Assembly: GCA_903862465.1 (NCBI GenBank) | Contig: CAIOYH010000038.1 | Span: forward strand, 1-42,272 | Length of the DNA: 42,272 nucleotides | Direction of reading: 5' to 3' | Source: an uncultured bacterium | GTDB lineage: Bacteria; Bacteroidota; Bacteroidia; Bacteroidales; CAIWKO01 | Shown: one piece after another, positions 1-42,272 of the stretch | How the letters are laid out: the number at the start of each line of letters is the position of its first letter | Numbering within the stretch: position 1 is the first letter of the stretch | Program-made: the position numbers and the translations under genes | Notes under the pieces: generated by a model | Told to the model about the DNA's origin: nothing | Database searches by the model: none | Seen by the model: the letters and a program-made list of their open reading frames with translations, nothing else

Positions 1-17
1 AATGTAAAAAAATATAG

Positions 18-25
18 TATCTTTG
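18..25 (+). promoter_or_regulatory. Bacteroidota -7 box (TATCTTTG)
   Basis: The eight bases match the Bacteroidota -7 consensus TAnnTTTG exactly. No clear -33 TTTG lies about 19 bp upstream, and no open gene follows directly. It may be a leftover promoter of the element at 50-95. Confidence 0.35.
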
Positions 26-49
26 CAGTCCAATTGTCCTTTGAAAAAG

Positions 50-95
50 TGGCACACTTTGCTCCGGAATCACTGGCATGGTTTGAGCGGAATAG
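50..95. repeat. Two imperfect 24-bp repeats, possible end of an IS21-type element
   Basis: Two consecutive copies sharing the skeleton TGGCA..nTTTG..CGGAAT begin at 50 and 74. From memory, series of TGGCA...CGGAAT repeats occur at the ends of IS21-family elements in Bacteroidota, downstream of istB. No transposase is in the window, so this would be only an outer end or a remnant. The rest of 1-338 is AT-rich with no gene visible. Confidence 0.35.
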
Positions 96-252
96 TTATT
101 ATGTGGGGGAAATTAATTTAGAGGAAATTATTTTTTATTTGGTTTGAATATTATTTGTAATTTTGAGGGCTGAAATAAGAAAAAGGACTAGTGTACTATA
201 AAGTAAGGTAAAGTGATTTGGCTTTTTGTTGCTTTATAATAAATATAAACTA

Positions 253-262
253 GTTAGCGGTA
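253..262 (+). other. Integron R'-type box opening gene cassette 1
   Basis: GTTAGCGGTA is the exact reverse complement of TACCGCTAAC at 1226-1235, which flanks the same gene on its other side. In an inserted integron cassette, the first bases (TTRRRY, after the G) are complementary to the R'' box of the cassette's own attC site, as here. The left arm of any preceding attC is not recognisable. Confidence 0.6.
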
Positions 263-338
263 ATTCATAAGGTCGTGAAATACTCGGACAAAAATTAATT
301 TAAGATTATAACGTGAAAGCTTTTAATTGATAATATCG

Positions 339-1160
339 ATGAACAATAATAAAACATTTTTTTTAATCCTACTTCTACTCTGTACATCCTTACAATCCAT
401 GTCTCAAAAGTCTTCAAGAGATTACTATAATTTAGCTGTAAAACAAACTGATTCTATGATGTATTCTAAGGCAATTGAGAATTATTCTAAGGCAATTGAA
501 TTGAATCAGGTGTTTCATGAGGCTTATTTTAGTCTAGGGTATACCTATAAATTAGTTGGAAAATATGATTTGGCAATTCAAAATTACAGCGATGCAATAC
601 GTATTCAGCCAAGTTCATTGTACTATTATAATAGGGCTAGTGCATATTCAATGATTTATAATTATAGTCTTGCAATCAGGGACTGTGATAGTGTATTGAA
701 ACTTCAGCCAGAGAATATTGAAACACTTATATTAAGAGCACAATTATTTGATCAACTTAATCAAGACTTAGATGCGATAAGTGACTATAAAAAAGTCATG
801 AAACTTGGTTTCAATCCTCCAAAACTGTATTATGACATAGGGAGAATCTATGAAAGTATCAATCAACAAGATAGCGCTCTTGTATATTACAATTTGGATA
901 TTTTAAAAGATACTTCAGAAAGTTATTCTCATATAAGAATTGCTGAAATTTACGAAACTAGAAGCGATTTTAATAAAGCATTATCAGTTTACAATCAGTG
1001 CATTCTAAAATTTCCATCATATAACTATGCATATTACAAAAGGGGGTTTATTAAAATTCATTATTTATCTGATAAAAAAGATGGCTGTTCAGATATGAGC
1101 GAAGCGTATAGACTAGGTTTTGAGGCAGCTAAATTAGAAATAGAAGCACATTGTGAATAG
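339..1160 (+). CDS. Secreted tetratricopeptide-repeat protein in an integron-type cassette
   Basis: This 273-residue protein starts at ATG 339, where a basic and hydrophobic signal peptide begins (MNNNKTFFLI...). The in-frame TTG at 327 is less likely. No proper lipobox is seen, so export by Sec to the periplasm is expected. Most of the mature part is TPR-like repeats, with motifs such as AIENYSKAIELN, AIQNYSDAIRIQP and AIRDCDSVLKLQP. These suggest a protein-interaction scaffold; the partner is unknown. The gene lies alone between complementary boxes (253-262 and 1226-1235) and ends 68 bp before an attC-like site, so it reads as a cassette passenger. It is much more AT-rich than the glycosyltransferase genes that follow, which fits acquisition by transfer. 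Confidence 0.8.
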   Translation: MNNNKTFFLILLLLCTSLQSMSQKSSRDYYNLAVKQTDSMMYSKAIENYSKAIELNQVFHEAYFSLGYTYKLVGKYDLAIQNYSDAIRIQPSSLYYYNRASAYSMIYNYSLAIRDCDSVLKLQPENIETLILRAQLFDQLNQDLDAISDYKKVMKLGFNPPKLYYDIGRIYESINQQDSALVYYNLDILKDTSESYSHIRIAEIYETRSDFNKALSVYNQCILKFPSYNYAYYKRGFIKIHYLSDKKDGCSDMSEAYRLGFEAAKLEIEAHCE

Positions 1161-1225
1161 AGTTTACCAAACAATTAATAATAAAAGTAAAAATCATAAT
1201 AGCAGATGATTAAAAATATTTTAAC

Positions 1226-1362
1226 TACCGCTAACAAGGCCTTTGCATCAGTCGGTTGCAGGAAAAATAGTAAACGAATGGAAAATTAATTAATTTTATG
1301 GTCGGGGTGAGAAGGGCAGGAAGTTTAAAACCCGGCCGATGCAAAGCCCCAAACCGTTATCT
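1226..1362 (+). repeat. attC-like recombination site of cassette 1
   Basis: The site opens with TACCGCTAAC and closes with GTTATCT at 1356-1362. Inside, GGCCTTTGCATC (1238-1249) pairs with GATGCAAAGCC (1338-1348), and GTCGG (1251-1255) pairs imperfectly with the CCGGCCGAT side. The distance between box and stem differs on the two arms, the asymmetry typical of attC hairpins. The length of about 135 bp is within the known attC range. It lies just downstream of the TPR gene, as a cassette's own attC should. Confidence 0.6.
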
Positions 1363-1421
1363 ATAAAAAACCGTAAAACAAAACCCCGTACAGCTTAGAC
1401 TCTGCCTATTTCACAAATAAA

Positions 1422-2591
1422 CTAATCAACCCTATTATAAAACATCAAGCCCATCAATCCAAAGAAATATACCCCCATCTGTCGTTCGAGCAAGGACTCG
1501 CTGAGGAAAAACACCAAGATAGCCAAGCAAAAGTAAATACCTTCGGGTACTCGGACTATTTTTCGACATATCACAAAGAGGCATGTCAGAAATAGCAACA
1601 AAATAAAGATCCCATAATTTATCCCGATAGAAAGATATTGGTTGTGGGCATTAAAATTCTGCGCTGCCCCTTCTTGCCAACCTGCCGCGCGATAACTGTC
1701 GTTTAAAACTTGTTGGGCATTGCCGCTTCCCGTGCCCCACAGAAGATGATTGGTAAAAACATCAAAGGAGCAGTGCACTATGGTCATACGTTGCGACATG
1801 GTGTTGGTGTTGTTGATTTGCCCAACATCTAAAGAAAGCATCTCGCTCAAACGATTGCGAAGGGAAGGCACCGAAACCGAAATCAATAGTATGGCGAGCA
1901 AAACACCTGCACTCAACATCCATTTGCGCAGCTTCGTGCCTTTTGTACGTATAATAAATACCAACAGCAACAAAGTACCGACCGCAAAGGCAATGCGCAC
2001 TGCCAACATCAGCACCATACTCAGCAGCAAGACTGCCAACACTATGCTCCCGCGATAGAACCATTTGTTCTTTGAAGCAGGTTTCACCAATAAGAAACAT
2101 GCGGAAGTGAGCGCGAAAAGGGCATAATAGGTGGGATGCAAGCCTGAAATCTGTTCGAATTGGGTGCGTAAGATATAAGCACCGTTTTCGTAAGCGGAGG
2201 TGTTGAAGAGGATGCCCTGCCAACATAAAACAGTTGCAGCATAAAGGCTAAGAACACTTACGGCTAAAGCAAAGACCAACAAAGCGCGTTGATAATTTCG
2301 AAAGGATGTGATTTGGATGAACATTGGAATGATGAGCGGTGCCGTGAAAAAGAAAATCTTTTTCTCAAACTCAAACCGAACCGTTGGTTGTGTGCCTGCT
2401 AGGCAAAGCTCTATCAAATAAGGAATAAACGGCAGCACAAATGCCAAATTCCACAAGAGGGTTTTGCCTATCGGGATTCTTTTGATAAAAAATGCGATGA
2501 AGGTAAGCAATGCCAATGCCATCAGAATCCCGTTCGCGAGTTTCATGGGCAATATAGGGAATGCAAACAACGCCAAAAAAAGCAGCGTCAT
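1422..2591 (-). CDS. O-antigen ligase / polymerase family membrane protein (WaaL/Wzy_C type)
   Basis: This polytopic inner-membrane protein would be about 389 residues when started at ATG 2591, 22 bp after the upstream gene's stop. A longer reading to 2717 would overlap that gene by 104 bp and add a non-hydrophobic tail, so I reject it. About ten hydrophobic segments surround one large periplasmic loop. The loop region has GTGSGNAQQ and then NAHNQYLS, whose His-Asn motif is characteristic of the Wzy_C/WaaL family. Members transfer undecaprenyl-linked polysaccharide to lipid A core or another acceptor, or polymerise repeat units. Two glycosyltransferase genes precede it in the same operon. Ligase and polymerase cannot be told apart from sequence alone. 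Confidence 0.8.
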   Translation of the reverse strand: MTLLFLALFAFPILPMKLANGILMALALLTFIAFFIKRIPIGKTLLWNLAFVLPFIPYLIELCLAGTQPTVRFEFEKKIFFFTAPLIIPMFIQITSFRNYQRALLVFALAVSVLSLYAATVLCWQGILFNTSAYENGAYILRTQFEQISGLHPTYYALFALTSACFLLVKPASKNKWFYRGSIVLAVLLLSMVLMLAVRIAFAVGTLLLLVFIIRTKGTKLRKWMLSAGVLLAILLISVSVPSLRNRLSEMLSLDVGQINNTNTMSQRMTIVHCSFDVFTNHLLWGTGSGNAQQVLNDSYRAAGWQEGAAQNFNAHNQYLSIGINYGIFILLLFLTCLFVICRKIVRVPEGIYFCLAILVFFLSESLLERQMGVYFFGLMGLMFYNRVD

Positions 2592-2613
2592 CCCACTATG
2601 CAGTACATTTGTT

Positions 2614-3735
2614 TTATTGAGACGTAGCGGCAAAATGTTGTTGAATTTTGGTATCAATAAATGACTTAAGCTCCTCACGAAAACGCTCCACCCCGAAAGG
2701 TTTAATATTAGTTTCAAAGTCTTCTACTCGAAACATACCATGATCGGCATCGAATTTCCGGATGATTGCCACCATATCCTCCACCGTTTTTTGATGAAAG
2801 AAAACGCCGGTGTCTTTAGTTACCGTTTCGGTATATCCACCCACGAAAGGAACTATCACCGCCGTGCCATAAGATTGCGCTTCCACCACCGAAATGCCGA
2901 AATCTTCCGTGGCTGCCGCAATAAAAGCTTTGGCAGAGGCTATCTTCTCCTGTTTCGTTTGGTCGTCAATATACCCAAGAAAACTAACATTGGGTGGCAG
3001 CTTCTTCAGGATTCTGCTGCGCAGTGGACCTTCACCTGCGATCTGCAACTTTAGTTCGGGCATCTGCCGGAAGGCTTCAATAATCAAATCAACATTTTTA
3101 TACGTAACAAGGCGTGAAACGGAAATATAATAATCGCTCTTCTCTTTTGTCGATACTTTCATCTCCACATCCACGGGAGGGTAGATGACTATGCTGTCGC
3201 GATTAAAAAAACGTCGGATACGTCCGCTGACGAAGCTCGAATTGGCAATAAAATAATCCACACGGTCGCTTGTATTGAAATCCCATTTGCGGAGTCTCTC
3301 GAAAAAGAATTTCAAGATGGCTTTCGTCACCTGTGTGCGTGCTGCTCGGAGGTAATCCTCTTTCAAATCCCAAGCATAACGAGCAGGGCTGTGACAATAA
3401 GATATGTGTAACTGTTTTTCATTGCGTTTCACGCCTTTGGCAACACAAGAAGAGGAAGATATAATCACATCATATTCGCTCAAATTCAGACTTTCGATGG
3501 CTCGCGGAAACAAAGGAAACAAGGACCTGTATTGCTGCCGCACAAAGGGCATGCGCTGTATGAAACTCGTATGAGTTTTCTTTCCAAACAAATAATAATC
3601 GCGATTCGCTTGATTGAAGAAATCGAACAAGCAAAACACCTCTGCCTCGGGATAACATTGTAGTATCTCCCTCACCACCTTTTCGGCGCCGCCGGCTTCA
3701 TTGAACCAATCGTGTACTAAGGCTATTTTAGGCAT
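2614..3735 (-). CDS. Glycosyltransferase family 4 (WbaZ-like mannosyltransferase type)
   Basis: This 373-residue cytosolic enzyme has a GT-B fold. The N-terminal donor/acceptor domain begins KIALVHDWFNEAGGAEKV, the HDW...GGxEKV motif of WbaZ-like GT4 enzymes. SYCHSPARYAWD follows near residue 115, also typical of this subgroup. The C-terminal domain carries the nucleotide-sugar site, with FISVSRL-type strand YYISVSRLV, IAGEGPL and AATEDFGISVVEAQSYG, the EX7E region. Members transfer mannose or a related sugar during O-antigen or exopolysaccharide assembly; the actual sugar cannot be read from sequence. It is the middle gene of a three-gene operon, 21 bp after the next GT4 gene and 22 bp before the ligase start. 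Confidence 0.88.
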   Translation of the reverse strand: MPKIALVHDWFNEAGGAEKVVREILQCYPEAEVFCLFDFFNQANRDYYLFGKKTHTSFIQRMPFVRQQYRSLFPLFPRAIESLNLSEYDVIISSSSCVAKGVKRNEKQLHISYCHSPARYAWDLKEDYLRAARTQVTKAILKFFFERLRKWDFNTSDRVDYFIANSSFVSGRIRRFFNRDSIVIYPPVDVEMKVSTKEKSDYYISVSRLVTYKNVDLIIEAFRQMPELKLQIAGEGPLRSRILKKLPPNVSFLGYIDDQTKQEKIASAKAFIAAATEDFGISVVEAQSYGTAVIVPFVGGYTETVTKDTGVFFHQKTVEDMVAIIRKFDADHGMFRVEDFETNIKPFGVERFREELKSFIDTKIQQHFAATSQ

Positions 3736-3756
3736 TTATTAATTATTGTTGTCCGA

Positions 3757-4788
3757 TTAATTTGTGTATTGTTTTATGATATCAGCAAGGATGTTTCCCC
3801 CGGCGTCAAAATTAAATTTATTTTTTAAATAATCAACTGAATTTGTTGTGGGCTTATGAAATTTTATAGTATTCAATGCATTCAGCAACATTTCTGCATC
3901 CCCGGCATAATAGTATAAAGGTATATCTCCAAAGGATTCTCTATAGACAGCCACATCGGGCACAATCGCCGGAGTCCCCAACACCAACGCCTCCAAAACG
4001 GGTATCCCGAAACCTTCATATTCGGAAGGAAACACCAAGGCTTCCGCATGTTTCATCAAAGTATAATACTGCCTATCATCAACATTATTTAAAATATGTA
4101 CTTTTTCGTCCTTGGGAAATGTTGTCGTTCCAAAGATATCTGCTTCCATGCCCACACCCACTATATGAAATCCTTTCTCTTTAATCTCAGGCAAAAGCGA
4201 AAAGACAAAAGCAGCGTTCTTCCTAGGATTGAAGATACCCGTCAGCAATAAATATAGAAAAGGATATGGTCTTTGTGCATCATATTCCATTAAAGGAACG
4301 CTATTAGGTACCACGTGGATTTTATTGGAAGAAACCCCATACGCTTTGCAGATTTCCTGCTTGCTGAATTCTGAAACACTTATGATTTGCAAAGACCGCT
4401 TGCACAAGCGCGGGATAAGGAAGTTATACCAAAGCCGAAAAGAGGCACTAAACCAATCCTTATTTTTTCGAAAAGCAAGATCATGTACGGTTACGATTTG
4501 TTTCTTTATCAGCAAAGGTGCCGTATTGCAGAAATTAATTAATAAGGCATGGGGATGAAACCATAAAAATAAAGGTAGCCAAATTTGTTCCCAAAAGAAA
4601 CCTTGACCATAACCGTATTCCTTCACCATTAAGCCCTGATGCGGATGTTTTCCTTTCGGCATGATGACGATGATTTCAGGATGTTTCGCTTGCAATGCTT
4701 GGGAAAGTCCAAGCGCAAACTTCTGAACACCTGTTGCCTGCTGACAAAGGAACTTACCATTAATATATACTCTCGGATTTGCTGCCAC
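3757..4788 (-). CDS. Glycosyltransferase family 4
   Basis: This 343-residue GT-B enzyme is the first gene of the polysaccharide operon. The N-terminal half has INGKFLCQQATGVQKFA, a typical GT4 acceptor-side opening, and VTVHDLAF. SVSEFSKQEI and VPNSV mark the interdomain strand. The C-terminal half has FPSEYEGFGIPVLEALVLG, the EX7E motif that binds the nucleotide-sugar donor. The presumed acceptor is a lipid-linked oligosaccharide on the cytoplasmic face. A -7 box (TAACTTTG on the minus strand, 4814-4821) lies 26 bp before the start codon, which supports this start and places the operon promoter here. Confidence 0.88.
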   Translation of the reverse strand: MAANPRVYINGKFLCQQATGVQKFALGLSQALQAKHPEIIVIMPKGKHPHQGLMVKEYGYGQGFFWEQIWLPLFLWFHPHALLINFCNTAPLLIKKQIVTVHDLAFRKNKDWFSASFRLWYNFLIPRLCKRSLQIISVSEFSKQEICKAYGVSSNKIHVVPNSVPLMEYDAQRPYPFLYLLLTGIFNPRKNAAFVFSLLPEIKEKGFHIVGVGMEADIFGTTTFPKDEKVHILNNVDDRQYYTLMKHAEALVFPSEYEGFGIPVLEALVLGTPAIVPDVAVYRESFGDIPLYYYAGDAEMLLNALNTIKFHKPTTNSVDYLKNKFNFDAGGNILADIIKQYTN

Positions 4789-4813
4789 CTATTTCTTCTT
4801 CTTTTTGTAGGCA

Positions 4814-4821
4814 CAAAGTTA
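4814..4821 (-). promoter_or_regulatory. -7 box of the polysaccharide operon
   Basis: Read on the minus strand this is TAACTTTG, an exact TAnnTTTG match, 26 bp ahead of the first glycosyltransferase start at 4788. No convincing -33 box is seen at the usual distance. Confidence 0.5.
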
Positions 4822-4940
4822 GAGGTTTTTGCGGAAGTTTAGCCTAAAACTTTAAAATAAATGTTGCAGTGGCACTTTTATGCACAATGGATGGTCAGTA
4901 ATTTCCGTTTGATTGCATCATGCTGATTCGATATATTTCG

Positions 4941-4948
4941 TATTTTTG
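4941..4948 (+). promoter_or_regulatory. -7 box of the NlpC/P60 gene
   Basis: TATTTTTG matches TAnnTTTG exactly and ends 18 bp before ATG 4967. It rules out the longer reading from 4913, which would start upstream of transcription. Confidence 0.55.
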
Positions 4949-4966
4949 CAGAACAAATGGTATTTC

Positions 4967-5518
4967 ATGGGAAAGATATTTCATAAAAGAAGTTGGTATG
5001 TGTTGCTTTTACTCTCTCTCTTTGTTTCGTGCAAAACATCGAAACCCACGAAACATGCCCATCACACAGAAGTTAAGATTGACAATAGTTTCTATTCCAC
5101 CTATTCGAACAAATTAGGCGTCAAACTTTCGGGCAATGAAGATAAAGCCCTCATCAAATGTTTGGCGGGATGGTTGGGCACGCCTTACAAATATGCAGGA
5201 GAAAGCAAACAAGGCACTGACTGTTCGGGGATGGTGTTTTCGGTGTATAAAGAAGTTTATGGGGTTGATTTATATCGCAGTTCTTATGATCAAATGAAAA
5301 ATGTGAAAGAAATCAATAAGAAAGACTTAAGTGCAGGCGATTTGGTGTTCTTCATCACGTCAGGAAATGCGGTTTCGCATGTGGGCATTTACATTGGAGA
5401 CCATAAATTCATACATGCTTCAACTAAACGTGGAGTAGTAATAAACAGCCTTGAGGAAGACTATTATATAAAACATTTCTTTGTTTGCGGCAAAGTGATA
5501 ATGAAGCACGAAAAATGA
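4967..5518 (+). CDS. NlpC/P60 family cysteine peptidase lipoprotein
   Basis: This 183-residue protein has a lipoprotein signal with lipobox LFVSC (Cys22), so it is anchored in the envelope. The NlpC/P60 domain fills the rest. The catalytic Cys86 lies in GTDCSGMVF, His138 in SHVGIY and His150 in FIHAS, giving the complete C-H-H set. Family members cleave murein stem peptides, usually the D-Glu/meso-DAP bond, during wall turnover. ATG 4967 was chosen because the promoter -7 box (4941-4948) lies inside the longer frame and the signal peptide begins here. It stands alone, 146 bp ahead of the ChaN-like gene, which has its own promoter. Confidence 0.9.
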   Translation: MGKIFHKRSWYVLLLLSLFVSCKTSKPTKHAHHTEVKIDNSFYSTYSNKLGVKLSGNEDKALIKCLAGWLGTPYKYAGESKQGTDCSGMVFSVYKEVYGVDLYRSSYDQMKNVKEINKKDLSAGDLVFFITSGNAVSHVGIYIGDHKFIHASTKRGVVINSLEEDYYIKHFFVCGKVIMKHEK

Positions 5519-5625
5519 TGCGCAGCACAATGTTTATTCAACAAAGCAAGGTCCGTTTGGTACTCACTTTCGGTAAATAATTTCACATAAACATAAAAAA
5601 TATGCTCAGAGTTTAAAGTTTTCTC

Positions 5626-5633
5626 TATATTTG
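5626..5633 (+). promoter_or_regulatory. -7 box of the ChaN-like gene
   Basis: TATATTTG matches TAnnTTTG exactly, 31 bp before ATG 5665. The -33 region is poor (TTTAAAG-like). Confidence 0.5.
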
Positions 5634-5664
5634 CACCTCAATAATCATAAATAAAACAATTATC

Positions 5665-6525
5665 ATGTCGAAAACTCGTATTGGAATCCTTCTGTTAGCT
5701 CTTGCTTTAATGGCAATGACGGTTGACAAACCCGCTTATCAAATCTATAATGTAAAAGGTAAAAAAACTACTTACAACAATATGTTGAAAGACATTATGG
5801 GTTGTGAAGTGGTTTTGTTTGGCGAATTGCATGACAATCCTATTTCACATTGGTTGGAACTTCAAGTGGCTAAGGATTTATTCAAATTGAAAAAGCAAGA
5901 TTTGGTGTTGGGCGCCGAGATGTTCGAAACAGACAATCAAAATGCTTTGGATAAATATCTGAAAGGAGAAATAACCCAAGACACGCTTAAGAAACAAGCG
6001 CGTTTATGGAAAAATTATCCAACCGATTACAAACCTCTTGTGGATTTGGCAAAGAATACGAATCTGAAATTCGTTGCCACAAATATTCCCCGAAAATATG
6101 CCACTATGGTGATGAAGGCGGGTTTTGATACATTGAACATGCTGTCTGCCGCTGAAAAGAAACTAATGGCAGCGCTTCCAATTGAGTTCGATGGTGAACT
6201 ACCTCAATATAAAAGCATGTTGACAATGGATAGCAGCCATTCATCTCCAAATCTGCCAAAAGCACAAGCCATAAAAGATGCCACGATGGCTAGTTTCATT
6301 CAGGCGAACTACACTCAGGGTAAATTGTTCTTGCATTTCAACGGTTCCTATCATTCTGATTTCTTCGAAGGCATTATGTGGTATCTGAAAAAGAAAAATC
6401 CCGATATGCGTATTTTGACGATTTCGACTGTGGAACAAGACGACATCGGTAAGTTGTCAACGGATAATATAATGGCTGCAGATTATATCATTTGTGTGCC
6501 CGAAGATATGACCAAAACCTATTAA
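5665..6525 (+). CDS. ChaN family (haem-regulated, DUF399) protein
   Basis: This 286-residue protein has an N-terminal hydrophobic signal segment (about residues 5-20) without a lipobox Cys, so it is probably periplasmic. The ChaN hallmark VLFGELHDNPISHW is at residues 50-63, followed by AEMFE and LPKAQAIKDATMA. ChaN of Campylobacter binds haem as a dimer and is linked to iron uptake. The function in Bacteroidota is unproven, and the same fold also occurs in erythromycin-esterase/TraB-like enzymes. Its stop is 2 bp before the TTG proposed as rlpA start, so the two are probably cotranscribed. Confidence 0.82.
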   Translation: MSKTRIGILLLALALMAMTVDKPAYQIYNVKGKKTTYNNMLKDIMGCEVVLFGELHDNPISHWLELQVAKDLFKLKKQDLVLGAEMFETDNQNALDKYLKGEITQDTLKKQARLWKNYPTDYKPLVDLAKNTNLKFVATNIPRKYATMVMKAGFDTLNMLSAAEKKLMAALPIEFDGELPQYKSMLTMDSSHSSPNLPKAQAIKDATMASFIQANYTQGKLFLHFNGSYHSDFFEGIMWYLKKKNPDMRILTISTVEQDDIGKLSTDNIMAADYIICVPEDMTKTY

Positions 6526-6527
6526 TC

Positions 6528-7265
6528 TTGATTCGAGCCTACGTAACCGTACTCCTCTTTTTCTCCCAAATTTTCCTTTTTGCTCAAACCAAAGATCAAA
6601 CAGGCTACTGCACCTTCTATGCCGATAAATTTCAAGGGCATCACACGGCAAGCGGCGAATTGTATAACAAGGATGCCCTGACAGCTGCCCATCGCTCGCT
6701 TCCATTTAACACCTTGGTGGAGGTTACCAATTTGCGTAACAACAAAAAAGTGGTCGTCAGAATCAACGACCGCGGACCTGTTTCGCACAGTCGCTTGCTC
6801 GATGTGTCGAAAGCGGCGGCTATTGCTTTGGATATGGTTTCTTACGGTGTGCAAAAGGTTAGCATCAAAGTGTTGGATGCTCAAGCACCCATGCCGCGCT
6901 ACGACACCATCGTAAAGCCTATCATTGTAAACAAACCAATTCCCGAGAAGAAAGTTGTTGCGACCAACACCCTCCCGTTGGCAAATCATCAGATATATAC
7001 CAAAGATTTGAAAGCTGCAGATGTGCATGGCTACGGCGTGCAATTGGGCTATTACAAAAGCAAAAGCAATTGCGTTGCTGCCATAGCGTCTTATGAAACA
7101 AAATATAAAGCCACAGGATATTTCTTCGTGGAACAGAAAACGCAAGGCACCTATTATCGCCTTATATTGGGAAATTTCGACAACAAACAGCAAGCAGATG
7201 CCCTGAAGGTGACTATCGCGAAGGATATACAGGGGTGTTTTGTGGTGGCGTTTGAGAAGTTGTGA
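6528..7265 (+). CDS. rlpA: RlpA-like septal ring lytic transglycosylase with SPOR domain
   Basis: The 245-residue protein starts at TTG 6528, 2 bp after the chaN stop. No ATG is available upstream, and the TTG gives a clean signal peptide ending FLFAQ at residue 20. The double-psi beta-barrel domain spans about residues 25-110. It contains ASGELYN, LTAAHRSLPF, VVVRINDRGP and LLDVSKAAA; Glu44, His55 and Asp81 match residues important for RlpA activity. A SPOR domain (about 172-243, YGVQLGYY...RLILGNFDNKQQA) should bind denuded septal glycan. Characterised RlpA cleaves glycan strands lacking stem peptides at division sites. Unlike many homologues it has no lipobox. Confidence 0.88.
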   Translation: MIRAYVTVLLFFSQIFLFAQTKDQTGYCTFYADKFQGHHTASGELYNKDALTAAHRSLPFNTLVEVTNLRNNKKVVVRINDRGPVSHSRLLDVSKAAAIALDMVSYGVQKVSIKVLDAQAPMPRYDTIVKPIIVNKPIPEKKVVATNTLPLANHQIYTKDLKAADVHGYGVQLGYYKSKSNCVAAIASYETKYKATGYFFVEQKTQGTYYRLILGNFDNKQQADALKVTIAKDIQGCFVVAFEKL

Positions 7266-7269
7266 CAAA

Positions 7270-7441
7270 GCTCCAAATCCCAAATACCAAGGCTTGCCAC
7301 TACGAATTACGAATGTCCGAATTACGAATGCCGCTGACCGATTAGCACACACTGAATCCTTTTCTCATACATTACTCTTTATTCTTCAAACTTGGTATTT
7401 GGAGCTTGGAATTTGGATCTTGGATCTTGGTTCTTGGTATT
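7270..7441. repeat. Low-complexity inverted CCAAATnCCAAG / CTTGGnATTTGG repeats
   Basis: CTCCAAATCCCAAATACCAAGG at 7270-7291 is mirrored by several CTTGGTATTTGGAGCTTGG-type words at 7390-7440, so the transcript could fold back on itself. The segment between also carries the direct repeat listed separately at 7301-7331. No gene is visible here. Confidence 0.55.
7301..7331. repeat. Direct repeat left of the sirtuin gene (copy 1)
   Basis: This 31-bp unit is built of TACGAATTACGAAT, three variable bases, and CGAATTACGAATGC. It matches 8174-8204 at 28 of 31 positions. Each unit itself contains GAATTACGAAT twice. The word GCTGACCG follows both copies. Confidence 0.75.
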
Positions 7442-8125
7442 TCACCCCATGAGTTCCTGCGCCAACTTCGGCAGCGCTATCCCCGCTTTTTCTTTTATCA
7501 CCGTTAGGTTATAGAAATGTTGCACGTTGGCGGCGTTGGGGTCTATGTAATATTTGGGTGCGTGGCGGGGGGCGTAGTTGATTAATCCCGCTGCGGGATA
7601 CACATTGAGGGAGGTGCCTATCACCAACAGGATGTCGGCAGTTTCGGTTAGTTTGGCAGCCACTTCGATGTTGGGCACAGCTTCGCCAAACCACACGATG
7701 TGGGGACGCAGTTGAGAGCCTTTTTCGCAATGCTCGCCGAGGTTCACATCTTTGTAGCCTATGTCATAAATAAGTCTATCGTCAACGGTGCTGCGGACTT
7801 TGGTGAGTTCGCCATGCAGATGCAGTATGGGGGAAGAGCCGGCGCGTTCGTGCAAATCATCCACGTTTTGGGTGATGACGTGTACCTTGAATTTTTCTTC
7901 CAATTGCGCCAAGGCAAGGTGTCCGGCATTGGGCTGCACGGTGCCAAGTTGCCGACGGCGTTGGTTGTAGAAGTCGAGCACCAAACGTGGGTTGCGTTGC
8001 CAAGCATCGAAGGTGGCTACGTCTTCAATGCGATGTTCTTCCCACAGCCCGTCGCTGTCGCGGAAGGTGCGGATGCCGCTTTCGGCACTGATGCCGGCGC
8101 CCGTGAGGATGATGATTGTTTTCAT
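7442..8125 (-). CDS. cobB: NAD-dependent protein deacylase, class III sirtuin (CobB/SIRT5-like)
   Basis: This 227-residue cytosolic enzyme starts at the ATG giving MKTIIILTGAGISAESG. A longer frame to 8152 only adds repeat-derived residues. The Rossmann NAD site has GAGISAESGIRTFR (9-22) and TQNVDDLHERAG (85-96), with catalytic His104 in LHLHGE. Tyr53 and Arg56 (FYNQRR) form the class III signature that favours succinyl-, malonyl- or glutaryl-lysine over acetyl-lysine. Oddly, the four-Cys zinc knuckle is missing: Cys133 is the only cysteine in that region. The gene sits between direct repeats (7301-7331, 8174-8204) and has no operon partner. Confidence 0.9.
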   Translation of the reverse strand: MKTIIILTGAGISAESGIRTFRDSDGLWEEHRIEDVATFDAWQRNPRLVLDFYNQRRRQLGTVQPNAGHLALAQLEEKFKVHVITQNVDDLHERAGSSPILHLHGELTKVRSTVDDRLIYDIGYKDVNLGEHCEKGSQLRPHIVWFGEAVPNIEVAAKLTETADILLVIGTSLNVYPAAGLINYAPRHAPKYYIDPNAANVQHFYNLTVIKEKAGIALPKLAQELMG

Positions 8126-8173
8126 GGTGTTAGTTTCTAGTTCATAGTTCATAGTTCCGAGTTCGCCATACCC

Positions 8174-8204
8174 TACGAATTACGAATAGGCGAATTACGA
8201 ATGC
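8174..8204. repeat. Direct repeat right of the sirtuin gene (copy 2)
   Basis: Second copy of the unit at 7301-7331, differing only in the three central bases. GCTGACCG follows at 8226. Short words of the type AGTTCATAGTTC fill 8130-8165 between this copy and the sirtuin start. Confidence 0.75.
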
Positions 8205-8261
8205 AAACAAGAGAGTTCCGAGTTTGCTGACCGTTTAATCAGATTTCCATATATAATATTT

Positions 8262-8930
8262 CTATTTCGCAGCTTTCTTTTTCTTGGGGAAGGGCATGGG
8301 CATAAATCTATTCGGGGGACGATTTAATGAGTCTTTGGATGGATTGAAGTTGCTAGGGGAATTCATGAATTGTGGTGCCATGAAAATATCAGGCTTTACC
8401 AAAAACTTCCATTTTCCATTCATGCGATAATGTTTGGAGTTTGCCGCTTGAATTACACCGACCAAAGTGGCAACCGCTCCCGCAAAAGCAATAAAAATGG
8501 AGCCTAATTCGGGACCCATAGAAGCGCTTCCTTCCGTTCCATCGGAATCGTAGGTGTGTTTGGCATAATATCTCACAAAATAAATAAACAACCCAATGCC
8601 CGTGGCTGTAACTGCGCCCCCAATCGCAGGCAATACGCCATTACGATACTTATTGATACGGGTGATATCTTTCAATTTTATTTCTTTACCTTTTATGGTG
8701 ACAGAGGAATCGGAGATATATTCAATTTTGCCAACAAGATTTATAGTGTTGGTGACAACCCGTATCCGTTTCCCTGTTTTATACACGGTGGGCGGTCTTG
8801 ATGGTCCCGGTCCCCACGTCTGCTCTTTGGTGCTTTGTATCACTAACACGTTTTTTACTTTCGTGCTATCCTGCCCAAATATATTTGCCATCCACAGAAA
8901 GAGGGCAATAAGCGTAATTACTTTTTTCAT
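8262..8930 (-). CDS. Exported or membrane protein of unknown function
   Basis: I do not recognise this 222-residue protein. It has a signal peptide (MKKVITLIALFLWMANIFGQ). A small beta-rich stretch follows, where VGKIEYISDSSVTIKGKEI resembles the short strands seen in many Bacteroidota envelope proteins. Two hydrophobic segments at about 98-117 and 145-166 (GGAVTATGIGLFIYFV and FIAFAGAVATLVGVI) are probably transmembrane. The C-terminus is rich in Pro and Asn and ends FPKKKKAAK. The gene follows the PKD/T9SS protein at 18 bp on the same strand, so the two are likely cotranscribed. An envelope role is inferred. Confidence 0.6.
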   Translation of the reverse strand: MKKVITLIALFLWMANIFGQDSTKVKNVLVIQSTKEQTWGPGPSRPPTVYKTGKRIRVVTNTINLVGKIEYISDSSVTIKGKEIKLKDITRINKYRNGVLPAIGGAVTATGIGLFIYFVRYYAKHTYDSDGTEGSASMGPELGSIFIAFAGAVATLVGVIQAANSKHYRMNGKWKFLVKPDIFMAPQFMNSPSNFNPSKDSLNRPPNRFMPMPFPKKKKAAK

Positions 8931-8948
8931 ACTATCATCATTAAATTA

Positions 8949-9554
8949 TTAATCACCTATCACTATTTTCCTCGTTTCAATTTGTTTATCATCTATGATT
9001 AGTTTTAGAAAATACAGTCCGGTGCTGAGTTGATTGCGTTGAAGGGTGATTTGATTGCAATCGGTGTAATGGTTTTGCAAGAGGAGTTTGCCTTGAAGGT
9101 CGTAAAGGGAAAGGGCAATGGAGGGGTAGGTTTTGTCGAAGGAGATTTGGGTGGATAGGGAGAAGGGGTTGGGGGAGATAGTAAAGTTACTATTTTTGAT
9201 TGGCAGTAAATTAATGTCAGTTAAAGTTGAACAAGCATGACACCCTGATGCATCTGAAACTATATTACAAGAAGTAGTATCACAGCCATTAGCATTACAG
9301 GAAGTTAATATTAGATGATAAACGCCATAATTAGTATATACATGTTGAGTACTTTGTTGGTTAGAGTATGGCGAACCATCTCCAAAATCCCATTCAGAAT
9401 AATAAGGATTGTTCGTTGATACATCTGAAAAAATAAATGTGCAAATTGGATTGCTGCTACTGTAAACGTAACTATCAATTGCCGGAACGGGAACTTGAGC
9501 TTTTATATTTAAGCTCATCACAAGACTAAAAAAAAGAATAAATGTTTTTTTCAT
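8949..9554 (-). CDS. PKD-domain secreted protein with T9SS C-terminal sorting domain
   Basis: This 201-residue protein has a signal peptide (MKKTFILFFSLVMSLNIKA). One PKD/immunoglobulin-like domain spans about residues 30-100; its signature YSEWDFGDGSP is followed by QHVYTNYGVYHLILT. A type A T9SS sorting domain covers about 118-201, with NFTISPNPF, LYDLQGKLL and LSTGLYFLKLI. The protein is expected to pass the outer membrane by T9SS and be attached to the surface or released. No catalytic domain is present, so it is a small adhesin-like or structural cargo. Four Cys in the central part may form disulfides. Confidence 0.85.
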   Translation of the reverse strand: MKKTFILFFSLVMSLNIKAQVPVPAIDSYVYSSSNPICTFIFSDVSTNNPYYSEWDFGDGSPYSNQQSTQHVYTNYGVYHLILTSCNANGCDTTSCNIVSDASGCHACSTLTDINLLPIKNSNFTISPNPFSLSTQISFDKTYPSIALSLYDLQGKLLLQNHYTDCNQITLQRNQLSTGLYFLKLIIDDKQIETRKIVIGD

Positions 9555-9624
9555 ATCATCATTATTAAATTAAACCATCCAAAATCCACTACAAAGGTCG
9601 GTAAAAATATCCACATACAAAAAA

Positions 9625-9658
9625 AAACTTCCAAAGAAATAAATATCTTTGGAAGTTT
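9625..9658 (-). terminator. Rho-independent terminator of the 9690-10643 gene
   Basis: A perfect 13-bp stem (AAACTTCCAAAGA / TCTTTGGAAGTTT) encloses an 8-base loop. On the minus strand it is followed by a U tract (A-run at 9619-9627), and it lies 31 bp past the stop of the orphan gene. Confidence 0.85.
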
Positions 9659-9689
9659 CTATAAATTTTAAAAGGTTAATTAAAATGTT

Positions 9690-10643
9690 TTAGGTTCCCG
9701 GAGGTGGGGGTGTGGTGCCGGGTTGAATCATGATGTTGATGATAGTGTTTGCGCCTTTTTGAACTGCTATAGGAACTGCACAAGTGATATGATTGGCAGC
9801 CGAAGCCCAAACTTGGCTACTTTCAATGGGCACATCGGCACAAGCGAAGTTGCCTTCAGCGTCAATGCCTACAGGGTTTTCAATATGTTCAATAGTAATC
9901 AATCCATTAGTGGGTGCTAGCAGGGTTACGGCATCCAAAAGTTTTCCGCTAATTGAACCAACATCGCCCGAAAGTTCGGCGTGTCCGCTTGGGGTGTTGT
10001 AAATCACATAATCTTTGTAGTAAGCCGAATTGCGCGTCACCCAATAGTTTTTTCCATAATCGCATACTTTTGTGATGAGTCCATACACTTCGTTTGCCAA
10101 AAGAATACGCTCGCGGGTAGTGCTGACACGCAAACTAGCAGCATCCTCTTGAGCATCAAACGACTCATCGGCTTTGGTTGATAAGGCTTCCAAAGCATCA
10201 ATATCTGCCTGAGTCAGCCCTTCAACTGCCAATTTAGTTAAATAAAAATTCGCCATGCGCACCACGCGAAAGCCCATACGAATTAAGTCATAGTCGGGCA
10301 ATGAGTCCATGCCTTTGGTCTTAAAACGGTCGTAAATGCCAGGCCTAATAGGGAACGCATCGGCTACGCGCACCATAATATCACGAATGCCGACTTTTAA
10401 ATTATCTATATCAAGGTCTTTTGTCCTTGTCAGGTCGGATACATTGCCCAACAATTCTTCGTCGGTAGGAAAATCTTTAAATGCTTGATTTTTGTTATGA
10501 AAATTCGTAACAAAAGCAGGAGTGATGCCAAAATTTATCAAGACTGCGGAATCGCGATTAATTTTTGATAAGATTTTGTCGCCAAGTTGCATCAAATAGC
10601 CTTGGCTGAATCTAATGTTTGATACAGGATCTGATAGTTCCAT
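9690..10643 (-). CDS. Orphan protein: helical N-domain, beta C-domain and Pro-rich tail, next to a 21-bp array
   Basis: I do not recognise the family. I start at ATG 10643 (317 residues, MELSDPVSNIRF...) because a perfect -7 box (10680-10687, minus strand) would place transcription start inside the longer frame to 10730. The N-terminal two thirds look alpha-helical. After about residue 215, a beta-rich part (NGLITIEHIENPVGI, NTIINIMIQPG) resembles a small regulatory or Fn3-like sandwich. The protein ends in PGTTPPPPGT. No signal peptide or membrane segment is seen. The architecture recalls the genes at 27080 and 41218, and all three adjoin 21-bp tandem arrays. It has its own promoter and terminator, so it is monocistronic. 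Confidence 0.65.
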   Translation of the reverse strand: MELSDPVSNIRFSQGYLMQLGDKILSKINRDSAVLINFGITPAFVTNFHNKNQAFKDFPTDEELLGNVSDLTRTKDLDIDNLKVGIRDIMVRVADAFPIRPGIYDRFKTKGMDSLPDYDLIRMGFRVVRMANFYLTKLAVEGLTQADIDALEALSTKADESFDAQEDAASLRVSTTRERILLANEVYGLITKVCDYGKNYWVTRNSAYYKDYVIYNTPSGHAELSGDVGSISGKLLDAVTLLAPTNGLITIEHIENPVGIDAEGNFACADVPIESSQVWASAANHITCAVPIAVQKGANTIINIMIQPGTTPPPPGT

Positions 10644-10679
10644 TTTATTAAGTTTTATGTTCCTTGATATACTAAACGC

Positions 10680-10687
10680 CAAATTTA
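10680..10687 (-). promoter_or_regulatory. -7 box deciding the start of the 9690 gene
   Basis: On the minus strand the bases read TAAATTTG, an exact TAnnTTTG match. Transcription should start near 10673, downstream of the apparent ATG at 10730 and 30 bp ahead of ATG 10643. Confidence 0.5.
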
Positions 10688-10857
10688 TACAATCATTGGG
10701 TTTTTCTGAAGATATTTTTTCATTTCCCATGATGAAAATTTCTTATAGCTTATTGATGAGATTGTTACGATTTGTAAAAGAAAAATATGCCATCGTAAAA
10801 TTATTTATAATCAACATCAGAAACGATAGTATTTTCGGGAAATCTAGTAAAATCAAG

Positions 10858-11088
10858 GGTAGGAATAAAAAAAGGAACGGTAGGAGATGACAATGCTTCG
10901 GTAGGAAATAAAAAAGGAATGGTAGGAGATGACAATGCTATGGTAGGAGATGAAAAAGGAACGGTAGGAGATGATAAAGGAATGGTAGGAGATGAATAAG
11001 GAACGGTAGGAGATGAAAAAGGAATGGTAGGAAATGAAAAAGGAACGATAGGAGATGAAAAAGGAATGGTAGGAGATGAAAAAGGAGT
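10858..11088. repeat. Tandem array A: 11 units of exactly 21 bp
   Basis: Eleven units with consensus GGTAGGAGATGAAAAAGGAA plus a final C or T run without any indel. Units 1-4 alternate between two variants (AAAAAAGGAA and GACAATGCTT). In one frame a unit reads as a heptad of the type VGDEKGT, but stop codons (for example in unit 7) break it, so I do not call a gene. A complementary CTCCTACC lies at 11099-11106 just past the array and could pair with the last unit. The array is upstream of the 9690 gene. Confidence 0.95.
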
Positions 11089-11421
11089 CCGTTTTTAGCT
11101 CCTACCGAACGACTGCCATCTTGCAAGCTTGAGGAGCCTATTGCTACCATTGCTTTGCCTTTTCCTACCTTTGGACTGCTAGTTGCTACCGCCGCGCCGC
11201 CTGTTTCGCAGCGCGATTTATACCCAAGAGACTTTGCTTCGTCGCCATTTCACGGATGATTTTTATTTTTGGAGAGATGTTTTGCCTTTCCTAAGCCTCA
11301 GTTTTCTATTTCTGAGCTTGGAGGGGCAGCGGCAGAGTGCATGGTGCGAAAAAAAAATCTTTGTTGTTCACGATTTGATACCGATTCGGCATGTTAGCAA
11401 CATGATTTGGATTACTAGAAT

Positions 11422-11450
11422 GTAGGTGGCAGAAGATTTTCTGCCCCTAC
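11422..11450. repeat. Perfect hairpin in intergenic DNA
   Basis: GTAGG-T-GGCAGAA (11422-11434) pairs with TTCTGCCCCTAC (11439-11450) across a GATT loop: a 12-bp stem with one bulged base. It belongs to a 650-bp gene-free stretch (11095-11745). An 80-codon frame at 11183-11425 has no family resemblance and is not called. Confidence 0.7.
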
Positions 11451-11504
11451 AGGGCATCGGAATGATGGGGAGGATGAGTGGAAATGATGATTAAAAGTCC
11501 AAGG

Positions 11505-11671
11505 GATTGCCCGTTGGCACGCGCGCCAGGGATTGTAGCGTAAAGCCCACAGCGCCGTTATTCAGGCGCGAGGACTTGGAGCGAAAAGCCCGACCCCGAC
11601 AATTTCTTGTCGGGGAGGCGCCCAAAAAAAAAGGTAAAAGGGTAAAAGGGTAAAAGGGTAAAGGGTAAAAC
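11505..11671. repeat. Structured Bacteroidota intergenic repeat plus GGTAAAAG runs
   Basis: Two related words, GGGATTGTAGCGTAAAGCCC (11529-11548) and the variant starting GAGGACTTGGAGCG near 11570, share the pattern G-ATTGnAGCGnAAAGCCC that recurs between genes in this phylum. Between and after them are stems GCGCC/GGCGC (11552-11569) and CCCCGACAA/TTGTCGGGG (11594-11615, loop TTTC). Five GGTAAAAG-type octamers follow at 11633-11671. Multicopy mobile repeat and small structured RNA are both possible. Confidence 0.6.
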
Positions 11672-11745
11672 CTTTACTTTCTAAGTGGTCTCCGTCTTGT
11701 TTTGTTCCATAGGAGCCTTAGTGGTTTTAATCCCGTCAAGCAGCC

Positions 11746-12660
11746 CTAGGAAGACTTCTTCAAACAGCTTTTCTCGATACTTAACTTGTATATTTCTGTT
11801 GAAGGCTTGCTTGTTGCAGTCTTATCCACCAATCCGATACCGAATTTCTGAACATCTATCACTGCCGTGAACACTTCATGCTTTTGAATCAACTCCCAAG
11901 CACGAACCATCCCCCCCGACCAATTCACATCATCGAAAATCAACACACATATATCGGATAGATAGGGTAGGAGTTGGATGAAATAATCGTAGGTAGCCTT
12001 TTCGTCATGATGCCCGTCAATAAACACATAGTCCACCGTCTTGAGTTCGTTCAGTAGGGCGGGCAACACATCAGAGAATCTGCCTGCTTTCACTTCAAAG
12101 TTGCTTAAACCCAAAACGCTTAGATGTCCTCTAGACACTTCGCAGAGATTTGGAGAGCCTTCGATGGTAATCAACCGACCTTCTTTGCTCGATTGCAAAG
12201 CAAAGCACTGATAGGCAGCCGAAACTCCAATACAGGTGCCCATTTCGATACAGTTTTTGAAATCAAACGCGTTTACTATTTTGTATAAAGCACGCGCATA
12301 CGCAGGACGGGAAGAAGGGCTAGAAGCAAGATAACCAATAGTGAATTGCGAAGCGATACCGTGACTCATTTCCTCCTCTGTGCGCTTGGATTCGGAGTTG
12401 CCTGCGCCGAAATCTTCTATTTGCACCATTTGTTTCGACTGCATTTTCTCTTGTCTAAAGCCTTCCAGCTTGGTGAAGAGTTCTTTCTCGGCGCTTGTGA
12501 AGTCATTCTGAATGACAGAGCGCAAGGCTTTCCCGATTTTAATTAGTTGGTTGTTACCCGAATTCATTAAAGAATCGAGCACTACAGGGTTGGTCTTCTT
12601 CCGTTTGCAGGTTTCACGACATTTTTGAATTTTTCTGAGGACTTTTGTTACGATACGCAT
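11746..12660 (-). CDS. Class I SAM-dependent methyltransferase
   Basis: This protein of about 304 residues begins MRIVTKVLRK after an adjacent ATG pair (12663 or 12660). The first 110 residues are basic and helical. The Rossmann domain then shows motif I CIEMGTCIGVSAAY, motif II LITIEGS and the acidic motif VDYVFIDGHHDEKATYDYF, followed by VLIFDDVNWSGGM. This pattern (FIDGxH, FDD) is that of the O-methyltransferase/cephalosporin-hydroxylase-like group, often metal-dependent, acting on sugars or small molecules. The substrate is unknown; nearby glycosyltransferases make polysaccharide decoration a reasonable guess. It is transcribed away from the sigma-54 activator gene. Confidence 0.78.
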   Translation of the reverse strand: MRIVTKVLRKIQKCRETCKRKKTNPVVLDSLMNSGNNQLIKIGKALRSVIQNDFTSAEKELFTKLEGFRQEKMQSKQMVQIEDFGAGNSESKRTEEEMSHGIASQFTIGYLASSPSSRPAYARALYKIVNAFDFKNCIEMGTCIGVSAAYQCFALQSSKEGRLITIEGSPNLCEVSRGHLSVLGLSNFEVKAGRFSDVLPALLNELKTVDYVFIDGHHDEKATYDYFIQLLPYLSDICVLIFDDVNWSGGMVRAWELIQKHEVFTAVIDVQKFGIGLVDKTATSKPSTEIYKLSIEKSCLKKSS

Positions 12661-12877
12661 CATGATTTGAACTTAAATATTACTAATCTGGAATTTTCTG
12701 CTAAAATAAATAATTTTTTGATTCCGCCAATGAATATTCTTTATTTTTTAATTTTCGTGTAAAATAACGCTCCCAATCAAGTGTATTCCTAGCGTTTGAT
12801 TTTTAAGTTGTTTAAAGAGGTTCTGTCAGGTTTTGTCATGTTAAACTGTCATTTTGTCATAAAAAATGTTATGAAAT

Positions 12878-12908
12878 TTTGTGCATTGATAAATTTGAAT
12901 TAATTTTG
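12878..12908 (+). promoter_or_regulatory. Full Bacteroidota promoter of the sigma-54 activator gene
   Basis: TTTG (12878-12881), exactly 19 bases, then TAATTTTG (12901-12908) reproduces the complete Bacteroidota housekeeping consensus. It lies 19 bp before ATG 12928. The rest of 12664-12877 is AT-rich without visible features. Confidence 0.75.
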
Positions 12909-12927
12909 TCAAAGTTAATTTTAGACA

Positions 12928-14157
12928 ATGGACATACAAGCTATCAAACAACGATTCGGGATTATAGGTAATTCTAAGGTATTAGAGTTATCCATAGATG
13001 TTGCCCGTCAAGTTTCCCCAACGGATTTAAGCGTTTTAATTACGGGCGAATCGGGTTCGGGAAAAGAAAACTTTCCGCAAATTATTCACCAATTAAGTGC
13101 GCGCAAGCATGGACCTTATATTGCCGTGAACTGTGGTGCTATCCCTGAAGGGACAATTGATTCAGAGCTTTTCGGTCATGAGAAGGGTTCGTTTACGGGA
13201 GCGCACGAAGCACGTAAAGGATATTTCGAGGTGGTGAATGGTGGTACCATCTTTTTGGATGAAATTGCCGATATGCCTATTTCTACTCAAGCACGTCTGT
13301 TGCGGGTTTTGGAATCGGGAGAGTTTATTCGGGTGGGTTCTTCAAAGGTGATAAAGACCAATGTGCGCATCATTGCCGCTACCAACGTGAACCTGACGGA
13401 CGCCATTCAACATGGGAAGTTCCGCGAGGATTTGTATTATCGTCTGAACTCTGTGCCGATTATCGTTCCGCCATTGCGCGACCGTAAGGACGATATCTTA
13501 TTGTTGTTTCGGAAATTTGCATCCGATTTCGCCGAGAAATATAAGATGCCTGTAATTGTTTTGGATGAAGAAGCACAAAGTTTGATATTGAATTATCGTT
13601 GGCCCGGCAATATTCGTCAGTTGAAGAATATCACCGAACAAATCTCCATCATAGAAAAACAACGGAACATCAACGCACAGACGCTGACAAGATATCTGCC
13701 ACAAATTTCGATGAGCCGACTACCTGTGCTGTTGAAGAATCAAGGAGACAACATGGAGCTTTCGGAGCGCGACATTCTCTATCGTGTGTTGTTTGAGATG
13801 CGTAAAGATATCACCGAATTGAAACATTTGGTGGTAGAGATTTTGAATGATGATGGCACTTCTGCCAACATGCAAGATAAAAAAGCACAGTTTTTGGATA
13901 ATTTCGATAACGAATTTCAAAAGGATTTCAAGAAGGATGAAGATATACACATTCATCAGCCGGAAGTGGATAGTGCAGAGCCTGTTCCTTATTCGGACGT
14001 GTATGAGGAGAGTCTCTCTTTGCAGCAGCGGGAGGTGGATGTGATTAAGCGGGCATTGGAGAAGTATCGCGGACGTAGGAAAAATGCAGCCAAAGAATTG
14101 GGAATCTCGGAACGCACCTTGTATCGCAAAATCAAAGATAACGATCTTGATTATTAA
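12928..14157 (+). CDS. Sigma-54-dependent transcriptional activator without receiver domain
   Basis: This 409-residue protein consists of an AAA+ sigma-54 interaction domain (about 10-240), a variable linker and a Fis-type helix-turn-helix at about 380-405 (RRKNAAKELGISERTLYRKI). Walker A is GESGSGKE (40-47), the sigma-54-contacting loop is GSFTGA (87-92) and Walker B is GGTIFLDEI (105-113); the second region of homology has REDLYYRLNSVPI. It should drive open-complex formation at sigma-54 promoters by ATP hydrolysis. There is no N-terminal receiver, PAS or GAF domain, so control must come through partner proteins or expression level. The GT4 gene that follows begins 11 bp after its stop. Confidence 0.92.
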   Translation: MDIQAIKQRFGIIGNSKVLELSIDVARQVSPTDLSVLITGESGSGKENFPQIIHQLSARKHGPYIAVNCGAIPEGTIDSELFGHEKGSFTGAHEARKGYFEVVNGGTIFLDEIADMPISTQARLLRVLESGEFIRVGSSKVIKTNVRIIAATNVNLTDAIQHGKFREDLYYRLNSVPIIVPPLRDRKDDILLLFRKFASDFAEKYKMPVIVLDEEAQSLILNYRWPGNIRQLKNITEQISIIEKQRNINAQTLTRYLPQISMSRLPVLLKNQGDNMELSERDILYRVLFEMRKDITELKHLVVEILNDDGTSANMQDKKAQFLDNFDNEFQKDFKKDEDIHIHQPEVDSAEPVPYSDVYEESLSLQQREVDVIKRALEKYRGRRKNAAKELGISERTLYRKIKDNDLDY

Positions 14158-14168
14158 GGGAGCCTATT

Positions 14169-15296
14169 TTGAAAATAGCTGTAAATACTCGTTTATTATT
14201 AAAGAATAAACTTGAGGGAATCGGGTGGTTTACTTACGAAACCTTGAAACGCATTACGCAGGATCATCCTGAGCATACCTTTTATTTTATCTTTGATCGT
14301 TCGTATGATGTGGAGTTTATCTTTGCAGAGAATGTGATTCCCATCGTCATTGGTCCGCAAGCACGGCATCCGCTTTTGTTTTATGCGTGGTTTGAGTTTT
14401 CTATCCCAAGAGTCCTGAAGCGCATTGATGCAGACCTATTCTTATCTCCCGACGGCTACATTTCCCTATCAACCAAAGTCCCGACACTTGCCGTGATTCA
14501 CGATTTAAACTTTGAGCACTATCCGAAAGACCTTCCGTGGATTATCACAAAATATTACCGCTACTTCTTTCCTCGCTTTGCGAAGAGAGCTGATAGAATT
14601 GCAACGGTTTCGGAGTTTTCGAAGCACGATATTCATAAGCTATATGACATCCCAAATGAGAAGATAGATGTGGTGTATGATGGTGTTAACGAACAATATC
14701 ATCCCGTATCGGAGGCTGTTAAAAGTGCCACGAAACAAGAATTCGCAGCAGCTTGTGACTATTTTATCTTTATTGGAGCACTGTTGCCCCGCAAGAATCT
14801 GAAGAATTTGTTTCTTGCATTCGACATATTTCGAAGTACGCATCAGGCGGATGTGAAGCTTTTGATAGTAGGTGCAGAGAAATGGTGGACAGGTGAAATG
14901 GAGCAAACTTTCAACAATCTAGAGTATAAAAATGACATCCTTTTTACAGGTCGGGTGGCGGCTGAGAACCTTAACAACTTGCTTGGGAGCGCCCTCGGAC
15001 TCACTTACGTGTCCTATTTTGAAGGCTTTGGCATTCCGATTTTAGAGGCTTTTCATTGCGACACGCCTGTTATTACGTCCAATGTGAGTTCTATGCCCGA
15101 AGTGGCGGGTGATTCTGCCTTGTTTTGCGACCCGTTTAACCCCGAACATATTGCTGCTGCAATGAGTAAGATTGCGGAAGACGCGAACTGCCGCGAAGCC
15201 CTTATCGCGAAAGCGAAAGTGCGCAGAACACTGTTTTCATGGAACAGAACGGCAGCCTTGTTGTGGGAAAGCATAGAACAGACTGCTAAAAAGTAG
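14169..15296 (+). CDS. Glycosyltransferase family 4
   Basis: This 375-residue GT-B enzyme starts at TTG 14169, which gives the typical N-terminus KIAVNTRLLLKNKLEGIGWF, where the Gly-rich GIGWF loop contacts the donor. LAVIHDLNFEHYP and TVSEFSKHDI mark the linker region. FIGALLPRKNL and the EX7E stretch YFEGFGIPILEAFHCDTP form the nucleotide-sugar site. It is cotranscribed with the sigma-54 activator (11-bp gap), an unusual pairing that suggests regulated surface-glycan synthesis. The donor sugar is unknown. Confidence 0.87.
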   Translation: MKIAVNTRLLLKNKLEGIGWFTYETLKRITQDHPEHTFYFIFDRSYDVEFIFAENVIPIVIGPQARHPLLFYAWFEFSIPRVLKRIDADLFLSPDGYISLSTKVPTLAVIHDLNFEHYPKDLPWIITKYYRYFFPRFAKRADRIATVSEFSKHDIHKLYDIPNEKIDVVYDGVNEQYHPVSEAVKSATKQEFAAACDYFIFIGALLPRKNLKNLFLAFDIFRSTHQADVKLLIVGAEKWWTGEMEQTFNNLEYKNDILFTGRVAAENLNNLLGSALGLTYVSYFEGFGIPILEAFHCDTPVITSNVSSMPEVAGDSALFCDPFNPEHIAAAMSKIAEDANCREALIAKAKVRRTLFSWNRTAALLWESIEQTAKK

Positions 15297-15342
15297 GCTG
15301 AGGCTGCTTTCTTTTTGATTATATTGGAATTGAGTTTAAAAA

Positions 15343-16437
15343 CTAATCGAGAGGCTTGCCTGCATGTAACCCAAAGTATGTGAACACATAGCTTGCTTTT
15401 GGATTTATATGGCGACCGAGCTGTTGCTTGATTTGGGTGCAAACATACGGCTCAATATTCCCGGTCATTTCATAATAGTTTACCAAGTTCTCCGCACTCA
15501 TGATGCCTAAGCAGAAAGTCATGTAAAAATCTTTTGGGAAAGTGTTGCGCAGCTTAATAATATATAAGCTTTCGTCGAGACGTCGTTGTATCGGCTCTTG
15601 ATGTGGAATGATTTTCTCAGTGATAAGTTGCCTAATTTTCGGCATGTTCTCGGAAGAAAATTCAAGCGGAAATAGTTGCGCCGAAAGTTCTCGCAGGTCA
15701 TTCTTGAATGGAATGAGTGGAATGCGAACGTTTTCGCGAGAATGAAGCAATTGCTCGTAATTCAAAGAAGGTAGAGGTGGGGTATTCCACAATGGAACAG
15801 AAATAAACTCAAAATCTTGGTCTTCGGATGCTTGTAGTAGGGTTGGTTTAAAGAGCTTATCTACCATTGTGTCAAACGCTAAAAGTTTCTTTTTTTCAAT
15901 TATAGTCTCCGTTAAGTCAGCGATGTACCAATCTTCCTTAGTGGGGTCATAATTATAATCAGAGAACCATATATTCCATATCTTCTTTTCAATAAAAGGG
16001 ATTAGGCTCAATACTTGAGTCTTTTCGAACATAATCTCAACATCTAACTTCATGATCTTGCGCATTTGTTTCAATCGTTGATGATACCCTGCAATAGCCA
16101 CGAGAACTTCTTTACTCTTATGCTTCAAGTTCCTCATTTGTTTTATCATCGGCTGAAGCTGATTGAAAACTCCCAAGACATCCTTTTGGTCATCCGTGGT
16201 GGGAAAGAAACTAGGAACTAATCTTTCCACTATTTCATCTTTCCATGTATCAATATTCATGTAAAGAATGATATAATTTGCACTTCTCGTAGAATAGGTG
16301 ATGCTGTCTGACAACAATATGAAAGGATGTATGTAGAATTTGTCGAATTCAGACGAACCCCCTTCGCTAATTCTGTGATAAAAATTAATATCCATATAAA
16401 GAGCTTTTAATAATTTATACTTCCATCGAACCCCCAT
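15343..16437 (-). CDS. Orphan protein of unknown function next to 21-bp array B
   Basis: I do not recognise this 364-residue protein. It has no signal peptide and no transmembrane helix. It is rich in Lys, Ile and Leu and contains several amphipathic, possibly coiled-coil stretches (for example VFNQLQPMIKQMRNLKHKSKE and LKQMRKIMKLDVEIMF). A start at ATG 16395 (MDINFYHRIS) is also possible. A perfect -7 box (16468-16475, minus strand) lies 31 bp ahead of 16437 and favours the longer form. Its upstream flank holds the 12-unit array at 16624-16893, the same arrangement as the 9690 gene. Overall sequence shows no obvious similarity to the other orphan proteins. Confidence 0.6.
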   Translation of the reverse strand: MGVRWKYKLLKALYMDINFYHRISEGGSSEFDKFYIHPFILLSDSITYSTRSANYIILYMNIDTWKDEIVERLVPSFFPTTDDQKDVLGVFNQLQPMIKQMRNLKHKSKEVLVAIAGYHQRLKQMRKIMKLDVEIMFEKTQVLSLIPFIEKKIWNIWFSDYNYDPTKEDWYIADLTETIIEKKKLLAFDTMVDKLFKPTLLQASEDQDFEFISVPLWNTPPLPSLNYEQLLHSRENVRIPLIPFKNDLRELSAQLFPLEFSSENMPKIRQLITEKIIPHQEPIQRRLDESLYIIKLRNTFPKDFYMTFCLGIMSAENLVNYYEMTGNIEPYVCTQIKQQLGRHINPKASYVFTYFGLHAGKPLD

Positions 16438-16467
16438 CCGACGCCATTCGGTTTTCGTTTCGATTTA

Positions 16468-16475
16468 CAAAATTA
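16468..16475 (-). promoter_or_regulatory. -7 box of the 15343 gene
   Basis: Reads TAATTTTG on the minus strand, an exact TAnnTTTG match, with about 31 bp to ATG 16437. No -33 box is evident. Confidence 0.45.
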
Positions 16476-16623
16476 CGTCTTTTTCTTTTATAGAACTATA
16501 TCAATGCAATTTTTTCTTCCGTAGCAATAAAAAAAATCCAGTTATACCTTGAACAGTAATCGCGAAGTACGAACCGTATCCATGAAACTTTCAGCGGGAG
16601 CAAGTCTGCTCTACTCTAGCCCG

Positions 16624-16893
16624 AGTCAGGCTAGCTCCAGTTTTAGTCAGCCTAGCTCCAGCTCTAGTCAGGCTAGCTGCAGTTCTAGTCAGGCTAGCTC
16701 CAGTTCTAGTCACGCTAGTTCCAGCTTCAGTCAGGCTAGTTCCGGTTTCAGTCAGGCTAGTTCCAGTTTTAGTCAGGCTAGTTCCGGTTTCAGTCAGGCT
16801 AGTTCTAGCTTCGGTCAGGCTAGTTCTGGTTTCAGTCAGGCTAGTTCCGGTTTCAGTCAGGCTAGGACTAGCTCTAGTCAGGCTAGGACTAGG
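16624..16893. repeat. Tandem array B: 12 full units of 21 bp and a partial one
   Basis: Consensus AGTCAGGCTAGTTCCAGTTT plus a pyrimidine, repeated without indels. Base changes concentrate in the last nine positions; the AGTCAGGCTAG core is nearly constant. In one plus-strand frame each unit reads SQASSSF, giving an apparent 145-codon frame (16549-16986), but the ends show no start signal and changes such as Q to H or S to C argue against a constrained protein. The array is upstream of the 15343 gene. 16894-17177 shows nothing else. Confidence 0.95.
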
Positions 16894-17178
16894 GCAATTC
16901 TGAGTAAAATTAGCCTCAGGCTGCTTTCATCTATAGCAATTCATGCATCAAAAGAATCTCTTAATGAGATAGATAAGGTGATTTAAACTGCAGAAAACTT
17001 CCGTAACCCGTGCACAATTTTGCTTGTAAAGCCGATAGAATTTACGGATACTATTTCCATCTTATATCAACAGAAATAAATCGTTCGCAAAAGCTCATTG
17101 AGTGTGTTTCTACAGCACGGTTCGTCTATGCTCTTAAGGATGCGTTATCGCAAAGCGTAAGAAAATACTTTTCAAATA

Positions 17179-17197
17179 GGATGCCTACAAGGCATCC
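17179..17197 (-). terminator. Hairpin after the six-gene operon
   Basis: GGATGCC and GGCATCC form a perfect 7-bp stem around a 5-base loop, immediately past the last stop of the minus-strand operon (17202). The following TATTTGAAAAG is only weakly U-rich, so termination efficiency is uncertain. Confidence 0.5.
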
Positions 17198-17201
17198 CGT
17201 C

Positions 17202-17822
17202 CTACTTAATTAATCCCAATCCTTCCAAGGCGGAAGCGTCTTTGGGATGATTGAGCAAGGCTTTGTTGAACAGTATTTTCGCTTCGCGCAATTTGCCTAA
17301 GCGATAATTGGTCCATGCGAACATCAGCAAGGAATCGTAGTCGAAGGGATACAGGTTCACGTTCTTCTCGAAATAGGGAAGTGCTTTGCTGTATTCGGCT
17401 TTGCCATAATAAATATATCCCAACTTATAGTTGGCGGAGGTGTTTTGGGGGTCGGTTTTCAATATCTCGAGATATTGCGTTGCCACTTGGTCCCAATTGC
17501 CCAAAGCCGAAGCGGGATACACTATTCCGAACCGAGCTTCTATCCCGTAAGGCATCAAAGCGATGGCTTTTTGGTAGTAAGCCGTTGACTCGGTGAAATT
17601 TCCCGCCATATAGGTGAGCCAACCCAAGCGTAGGTTGAGTTCATAGGACTTTTCGTCATACACCTTCCGCAGCGCTTCGATGGCTTTGGGATAATCGCCC
17701 GATTTTTCGAGCGTGTAGCTATTGCTGAATGCCTCTTGTAGGGCTGCTGCATTGTCTTGCGCCATGCCGCGTTGCGCAAACAGCATCACCACGATGATGA
17801 TGGCTGCGATTCGTGTTTTCAT
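17202..17822 (-). CDS. Periplasmic TPR protein, last gene of the PqqD/ATP-grasp operon
   Basis: This 206-residue protein starts at ATG 17822 (MKTRIAAIIIVVMLFAQ...), 2 bp after the upstream stop. Cleavage after GMAQ gives a periplasmic protein. The mature part is four to five TPR units, such as EKSGDYPKAIEALRKVYDE, STAYYQKAIALMP and NYKLGYIYYGKAEYSKALPYF. TPR solenoids bind partner proteins; here the likely partners are the adjacent outer-membrane protein or the M23 domain of the transporter fusion. The gene is tightly coupled to the barrel gene and has no separate promoter. Confidence 0.8.
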   Translation of the reverse strand: MKTRIAAIIIVVMLFAQRGMAQDNAAALQEAFSNSYTLEKSGDYPKAIEALRKVYDEKSYELNLRLGWLTYMAGNFTESTAYYQKAIALMPYGIEARFGIVYPASALGNWDQVATQYLEILKTDPQNTSANYKLGYIYYGKAEYSKALPYFEKNVNLYPFDYDSLLMFAWTNYRLGKLREAKILFNKALLNHPKDASALEGLGLIK

Positions 17823-17824
17823 TT

Positions 17825-19213
17825 TTAAAGTTTCCATTTTAATCCTGCGTAAATTGAGTTTGAGTTATTTGTGTAATGATTTATTGTTGATGTTGTTAAT
17901 GAATAATATGTTCCTGTAATATCTTTCTGTGAAAACTGATAGCCGATGGTAAGTTCCAACACTTTCGAGACTTCATAAACACCAGTCAGCCCTACCATAT
18001 ACTTCACCTGCTCGGGATTGTTGAAAACGACGGTAGCGTTCGCTTTATTATATCCCCGCAAGCCATTGAAGGCTCCTTGCGCCTCTATCCACAAATTCTT
18101 TGTCACCTTCCCGCCGATAGCTTCTTCTATGACGGCGTGACTTTTATCTCCATTTGTAGCTGCAATAGTCTGTTGTACAGCTCCTTTAGCACGCTTATAT
18201 CCGTTACTTGCCCCGGGGAATATCATATATGCTAAAGTGGTAGTGGAATAAAGATTCAAATTACCCAAGGGAAACCAAGTGACTTGTCCCGTAGCTTGAA
18301 AGATGTTTTTATTATATATGCGCGAAAATGAAGCCGCCAAACCAAGTGAAACCGTGCTAATATCTTTGTTGAACGCAAGCGAAGCGATGATATTATTGTA
18401 AGAGAAATTAGTCAACGGAAAGGTATATGTGCTATCTGTGACATTCAATAGCGGCGATGTCTTCGCATACTTTAGCGACTGATACTGCAATGCAGGCACT
18501 ATGGTCAACTTATTTTTGGAAGAGATTTCCGTATTGACATAAAAGTGGTGCTCCGCCACATTATATTTTTCATCTATAGTACTCAAGGGTGTAACAGTTT
18601 CTTTCATCCTCCGACTGTCGAAATACTCGTAGGCAGCATTGAGTGCTATGCCCCCGAAATAATGTTTATAATCCAATCCGAAGAACATATAACTTTGAGG
18701 CAAATCAAACTGCAGCACCCCTAAACTCGGATTATATACATACGCAAGTTTATTATCCCCTTGATATCCTACCTCCGGTGAAAAGGAGTTGCGATACAAG
18801 GGAAATTGTTTCAAAATGCGCTGACGGGCATTTCCTTTTAGTTGCTTCGCGATATGGCTCTGATACAAAGGGCGATTGTAGCTCCTATAGGCATAATACA
18901 TATACTCCAATGCGGTGCTATCGCCGGAGTTAAATTTCGTTGCTTTCTGCAGATGTTGTATCGCTTTCGCGTATTTTCCTTTGTTGAAATAGGCAATGCC
19001 GAGGCGGATGCGAAGATAATAATAATCAATATCACTTTTGAGAGCCGTTTTGCCCACGGCGACCAAGGAGTCCCACTTTTGGTCTAAGAAATAGTGATAG
19101 GTTGTTGCATCCACAGTGCGAAAGGTAGGAGCCTCCTGCGCATGAAGCCGATGCGTCATCCCCACGATGGCGAGTAGCCCTATCAGGTAATATGTCAATT
19201 GATTCTTTTTCAT
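17825..19213 (-). CDS. Outer-membrane beta-barrel protein with N-terminal TPR segment
   Basis: This 462-residue protein has a signal peptide (MKKNQLTYYLIGLLAIVGMTHRLHA). A short TPR-like helical part follows (about 45-120, LRIRLGIAYFNKGKYAKAI). From about 150 the protein alternates short amphipathic strands rich in Tyr, Asn and Thr, and it ends IYAGLKWKL, as expected of an outer-membrane barrel of about 14-16 strands. The layout resembles YaiO-type barrels. In this operon it could be the outer-membrane exit or anchoring site for the product of the cytoplasmic enzymes. It overlaps the transporter gene by 4 bp, indicating translational coupling. Function is inferred from context only. Confidence 0.72.
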   Translation of the reverse strand: MKKNQLTYYLIGLLAIVGMTHRLHAQEAPTFRTVDATTYHYFLDQKWDSLVAVGKTALKSDIDYYYLRIRLGIAYFNKGKYAKAIQHLQKATKFNSGDSTALEYMYYAYRSYNRPLYQSHIAKQLKGNARQRILKQFPLYRNSFSPEVGYQGDNKLAYVYNPSLGVLQFDLPQSYMFFGLDYKHYFGGIALNAAYEYFDSRRMKETVTPLSTIDEKYNVAEHHFYVNTEISSKNKLTIVPALQYQSLKYAKTSPLLNVTDSTYTFPLTNFSYNNIIASLAFNKDISTVSLGLAASFSRIYNKNIFQATGQVTWFPLGNLNLYSTTTLAYMIFPGASNGYKRAKGAVQQTIAATNGDKSHAVIEEAIGGKVTKNLWIEAQGAFNGLRGYNKANATVVFNNPEQVKYMVGLTGVYEVSKVLELTIGYQFSQKDITGTYYSLTTSTINHYTNNSNSIYAGLKWKL

Positions 19214-21450
19214 TTTATGTTCGTTGGAATAGTGGTTGCCACCATCGTTTTGTTCTTATGGCTCACCGAAAATTGTGTTATACGGTCTTTATGTATCAGC
19301 ATTTCGCCCTCATAGCGCTGCATCCTGATGCCTCCCACCTTGATATCCACTTGAGAGTTCAGCACGATGCTACTGTCGGAGAAGTCGTCGGTCTTGCTTA
19401 CGTATTTCAGCAGATAGTTCGTCTTGAGGAACATGAAGAAGGGCGCAACGAAGTCTTGCAGCAAAATCAGCAAGCCGCTGTTGAGGGTGTCCACGGGGAA
19501 GGTGTCTTTCAGTTCGATATCTTTATAATATCCATAAAGTACCTTGTAAGCTGTCAGATAAAAATAGAACAGCAACGAACGGCGCTTCCCTTCGAAGGCG
19601 GTGAAATACATCATGTCGTCGTCGCTTTTAAAATATAGCTTCGATTTGGTGGTTGCACACCAAATATAGGTCGAATTATAGATGTCTGCCACCACTTCCC
19701 ACGTGTATATCTTGGTTTTTCCGTTAGCCATGACGGTCGAAAACTGAAATTGCTGCCCGGGTATGAAATGGAAGGCTTTGTATAGGGTTTGATTCTTCTC
19801 CACTGCGGTCACTTTGTCGCCTTCTGAGGGTTTCTCAAACGACTGCAGGGTGAAGCCCTTGTCGGTATTCAGGATGTAATGTCCCAAGGGGTAATCCAAT
19901 GTCTTCGACCCGATGAACGGCGTTGCTTGCAACTGAAAATGGATGTGCGGCTGCGGCGAACGCCCCGAGTTTCCGCAATATGCCATGATGTCGCCTTTCT
20001 TCAGCGTGTCGCCTTTCTGCACTTTGAAGCTGTCTTTCTTCAGATGACAGGTCTTGGAGTAAAGCCCTTCGGCATGTTTGATGACGATAGAGTTACCCCA
20101 ATTCTCCTCAGTGTTCACGTCGCCAATCGCGTTATCGTCAATGCCATCCACAACCTCCTCTACCACGCCCGCCAAGGGAGCTATCACGGGTTTGTTATAA
20201 CAGTAGTAATCTTCCACCGACATGCCGCTGCCTTGAAACAGTGCATCCTTGGTATCAGCTATCTCAAAGTCCCATGCCTGCTTCCAATCGCCTTTGTGGG
20301 TGATGTTGCCGTTGTGTGCCTGCGTCACCTTCCATTCTCCCCAAAAGGGTAAAGAAAACGGGAAGTAGTATGACTTGCGGAAGCGTTCTTTGTTGTTATG
20401 TTGCAGATAGAGATTCTTTTCCGGGGAATAATGCTGAATCAACACCATCTGCGGCTTGTCGTAGAAACGTTCGCGGAACTTCAACGCATAGAGAAACAAA
20501 AGCACTACGGCATTGAATGGCAAAGAATATATGGGCAGTTGATAGAGATTCATGATAGCCGTTGCAGAAGTAATCGTGATGGAGATTAATGGCACCAACA
20601 GCAGCACCCACAAGAAGGAATGCTTGCTTGAAATTACAAAGAAACCACCAATCGCAATGGCAGTTAGGATGAAATTGAAACCAATATAATTATAGTTCAA
20701 TGCACTAATATCAGCCCCTATGAAGGAATAGAACCAATAAGCGGAAAAGAATCCCACCAAAGACAGCAGGAAGCCGATGCGCGAATAAATCAACAGCCCC
20801 AAAGCCATCAACATGCCCGCAAACACATGATATTGGAAGAAGATAGCACCCAACGAACGGAAATATATCACCCAAAACATAGGGATGTTCAGCTTCCCGA
20901 ACCACACATAGAGGCGCACCAAGCCTTGACCTCCCAAAGCCTGCAAATCGTTCAACACATAAATGCCCCGCTCGCTAATTTGGAGATTCGTGAATTGGCG
21001 TGTCGCCAAAATCAGCATCCAAATGGCAAACAAGAACGGAATACTCAAGAATGGTAGCCCGTATTTGCCAATAACGCCTTCCATCAATAAAGTGAAGAAC
21101 AAAGAGAGCATGGACGCAAAGACGAGTATCAAAAGAAACTGCGAGTTCAATTGATAATAGCTGCCCAACGCCAAACCCGTGAGCAAACTATTGAAACCAT
21201 AAGCACCGGATATGATATTCTTGCGATTGAATCCGATGATATACGCCATCAGATTGGTCAACACCACGCACAACACGCCACTGAAACCCGCCACCCAATC
21301 GAAGAAGGTGACGAGTATCAGTATCAGCGCGAAAACAAGATTGTTAGAGAAAAAGATTTGGGTATAGCTGTTCAATATACTCTTCACAAACTGCGGAAAG
21401 AGGCTGCGTCCCTTGTTGAGGGTAGGGGAAATACTGAAAGCTAATGCCAT
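19210..21450 (-). CDS. Urea-transporter-like membrane protein fused to an M23 metallopeptidase domain
   Basis: This 746-residue protein combines two families. Residues about 30-325 hold ten or so membrane segments with the urea-transporter signature (YIIGFNRKNIISGAYGFNSLLTG and the mirrored ADISALNYNYIGFNFILTA). Residues about 370-520 form a periplasmic M23 (LytM-like) domain. Its zinc ligands appear complete: His385 and Asp394, the HxH pair His502/His504 in PQPHIHF, and His469 in KTCHL. A further 200 residues without known motifs follow. UT proteins pass urea or similar small polar solutes; M23 enzymes cleave peptide crosslinks. The gene starts 4 bp after the PLP decarboxylase stop. The fusion suggests a channel whose product is processed or anchored in the periplasm. 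Confidence 0.85.
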   Translation of the reverse strand: MALAFSISPTLNKGRSLFPQFVKSILNSYTQIFFSNNLVFALILILVTFFDWVAGFSGVLCVVLTNLMAYIIGFNRKNIISGAYGFNSLLTGLALGSYYQLNSQFLLILVFASMLSLFFTLLMEGVIGKYGLPFLSIPFLFAIWMLILATRQFTNLQISERGIYVLNDLQALGGQGLVRLYVWFGKLNIPMFWVIYFRSLGAIFFQYHVFAGMLMALGLLIYSRIGFLLSLVGFFSAYWFYSFIGADISALNYNYIGFNFILTAIAIGGFFVISSKHSFLWVLLLVPLISITITSATAIMNLYQLPIYSLPFNAVVLLFLYALKFRERFYDKPQMVLIQHYSPEKNLYLQHNNKERFRKSYYFPFSLPFWGEWKVTQAHNGNITHKGDWKQAWDFEIADTKDALFQGSGMSVEDYYCYNKPVIAPLAGVVEEVVDGIDDNAIGDVNTEENWGNSIVIKHAEGLYSKTCHLKKDSFKVQKGDTLKKGDIMAYCGNSGRSPQPHIHFQLQATPFIGSKTLDYPLGHYILNTDKGFTLQSFEKPSEGDKVTAVEKNQTLYKAFHFIPGQQFQFSTVMANGKTKIYTWEVVADIYNSTYIWCATTKSKLYFKSDDDMMYFTAFEGKRRSLLFYFYLTAYKVLYGYYKDIELKDTFPVDTLNSGLLILLQDFVAPFFMFLKTNYLLKYVSKTDDFSDSSIVLNSQVDIKVGGIRMQRYEGEMLIHKDRITQFSVSHKNKTMVATTIPTNIK

Positions 21451-21454
21451 GTAG

Positions 21455-22813
21455 TTATAATTCGAACTTTTTTAAATAATCGGGAGTCCGTTCGGGTCCT
21501 GTGATGCTTTCCAAGGTTTCGTTATCGCGGATGATGTGGACTCTTTCGTCCATATCTATCATCACAATTTTCGGGCGCAGGGTGATAAATTGCATCCACT
21601 GCGTCATGTTGTAAGCACCCATTTGATGTACCACCAAATGGTCTCCTTTGTTCAGCAAAGGTAAGCTAATATTTTCACGTACCACATCAATATTCATACA
21701 TAAAGGTCCATACAAAACCGTATCTTCTGCATAATGTGTGAATTCCTGAGCGGGAGAAACCTTATGGTCGTACCAAAAAGCTGTGAACATGATGTTGACA
21801 CCGAAGTCTAAAATAGTAGCTCGCTTGCCTGTTGACAGTCTTTTGTTGGCAATAACAGAACCCACCAAGAAGCCTGCATCATCAATCAAAGCCCGCCCGG
21901 TTTCGAGTATCAAAGTGGGAAGCTTATCCTGACGGAGATTGCTGTTGATTAACACCGAGGTGATAGCTTCTGCATAATCGTCAAAGGTCGGATTGGTATC
22001 CGAACCCGGGAGGTAAGAACCTTTCAGGGTGTTTTTGGATGTGAAACCTCCGCCCAAGTCAATGTATTTGATGTCGTGGTTAAACTTAGTTTGTAGGCTG
22101 ATGGCTAAATCGGTAAGCTTGGTAGCCGCAACAGCATACGCCCCCGGCGACAACATAAAGGTGCCGATATGGCAATGCAAGCCAACGAGTTCCAACTTTT
22201 CGGAACGCATAATCTTGTTGAGCGCATCCCACGCCTGTCCGTTTTCATAATTAAAGCCAAAGCGGTCCCACATAGGATAAACGCCTGTGTCCATGTTTAC
22301 GCGGATGGCTACCCGCGGTCTTTTGTTCATGGATGTTGCCAAATCAATGATGGTATAAAGCTCGTCCAAATGGTCAATATGTATCAGGGAGTCGTTGTTG
22401 ATGGCTTTCTTCAGGTCTTCTTCCGTTTTGTCGGGACCGTTAAAGATGATCTTCTTGCCACTGACACCATTCGCGATGGCTTTGTCATATTCAAAACCCG
22501 ACACGACTTCTGCCCACGAACCTTCCTGATGAAAGGCACAGCAAACGGCATTCATGTAATTGGTTTTATAAGACCAAGCAAACTGTACCTTGGGATAGCG
22601 CGTCGTGAAGGCACGTTTCGCCTGTTGAAAGGTGTTGCGCAGGGTGCTTTCGGAAATCACAAAGAGGGGCGAACCGTATTCCTTTGCCAAATCGCTGACA
22701 GCAATGCCATCAATATGTGTTTTGGGTGTGTATTCAGAACGCATTCCGAATTTATTGGGCATGCCGGTATCGAGTTTTTTTAGTACCGGACGTTCATATT
22801 TTTTCTTTTCCAT
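21455..22813 (-). CDS. Fold-type III PLP-dependent amino-acid decarboxylase-like enzyme
   Basis: This 452-residue protein belongs to the ornithine/diaminopimelate decarboxylase family. Lys83 in AWSYKTNY is the expected Schiff-base lysine. His213 and His215 in GLHCHIGT, GGGF (254-257) and ETGR (304-307) bind PLP phosphate and ring. The usual GPxCD substrate motif reads GPLCMN (369-374), so catalytic Cys372 is kept but the Asp after it is lost. The substrate is therefore probably not plain diaminopimelate or ornithine. The first 35 residues form an extra basic arm. It sits between the ATP-grasp ligase (12-bp gap) and the transporter fusion, so decarboxylation of an amino acid or ligated peptide is a fair inference. 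Confidence 0.85.
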   Translation of the reverse strand: MEKKKYERPVLKKLDTGMPNKFGMRSEYTPKTHIDGIAVSDLAKEYGSPLFVISESTLRNTFQQAKRAFTTRYPKVQFAWSYKTNYMNAVCCAFHQEGSWAEVVSGFEYDKAIANGVSGKKIIFNGPDKTEEDLKKAINNDSLIHIDHLDELYTIIDLATSMNKRPRVAIRVNMDTGVYPMWDRFGFNYENGQAWDALNKIMRSEKLELVGLHCHIGTFMLSPGAYAVAATKLTDLAISLQTKFNHDIKYIDLGGGFTSKNTLKGSYLPGSDTNPTFDDYAEAITSVLINSNLRQDKLPTLILETGRALIDDAGFLVGSVIANKRLSTGKRATILDFGVNIMFTAFWYDHKVSPAQEFTHYAEDTVLYGPLCMNIDVVRENISLPLLNKGDHLVVHQMGAYNMTQWMQFITLRPKIVMIDMDERVHIIRDNETLESITGPERTPDYLKKFEL

Positions 22814-22825
22814 GTTGTTGTTTTT

Positions 22826-23872
22826 TTAAAGTTCTCCTAAAGTTGTTATTTTCTCAAATTCGCTAATGTCCACTATCATATCATAAGAATATCGAACAAA
22901 CATTTTGCCGATGGCATAGTCGGTGTAAGGCTCTACTTTTTTGCCCAATGCCAATTTCACCAAGGCTTCGGGGATGTTTTGTCCGCAGCCAACCGCCAAA
23001 TACACCCAAGCAGGGATACGCGGATTGATTTCCAACAAAAAGTATTTCCCGTTGGCATCTTTCATCAGCTCGAGTTCGAAGCCGCCTTTCCATTTGGTGG
23101 CTTTCACAAATTTGCGCGTCATATCCAATAAGATTTTTTCATCAATGGAGATGCCCGCCCATGCTTTCCCCTTGTCGGTGATAAACTGTTTGCGCATCGG
23201 CACTGCCGCTATGGTGTTGCCTTTCCCATCGCCCAAGCCGACCACATTGTACTCATTTCCCATCACAAATTGCTGCACGATGATAGGCAATCCCCACTTG
23301 GCACTTATCTTATTAAAGTAGGTCTTAGCTTGTTCGGGGTTGTGGGCTATGCCGGCATCGTAGAATTTCCCCTTGATGACGACAGGATACATAAAATCCT
23401 TTTCCAAACCATAGACTTCTTCGGGCGCATAAATGGTTTTGCTTTTGGGAACAGGGATGTCATACTTCTTTCCAAATTCATCGAGGTTGAATTTATGACG
23501 TTCTTCAAATTGAAACAGCGTAGGCAGACACATGTGAATGCCCATTTGCTTCAACTGCGGTTCTAACTTGATGAAGGAATACAACTCCGCATCCAAGTTG
23601 GGGATGATGACATCCAAATGCTCTTTGGATTGAATATATTCCAAACGGTCGAGCAAACGGTCGGCGCCTGCCGAAGGATAGGGCAACTGATAGGTTTTGT
23701 CCACCAACTCGTGCATATAGATACCCGGGTCGAGCGACTCATAGGAAAGCCCTATGATACGCGACTCCATCTCCACAGAATCGCGAATGCCGCGGATGAC
23801 GGGTATGCCCGGACCCGGACTGTCAATGGGATTGATGCCCGTTACCCCTACGGTGATTTTAGTTCTTTTCAT
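22826..23872 (-). CDS. ATP-grasp ligase (CarB-like)
   Basis: This 348-residue protein has the ATP-grasp order. An N-terminal pre-ATP domain begins KITVGVTGINPIDSPGPG. A B-domain lysine lies in YPVVIKGKFYDAG, and the Mg/ATP site has GGFELELMKDANGKYFLLEINPRIPAW with the usual Glu and Asn ligands. It resembles carbamoyl-phosphate-synthase-like and amino-acid ligases that join a carboxylate to an amine through an acyl phosphate. It overlaps the PqqD gene by 14 bp, so the two are translationally coupled. The natural substrate is not predictable; pairing with a PqqD-like protein suggests a peptide or carrier-bound substrate. Confidence 0.85.
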   Translation of the reverse strand: MKRTKITVGVTGINPIDSPGPGIPVIRGIRDSVEMESRIIGLSYESLDPGIYMHELVDKTYQLPYPSAGADRLLDRLEYIQSKEHLDVIIPNLDAELYSFIKLEPQLKQMGIHMCLPTLFQFEERHKFNLDEFGKKYDIPVPKSKTIYAPEEVYGLEKDFMYPVVIKGKFYDAGIAHNPEQAKTYFNKISAKWGLPIIVQQFVMGNEYNVVGLGDGKGNTIAAVPMRKQFITDKGKAWAGISIDEKILLDMTRKFVKATKWKGGFELELMKDANGKYFLLEINPRIPAWVYLAVGCGQNIPEALVKLALGKKVEPYTDYAIGKMFVRYSYDMIVDISEFEKITTLGEL

Positions 23873-24113
23873 CGGCTTGTATCAATTGATGATGTTTCAA
23901 CACATTGACAAAGTCATATAAGTCGCGTTCCATAGTGGCTTCATCTATATTATAAGAAGTGCAAAGCTCTTTGACCACCTTTTCGGAAGTCATGCCCGCC
24001 TTAAACAGTTGAATGATTTCGGCACCAATAGGATTGATGGAAAACGATTCGCCCGTCACGGGGTTTAAGCAAAAGCCATTTTCGCTGATGGCTAAGTTTT
24101 TGTTGATTTTCAT
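23859..24113 (-). CDS. PqqD-like small protein (RiPP-recognition type)
   Basis: This 84-residue cytosolic protein carries the PqqD winged-helix pattern: a beta-hairpin (LAISENGFCLNPVTGESFSI), INPIGAEIIQLFKAGMT, then a helical C-terminus with DLYDFVNVLKHHQLI. PqqD domains present precursor peptides to modifying enzymes in pyrroloquinoline quinone and many other ribosomal peptide pathways. It is the first gene of the six-gene operon and overlaps the ATP-grasp gene. No radical-SAM gene or obvious short precursor peptide is next to it; the 5' region 24114-24345 shows no convincing small frame. The client may be encoded elsewhere. Confidence 0.82.
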   Translation of the reverse strand: MKINKNLAISENGFCLNPVTGESFSINPIGAEIIQLFKAGMTSEKVVKELCTSYNIDEATMERDLYDFVNVLKHHQLIQADEKN

Positions 24114-24345
24114 AAGTATAATTTCTGTTTTAGCTTAAAGAATAGTTTAAAACTCTTGTTTTATGCAAATAGTACACATGAAAGGGATTTTACCCTATAG
24201 GAATTGTAATGATATTTTTAAATCACATCGTTTTCAGTTGATTAATAATCAAGTAAAATCTTGCCTTCCTATATATCTTTACAGAATAAACAATATTTAG
24301 GGGCTATTGTAGTTTAAAAATCAATACGTATTTCTTCAGGCGTTG

Positions 24346-24353
24346 CAAAATTA
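24346..24353 (-). promoter_or_regulatory. Candidate -7 box of the six-gene operon
   Basis: Reads TAATTTTG on the minus strand. It would leave a long leader of about 225 bases before the PqqD start. The gene-free span 24114-24420 between the divergent genes contains this box and the plus-strand box at 24399, and nothing else that I can identify. Confidence 0.35.
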
Positions 24354-24398
24354 GAGCATTTCCTTTTAACGAGATACGAACTGATAGTATAGTAGTAT

Positions 24399-24406
24399 TA
24401 ATTTAG
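24399..24406 (+). promoter_or_regulatory. Weak -7 box of the acyltransferase gene
   Basis: TAATTTAG differs from TAnnTTTG at one base and lies 14 bp before ATG 24421. The same TAnTTTAG form precedes dnaG (34618-34625) and the 34055 nitroreductase gene (33919-33926). Confidence 0.4.
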
Positions 24407-24420
24407 CCGAAAATTTTCAG

Positions 24421-25446
24421 ATGAGAAACTCGACGTCCGATTTGGTGAAAGGTGTAGCGGTGATGCTGATGGTTCAGGTGCATCTCATGGAGTTGTTTGC
24501 CATGGAAAGCCAATCGGGAAGCCTCGTGGGGAAGCTCTCGCTTTTCGGCGGTGGTGCTCCTGCTGCTCCTATCTTTATGTTGATCATGGGATATTTTGCC
24601 ATGCAATCGAGCAAGACCTTTGGCATGCAATTGTGGCGCGGTGCCAAACTCTTGCTGTTGGGCTTTGGGCTGAATGTGATGCTGAATGTGCATGTGTTGT
24701 TGCGTATCGCTTTCGGCACGCTCGATGTTGACCCGTGGAAATTTGTTTTCGGCGTGGATATTCTCCCCTTGGCAGGGATAAGCATCATGCTGATTGCCTT
24801 GTTTCGCTATGCTTTCGCCCGAAATCTTATACCTTATAGTATTGCCATTCTCTTTGCCGTGCTGTTTCCCTTTTTTGATTATGCTTTCGTGGTGCCGGGC
24901 AAGACTGCTTATCTGATGGCATTTTTGGGAGGGAGTTATGCTTGGTCTTATTTCCCTTTGTTTCCGTGGGTGGCATATCCTTTGACGGGTTGCGTGCTAT
25001 TTATCTTAGGCGAACGCGCCACGGTGAAACTCTTTGTGGAAAAGCAGGGCAGATGGTTATTCCTCATTGGTTTGGCAGCCGTGGGAGCTACCGCTTTTTT
25101 GGCAGCGCCTAACATTGTGGACTTGCCCTTCTATTATCATCACAACATATTTCTTTATGTGTGGATAGTGGCGTTCTGCTTGGTTTGGTATGGGCTGTTA
25201 AACAAAGTCAACGCGCTTTCCCAACGGGCTTGGGTCTTGGTATATCTGCGATGGGTGGGCAAGAATGTTACCGCCTTTTATGTGTTTCAATGGATCATCA
25301 TCGGCAACCTCGCCACTTGGTTATATCTCACCCAAAGAGGATGGCAATTGTGTTGTTGGTTTGTGGGCATCACCTTTGCGGTAAGTGTATTGGTGTGGAC
25401 GTGGAATCAATTGATGCGGATTCGCAACCAAGATATCGTGTTGTGA
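24421..25446 (+). CDS. Acyltransferase-like integral membrane protein (DUF1624/HGSNAT type)
   Basis: This 341-residue inner-membrane protein has about ten hydrophobic segments. The N-terminus DLVKGVAVMLMVQVHLMEL carries the Asp-x-x-(K/R)-G...M...H pattern of the DUF1624/heparan-alpha-glucosaminide N-acetyltransferase and acyltransferase-3 clan. The His after the first helix is the presumed catalytic base. GGGAPAAPIFMLIMGYF in helix two is also typical. Such proteins move acyl groups from cytosolic acyl-CoA to sugars or other extracytoplasmic acceptors. It is divergent from the PqqD operon, so a shared role is possible but not shown. Confidence 0.72.
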   Translation: MRNSTSDLVKGVAVMLMVQVHLMELFAMESQSGSLVGKLSLFGGGAPAAPIFMLIMGYFAMQSSKTFGMQLWRGAKLLLLGFGLNVMLNVHVLLRIAFGTLDVDPWKFVFGVDILPLAGISIMLIALFRYAFARNLIPYSIAILFAVLFPFFDYAFVVPGKTAYLMAFLGGSYAWSYFPLFPWVAYPLTGCVLFILGERATVKLFVEKQGRWLFLIGLAAVGATAFLAAPNIVDLPFYYHHNIFLYVWIVAFCLVWYGLLNKVNALSQRAWVLVYLRWVGKNVTAFYVFQWIIIGNLATWLYLTQRGWQLCCWFVGITFAVSVLVWTWNQLMRIRNQDIVL

Positions 25447-25560
25447 TGCCTCCTCTTGCTGCTATTTTTCATGATAATCAAAAAATAATACCCTCATATT
25501 TGGTGGGGTCGCAAATAATATCTAATTTTGAGCCTACCCCGCAAAATACTAAGAAAATAA

Positions 25561-25668
25561 TTGCCACGAAGACACAAGGACACAAAGAATCACAAAGCGG
25601 TATTGCTCTAAATGAAAAACTTTTTAAACTTCGTGTTTCTTGGAGTCTTAGTGTCTTTGTGGCAAAAT
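25561..25668. repeat. Imperfect inverted repeat of the CACGAAGACACAAGG / CTTAGTGTCTTTGTGG type
   Basis: The left arm (25561-25587, TTGCCACGAAGACACAAGG...) and the right arm (25640-25668, CTTGGAGTCTTAGTGTCTTTG...) are near complements around a 50-base spacer. Similar words recur at 26803-26968. Repeats of this wording are scattered in intergenic DNA of many environmental bacteria. No gene lies in 25447-25723. Confidence 0.65.
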
Positions 25669-25723
25669 TGTGACTTATCGAAGTGAACTCTATTTTATCT
25701 TTTCAAATTAAACATAAACAAAA

Positions 25724-26734
25724 ATGAACAAAATTATTCTCGTTTTCGGACTACTTACGGCGCTTGCCTTGCGCAGTTTCGCTCAAGAAGAACCTATCAG
25801 AATCAGTGGTAATGCACAAGGCACCACCTATCATATCACCTATTTCGACAAAGAAAATCGCTATTTCGCTCAGGCAATTGACACGCTTCTGAATGCTTTC
25901 AACAAATCGGTGTCACTTTACGATTCCACTTCTATCATTTGTCGCGTGAACGACAACGACCCCACGGTGGTGTTGGATGCCTATTTCTTGGAATGTTTTC
26001 GCAAATCTATGGAGGTTTCGAAGGCTACCGATGGCGCTTTCGATTGCACGGTGGGTCCTTTGGTGAAGGGTTGGGGCTTTAGTTTCAAGAAAAAAGCCAA
26101 GATGGATAGCGCCATGGTGGATAGTTTGTTGCAGTTTATTGGCTATAAATTTGTTCAGATACAAGACGGCAAAGTCATCAAGAAAGACCCGCGCATCACC
26201 CTCGATTTTAATGCCTTGGCGCAAGGCTATTCGGTGGATTTGGTGTCGCAACTCTTAGACAAGAAGCATATCGAGAGTTATATCGTGGAGATAGGCGGCG
26301 AGGTGTATGCCAAAGGCAAAAAACCCAACGGAAGCAATTGGAAAGTGGGCATCGAAAAGCCTATTGACAACCCCGACGGCGACAACCCCCTTAGAGCCAT
26401 AGTGAAAATTGAAAACAAATCGTTGAACACTTCGGGCAACTACCGTAAGTTTTATATCGAAAACGGCATACGCTATTCCCACGAAATCAACCCAAAGACG
26501 GGCTACCCTGCCCACAACACCCTGCTGAGTGCTACCGTGTTGGCGGCAGATTGTATCACCTCCGATGCTTATGCTACCTCGTTTATGGTGATGGGTTTGG
26601 ACAAAACCAAGGAGTTTCTCAAAACACATCCCGAACTGTGGGTCTATCTCATTTTCACCGACGAAAAAGGCAGCTATCAGGTGTGGGAATCGCCACAGAT
26701 GAAGGATATCGCTACGGACGCGAAGGAGGAATAG
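25724..26734 (+). CDS. apbE: FAD:protein FMN transferase
   Basis: This 336-residue periplasmic protein has a signal peptide ending FAQ. It keeps the ApbE signatures: GTTYHITYF near the N-terminus, AFDCTVGPLVKGWGF, ITLDFNALAQGYSVD (the Asp/Asn-rich FAD site), YIVEIGGEVYAKG and, near the C-terminus, HEINPKTGYPAHN with AYATSFMVMG. ApbE uses Mg-FAD to attach FMN covalently to Thr or Ser of acceptor proteins such as Na+-NQR and RNF subunits. No NqrC or RnfG substrate gene lies in the window, which is usual for Bacteroidota where apbE is often separate. It is monocistronic. Confidence 0.93.
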   Translation: MNKIILVFGLLTALALRSFAQEEPIRISGNAQGTTYHITYFDKENRYFAQAIDTLLNAFNKSVSLYDSTSIICRVNDNDPTVVLDAYFLECFRKSMEVSKATDGAFDCTVGPLVKGWGFSFKKKAKMDSAMVDSLLQFIGYKFVQIQDGKVIKKDPRITLDFNALAQGYSVDLVSQLLDKKHIESYIVEIGGEVYAKGKKPNGSNWKVGIEKPIDNPDGDNPLRAIVKIENKSLNTSGNYRKFYIENGIRYSHEINPKTGYPAHNTLLSATVLAADCITSDAYATSFMVMGLDKTKEFLKTHPELWVYLIFTDEKGSYQVWESPQMKDIATDAKEE

Positions 26735-27047
26735 GAGGGGCATTTGGTTGTCATTTGGTGGTCATTCGATGGTCATTTAAAGTTCCAAATTCCAAGTTTT
26801 TTTACCACGGAGACACGGAGAGCACTTAGAAACACTAAGAAGAAAACAATTTAACAATAGAACAATATAGCATTTACCTCTGTGTAACTCTTATTTCTCT
26901 GTGAATCTCTGTGTAACAGCCAAAACCACAGAGACACAGAGACCACTCAGAACCACTAAGAAAGCCACCCCTATTCTTCATTTTTATTCACACACCCCTG
27001 TTGAAAACTTTTTTTCTTCAAATTATTTCCATAATTAAAAATATGTC
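26735..27047. repeat. Gene-free span with short repeats of the CACAGAGACACAGAG type
   Basis: 26740-26778 holds three copies of GGTCATTTGG-like words. 26803-26968 holds complementary words (ACCACGGAGACACGGAGAGC, CTCTGTGTAACTCTTATTTC, ACCACAGAGACACAGAGACC) that can fold into long hairpins. They belong to the same family as 25561-25668. No gene is visible. Confidence 0.6.
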
Positions 27048-27055
27048 TAACTTTG
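27048..27055 (+). promoter_or_regulatory. -7 box of the 27080 gene
   Basis: TAACTTTG matches TAnnTTTG exactly, 24 bp before ATG 27080. The -33 region (TTTC, 18 bp upstream) is weak. Confidence 0.5.
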
Positions 27056-27079
27056 CGTATAATTTAAAACCTTTTTTTT

Positions 27080-27724
27080 ATGGAACAAAAATACAAACCA
27101 ATTGCGAAATTAATGATTTCGAAAGAGCCTTCTCATGTTGGCGACGCACTTATTACTTTAGACAGAATTATTGCTAAACTTGGAAGTAGTGGCGATAACG
27201 TTGTTACTGTAACAATCCTTGCGGGACAAACAACGAATGTAGAGACATTGCGTGGAATGCAAAATTTAGTAGCTTACGGCACGCCCGACGACACCCTCAA
27301 CCGCAATCTTGCTTGGGAGGTATGCTTCAACGATCATGTTGGCGACATGATGCAGGTGCAGATGAAAGCCAATAACATCACGAATTATGAAGAAGCTGCA
27401 GCATTTATTATTAGAAATGGATTTGATATTGGAGCATCAAAAGTTCGCAGTGCATCTCCCGATATAAGCATCAAACAAAAACCAAATTTTGCACAAACGA
27501 TTATTGCTCAGGTTAAAGCTCTTAAAATCACTAAAAAATATGCTATTGATTGGGAATATAGCTACGACAATGGTGTCACTTGGTTTAGAAGCAATTCCAC
27601 AGCAGTTTGCATCCGTGACATCAAAAATTTGACACCATTGAAAGCAATTATTGTTCGGGCAAGATATAATGTGGGAAATGATGACCCAACGGATTGGATA
27701 GTTTCAAATTCCATAAATATTTGA
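27080..27724 (+). CDS. Small protein with helical N-domain and Fn3-like C-domain, next to array C
   Basis: This 214-residue protein has no signal peptide. Residues 1-125 look helical and include FNDHVGDMMQVQMKANNI and AAAFIIRNGFDIG. I recall this pattern from a widespread family of short, uncharacterised Bacteroidota proteins. From about 140 a beta-sandwich of fibronectin type III style follows, with YAIDWEYSYDNGVTWF and KAIIVRARYNVGNDDPTDW. It is monocistronic with its own -7 box. The 21-bp array C begins 126 bp after its stop. The function is unknown; a link with the arrays is inferred only from repeated proximity. Confidence 0.7.
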   Translation: MEQKYKPIAKLMISKEPSHVGDALITLDRIIAKLGSSGDNVVTVTILAGQTTNVETLRGMQNLVAYGTPDDTLNRNLAWEVCFNDHVGDMMQVQMKANNITNYEEAAAFIIRNGFDIGASKVRSASPDISIKQKPNFAQTIIAQVKALKITKKYAIDWEYSYDNGVTWFRSNSTAVCIRDIKNLTPLKAIIVRARYNVGNDDPTDWIVSNSINI

Positions 27725-27849
27725 TGTAATCCAAGGGTAGGGTTCAATTTATGTAGCCAATACCTTAATTTTTATAAGGAAGAGTAGCGTTTCGTTTAAT
27801 AAAGAAGCAACTCATTATAAAGTTAATAGACACCATAAACAACCTACAT

Positions 27850-28143
27850 AGTCCCGTCTTAAGAAATATTGAATCCGACTTATGAGATATTCAATCCGAC
27901 TTATGAAATATTGAATCCGACTTATGAAATATTGAATCCGACTTATGAAATATTCAATCCGACTTATGAGATATTCAATCCGACTTATGAAATATTGAAT
28001 CCGACTTATGAAATATTCAATCCGACTTATGAAATATTGAATCCGACTTATGAAATATTGAATCCGACTTATGAAATATTCAATCCGACATAAGAAATAT
28101 TCAATCCGACATAAGAAATATTCAATCCGACTTAAGAGATATT
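27850..28143. repeat. Tandem array C: 13 clear units of 21 bp and one degenerate unit
   Basis: Consensus SAATCCGACTTATGAAATAT plus T (S = G or C), with exact 21-bp spacing over 14 units and no indels. Units vary mainly at position 1 (G/C), position 16 (A/G) and, in the last three, TTAT becomes ATAA or TTAA. In one plus-strand frame a unit reads NPTYEI plus L or F, open for 74 codons, but neither end has gene-like context. The gene-free span 27725-28338 also includes a promoter at 28245 and a stub frame at 28264. Confidence 0.95.
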
Positions 28144-28244
28144 GATGTTGGACGTCACTAGTCTTTTTTTGGATTATAAATGATCAAAATGTAAAGGTAT
28201 GAAAATTAATCTTCGGAAGTTTTTTTTGGCAAAGAATATTATTG

Positions 28245-28252
28245 TATCTTTG
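28245..28252 (+). promoter_or_regulatory. -7 box just upstream of cassette 2
   Basis: TATCTTTG is an exact TAnnTTTG match. TTTG at 28225-28228 is a possible -33 box, although the spacing of 16 is short. It could transcribe both cassette genes that follow. Confidence 0.5.
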
Positions 28253-28263
28253 TAGAAAATAAT

Positions 28264-28314
28264 ATGCAGCAGGAAAATGAAAACGTTTACAAATGGACTT
28301 GCGGTAATAAATAA
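28264..28314 (+). pseudogene. 16-codon frame ending exactly at the cassette junction
   Basis: The frame reads MQQENENVYKWTCGNK and stops with TAA at 28312-28314, the base before the cassette's GTTATACCC box. It has a -7 box 11 bp ahead of its ATG. It may be the stub of a host gene cut by cassette insertion, or a leader peptide. Evidence is limited to position. Confidence 0.25.
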
Positions 28315-28323
28315 GTTATACCC
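28315..28323 (+). other. Integron R'-type box opening cassette 2
   Basis: GTTATACCC is complementary to GGGCATAAC at 28859-28867 except for one base. This is the relation expected between the first bases of an inserted cassette and the R'' box of its own attC. Confidence 0.6.
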
Positions 28324-28338
28324 AATGTTTAGAAGAAT

Positions 28339-28866
28339 ATGAATAAGCCATTAAACTGTCCACCCATTTCAGGACAATATGAAGAAATAATCTTTGACCT
28401 TGCAGATCTTTGGCATGGACAAAATTGGCATTATGTTTTATTCACAACATCAGATGGAAATGAATGGTGCGGACATTTCAGAGAAAAAGACAGCAACAAT
28501 TTTTTATTAGCAGAATTGACGGACAAAAATATTGCTTGCATTGTTTCGGGCGGACACGGTTACATTATTGACATTGACAAAAAAGAAAAAATAAAGGAAC
28601 TAGACAGGAATATGATTACTTCTCTCGCTTCGGACAATCTTTCTTCTTCCTTTATCATTTCTACTTATTTGGGCATTTATCGAATTGACAATAACTATAA
28701 CCTGACTGAAATTAATTTACCGATACAGGTTGATGGGATTTACTTCATTGATACCATTGACCAAAAACTATTGCTTGACATTGAAGAAATCGGAGCAGAC
28801 ATGAAACATAATAAGGATTATTACATTGACTTAAACGATTGGAATATAAAAAAACACAGGGCATAA
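28339..28866 (+). CDS. Cassette 2 protein of unknown function
   Basis: I do not recognise this 175-residue protein. It is acidic, apparently soluble and without signal peptide. It has repeated short strand motifs (HYVLFTTSDGNEWCGHF, NIACIVSGGHGYIIDI, SSSFIISTYLGIYRID) that suggest a small beta-propeller-like or immunity-type fold; this is a guess. The stop codon lies inside the attC R'' box (28859-28867), so the gene fills the cassette completely, as integron passengers usually do. Its codons are markedly AT-rich. Cassette genes of this size often encode toxin-antitoxin parts, phage defence or unknown adaptive functions. Confidence 0.65.
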   Translation: MNKPLNCPPISGQYEEIIFDLADLWHGQNWHYVLFTTSDGNEWCGHFREKDSNNFLLAELTDKNIACIVSGGHGYIIDIDKKEKIKELDRNMITSLASDNLSSSFIISTYLGIYRIDNNYNLTEINLPIQVDGIYFIDTIDQKLLLDIEEIGADMKHNKDYYIDLNDWNIKKHRA

Positions 28867-28956
28867 CAGGCTTCTGCTTTCAGTGGCAGACAGTTTGTAA
28901 ATTAAAGACAATTAACTCCAATGCCACCGAAAAGCAACAGCCGAAACGTTATGGGC
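28859..28956 (+). repeat. attC-like site between cassettes 2 and 3
   Basis: The site starts GGGCATAAC and ends GTTATGGGC (28948-28956). GGCTTCTGCTTTCAGTGGCA (28869-28888) pairs imperfectly with TGCCACCGAAAAGCAACAGCC (28922-28942), and a CGAAAC spacer is present on the right arm only. That asymmetry, the terminal boxes and the 98-bp length all agree with known attC geometry. Confidence 0.75.
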
Positions 28957-28963
28957 AAATTAG

Positions 28964-29488
28964 ATGAACATACAAGAAATTAATATTTGCTTAAAAATTG
29001 TAAAAAGGAAAATGCCCTTTTATTTTAAAATTATCATTGCATATTGGATAATTGGGCTAATTGCTGCTATGATAGTGCCTATTTTTGGATTTGAAAAACT
29101 ATCAGCAACATTTAGACTTATACTTGCTTTAGTATTTGGCACTTCGACAATTATTATGTGGTTTGGCGGAGCTGTTATAAAAAGATACATCGAAATAGGA
29201 CATTTTGAATTGACAAATGATGAATTGAATGTTTTTGAAAACGACAATTGTGAAATTTTCAAATTATCAGAATTAGAAATTATTAGGTTTACAGTATCAT
29301 GCGAACAAGGAGAGCCAATTGGACGTGTAGCAATAAGTGAAGGTATTGACAATGATTTATATTTTAAAAAAGATGACAAAATTTTTAAGTATAATTTTCT
29401 TGTTGAAGACCTAAGTCAAGTTAACTATTTAAGAAGAAAAATAGCATACTTGAAAGAAAAAGGATTTAAAATAACAATCAGCCCATAA
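28964..29488 (+). CDS. Cassette 3 membrane protein with two TM helices and a PH-like soluble part
   Basis: This 174-residue protein starts 7 bp past the preceding attC. Two transmembrane helices lie at about residues 20-43 (KIIIAYWIIGLIAAMIVPIFGF) and 50-70 (LILALVFGTSTIIMWFGG). The rest is a cytosolic beta-rich part, GHFELTNDELNVFENDNCE and so on, of the kind seen in small bacterial PH-domain proteins. The name is tentative and the function unknown. The stop codon falls inside the R'' box GCCCATAAC (29481-29489). That box is the exact reverse complement of the cassette's opening GTTATGGGC, which makes this the best-defined of the three cassettes. Confidence 0.68.
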   Translation: MNIQEINICLKIVKRKMPFYFKIIIAYWIIGLIAAMIVPIFGFEKLSATFRLILALVFGTSTIIMWFGGAVIKRYIEIGHFELTNDELNVFENDNCEIFKLSELEIIRFTVSCEQGEPIGRVAISEGIDNDLYFKKDDKIFKYNFLVEDLSQVNYLRRKIAYLKEKGFKITISP

Positions 29489-29489
29489 C
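29481..29489 (+). other. R''-type box at the end of cassette 3; its attC is truncated
   Basis: GCCCATAAC is the exact reverse complement of GTTATGGGC (28948-28956). The bases after it (TTGCCCTTCCCCCTTTCGG) look like a left arm, but no complementary right arm or closing GTTA box is found before the next gene at 29610. The site appears decayed. Confidence 0.55.
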
Positions 29490-29609
29490 TTGCCCTTCCC
29501 CCTTTCGGCACTAGTCTCTGCCTCTTTCCCTAATCAACCATTCAACTCCATCAACCCCTTCACTATATCACGGATACAAAAAAGAGTAAAACTATAAAAA
29601 CCTAAAGAA

Positions 29610-30935
29610 ATGAAACACAGTAAAAAAATTGGACTAACGCTTGTGCTTCTATGCGCATTGATGTGTGGCAGTTTGTCCTCGTGCAAATGGTTTAAAAGTG
29701 GCGGCGACAAAAAGATGATCATCACGCTAGGCTTTTCGATGCCCGACATCTTGCGCAGCCTTTCCAATAATCCCACCGACTCTATGTTGAACAAAGCCCT
29801 CCTTGAGGCAGAACTCCTACAGGAAAAAGACTCAGCCGATTTCGTGCTTTTGTTTGAGAGCGTATGGAACAAAACCTCACCCAATGGGAGATTGGCATCC
29901 GTGTTCAGCGTTCTTGGCAAGCAGCAGATGTCTTTTAATGCATCCAATTCGGAAGTGATACAGCAATTGAACAAAGCAGTGGATGATATCATTGATGGCA
30001 GCATCAAAGTGATTGAAACTCGCCTCAGCAAGCTTGGTTGTGAAGTGGTGAGTATTCAAAAAGCTAAAAACCGCAATCGTTTCACCCTCGAACTCGCTGA
30101 TGTTGCCGACCCGCAACAGGTGATGAAACTCCTCCAATATGACGGTAAGTTGGAGTTTTGGGAAACCTACGAATATAAAGATGTGTATAGTTATTTTGAT
30201 ATTGCCGACAAAAAAGCAAAAGCCCTGATGGACCTGAGCGATAGCAATGCATCGAAAGTAACTGTCAAAGGGGAAGAAAGCGATATGAAGGGAAGCGACC
30301 GTGACAATGGCAAAAAGTCTTACGCAGCCTACTACGCCGAACATCCCTTGATGGCGATATTGCAGCCTGCTTTGCTTCAAGATGAAAAAGGAAACTACTT
30401 TCCACAGCGCGGACCCGTGGTGGGTTATTGCCTAATAGCCGACACCGCCCAACTCAACAAGTTGTTGCGCATGCCTCAAATTGCGCAGGTATTTCCCCCC
30501 GAACTTCATTTTGCTTGGAGCCAACAGCCTCTTGATAAAAACAAACCTATCCTATCGTTGATTGCCCTGAAAGCCAAACACGAAGGCAAACCCGCGCTCG
30601 ATGTTGCCGACAAGATTATTGATGCACGTCAGGACTTCGGCTACAACTCGCAAATAGAAATCACGATAAAGATGAATGCCGAGGGAGCTAAAATTTGGAG
30701 AGATGTTACAGCCAACAACATCGGCAAAGCGATAGCCATGGTGCTCGACGATTATGTTTACTCCTACCCCACGGTTCAGGGAGAGATACCAAACGGGAAC
30801 TCGTCCATCACAGGCAATTTCACCGAAAGCGAAGCCAAAGACCTTGCCACGATTTTAAAAGCAGGCAGACTTCCTGCGCGAATTATTATTATGGCTGTCG
30901 AGGCACGGGATAAAGATGGGAATATAATGAAGTAA
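29610..30935 (+). CDS. SecD periplasmic-domain-like lipoprotein lacking the membrane part
   Basis: This 441-residue protein has a lipoprotein signal with lipobox SLSSC (Cys about 25). The rest corresponds to the large periplasmic P1 region of Bacteroidota SecD/SecDF. AIDxxIDxSxxVIxxR is represented by AVDDIIDGSIKVIETRL, then LLQYDGKLEFWETYE, and the P1 head has IGKAIAMVLDDYVYSYPTV, GNSSITGNFTESEAKDLA and LKAGRLPA. The protein stops at the point where SecD normally enters its six transmembrane helices. It is thus a free, probably membrane-anchored P1 module. It cannot carry out proton-driven translocation alone; a chaperone-like or decoy role is a guess. It stands alone. Confidence 0.82.
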   Translation: MKHSKKIGLTLVLLCALMCGSLSSCKWFKSGGDKKMIITLGFSMPDILRSLSNNPTDSMLNKALLEAELLQEKDSADFVLLFESVWNKTSPNGRLASVFSVLGKQQMSFNASNSEVIQQLNKAVDDIIDGSIKVIETRLSKLGCEVVSIQKAKNRNRFTLELADVADPQQVMKLLQYDGKLEFWETYEYKDVYSYFDIADKKAKALMDLSDSNASKVTVKGEESDMKGSDRDNGKKSYAAYYAEHPLMAILQPALLQDEKGNYFPQRGPVVGYCLIADTAQLNKLLRMPQIAQVFPPELHFAWSQQPLDKNKPILSLIALKAKHEGKPALDVADKIIDARQDFGYNSQIEITIKMNAEGAKIWRDVTANNIGKAIAMVLDDYVYSYPTVQGEIPNGNSSITGNFTESEAKDLATILKAGRLPARIIIMAVEARDKDGNIMK

Positions 30936-31037
30936 AGGTAGGTGGTATCAGATGCGCAAACTTCGCATGCTTCCCAATTAACGTAATCAGCCAATAACCA
31001 ATCAGAAATACCACTCCTGTAATCCAAATCTAATAGT

Positions 31038-32345
31038 ATGAAAAAACTCTTCTCCCTTATTGCTTTAACCTTTGTAATTTCACTGTGTAAAGCTCAAATT
31101 CCCAATCCTGCATTGATAGGTTATTGGCATAATTGGACCGATGCAAACGCGCCCTACATTCAATTGGATGCTATTGACAATCGCTACAATGTTATTGAAA
31201 TAGCTTTTGCGGTTCCCACATCTCCTTCGGATATGACGATGTTGTTTACGCCTGAAGTTGTTTCTCAGAGTGTTTTGATTACTAAAATTCAGACATTACA
31301 AAGTCAAGGGAAAAAAGTGCTGTTGAGTATTGGAGGGGCTACCACAAGCATTGACCTCACGACTACCCTCAATAAATATGCGTTTATAAACTCCATGACG
31401 ACTATCATCAACACGTATGGATTTGATGGTATTGATATTGATATTGAGAATGGTAACTCCATATTGATAAGTGGAGGCACCATAGCTGCACCGGGTAACA
31501 TTGCCCAAGTCAATTTGATTGATGCCATAAAACAAATCATGGCAAGCTATCATGCGTCACATGCGCATAAACTTTTACTGACGATGGCTCCCGAAACGGC
31601 TTATGTGCAAGGCGGACAATCGGGCTTTGGCAATATATGGGGAGGCTACTTGCCCATCATACATGCTTTGAGAGATTCCTTGGATGTATTGCAAGTGCAG
31701 TTGTATAACAGCGGTTCCATGTATGGCATTGATGGAGGGATTTATACACAAGGAACGGCTGACTTTATCGTCGCCATGACAGAAGCCGTCATACACGGGT
31801 TTAATACTTCAGGGGGGATGTTTACAGGATTACCTGCCAACAAAGTAGCCGTTGGATTGCCCGCTTGCAGCAGTGCCGCAGGAGGTGGTTTTGTTGATTC
31901 GGCAAGTGTAAAAGCTGCCATCAATTATCTACGCGGCAATGGTCCGCAACCCGGCACTTATGTATTATCAAACGGGAGCGGCTATCCTTCCTTAAAAGGC
32001 ATGATGACGTGGTCTATCAATTGGGATGCCGTAAACACTTGTGCAAGTGTATATCAATATGCAACAACGTATGAACATATTTTTGGACTTACAACAGACA
32101 TCTCCAATGCAGTAGCATCATATTCATTAACGGTATATCCAAACCCAACACAAGGGCAGTTTACCATTTCGTTGCTATCAGTCCCTGCTGAAATAAGCGT
32201 TACAGACATGCTTGGAAAAGAGATACTGAAAGCATATTCCACAGAAAAAACAACAAGCTTACACATTGACAACTCAGGTGTTTATATAGTTAGAGTGACA
32301 ACAACACAAGGCATTACAACACAAAAACTAATTGTAAATCGTTGA
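31038..32345 (+). CDS. Secreted GH18 family glycosidase (chitinase-like) with T9SS sorting domain
   Basis: This 435-residue protein has a signal peptide ending CKAQ. A GH18 TIM barrel fills about residues 22-350: IGYWHNW at strand 1, KVLLSIGG at 93-100, the catalytic DGIDIDIE at 130-137 (Glu137 the acid), LLTMAPE and GMMTWSINWD. A T9SS type A domain occupies about 360-435 (YSLTVYPNPTQGQF, SGVYIVRVTTTQG). It should hydrolyse chitin or related N-acetylglucosamine polymers at the cell surface or outside. No chitin-binding module is visible. Confidence 0.92.
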   Translation: MKKLFSLIALTFVISLCKAQIPNPALIGYWHNWTDANAPYIQLDAIDNRYNVIEIAFAVPTSPSDMTMLFTPEVVSQSVLITKIQTLQSQGKKVLLSIGGATTSIDLTTTLNKYAFINSMTTIINTYGFDGIDIDIENGNSILISGGTIAAPGNIAQVNLIDAIKQIMASYHASHAHKLLLTMAPETAYVQGGQSGFGNIWGGYLPIIHALRDSLDVLQVQLYNSGSMYGIDGGIYTQGTADFIVAMTEAVIHGFNTSGGMFTGLPANKVAVGLPACSSAAGGGFVDSASVKAAINYLRGNGPQPGTYVLSNGSGYPSLKGMMTWSINWDAVNTCASVYQYATTYEHIFGLTTDISNAVASYSLTVYPNPTQGQFTISLLSVPAEISVTDMLGKEILKAYSTEKTTSLHIDNSGVYIVRVTTTQGITTQKLIVNR

Positions 32346-32403
32346 GACGAAAAACAAACGACCGTTGTGTGAAATTTCCATTGATTTATTCAGAACATAC
32401 AAT

Positions 32404-32559
32404 ATGCCTGTGCTAATAAAAACTCTTGAGAAAAGTAAGGTTAAAGAGAATCAGGAATATTATTATGATTATTATCTCTACTGTCCTTCATGCAAAACCC
32501 TCTACATGCTTGAGGAAGCAAAAAGAACGATTGAGAACAATCCATCACTATTTGACTAA
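32404..32559 (+). CDS. Small protein with a CPSC knuckle, function unknown
   Basis: Starting at ATG 32404 this gives 51 residues (MPVLIKTLEKSKVKENQEYY...). The core EYYYDYYLYCPSCKTLYM contains one CxxC pair, half of a zinc ribbon, and the following EEAKRTIEN is helical. I have a vague memory of this DYYLxCPxCxTMY pattern in small uncharacterised proteins. The gene may be intact or the tail of something longer. The frame stays open upstream to 32365. The flanks 32346-32403 and 32560-32696 show nothing else. Confidence 0.4.
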   Translation: MPVLIKTLEKSKVKENQEYYYDYYLYCPSCKTLYMLEEAKRTIENNPSLFD

Positions 32560-32696
32560 AATATTGCCTAATACTAGACGATCTATTCTAAAATCACTAC
32601 CAATCCCAAACAATATAACCATACAACAATATAACCATCCCTTTCTTATTAAATGAATCCATATCAAAAAAAATCTTCATTATCAATATAAACTCG

Positions 32697-32704
32697 TACC
32701 TTTG
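32697..32704 (+). promoter_or_regulatory. -7 box of the glycine-rich T9SS cargo gene
   Basis: TACCTTTG matches TAnnTTTG exactly, 26 bp before ATG 32731. No -33 box is clear. Confidence 0.5.
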
Positions 32705-32730
32705 TCAACCAAAAGCTAAAAACCTATAGT

Positions 32731-33732
32731 ATGAAAAAACTTTTCCACATTTCAACCATTGCATTATTGTTGCTGATGGGAGCTTCAGCGTATGCACAAA
32801 TAGTCTCCACAGTCTTTACTTCTTCAGGCGCATTCACTGTGCCGGCGGGGGTAACATCCTTAACTATTGAAGTTGTTGGGGCAGGCGCTGCGGGCGGTGG
32901 CAATGGTGGCGGTGGTGGTGGTGGCGGTGGCTATGCCAAAGGTATTTATTCGGTGACTCCGGGTGCAGTACTTACGGTTCATATTGCTTCGCCTATTTCA
33001 GGTTACACGCCCGATACCACTCATGTGAATAATTTAATCTTTGCTACTAGCGGTCATATTGGAACGTATGTTGCCAATCCCGCTATCGGTGGTGGTGGTG
33101 TTGGAGGTATTGGTATCGGTGGCACGCTTGCCAACTACACAGGCGGCACAGGTGGTGGCGGATATTGGACCTATTTCGGTGGTGGCGGCGGTGGCTCTGC
33201 AGGCGCTAACTTAGGAGGTTATCCCGGGGGCAACACAATCACATGGACAGGTGTTTGTCTCACTCCGGGAGGAGCGGGCGGTATTTCAGGTGGTGCTCCG
33301 GGTGGCGATGGCGGAAAAGGTGCAGGATTCACGGACATGTCATGCGTTGTAACAAATCCTGCCGGGAATGGTGCCAACTTTGGTGGCGGAGGAGGAGGTG
33401 CAAATGGGAATGGTGGTCATGAAGGGACAGGCATTGGGGGCTATTGCAAAATTGAATATCAAACTATAACGGGTGTAAACCAAATAGCTACTGACTATGC
33501 TATTTCAATTTATCCGAACCCATCAAGCGGGAAATTTGTTATTGCTTCAGGAAATGAACAAATTAACACGATAGAAATTTATAATGTCATTGGCGATAAA
33601 ATCTACGTTGACCTCAATTTTAATCAGCAAAGCACAAAAGAAATAGACCTATCGAGTTTTCAAAAAGGAATATATTTCATAAAATGTTCGGTAGGAGAAA
33701 AAACTTATAATCAGAAAATCGAGATTGAATAG
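32731..33732 (+). CDS. Glycine-rich secreted protein with T9SS sorting domain
   Basis: This 333-residue protein has a signal peptide ending ASAYA. The mature N-terminus (TVFTSSGAFTVPAGVTSLTI) is the start of the glycine-rich cell-wall/glycan-domain type seen in many Bacteroidota surface proteins. Residues about 45-235 are dominated by runs of Gly with Asn, Ala and Thr, encoded by GGTGGC repeats liable to slippage. A T9SS type A domain spans about 255-333 (ISIYPNPSSGKFVI, GIYFIKCSVGEKT). It is probably a structural or adhesive surface protein. It is preceded by its own promoter. Confidence 0.85.
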   Translation: MKKLFHISTIALLLLMGASAYAQIVSTVFTSSGAFTVPAGVTSLTIEVVGAGAAGGGNGGGGGGGGGYAKGIYSVTPGAVLTVHIASPISGYTPDTTHVNNLIFATSGHIGTYVANPAIGGGGVGGIGIGGTLANYTGGTGGGGYWTYFGGGGGGSAGANLGGYPGGNTITWTGVCLTPGGAGGISGGAPGGDGGKGAGFTDMSCVVTNPAGNGANFGGGGGGANGNGGHEGTGIGGYCKIEYQTITGVNQIATDYAISIYPNPSSGKFVIASGNEQINTIEIYNVIGDKIYVDLNFNQQSTKEIDLSSFQKGIYFIKCSVGEKTYNQKIEIE

Positions 33733-33918
33733 CAACGGAGATAAGCCTCTCTGAATATTTTATATTATTTTTTTGATGTATATCCTTATCTTTCTGAGAG
33801 AAAAACCACCTAAGAATCATTAGAAGAAAACAATTCCAATAAATACCCATCATCAGCATTCTAACAGATGTTGATAAATATTTTTTTAAGCTTTTTGTTG
33901 TATATTCAATAAAATTTG

Positions 33919-34054
33919 TACTTTAGCACTCGAATTTAAGCCGAAGCGGTAATCACTTCACGATTTCATCATCCTGTAGTGCTTGTTGTATGGGCTTTTT
34001 TCCGTCCGCTTGATGGATTAAAATAAAAACAATTAAGCTATAACCACATTTATT
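33919..34054 (+). promoter_or_regulatory. Promoter-like box and possible structured leader of the nitroreductase gene
   Basis: TACTTTAG (33919-33926) differs from TAnnTTTG by one base. The leader that would follow is about 120 bases long and can pair AAGCGG with CCGCTT around a 60-70-base interior, with a T-run (GGGCTTTTTTCC) in between. I do not recognise a known riboswitch. The rest of 33733-33918 holds no visible feature. Confidence 0.3.
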
Positions 34055-34573
34055 ATGAACGTTATTGAAGTAATTCTAACGCGCCGCAGTATCAGAAAAT
34101 ATAGTAATAGAGAGATTCCTCCAAAGGTAATTGCGAATCTTCTAGAAGCGGCAATGTATGCTCCCACAGCACGCAATTCGCAGTCGTGGCAATTTGTTGT
34201 CATCAATAAGCGACAATTATTAAATGATTTGGCGGAAATTCATCCGTATGGCAAAATGTTGGAGCATGCTCCCCTTGCTATTTTGGTTTGTGGCGACAAA
34301 ATGAAAGAAGACAGTGAAGGTTATCTGAGTCAAAACTGTGCTGCAGCCACACAAAATATTATGTTGGCTGCTCATTCTCTTGGCTTGGGCAGTGTGTGGC
34401 TTGGTGTGTATCCGAAGGAAAATCGCATTGAACCAATCAGCAAACGATTGAAACTTCCGGGATATGTTCTTCCAATGGCTTTAATATCTTTAGGTTATCC
34501 CGATGAATCAAAACCCAAACCCGGACGATTTGCTCGGGAAAAAATCCATTATAATGATCAATGGTATAAGTAA
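34055..34573 (+). CDS. Nitroreductase family protein (FMN-dependent)
   Basis: This 172-residue protein has the classic opening RRSIRKYSNREIP, with basic residues that contact FMN phosphate. APTARNSQSWQFVVI follows at residues about 36-50, then AAATQNIMLAAHSLGLGSVWLG. Family members use FMN and NAD(P)H to reduce nitro groups, quinones or flavins; the physiological substrate is usually unknown. A second, more distant homologue lies at 39935-40480. dnaG begins 71 bp downstream and has its own weak -7 box. Confidence 0.9.
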   Translation: MNVIEVILTRRSIRKYSNREIPPKVIANLLEAAMYAPTARNSQSWQFVVINKRQLLNDLAEIHPYGKMLEHAPLAILVCGDKMKEDSEGYLSQNCAAATQNIMLAAHSLGLGSVWLGVYPKENRIEPISKRLKLPGYVLPMALISLGYPDESKPKPGRFAREKIHYNDQWYK

Positions 34574-34644
34574 CAGAAAAATATTTGCCACGCTGTCGGG
34601 CAAGCGTATTTTTTGTGTAATTTAGCCCTGTTTTTCAAAACACG

Positions 34645-36633
34645 ATGATACGCAAAGAAACCATACAAAACATCAATGATGCCCTAAAAATCGAAGAGGT
34701 GGTAGGCGATTTTGTTTCCTTAAAGAAACGAGGCGCGAACTATCTAGGATTATGTCCTTTTCATAACGAAAAAACGCCATCTTTCACCGTGTCGCCTGCC
34801 AAAGGTTTCTATCATTGCTTTGGTTGTGGCAAAGGTGGTAGCGCCATTGATTTCATCATGGAGCACGAGCATCACACCTATCCCGATGCGTTGCGCTATC
34901 TTGCCGACAAATATCACATCGAAATTGTGGATGAAATACAAACGGCTGAAGAAAAACACATGCAGTCGGAGCAGGAAACCCTTTACAGTGTGGTGGCGTA
35001 TGCGCAGAAACATTTCACAGACAATCTTTTCAACACGGAATCGGGCATGGCTATCGGATTGACGTATTTCAATGAACGGGGCTTTACCAAAGATATTATA
35101 AAGAAGTTTCACCTAGGATATTCTCCCGAAAAGTGGGATGATTTATCGAAGAGTGCTATTGAAAATGGATACAACGTTGATTACTTATACAAAAGCGGTT
35201 TAGCTATCAAAAAAGATGAAGGCGGCTTCTACGATCGCTTTCGCGATAGAGTCATCTTTCCCATCCATAATCTTAGTGGCAGAATCGTTGGCTTCACAGG
35301 CAGGATACTATCTTCGGATAAAAGCAAACCCAAATACGTCAACTCCCCCGAATCTGAAATCTACAGCAAAGGCAAAACCCTTTATGGGATATTTTTTGCC
35401 AAATCGGCTATCGTTGCCAACAATAATTGCTATTTGGTGGAAGGCAACACCGATGTTATTTCGCTCTACCAATCGGGGATCGAAAATGTCGTGGCTTCAT
35501 CAGGCACGGCACTTACCGTTGACCAAATAAAACTCATCAAAAAGTTCACTCCTAACATAACTATTTTATATGATGGCGATGATGCAGGAATAAAGGCATC
35601 CTTACGAGGCATTGATATGGTGCTCGAAGAAGGGATGAACGTGAAGATTGTATTATTCCCCACAGGCGAAGACCCCGACTCGTATGCTCGAAAACATGAT
35701 GCGGTTCAGATTAAGAAATTCATCACCGACAATGCTGTCAATTTTATTCTTTTCAAAACGAAACTTTTGTTGGATGAAGCCCAACATGATCCTATCAAAA
35801 AGGCAGAGTTGATAAAAGAAATTGTTCGTACCATTTCGTTGATGCCTGAAGCGATTCACCGCAGTGTTTATATCAAAGAATGCAGCGAAGTGATGCAAAT
35901 TCCCGAACAGTCGCTTTTGAATGAGTTGAACAAACTGATGCGCAAAAAGTTCAAGAAGGACTTTGCGGAGGCTAACGGACACGAACAAGTGGATGTTCCC
36001 GAAATACCCGACATCGCTGTTGAAAAACAAATTATCCAAAACCAATACGATAGTATTCCTCTTGAGCAACATCTCCTATGGATCATTTTAAATTATGGAG
36101 AACAAAATCTAAGCTTCGAACGACTTATTGACGACAATCCGCTTCATAAAGAATCTATTGAGATTAAGGTTTCAGACTATATTACTGAAATACTGAGTTC
36201 GGAAGAATTCACGTTTAGTGATGCCAAATTGCAACAAATCTTTGATGAATACCATATACAATCGCAAGATGCTGAAAGCAACGACTCCTTATATTTTATC
36301 AATCATCCCGATAAAGAAGTTTCGAAATTGTACAGAGAAATTGTAAATCAGCTTTATTTTCTTTCCAAAAATTGGGAGTCTAAGTATCACATTTCTACAC
36401 CCATTCACGAAGATGATAATAATGAGATTTTGGTGAAGGACATTTCGAGCACCATCAACGGGATACAACTGAAACGTGTATCAAAAGAATTGCAAGAGAT
36501 AGAAAGCTTGATGAAAACAATGCAAAGAGAAAACTCGGACGATCCTGAGTTGATGATTCTGCTAGACCGTTTCCACAAGAAGCAAACCATAATAATGAAA
36601 ATCAGCGCACAACTTGGCAGGGTGTTTAATTAG
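34645..36633 (+). CDS. dnaG: DNA primase
   Basis: This 662-residue enzyme makes RNA primers for replication at the fork with DnaB. The N-terminal CHC2 zinc domain has Cys37, His40, Cys58 and Cys61 (LCPFHNEKTPSF and YHCFGCGKGG). The catalytic core carries IFPIHNLSGRIVGFTGR, and the TOPRIM residues are in YLVEGNTDVISLYQSG and ILYDGDDAGIKA (acidic Mg ligands). The C-terminal half (about 420-662) is poorly conserved and helical, as expected for the helicase-binding region. The length is normal for the phylum. A TAATTTAG box (34618-34625) lies 19 bp ahead of the start. Confidence 0.97.
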   Translation: MIRKETIQNINDALKIEEVVGDFVSLKKRGANYLGLCPFHNEKTPSFTVSPAKGFYHCFGCGKGGSAIDFIMEHEHHTYPDALRYLADKYHIEIVDEIQTAEEKHMQSEQETLYSVVAYAQKHFTDNLFNTESGMAIGLTYFNERGFTKDIIKKFHLGYSPEKWDDLSKSAIENGYNVDYLYKSGLAIKKDEGGFYDRFRDRVIFPIHNLSGRIVGFTGRILSSDKSKPKYVNSPESEIYSKGKTLYGIFFAKSAIVANNNCYLVEGNTDVISLYQSGIENVVASSGTALTVDQIKLIKKFTPNITILYDGDDAGIKASLRGIDMVLEEGMNVKIVLFPTGEDPDSYARKHDAVQIKKFITDNAVNFILFKTKLLLDEAQHDPIKKAELIKEIVRTISLMPEAIHRSVYIKECSEVMQIPEQSLLNELNKLMRKKFKKDFAEANGHEQVDVPEIPDIAVEKQIIQNQYDSIPLEQHLLWIILNYGEQNLSFERLIDDNPLHKESIEIKVSDYITEILSSEEFTFSDAKLQQIFDEYHIQSQDAESNDSLYFINHPDKEVSKLYREIVNQLYFLSKNWESKYHISTPIHEDDNNEILVKDISSTINGIQLKRVSKELQEIESLMKTMQRENSDDPELMILLDRFHKKQTIIMKISAQLGRVFN

Positions 36634-36684
36634 TATTATATACTATTTCGAAGCAAATAAGACTATTATAAAAAAATAAACTAG

Positions 36685-37476
36685 CTATTTTATTTCGAAT
36701 TCATCCCAATCTTGAGCCACATTGAAACGTTCGCGGTACTCAATGAGTTTGGCTTTGGGCAAGATTATCGTTTCAATGGTTTCGGTGTTTTCTTTAACTT
36801 CGCAGATTATTTCACCTCTAGGTGACACTATCATGCTATTGCCTGAGTGCGGATTGCCTTTTCCGTCCATACCTATACGATTGACACCTGTAGCATACGC
36901 CAAATTCTCAATTGCCCTTGCTTGCATCAACAAACGCCAATAATGAATGCGGGTTTCGGGCCAATTTGCCACGAAAAGTAAAAGGTCGTACTCAAACTGT
37001 TCTTGGTGGTAAGAGTTTTTTATCCATACGGGGAAGCGCAAATCATAACAAATCAGGGGGCAAATCTTCCATGAGTTCAACTCCACTATCAGTTTTTTTG
37101 TGCCGGGCGAAATTTGCAAATGCTCGTTATCAAAGCGGAACAAATGGCGCTTGTCGTAGGTTTCATAGCTACCATCGGGACGCATCCACACCAAACGATT
37201 GTAAAGTCTTCCTTCATCTCTACACAAAAAACTTCCCGTAATCACACAATTAAATTCCTGAGCATGATTTTTCATCCATTGAAAAGTCCGTCCTTCGGGA
37301 GCTTCCGCACATTTGTCGCCATTCATGGTGAAACCCGTATTGAACATTTCGGGAAGCACAATAAGGTCTTGTTTGGCAGGGAGATTGACAAATTTATTAT
37401 CGAAATATTCTAGATTCTTTTCAGCTTGTTCCCAAAACAAATCTGATTGTACGATATGAATTTTTAGATCTTGCAT
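36685..37476 (-). CDS. Nitrilase-family amidohydrolase, probable omega-amidase (YafV type)
   Basis: This 263-residue cytosolic enzyme has the nitrilase catalytic triad Glu43 (VLPEMFNTG), Lys109 (TYDKRHLF) and Cys143 (ICYDLRFP). The motifs match the YafV/Nit2 branch, which hydrolyses alpha-ketoglutaramate and related omega-amides. It overlaps the upstream aminotransferase gene by 13 bp. Glutamine transaminase and omega-amidase commonly pair this way: the aminotransferase uses glutamine to aminate the keto-methylthiobutyrate of methionine salvage, and the amidase removes the ketoglutaramate formed. It is the last gene of a five-gene operon. Confidence 0.88.
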   Translation of the reverse strand: MQDLKIHIVQSDLFWEQAEKNLEYFDNKFVNLPAKQDLIVLPEMFNTGFTMNGDKCAEAPEGRTFQWMKNHAQEFNCVITGSFLCRDEGRLYNRLVWMRPDGSYETYDKRHLFRFDNEHLQISPGTKKLIVELNSWKICPLICYDLRFPVWIKNSYHQEQFEYDLLLFVANWPETRIHYWRLLMQARAIENLAYATGVNRIGMDGKGNPHSGNSMIVSPRGEIICEVKENTETIETIILPKAKLIEYRERFNVAQDWDEFEIK

Positions 37477-38621
37477 AATATTTCAGTGGCTTTTTCTAAG
37501 GTTTCTTCTTTTTTCGCAAAACAAAAGCGAAGCACTTTACTGTCAATAAGATTGTGATAAAAAACAGAAACGGGAATCGAAGCTAATTTATATTCTTTGG
37601 TCAAACGAATGGCAAAATCCACTTCTTTCTCTTCGGAAATAGCACTATAATCCAACAATTGAAAATAGGTGCCATGACAAGGAATAATTTTAAACCGTGA
37701 ATTTTGGATTCTTTCCACAAAGAAATCGCGCTTCTTTTGATAAAATGCATTCAAATGTATGTAGTTATTTTTATCAGCAATAAAATCTGCTAACGCATAT
37801 TGAATAGGCGTGTTACAGGTAAAAACAATAAATTGATGCGATTTGCGGAATTCTGTCATAAGTTGTTCTGGAGCTAGGCAATATCCCATTTTCCACCCCG
37901 TAGCATGAAAGGTCTTTCCAAAAGAACCTACCACTAAACTTCTTTCTGCCAATTTAGGATATCTGCATACGCTTTCGTGAGTTATGGTATCGAAAATTAG
38001 ATGCTCATATACCTCATCGCTCAAAATAATAATATCACTACCTTTGGTCAGTTTTTCCAATGCTTTCATATCTCGGGGACCTAGGACACTCCCTGTGGGA
38101 TTATGAGGTGTGTTGATGATAACCATCCGTGTTTTATGTGTTACTAGTTTCTGTACTACATCCCAATTGATAAGATAATCGGGGGCTTTCATTGTGGCAT
38201 ATTTAGGGATACCTCCATTCAATCGGATGGCAGGCACGTAGGAGTCATACGCTGGTTCAAACACTATGACTTCGTCGCCTTCGCGAACAAATGCCGTGAT
38301 GGCAGAATACAAAGCTTGAGTGCCCCCTGCCGTTACGGTGATTTCGTTCACAGGATGGTAGGTTATCTTATGAGCATCGAAAATCTTTTTCGAAATGGCT
38401 TCCCTCAAAGGTAAAATGCCCTGCATGGGAGCATATTGATTGAAACCATTTTTCATGTTTTTATAAACCAAATCAATTAGTTCGCTCGAAATATCGAAGT
38501 CAGGAAATCCTTGGGAGAGATTTATTGCTTTGGTTTCGTTGGCTAATTGCGACATCACGGCGAAGATGCTAGTGGCTACGCCCGGCAGTTTGGTTTCTGT
38601 GCTGTTAAATGAATACGGCAT
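37464..38621 (-). CDS. PLP-dependent aminotransferase, methionine aminotransferase type (YbdL-like)
   Basis: This 385-residue class I aminotransferase has INLSQGFPDFD near the N-terminus, TPHNPTGSV, SDEVYEHLIF and the PLP lysine in SFGKTFHATGWKMGY (about residue 236). The C-terminal Arg in KVLRFCFAKKEE binds the substrate carboxylate. These features fit the kynurenine/glutamine transaminase branch that includes YbdL, which prefers Met, His and Phe. Overlap with the omega-amidase gene supports a role in methionine salvage. It follows the PGK-like gene by 13 bp. Confidence 0.9.
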   Translation of the reverse strand: MPYSFNSTETKLPGVATSIFAVMSQLANETKAINLSQGFPDFDISSELIDLVYKNMKNGFNQYAPMQGILPLREAISKKIFDAHKITYHPVNEITVTAGGTQALYSAITAFVREGDEVIVFEPAYDSYVPAIRLNGGIPKYATMKAPDYLINWDVVQKLVTHKTRMVIINTPHNPTGSVLGPRDMKALEKLTKGSDIIILSDEVYEHLIFDTITHESVCRYPKLAERSLVVGSFGKTFHATGWKMGYCLAPEQLMTEFRKSHQFIVFTCNTPIQYALADFIADKNNYIHLNAFYQKKRDFFVERIQNSRFKIIPCHGTYFQLLDYSAISEEKEVDFAIRLTKEYKLASIPVSVFYHNLIDSKVLRFCFAKKEETLEKATEILCKI

Positions 38622-38634
38622 ACACTTTTATCGT

Positions 38635-39942
38635 TTATTTTTGGACTGAGTTTAGTAAGGCTTTGACGGGTTCCAAACCTAAGACATTTCCTTCTTGGAT
38701 GGCTTTGAGAACAGCGCCTCCGCCCGTGAAGATATAATATTTCGGACTGTCGAGAGCCACAATATATAAGCCCGGCAACAACCTCTTTAGTTCTTGCATG
38801 GTGTCGCCACCGCCGTAGAGCTTCACGGCAGAGGAATTTTTGTCAATGAGTTCGTCGAGGGCGATGGTGCCCTCATTGAAGTAAGGCGTGTAACCCATAA
38901 CAGCATTGACGAAGATAGTTTTGGCTTCAGAAAATATTTTCAATACCGCCTCGGAATGAAAAGACGAAGGGTCCACATCCAAAATATAATTCAGCTTGCT
39001 GCCTTTTTTTAAATCAGCGATATTCTGAATGCGGAACTGCCCATTGATTTTACCTTCCATGGTGTCGGATTCAACAATGTAGGGCAGTTCGATGAGCTTG
39101 CCCGGGAATTCGGCAGCAAATTCAACAAAGGTTTTGGCGTGTTCAATATCTTCTCGCTCAACGCCTTTTATTTCTATATCATATTTCGCACAGAGGTAGG
39201 CATTATAGATGACGCCGCCCAACACCAAATAATCGGACACCTTAAGGAGTGCATTTAGGGAGTCCACTTTGGTGTCGAATTTCGAGCCTGCCACCACGGA
39301 GATGAAAGGACGTTCGGGGAAATAGATACGCTCGAGATTAGCAATTTCTCTCTGCAACAAAAAGCCTGCATACGAAGGTAAATATTTGGCAACCTTCACC
39401 GTAGAAGCATGCGCCTGCCACGAGCCGAAAGCATCGTTCACAAAGATGTCGGCTAATCCGGCAAGCTGATAGGCAAAACGATCGGCATCCTCGGTTTTGG
39501 ATTCTTCGCCAGCGAACCATCGCGTATTGGGCAAATAAATGCCATCAATTTCGTCGTTTTTCAAATCACGAATCAGATGATTTATAGAGGTTTCTATGCC
39601 TAAATACCCCTGATTATCATGTGGCATGAAGTCGGGAGTTTTGAGGATGATGTGGAGTTTGTTTTCCAAATAATCAACGATAGGCTGTATGGAAGTGTCG
39701 TCGGAAATGAGAATCTCGCCCGTCTTTTTGTTTTTCGGTCTGCCTGCATGCGTCATCAGGATAATTTTTCCGCCTTTGGCATTGATATAATAGAGTGTGC
39801 CTATGGTGGCGTCTATGCGGTAGGGGTCGTGGATAATGCCTTTTTTCACCACATTGTGGTCAACGCGCACCAAAACAACTTTGTTTTTCAGGTCGGCGTT
39901 TTGAAGAAGGGGAAGGTTTAACCCCTGCAATACATCAGTCAT
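38635..39942 (-). CDS. Divergent phosphoglycerate kinase family protein
   Basis: This 435-residue protein starts at ATG 39942 (MTDVLQGLNL...). The reading to 40161 runs through the neighbour in another frame and lacks homology. PGK features are clear: VVLVRVDHN, MTHAGRPK, NTRWFAGEE, AGSKFDTKVDSL, GGVIYNAY, LYGGGDTMQEL and FTGGGAVLKAI. Several usual residues differ. RVDFN is RVDHN, and the AFGTAHRAHAS motif is shortened to AFGSWQAHAS, losing the substrate-binding Arg. The ATP-site STGGGASLE is FTGGGAVLK. It may be a slow or neofunctionalised kinase rather than the main glycolytic enzyme. It overlaps the nitroreductase gene by 8 bp. Confidence 0.82.
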   Translation of the reverse strand: MTDVLQGLNLPLLQNADLKNKVVLVRVDHNVVKKGIIHDPYRIDATIGTLYYINAKGGKIILMTHAGRPKNKKTGEILISDDTSIQPIVDYLENKLHIILKTPDFMPHDNQGYLGIETSINHLIRDLKNDEIDGIYLPNTRWFAGEESKTEDADRFAYQLAGLADIFVNDAFGSWQAHASTVKVAKYLPSYAGFLLQREIANLERIYFPERPFISVVAGSKFDTKVDSLNALLKVSDYLVLGGVIYNAYLCAKYDIEIKGVEREDIEHAKTFVEFAAEFPGKLIELPYIVESDTMEGKINGQFRIQNIADLKKGSKLNYILDVDPSSFHSEAVLKIFSEAKTIFVNAVMGYTPYFNEGTIALDELIDKNSSAVKLYGGGDTMQELKRLLPGLYIVALDSPKYYIFTGGGAVLKAIQEGNVLGLEPVKALLNSVQK

Positions 39943-40480
39943 AACTATTGATTTTGAGAACTTCTTGGGTTGATTTGCGTATTTTGGTTCGAATAATGTC
40001 GTCCTGAGGATAGCCCACCGTGATGATGAGTCCAATGCGTTTGTTTTTGGGAATCTTGAGTATTTCGGCAATTTTTTTCTCATTAAACCAACCGAGAATA
40101 CAGGTCCCAAGACCGAGTTCGGTGGCTTGCAGGCAAAAATGTTCGGCAGCAATGCCCACATCCATCAAATAGAAGTCTTTGTTTTTGATTCTGCCGCCAA
40201 TTTGAGAAATCACCTTGGGTTTTTCCATCATAAGCACCACAATCAGAGGTGCTTCAACCACAAATTTGTTGAACTGAACCACCATATTATAGGTTTCGCG
40301 CGCTACTTTGTTTTTAATATCTTCATCATTCAAAATAATGAATTTCCAAGGTTGCGAATTGCAGGCTGAAGGCGCCAAACGAGCAGCTTCTATGCACTGT
40401 TCAATCTTTTCGGGTTCAATAGCTTGAGGGGAATATTTGCGAACACTTTGACGTGTTTTGACTAGTTCTAAAAAGTTCAT
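39935..40480 (-). CDS. Nitroreductase family protein
   Basis: This 181-residue FMN enzyme begins MNFLELVKTRQSVRKYSPQAI. It has SACNSQPWKFIIL, the FMN-binding Ser-Asn motif, and IAAEHFCLQATELGLGTCILGWF. It overlaps the upstream YcxB-like gene by 4 bp (ATGA) and the PGK-like gene by 8 bp. It is only distantly similar to the 34055 nitroreductase. The substrate is unknown; operon partners suggest a reductive step in central or methionine metabolism, but this is weak. Confidence 0.88.
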   Translation of the reverse strand: MNFLELVKTRQSVRKYSPQAIEPEKIEQCIEAARLAPSACNSQPWKFIILNDEDIKNKVARETYNMVVQFNKFVVEAPLIVVLMMEKPKVISQIGGRIKNKDFYLMDVGIAAEHFCLQATELGLGTCILGWFNEKKIAEILKIPKNKRIGLIITVGYPQDDIIRTKIRKSTQEVLKINSYD

Positions 40481-41004
40481 TTGGTGTCTTTGGTTTTAAT
40501 TTTGGCACGTACCCATTGCTTCAAGGTGGCGTACTCTTCGTCGGTGAAATATTTTTTTGGAAACAAACTGAATCTGAATTTATTTGGATAAATCATGATG
40601 ACTAGCTCATTTATCATGGCAGATTGATAGTACTCCCAATTGTTGGTAGTGTTCACATTGTCTGACGTTACCTGAATATTTTCGGCAGTGAAAATATAGT
40701 TGAAAGGGTTCTTAAAGTCGGGCATTTTGGAGTACATACGTTTGCCAATGGTTTTAAGATTGTAGAAATACAAAATAGCGATGAATACGCCATAGCACAA
40801 CAGAAACCATGCCGCCCAATTGGTATATTTCAGTCCATCCATAGTGAATTGAAGGACTAGCAGAAACAAACCGACAATGATGGAAATGCCACCAACAATG
40901 AGCAACAAACGACTGCGGACGGGATAGGCTTTGCGAAAATGGGTGGAATATGCCAATTGCAAATCTTCGGCAGTGAACAAAATGGTTTTAGATATCTTTT
41001 CCAT
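40477..41004 (-). CDS. YcxB-like membrane protein of unknown function
   Basis: This 175-residue protein has two transmembrane helices at about 33-53 (LLLIVGGISIIVGLFLLVLQF) and 62-82 (NWAAWFLLCYGVFIAILYFYN). The YcxB-type soluble C-terminal domain follows (YIFTAENIQVTSDN, NWEYYQSAMINELVIMIYPN, FRFSLFPKKYFTDEE). That domain is PH-like and is common in small membrane proteins of unknown role. It heads the five-gene operon, under the promoter at 41055-41084. Confidence 0.78.
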   Translation of the reverse strand: MEKISKTILFTAEDLQLAYSTHFRKAYPVRSRLLLIVGGISIIVGLFLLVLQFTMDGLKYTNWAAWFLLCYGVFIAILYFYNLKTIGKRMYSKMPDFKNPFNYIFTAENIQVTSDNVNTTNNWEYYQSAMINELVIMIYPNKFRFSLFPKKYFTDEEYATLKQWVRAKIKTKDTK

Positions 41005-41054
41005 AAATATGGTATTTTGAATAAATTATTATACAGCGCTTTTTGAGGCAAACT

Positions 41055-41084
41055 CAAAAATAGAAGCAGACAAATTTAAGCAAA
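41055..41084 (-). promoter_or_regulatory. Promoter of the five-gene operon
   Basis: On the minus strand, TTTG (41084-41081), 18 bases, then TATTTTTG (41062-41055) nearly matches the Bacteroidota consensus with 19-bp spacing. A second exact -7 box (TAAATTTG) is at 41071-41078. Confidence 0.6.
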
Positions 41085-41166
41085 ATTGAATAAGTGGGAG
41101 AATTATTTTTTTATTTATATATAAATTGTGATTTGAACAGGATATAATTGTTGATTTATCTATTGA

Positions 41167-41194
41167 AAAAGGCTTACTGATGTGCAAGCCTTTT
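41167..41194 (-). terminator. Rho-independent terminator of the 41218 gene
   Basis: AAAAGGCTT and AAGCCTTTT form a perfect 9-bp stem around a 10-base loop, with U-rich flanks on the minus strand, 24 bp past the stop of the 41218 gene. Confidence 0.8.
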
Positions 41195-41217
41195 ATTAGT
41201 TATTCTAAAATATAGAT

Positions 41218-42156
41218 TTAGGTGTTGGGTAGAGGAGGGTTTGGTACGATGGGTGGCGGGACGATTTTGACAAGTTTGATAGTGAAGCGGGCAGTGGTTT
41301 TGTCGGTGAGGGGAATGTTAGATTTGGAAGCGGAATGGTAAGCGGGATGATCGACGGTGAGGTCGTAGGTGCCCATTTGGAGGGAGTATTTGCGAAGAAT
41401 GCCTTTTTTGGAGGTTTTTCCTTGGAAGGTTTCGGTGCCATTGGTGAGGGTGTAATTGACTTTTGGGATGGGGATTCCGGTGATTGAATCGGTTATGAGA
41501 TAATACATAGATAGGTGACGTGCGCCTGTGGATTCGCCTATTTTGGATGCGTTTGCCCAAGCGGTATTGAGGGCTGGCAGATAGGAATTGATCATTTTGG
41601 TGAATAGTTTTTTATCTTTTACTATCAAAAGTATGACTTTTGGGATGGGCTCGGTGCCAACAGATTTGCGAGTTTTGATTTTGGAGGTAGGGAGGTCGTG
41701 AACTTGATTGAATTTGCTGATTTTTAAATCGAGTTCGTCGATATCGTCTTCGGTTACTTCGGTTAAATCGTCGAGGTTTTCATTGAGAATGTTGCGAATG
41801 TCAGTGGCACGAGAAATAGCGAGTTTGTCGGCGACTACAGAGATATAGGTTAAAGGATGATTTAATAAATCGGCGAGGTCGGGCTTTTGGAGCACAGTGG
41901 CTTGAACGAAACCTTTGCTCATAATTGTGTCAACAGCGGTTGACATGATGTTTTTATAGACTTTTTTTTCGCCTGAGTACATAGATATGTCTATGGCTTG
42001 TTTGAGGATTGCTTCTTCGAATGTAGTCATGTGACCTTGGAAGATGAGTTTTGCTGCAGCAAAGGTTTCTATAGCACTGAGGGCAGTGTTGTTTAACAGG
42101 AAGAAAGCGAGGATTCTGTAGGCAGCATTGTAATGTGAAACTTGTGAATTTGTCAT
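41218..42156 (-). CDS. Orphan protein: helical N-domain, beta C-domain and Pro-rich tail, next to array D
   Basis: I do not recognise the family of this 312-residue protein. The first two hundred residues are helical with no signal peptide. Residues about 222-290 look like a carboxypeptidase-regulatory-type beta-sandwich (DSITGIPIPKVNYTLTN, LQMGTYDLTVDHPAY). The tail is VPPPIVPNPPLPNT. The same order (helical part, small beta-domain, Pro tail) occurs in the 9690 gene. It has its own terminator. Two 21-bp repeats appear 75 bp upstream of its start, at the window edge. Confidence 0.65.
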   Translation of the reverse strand: MTNSQVSHYNAAYRILAFFLLNNTALSAIETFAAAKLIFQGHMTTFEEAILKQAIDISMYSGEKKVYKNIMSTAVDTIMSKGFVQATVLQKPDLADLLNHPLTYISVVADKLAISRATDIRNILNENLDDLTEVTEDDIDELDLKISKFNQVHDLPTSKIKTRKSVGTEPIPKVILLIVKDKKLFTKMINSYLPALNTAWANASKIGESTGARHLSMYYLITDSITGIPIPKVNYTLTNGTETFQGKTSKKGILRKYSLQMGTYDLTVDHPAYHSASKSNIPLTDKTTARFTIKLVKIVPPPIVPNPPLPNT

Positions 42157-42230
42157 GATAATTTGGTTTTAAATGTTAAAATGTGTTAAAGTGATGTAAT
42201 GAACTGATTTAATTATTGTTAAGGGCTAAA

Positions 42231-42272
42231 AACGTAAAAGTGAACATTAAGAGAGCGAAAGTGAACATTAAG
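42231..42272. repeat. Start of tandem array D: two 21-bp units at the window edge
   Basis: AACGTAAAAGTGAACATTAAG (42231-42251) and AGAGCGAAAGTGAACATTAAG (42252-42272) share the last 17 positions but one. The window ends exactly at the second unit, so the array probably continues. The period is the same 21 bp as in arrays A-C. Confidence 0.65.

Follow-up and report, generated by a model that had tools for sequence, protein, structure and literature searches.

Integron surveys define the integrase IntI by a model built on its insert (PMC8352920), a segment reported as necessary for IntI activity in the sections of PMC8352920 and PMC8138268 that treat it. In its account of the integron-like subgroup of simple tyrosine recombinases, PMC8138268 calls this insert 'not fully conserved' yet 'essential for integron function'. 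For Bacteroidetes proper, IntegronFinder 2.0 reported one complete integron, in Salinibacter ruber (PMC9024848). Because such surveys require the insert, they would overlook the platforms of an entire phylum or count them as lacking an integrase, and an insert-less recombinase may explain why Bacteroidota seem to have almost no integrons. Our literature search, which took in few subscription papers and placed preprints outside its scope, returned no link of insert-less recombinases to attC arrays.

The system described here resembles the classical integron in its integrase, its attI-like site and its tandem cassettes in one orientation, as well as in a G|TT crossover (the bar marks the putative exchange point), an R'' box complementary to the cassette's own 5' end and a covarying hairpin attC. 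It differs in the integrase, of a type that we name after contig C5 of the source genome: this enzyme lacks the IntI insert, belongs to another clade, points towards the cassettes and in many members carries HARP-like N-terminal domains. The attC differs as well, with a 2-nt 5' spacer, a 3' spacer of about 6 nt and a loop of about 80 nt. We consider it probable that Bacteroidota hold a separate and widespread integron class with insert-less, often HARP-fused recombinases and a new mode of folded-attC recognition, that most of the phylum's 'integrase-less' clusters belong to this class, and that this class first captured tet(X), which is now spreading in Acinetobacter.

A candidate gene cassette and its attC-type site

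The window, the whole 42,272-nt stretch of DNA analysed, very probably contains at 254-1356 a Bacteroidota integron gene cassette that was inserted away from its platform. Its features, and those of a second array on the same contig, are as follows.

137 to 210, plus strand: promoter-like leader (TTTG...TAATTTTG), noticed by eye; also precedes other arrays and genes in the genus
253 to 262, plus strand: R' half-site at the 5' end of cassette 1, GTTAGCGGTA, preceded by AAATATAAACTA
254 to 1356, plus strand: integrated gene cassette 1, a 1,103-bp block with one gene, limits G253|T254 to G1356|T1357
339 to 1160, plus strand: gene of cassette 1, TPR protein of 273 aa (Pfam TPR_1, E 3e-27)
1225 to 1362, plus strand: attC-type site of cassette 1, from covariance models R1/R2 and covariation; R'' at 1226-1235, L'' at about 1238-1248, loop, L' at about 1339-1349
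1356 to 1359, plus strand: R' of this attC, GTTA, contributed by the flank
28316 to 28948, plus strand: second array, cassette A, starting G|TTATACCC; ends match at 8/9
28339 to 28866, plus strand: gene of cassette A, 175 aa, no Pfam family
28857 to 28954, plus strand: attC of cassette A, R'' GGGCATAAC (R2 52.8 bits)
28949 to 29489, plus strand: second array, cassette B, starting G|TTATGGGC; exact end match
28964 to 29488, plus strand: gene of cassette B, 174 aa
29481 to 29489, plus strand: R'' of cassette B, GCCCATAAC; remainder of the attC lost, no hairpin 3'

Cassette 1 begins at G|TTAGCGGTA and encodes a TPR protein whose signal-like N-terminus makes export likely. As read directly, and as the original prediction had stated, GTTAGCGGTA (253-262) and TACCGCTAAC (1226-1235) are exact reverse complements over 10/10 positions. 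The predicted hairpin with asymmetric arms is also present 3' of the TPR gene, long and imperfect (TACCGCTAAC-AA-GGCCTTTGCATC ... GATGCAAAGCCCC-AAACC-G|TTA), with unequal spacers between its boxes (TAAC-AA-GGCCTTTGCATC ... GATGCAAAGCCCC-AAACC-GTTA). That R'' (TACCGCTAAC) complements the first bases of its own block is expected if the site is whole in a circular cassette and split on insertion. A 10-bp inverted repeat within 1 kb is, however, not rare by chance, and the folding energy of this hairpin is unremarkable (z -1.5 and -1.2). It is comparison across genomes, rather than folding energy, that places the site beyond chance.

The hairpin recurs at three other loci of the same genus with 83-92% identity, each time behind a different gene (208 aa and 329 aa on contigs C223 and C119 of sister genome G003; 265 aa on C68 of sister genome G001). 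Each of these genes has its own matching 5' end, and the G001 locus consists of two tandem cassettes. From the four same-genus sites we built a covariance model, R1, and from all 27 sites a second, R2; both are purpose-built attC models, trained on sites of this order. The site at 1225-1362 scores 169 bits with R1 and 117.5 bits with R2 (E 2e-24) in its own genome. R1 identifies 25 sites, distributed over 16 of the 119 genomes of the order, and R2 gives 21 hits in the source genome, 17, 4 and 6 in the three sister genomes, and 82 in G015, which belongs to the same order. The G015 hits are scattered over many contigs and may stem from a very large set of cassettes that the assembly has fragmented. 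In an even draw over the phylum, R2 detects one or more sites (E 1e-4 or better) in 103 of 198 Bacteroidota genomes.

Across the 27 sites, 76.7% of cells are paired (69.6% when shuffled), and the covariation score of 0.255 (0.150 shuffled) was reached in 0/500 shuffles. Double changes occur in 9 of the 11 L-stem pairs and 95% of R-box cells are paired; the AAC/GTT core stays constant while the hairpin arms change together. Among 45 integrase-linked sites, R'' matches the block's own 5' end at 9/9 positions in 31 and at 8/9 in 7, and when R'' sequences were exchanged between loci a 9/9 match arose in 0.8%. Cassettes thus delimited are single genes or small operons with a G|TTR 5' end and a hairpin site with complementary R''. 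In exact-pattern searches, the attC core of cassette 1 gave chance hits only, whether in the source genome, 59 relatives and 395 genomes of the phylum or in a viral collection. Such searches are unsuited to this site, which is conserved in structure and not in letters, and we therefore dropped an early idea that the element of cassette 1 is unique. We likewise abandoned an early interpretation that equated an additional C in L'' with the extrahelical base of classical sites, since other sites have no such C.

These comparisons also bear on whether the site might be a repeat element, a structured RNA or a transposon end that lies behind genes by chance. The attC loop is unusually conserved within the genus, the leader and trailer around the site also repeat, and an Rfam search with the cassette 1 site matched no family, which leaves an RNA class possible. 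Against this, the R'' of each copy fits the start of the gene block to which it belongs but not the starts of other blocks, different genes lie between copies of the site, the arms covary around a fixed AAC/GTT core, and arrays begin at an integrase. We consider a chance position of this kind extremely improbable.

The right flank of cassette 1, starting at window 1407, has a 90% identical counterpart in G003, where it stands behind a different gene, and in G001 its ligase-like gene comes after a tRNA and glnS. Both genomes thus hold other sequence in place of cassette 1, and the TPR gene has no DNA match in three sister genomes. Matching ends and a right flank that differs between genomes support the proposal that one cassette was inserted among unrelated genes; a fixed core gene, the finding that was named as able to overturn it, is not what these relatives carry. 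A plasmid search with the TPR protein returned unrelated TPR proteins only.

The sequence around cassette 1 has copies of its own. Window 99-252, which holds the leader, and 1384-1432, the trailer, are repeats at other loci of G003 and G001, and on contig C224 of G003 both flank an unrelated secreted-protein gene. By blastn, the leader at 137-210 matches G001 C68, before the array, and several G003 loci; its promoter-like character is our reading of the sequence.

The second array (28315-29489) lies 27 kb from cassette 1 in an intergenic position behind promoter-like sequence, and its two cassettes have the ends GTTATACCC ... GGGCATAAC (A) and GTTATGGGC ... GCCCATAAC (B). Just upstream, at window 27854-28143, is a 21-bp tandem repeat of 13.8 copies; different short repeats lie upstream of leaders at other loci of the genus (e.g. 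L069, L071, L066).

An insert-less integrase upstream of cassette arrays

About 20 related attC sites (21 R2 hits) are present in the source genome, two of them in the window. The site at 1225 is single, the array at 28315 has one intact attC, and contig C52 has four. The four-attC array includes a SIR2-like gene, possibly a defence gene (L118 1972-3048). On contig C10, at about 2505 of L243, an attI-like junction, GTGCATATATACAA|GTTAGCC, is followed by a cassette with no integrase nearby, and is possibly a copied attI.

The best match to the IntI model in the source genome is a 450-aa tyrosine recombinase on contig C5, where it is followed by an AT-rich stretch, AGTCCCAA ... TTGGGACT, and then TATAAAC|GTTATCGCC.

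C5 21581 to 22933: tyrosine recombinase (integrase)
C5 23039 (L027:8040): crossover of the attI-like site, assigned from motif and position
C5 cassette 1: histidine kinase and two response regulators; ends GTTATCGCC/GGCGATAAC, hairpin
C5 cassette 2: DNA methyltransferase and type II restriction enzyme (PADLOC REase_II, E 3e-113); ends GTTATCGCC/GGCGATAAC
C5 cassette 3: DuOB protein, two DUF488 proteins and ParA-like ATPase; ends GTTAGCGGT/ACCGCTAAC, followed by GTTATGGGC and the contig end

At least three cassettes are thus present, all in the orientation of the recombinase. Besides the restriction-modification system, the cassettes carry further genes with a likely role in defence. The type II pair and the DUF488, DuOB and ParA-like genes lie at L027 10518-15486, and the DUF488 genes resemble PADLOC candidate defence proteins.

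The original prediction placed the cassette far from any integrase, which holds for the 42-kb contig but not for the genome, where contig C5 carries a complete platform. It had also likened the locus to an isolated attC cluster without integrase, a comparison that is not supported as the whole explanation, given about 20 attC sites, a second array and the C5 platform. The intI gene to be looked for elsewhere has a counterpart in the array-linked recombinase of C5, albeit one below the IntI cut-off. Dispersed sites such as those in the window look like a CALIN, a class that requires two or more neighbouring attC sites and no integrase; the difference is that the source genome encodes an array-linked integrase missed by IntI searches.

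The combination of integrase, attI-like site and cassette array is found on C5 and in many relatives. We collected 284 relatives of the C5 recombinase from bacterial and archaeal genomes and kept 80 with flanks. At these 80 loci, R2 detects 44 sites at E < 0.01. Of these, 43 follow the integrase and 1 precedes it, although the flank searched was 224 kb downstream versus 555 kb upstream (binomial p 1.8e-22), and all of them lie on the integrase strand. The first cassette mostly begins 60-240 bp past the integrase stop, at a recurring junction with the rough consensus TGCGtATATACAgAt|GTT, and an inverted copy of TTGCGTATAT often stands some tens of bases before it. Examples of such loci come from Algoriphagus, Spirosoma, Runella, Arcicella and Labilibaculum, and also from some Fidelibacterota and other MAGs. 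On G001 C43 and G482 C21, the recombinase upstream of the arrays belongs to a second subfamily (47% identical). In G002 and G003, whose assemblies are both incomplete, attCs are present and no close integrase was found.

The catalytic residues of the C5-type integrase (R306, K331, R398, H421 and Y430) are invariant in 57/57 aligned members. The catalytic K and the second R lie 67-68 residues apart in 27 members, as compared with 109-110 in IntI1, IntI3 and the IntI of genome G010 and 74-75 in XerC/XerD. This short spacing means that the IntI insert of about 42 residues is missing, and the alignment with 2A3V has a gap. The absence of this insert explains why the standard IntI model (TIGR02249) misses the C5 integrase, which scores 211.5 bits against a cut-off of 265. 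In a tree, the IntI sequences group as a separate clade (100/99) that does not include the C5-type family, although long branches leave the precise point of joining uncertain. In the predicted structure (mean pLDDT 88.9), two small alpha/beta units precede the recombinase part, and the closest matches of the model are IntI 2A3V in Foldseek and XerA-type enzymes and 2A3V in VIA-align (residues 172-433). The enzyme is therefore like IntI (TIGR02249; 2A3V) in fold, catalytic residues and a C-terminal SPLD-type ending, and unlike it in model score, K-to-R spacing and clade. The C5-type family probably falls within the 'integron-like' subgroup of PMC8138268, with the difference that the part of that paper on the subgroup does not link insert-less members to attC arrays. 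Pfam HARP (PF07443) is detected at E 0.05 or better in 20/57 members; the source-genome integrase scores a weak 12.6 bits and a Spirosoma member 31.3, with a gathering cut-off of 25.

Could this recombinase be an ordinary Xer- or phage-type enzyme for which the arrays serve as landing places, leaving the cassettes unmoved? Its best NCBIfam call is the XerA/integron model (NF040815) at the bare cut-off (220.8 of 220), XerC/D models score too, and some members are found on plasmids and in other phyla. We give this explanation very little credence, because polarity and spacing are constant, an attI-like site stands at the first cassette, and cassette ends are perfect from the first cassette onward.

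Alternatively, the cassettes might be remnants of classical integrons (CALINs or single attC sites) that a canonical IntI from elsewhere moved in trans. CALINs are common in other clades and usable in trans (PMC9668308), and canonical IntI does exceed the cut-off in 2 of the 119 genomes of the order. Yet both of these genes appear damaged and their genomes have few sites, whereas in many genera a non-canonical integrase immediately precedes the arrays and an attI-like junction is present. Such an origin is very unlikely in our judgement. The two seemingly damaged genes (L116, G010 C50; L117, G479 C95) show a changed C-terminus and an internal deletion.

A cassette moved by the C5-type recombinase remains our preferred reading, and its sequence-level support consists of anatomy, polarity, paired ends and covarying hairpins. 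In the mechanism that we propose by analogy with established integron biology, the recombinase would cut at G|TT, and a folded single-strand attC would recombine with a double-stranded attI 60-240 bp after the integrase stop. Cassettes would be released as circles, and dispersed single cassettes would arise when a cassette occasionally enters a G|TT site away from the platform, as at 253 and 28315. The TPR cassette lies outside the C5 array, with no integrase beside 253, and we infer its origin from the C5 platform. As the IntI insert is absent, hairpin recognition must work differently. HARP-like domains are of a type known for binding DNA forks, and, speculatively, those at the N-terminus may replace the hairpin recognition of the missing insert. 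If the integrase works, folded-attC recombination is independent of the IntI insert.

tet(X) genes as probable cassettes of the same system

On Acinetobacter plasmids, tet(X3) has next to it a fragment annotated 'xerD/TnpF' that shares 64% identity with the catalytic half of the C5 integrase and nests in our tree among Bacteroidota integrases, near Arcicella. An association of tet(X) with xerD is already described in the relevant passages of PMC8635130 and PMC11194056, which do not term it an integron. The fragment is followed by ...GGCGTATAGCCACTT|GTTATGTGCC and tet(X3), after which comes a truncated site, CGGCTACTAACAAGCAGTTTTGC, that scores 30.3 bits with R2. The ISCR2-xerD-tet(X3) element thus resembles our system in its C5-type xerD fragment, attI-like site, tet(X3) and truncated attC; it differs in that the integrase is truncated and ISCR2, rather than the integrase, carries the element.

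In Myroides, plasmid p63039 carries the tetracycline-inactivation gene tet(X2) as a perfect cassette: its ends are GTTATGTGCC ... GGCACATAAC, its attC is complete (47 bits), and another attC site precedes it. The clinically important tet(X) family therefore appears as a cassette of this system, which gives a concrete route out of Bacteroidota. The tet(X3)/tet(X2) loci are the following.

L274 3600 to 5117 (NZ_CP104735.1)
L275 6001 to 8236 (FJ012881.1)
L276 5780 to 7345 (NZ_CP013691.1)

Follow-up and report, generated by a model that had tools for sequence, protein, structure and literature searches.

The six genes considered here lie on the minus strand of an uncultured Bacteroidales bacterium (lineage CAIWKO01; assembly GCA_903862465.1), within a window, i.e. 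the whole stretch of DNA analyzed, of 42,272 nucleotides (contig CAIOYH010000038.1, positions 1 to 42,272). They encode, in the order of transcription, a PqqD-like protein, an ATP-grasp ligase, a PLP-dependent decarboxylase, a fusion of a urea-transporter-fold (UT) channel with an M23 peptidase (UT-M23), a TPR protein with a predicted outer-membrane barrel, and a second TPR protein (Table 1). The successive junctions are a 14-nt overlap, a 12-nt gap, a 4-nt gap, a 4-nt overlap, and a 13-nt overlap. The initial annotation had described this closely packed six-gene operon, and the observation was confirmed in full.

Gene content of the locus

Table 1. Coordinates of the features in the window and the sequence evidence for each
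Coordinates	Strand	Feature	Evidence
23859..24113	-	PqqD-like protein, lasso-B1-type RiPP recognition element (RRE), 84 aa	Pfam PF05402 8e-12; best NCBIfam models are lasso_PqqD, below their cut-offs; best PDB hit TbiB1 5v1u/5v1v, 5e-10
23922..23924	-	RRE residue Asp64, matching the leader-Tyr-contacting position (LppB D70 / PbaB1 Q79)	Alignment with RREs of known structure, PMC13381572; top covarying column with Tyr6 of the decarboxylase
22826..23872	-	ATP-grasp ligase, 348 aa, carbamoyl-phosphate-synthase-like; conserved ELE and EINPR	ATPgrasp_Ter 4e-11; nearest PDB 2pn1, E 0.002
21455..22813	-	PLP fold-III decarboxylase, 452 aa, closest to N-citrylornithine decarboxylase FslC/FigC	Orn_Arg_deC 5e-31/1e-12; FslC model 2e-70 vs lysA 2e-65, both below cut-off; PDB 7kh2 1e-57; residue counts
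22781..22798	-	YERPVL motif in the leader-like N-terminal tail of the decarboxylase (residues 6-11)	[YF]xxPx[LIV] in 37/37 family members; alignments to FslC and MjDAPDC start only at query residues 39 and 33
19210..21450	-	UT-M23, fusion of a UT-fold channel (residues 23-323) and an M23 metallopeptidase (about 380-510), 746 aa	UT 9e-59 and Peptidase_M23 3e-14; His385, His469, His502 and His504 invariant in 38 homologues, Asp394 in at least 95%
17825..19213	-	Secreted TPR domain plus predicted outer-membrane beta-barrel, 462 aa, the fastest-evolving member	TPR hits; profile match to the short barrel-like protein of the deep clade
17202..17837	-	Secreted TPR protein, 211 aa	TPR hits
24421..25446	+	Probable accessory gene: membrane acyltransferase (Acyl_transf_3/HGSNAT-like), divergent	Pfam; homologues beside or inside the operon in 9 loci

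The domain assignments of the six proteins hold, with one reservation. The outer-membrane barrel has no Pfam barrel hit, and a structure prediction from two sequences reached a pLDDT of only 31 and was discarded, so that the assignment rests on sequence character and on profile similarity to shorter barrel-like homologues. The M23 domain keeps the zinc ligands and the catalytic histidine. In the UT domain the equivalent of Gln24 is kept in 29 of 38 sequences, while the equivalent of Glu187 is Ala in 31 of 38. In comparison with the urea transporters dvUT and UT-A/B, the fold and apparently most pore residues are shared, whereas one pore Glu is replaced by Ala and the channel is fused to M23; "urea channel", as in the initial annotation, is only a fold assignment.

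Conservation and distribution of the gene set

UT-M23 and the decarboxylase were found in the identical 34 of 395 genomes of the phylum, neither occurring alone (Fisher 7e-50). Within the order, 24 genomes carry both and two gave single hits, both at contig ends, one of them with a cut UT-M23 fragment. In a sampling of 235 genomes of one order, 98 carry the system. The order PqqD, ATP-grasp, decarboxylase, UT-M23, barrel, TPR, all on one strand, was observed in 56 of the scanned loci, with a further 14 showing TPR before a short barrel; most of the others are cut by contig ends. In one genome the two halves of the set lie on different contigs, and the PqqD-ATP-grasp-decarboxylase trio stays together. 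Homologous genes scattered without linkage, the condition set beforehand as a refutation, were looked for and not found, and the arrangement is much more than chance. These counts refer to Bacteroidota; plasmid searches gave only distant single-gene relatives, and a scan of genome contigs returned one near-identical locus only. No described pathway and no paper on UT-M23 or on this gene set was found in the literature searched, which was limited to open-licence PMC papers.

In respect to the type IX secretion system (T9SS), its marker SprA is present in 34 of 34 carriers of the phylum, although the association is confounded by phylogeny, as T9SS-negative genomes cluster in a few families. GldM, considered first as the marker in the order, was positive in 57 of 59 genomes and therefore uninformative. 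A gene for a protein with a T9SS C-terminal domain (CTD) travels with the operon in 22 loci, only about a fifth of the total, and in two loci an acyltransferase homologue lies between the TPR gene and that of the secreted protein. The T9SS cargo-conjugation pathway (PorU sortase, Wbp/Vim linking sugar), which conjugates the cargo C-terminus, uses linkers that need a free amine (PMC7468200), but no sortase, Wbp, or Vim gene was recognized in the operon, and there is no direct evidence of conjugation. Two VimA/VimE-like genes upstream of UT-M23 in one locus (a deacetylase and a GNAT protein) had no NCBIfam support and were rejected as candidates.

The recognition element and the decarboxylase

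The PqqD-like protein is an RRE of the lasso type. Its recognition motif, [YF]xxPx[LIV], is found on the N-terminal tail of the operon's own decarboxylase; a stricter form of the motif occurs in 36 of 37 decarboxylases and in 0 of 504 neighboring proteins. An NCBIfam lasso-leader model gave no hit on the tail, so the motif claim rests on the pattern, its conservation, and the covariation described below. No conserved small ORF other than PqqD itself was found within 700 b upstream of the operon, in the gap between the decarboxylase and UT-M23 genes, or 500 b downstream.

The tail Tyr/Phe covaries with the RRE residue that contacts this Tyr in solved RRE-leader complexes (seen for LppB D70 and the leader Tyr; PMC13381572). 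Of 115 loci, 114 are concordant: Tyr is accompanied by Asp/Asn in 85 of 86 and Phe by Tyr/Ser/Ala/His in 29 of 29, and none of 5000 independent-evolution simulations reached this value (maximum 98 of 115). The grouping of Asn with Asp was decided after seeing the data; with Asp alone the counts are 76 of 86 against 0 of 29. The Tyr/Phe switches are few (7-8 parsimony changes) and many lie on weakly supported branches, while a tree-based pair test on well-supported branches alone has only two pairs and no power. In an unbiased mutual information analysis, the pair Tyr6 (decarboxylase)-Asp64 (PqqD) ranks first of 35,100 column pairs, with a z of 15.4 against 9.3 for the next.

In comparison with the lasso-peptide pairs TbiB1-TbiA, FusB1-FusA, and PbaB1-PbaA, and the related LppB-LppA pair, the RRE fold and pocket positions, the [Y/W]xxPx[LIV] ligand, and the Asp contacting the Tyr are the same. 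The ligand here is, however, most likely the N-terminal tail of a metabolic enzyme, and no precursor, transglutaminase-like leader protease, or asparagine-synthetase-like cyclase belongs to the conserved gene order.

The decarboxylase resembles the N-citrylornithine decarboxylases, but scores 237.6 bits against a cut-off of 500 for FslC. The catalytic Lys, His, Glu, Arg, and Cys of FigC are each kept in 37 of 37 sequences, as is the Met beside the catalytic Cys (FigC M355), which replaces the side-chain-amine binder. The citrate contacts H357 and R387 are Ile and Gln in 37 of 37 (roles from a docking model, PMC7857480). The enzyme fits the fold-III conjugate decarboxylases ("clade 2" without DAPDC), which act on conjugates or carrier-bound amino acids (FslC/FigC, SbnH, AcsE, BtrK, MccE), but differs from FslC/FigC also by the extra putative RRE-binding tail and by an ATP-grasp instead of a NIS-synthetase partner. 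The determinants of diaminopimelate decarboxylase are lost (CMN instead of CES, hence no Glu/Asp after the catalytic Cys, and T344 instead of Arg in the 3-10 helix), and the lysA score is 220.8 bits against 297.9. In butirosin biosynthesis an ATP-grasp ligase (BtrJ) is likewise followed by a fold-III decarboxylase. BtrK acts there on the carrier BtrI (PMC7857480), whereas the small helper protein here is an RRE and the operon has no carrier protein.

Proposed function and alternative readings

We propose a system of two modules. In the cytosol, the ATP-grasp enzyme would join an amino acid through its side chain to an acid, and the decarboxylase would remove the alpha-carboxyl of this, probably non-citryl, conjugate, giving a capped aminoalkyl amide. 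The RRE would not present a ribosomal precursor, but would grip the tail of the decarboxylase through the same Tyr/Pro/Leu pockets that bind lasso leaders, tethering decarboxylase and ligase into one complex. In the envelope, UT-M23 at the inner membrane, with its zinc peptidase in the periplasm, and the TPR-barrel and TPR proteins at the outer membrane would let the small product out and use it at the surface, probably together with a T9SS-secreted protein and an acyltransferase. The operon, its co-inheritance and gene order, the tail motif, the covariation, the active-site signature, and the accessory genes are evident from the sequences, whereas the order of the enzymatic steps, the ligase as a partner of the RRE (for which there is no evidence of contact), the product, its route, any conduction by the channel, and the surface role are inferred, in the absence of biochemical data. 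Our confidence in the model as a whole is moderate. It is near certain that the genes form one functional unit, and docking of the RRE on the tail is very likely; ligation followed by decarboxylation is somewhat more likely than not, while surface use with a T9SS partner remains tentative. UT channels pass small neutral solutes passively, which a charged amine may not suit.

The interpretation given in the initial annotation was partly supported. One functional unit, the layout from cytosol to outer membrane, a small conjugated amine as the likely product, and no described pathway in the literature searched all agree with our results, but PqqD presenting a ribosomal precursor peptide is not supported. 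Export or envelope attachment remains inference, the T9SS-secreted partner gene being the only pointer.

RREs are known as readers of peptide precursors and are used to find ribosomal natural products. The new element is that the same recognition code here appears to hold enzymes together, so some "orphan RRE" genes may not be RiPP clusters at all, in a system that is widespread in Bacteroidota, tightly co-inherited, uncharacterized, and links cytosolic chemistry to the envelope. A further reading, possible but unlikely as a whole, is that RREs have been co-opted as enzyme-docking modules, a leader-peptide tag on a decarboxylase being read by an RRE to build a precursor-free biosynthetic complex, and that its small amine product leaves through the channel-peptidase and an outer-membrane conduit to become the nucleophile or decoration for a T9SS-secreted surface protein; this would be a new class of pathway and a new way of anchoring T9SS cargo.

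Among the alternatives, all unlikely, the best surviving one is a RiPP pathway in which PqqD binds a precursor encoded elsewhere, the ATP-grasp enzyme modifies it as in graspetides (PMC8939145), the PLP enzyme decarboxylates a residue, and the tail competes for or regulates the RRE. The lasso-type RRE agrees with this, but no precursor was found around the operon, the motif and covariation point to the decarboxylase, and the ATP-grasp protein matches carbamoyl-phosphate-synthase-like families rather than graspetide ligases. Slightly less likely, the decarboxylase may be its own precursor, with the RRE guiding the ATP-grasp enzyme to modify the stretch after the motif (KFG...P.THID), making a protein-bound product or switching the enzyme on. 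This stretch is conserved and placed like a leader-core boundary, yet it passes straight into the barrel fold, the ATP-grasp enzyme is of the carboxylate-amine-ligase type, and no precedent is known. Equally doubtful is peptidoglycan tailoring, with the enzyme acting on the free end of an already conjugated DAP residue and the M23 domain cutting cross-links so that modified stems are built in or released. The M23 residues are intact, an ATP-grasp ligase is present, and the PLP enzyme shares ancestry with DAPDC (PMC7857480), but the DAPDC determinants are lost, no Mur-type partner is found in the operon, and similar M23 domains occur in haloarchaea, which are known to lack murein.

A siderophore or N-citryl-type metallophore made like rhizoferrin is very unlikely: FslC is the closest characterized relative, but the citrate contacts are replaced and the operon has no NIS synthetase, TonB receptor, or MFS exporter; a polyamine enzyme was also rejected from the active-site residues. 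Urea acquisition or nitrogen scavenging, in spite of the strong UT-fold match, is the least likely, as the position of dvUT Glu187 is Ala, the enzymes have no urea logic, and only 1 of 34 carriers has urease, the same rate as in non-carriers.

Gene organization and co-inheritance of the operon

The six ORFs are all located on the minus strand, at the positions given by the initial annotation, whose observation of a compact six-gene operon is confirmed, while its interpretation is supported only in part. The successive junctions are a 14-nt overlap, a 12-nt gap, a 4-nt gap, a 4-nt overlap, and a 13-nt overlap. Pfam supports the assignment of PqqD, ATP-grasp (ATPg), PLP fold-III decarboxylase (PLP), UT + M23 (UT-M23), and TPRs, whereas the barrel is a prediction only. 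The window lies in a Bacteroidota genome assembly of 4.2 Mb in 230 contigs, and a UT-M23 locus of 98% identity comes from an uncultured-bacterium bin.

In neighborhoods from 40 other genomes, the order PqqD-ATPg-PLP-UTM23-barrel-TPR, all on one strand, recurs across many families and more than one class. A deep clade has TPR followed by a short barrel-like protein, and profile comparison relates the two barrels (96% probability). Among the 131 loci scanned, and counting only those that hold both genes, PqqD and ATPg are adjacent in 113 of 116, ATPg and PLP in 115 of 123, and PLP and UT-M23 in 96 of 114. UT-M23 and PLP were searched independently in the same 395 genomes of the phylum, and both hit exactly the same 34 (Fisher 7e-50). 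Within the taxonomic order, 24 of 59 genomes have both genes and two have one only, in both cases at contig ends; one of these two (genome G025) proved to carry a cut UT-M23 fragment beside the PLP gene. In genome G056 the enzyme trio and the envelope genes are found on different contigs, so there are two modules, kept together even when unlinked. In naive ORF calling the true PqqD gene is hidden by antisense ORFs, as upstream of ATP-grasp in locus L042, in loci L079 and L090, and in others, and PqqD may be under-annotated in such operons.

The other features located in the window and in the compared loci.
Feature	Position	Strand	Remarks
Tandem-repeat array	window 10869-11086		21-bp repeats, 10 copies; the three arrays are separate and have different units
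Unnamed protein	window 15343-16437	-	364 aa, downstream of the operon; only a weak match to a dynamin-like helical domain; no homologue in the compared neighborhoods
ORF	window 16549-16986	+	145 aa, Ser/Gln/Ala-rich; holds the middle array
Tandem-repeat array	window 16624-16886		21-bp repeats, 12 copies
Membrane acyltransferase	window 24421-25446	+	divergent from the operon
Tandem-repeat array	window 27854-28143		21-bp repeats, 14 copies
PqqD gene hidden by antisense ORF	locus L079, 5502-5780
UT and M23 parts	locus L089 (genome G063), 6944-9198		separate, overlapping genes; multi-kilobase insertion before the barrel
Second PqqD-domain protein	locus L100 (genome G000, contig C29), 25154-25318		in the same genome

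The PqqD-like RRE and the tail of the decarboxylase

The PqqD protein is nearest to the lasso-peptide B1 RREs, both by NCBIfam (below the cut-offs) and by comparison with the PDB (TbiB1, 5e-10). Lasso RREs bind a [Y/W]xxPx[L/V/I/F/A] leader motif, and in the related LppB an Asp of the RRE is hydrogen-bonded to the Tyr (PMC13381572). The decarboxylase begins with MEKKKYERPVLKKLDTGMPNKFG. All 37 family members examined carry [YF]xxPx[LIV] at this place, and the stricter form, [YF][ED][KRS]Px[LIV], is present in 36 of 37 and in 0 of 504 neighboring proteins. The alignments to FslC and to the DAPDC of Methanocaldococcus start only after this tail. No other conserved small peptide was found around the operon.

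The RRE position matching LppB D70 (Asp64 of PqqD) was read in 115 loci. With Tyr in the tail, this residue is Asp in 76 loci, Asn in 9, and His in 1, while with Phe in the tail it is Tyr in 16, Ser in 8, Ala in 4, and His in 1, and never Asp or Asn. The grouping of Asp with Asn was made after seeing the data; with Asp alone the contrast is 76 of 86 against 0 of 29. A two-state model, fitted to the RRE trait and simulated independently of the tail trait on the tree of the decarboxylase core, never reached 114 concordant rows in 5000 runs (the maximum was 98). Parsimony counts 7 changes in the tail and 8 in the RRE, and the strict pair test on well-supported branches comprises only two pairs, too few to be informative. 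In the analysis made without choosing any position, mutual information with average-product correction over 35,100 PLP x PqqD column pairs (effective number 99) places Tyr6-Asp64 first, with a z of 15.4, as compared with 9.3 for the next pair. This is the contact seen in the crystal structure of another RRE-leader complex. Direct docking of PqqD on the decarboxylase tail, although inferred from sequence alone, is in our view very likely.

The decarboxylase scores best with FslC (N-citrylornithine decarboxylase) and next with lysA, in both cases below the cut-off, and the best PDB match is 7kh2. In respect to the residues described for FigC (PMC7857480), those matching K63, R151, H198, E287, R290, C354, M355, and Y383 are invariant and T327/Y331 are near-invariant, whereas H357 is replaced by Ile and R387 by Gln in 37 of 37 proteins. 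M355 stands where other enzymes of the fold hold an acidic residue for the side-chain amine, so the substrate probably has that amine capped; H357 and R387 are the modeled citrate contacts, so the cap is probably not citrate. The same paper groups FigC with SbnH, AcsE, MccE, and BtrK, which act on conjugates or carrier-bound amino acids. With a conserved ATP-grasp ligase (ELE, EINPR) encoded next door, ligation followed by decarboxylation is the simplest order, but this is an inference.

Envelope proteins and accessory genes

The UT domain keeps most of the pore residues of dvUT, but the position of Glu187 is Ala in 31 of 38 sequences. Urease is present in 1 of 34 carriers and in 11 of 361 other genomes, and thus feeding a urease is excluded as the general role. 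The His residues of the M23 domain are invariant and the Asp is near-invariant. Similar M23 domains occur in haloarchaeal plasmids, so murein need not be the substrate. The barrel protein is by far the fastest-evolving member, often showing about 22–26% identity where the decarboxylase shows 60–80%.

A small secreted protein with a T9SS C-terminal domain travels with the operon and is found in two families. The first, n1, occurs in 12 loci (L028, L037, L041, L142, L151, L166, L171, L174, L176, L177, L181, and L183), located upstream of PqqD, between ATPg and PLP, or after TPR, and always co-directional. The second, n2, is directly upstream of PqqD in 10 loci of the deep clade (L084, L085, L088, L185–L188, and L191–L193). 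The two families may be remote relatives (hhalign 65%, E 6e-5). The genome of the window has one weak, unlinked n1-like protein with a T9SS domain. SprA is found in all 34 carriers and in 269 of 361 non-carriers (p 1.6e-4), but the T9SS-negative genomes cluster in few families. T9SS cargo linkers use a free amine joined to the C-terminus of the cargo (PMC7468200), which makes an amine-producing operon in T9SS genomes suggestive, but no more than that.

In general, the operon represents a real and phylum-wide system that is undescribed as far as the open-licence literature searched is concerned. Tested for membership in lasso peptide biosynthesis, graspetides, FslC, DAPDC, and urea uptake, it fails on a defining feature, except that urea transport by the channel remains possible. 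The RRE-tagged decarboxylase is the firm new point that follows from the sequences, while the product, the surface function, and any conjugation of T9SS cargo belong to what can only be inferred. A membrane acyltransferase is found near or inside the operon in 9 loci, including the window and also L181 and L183, where it sits between TPR and n1, so it may belong to the system.
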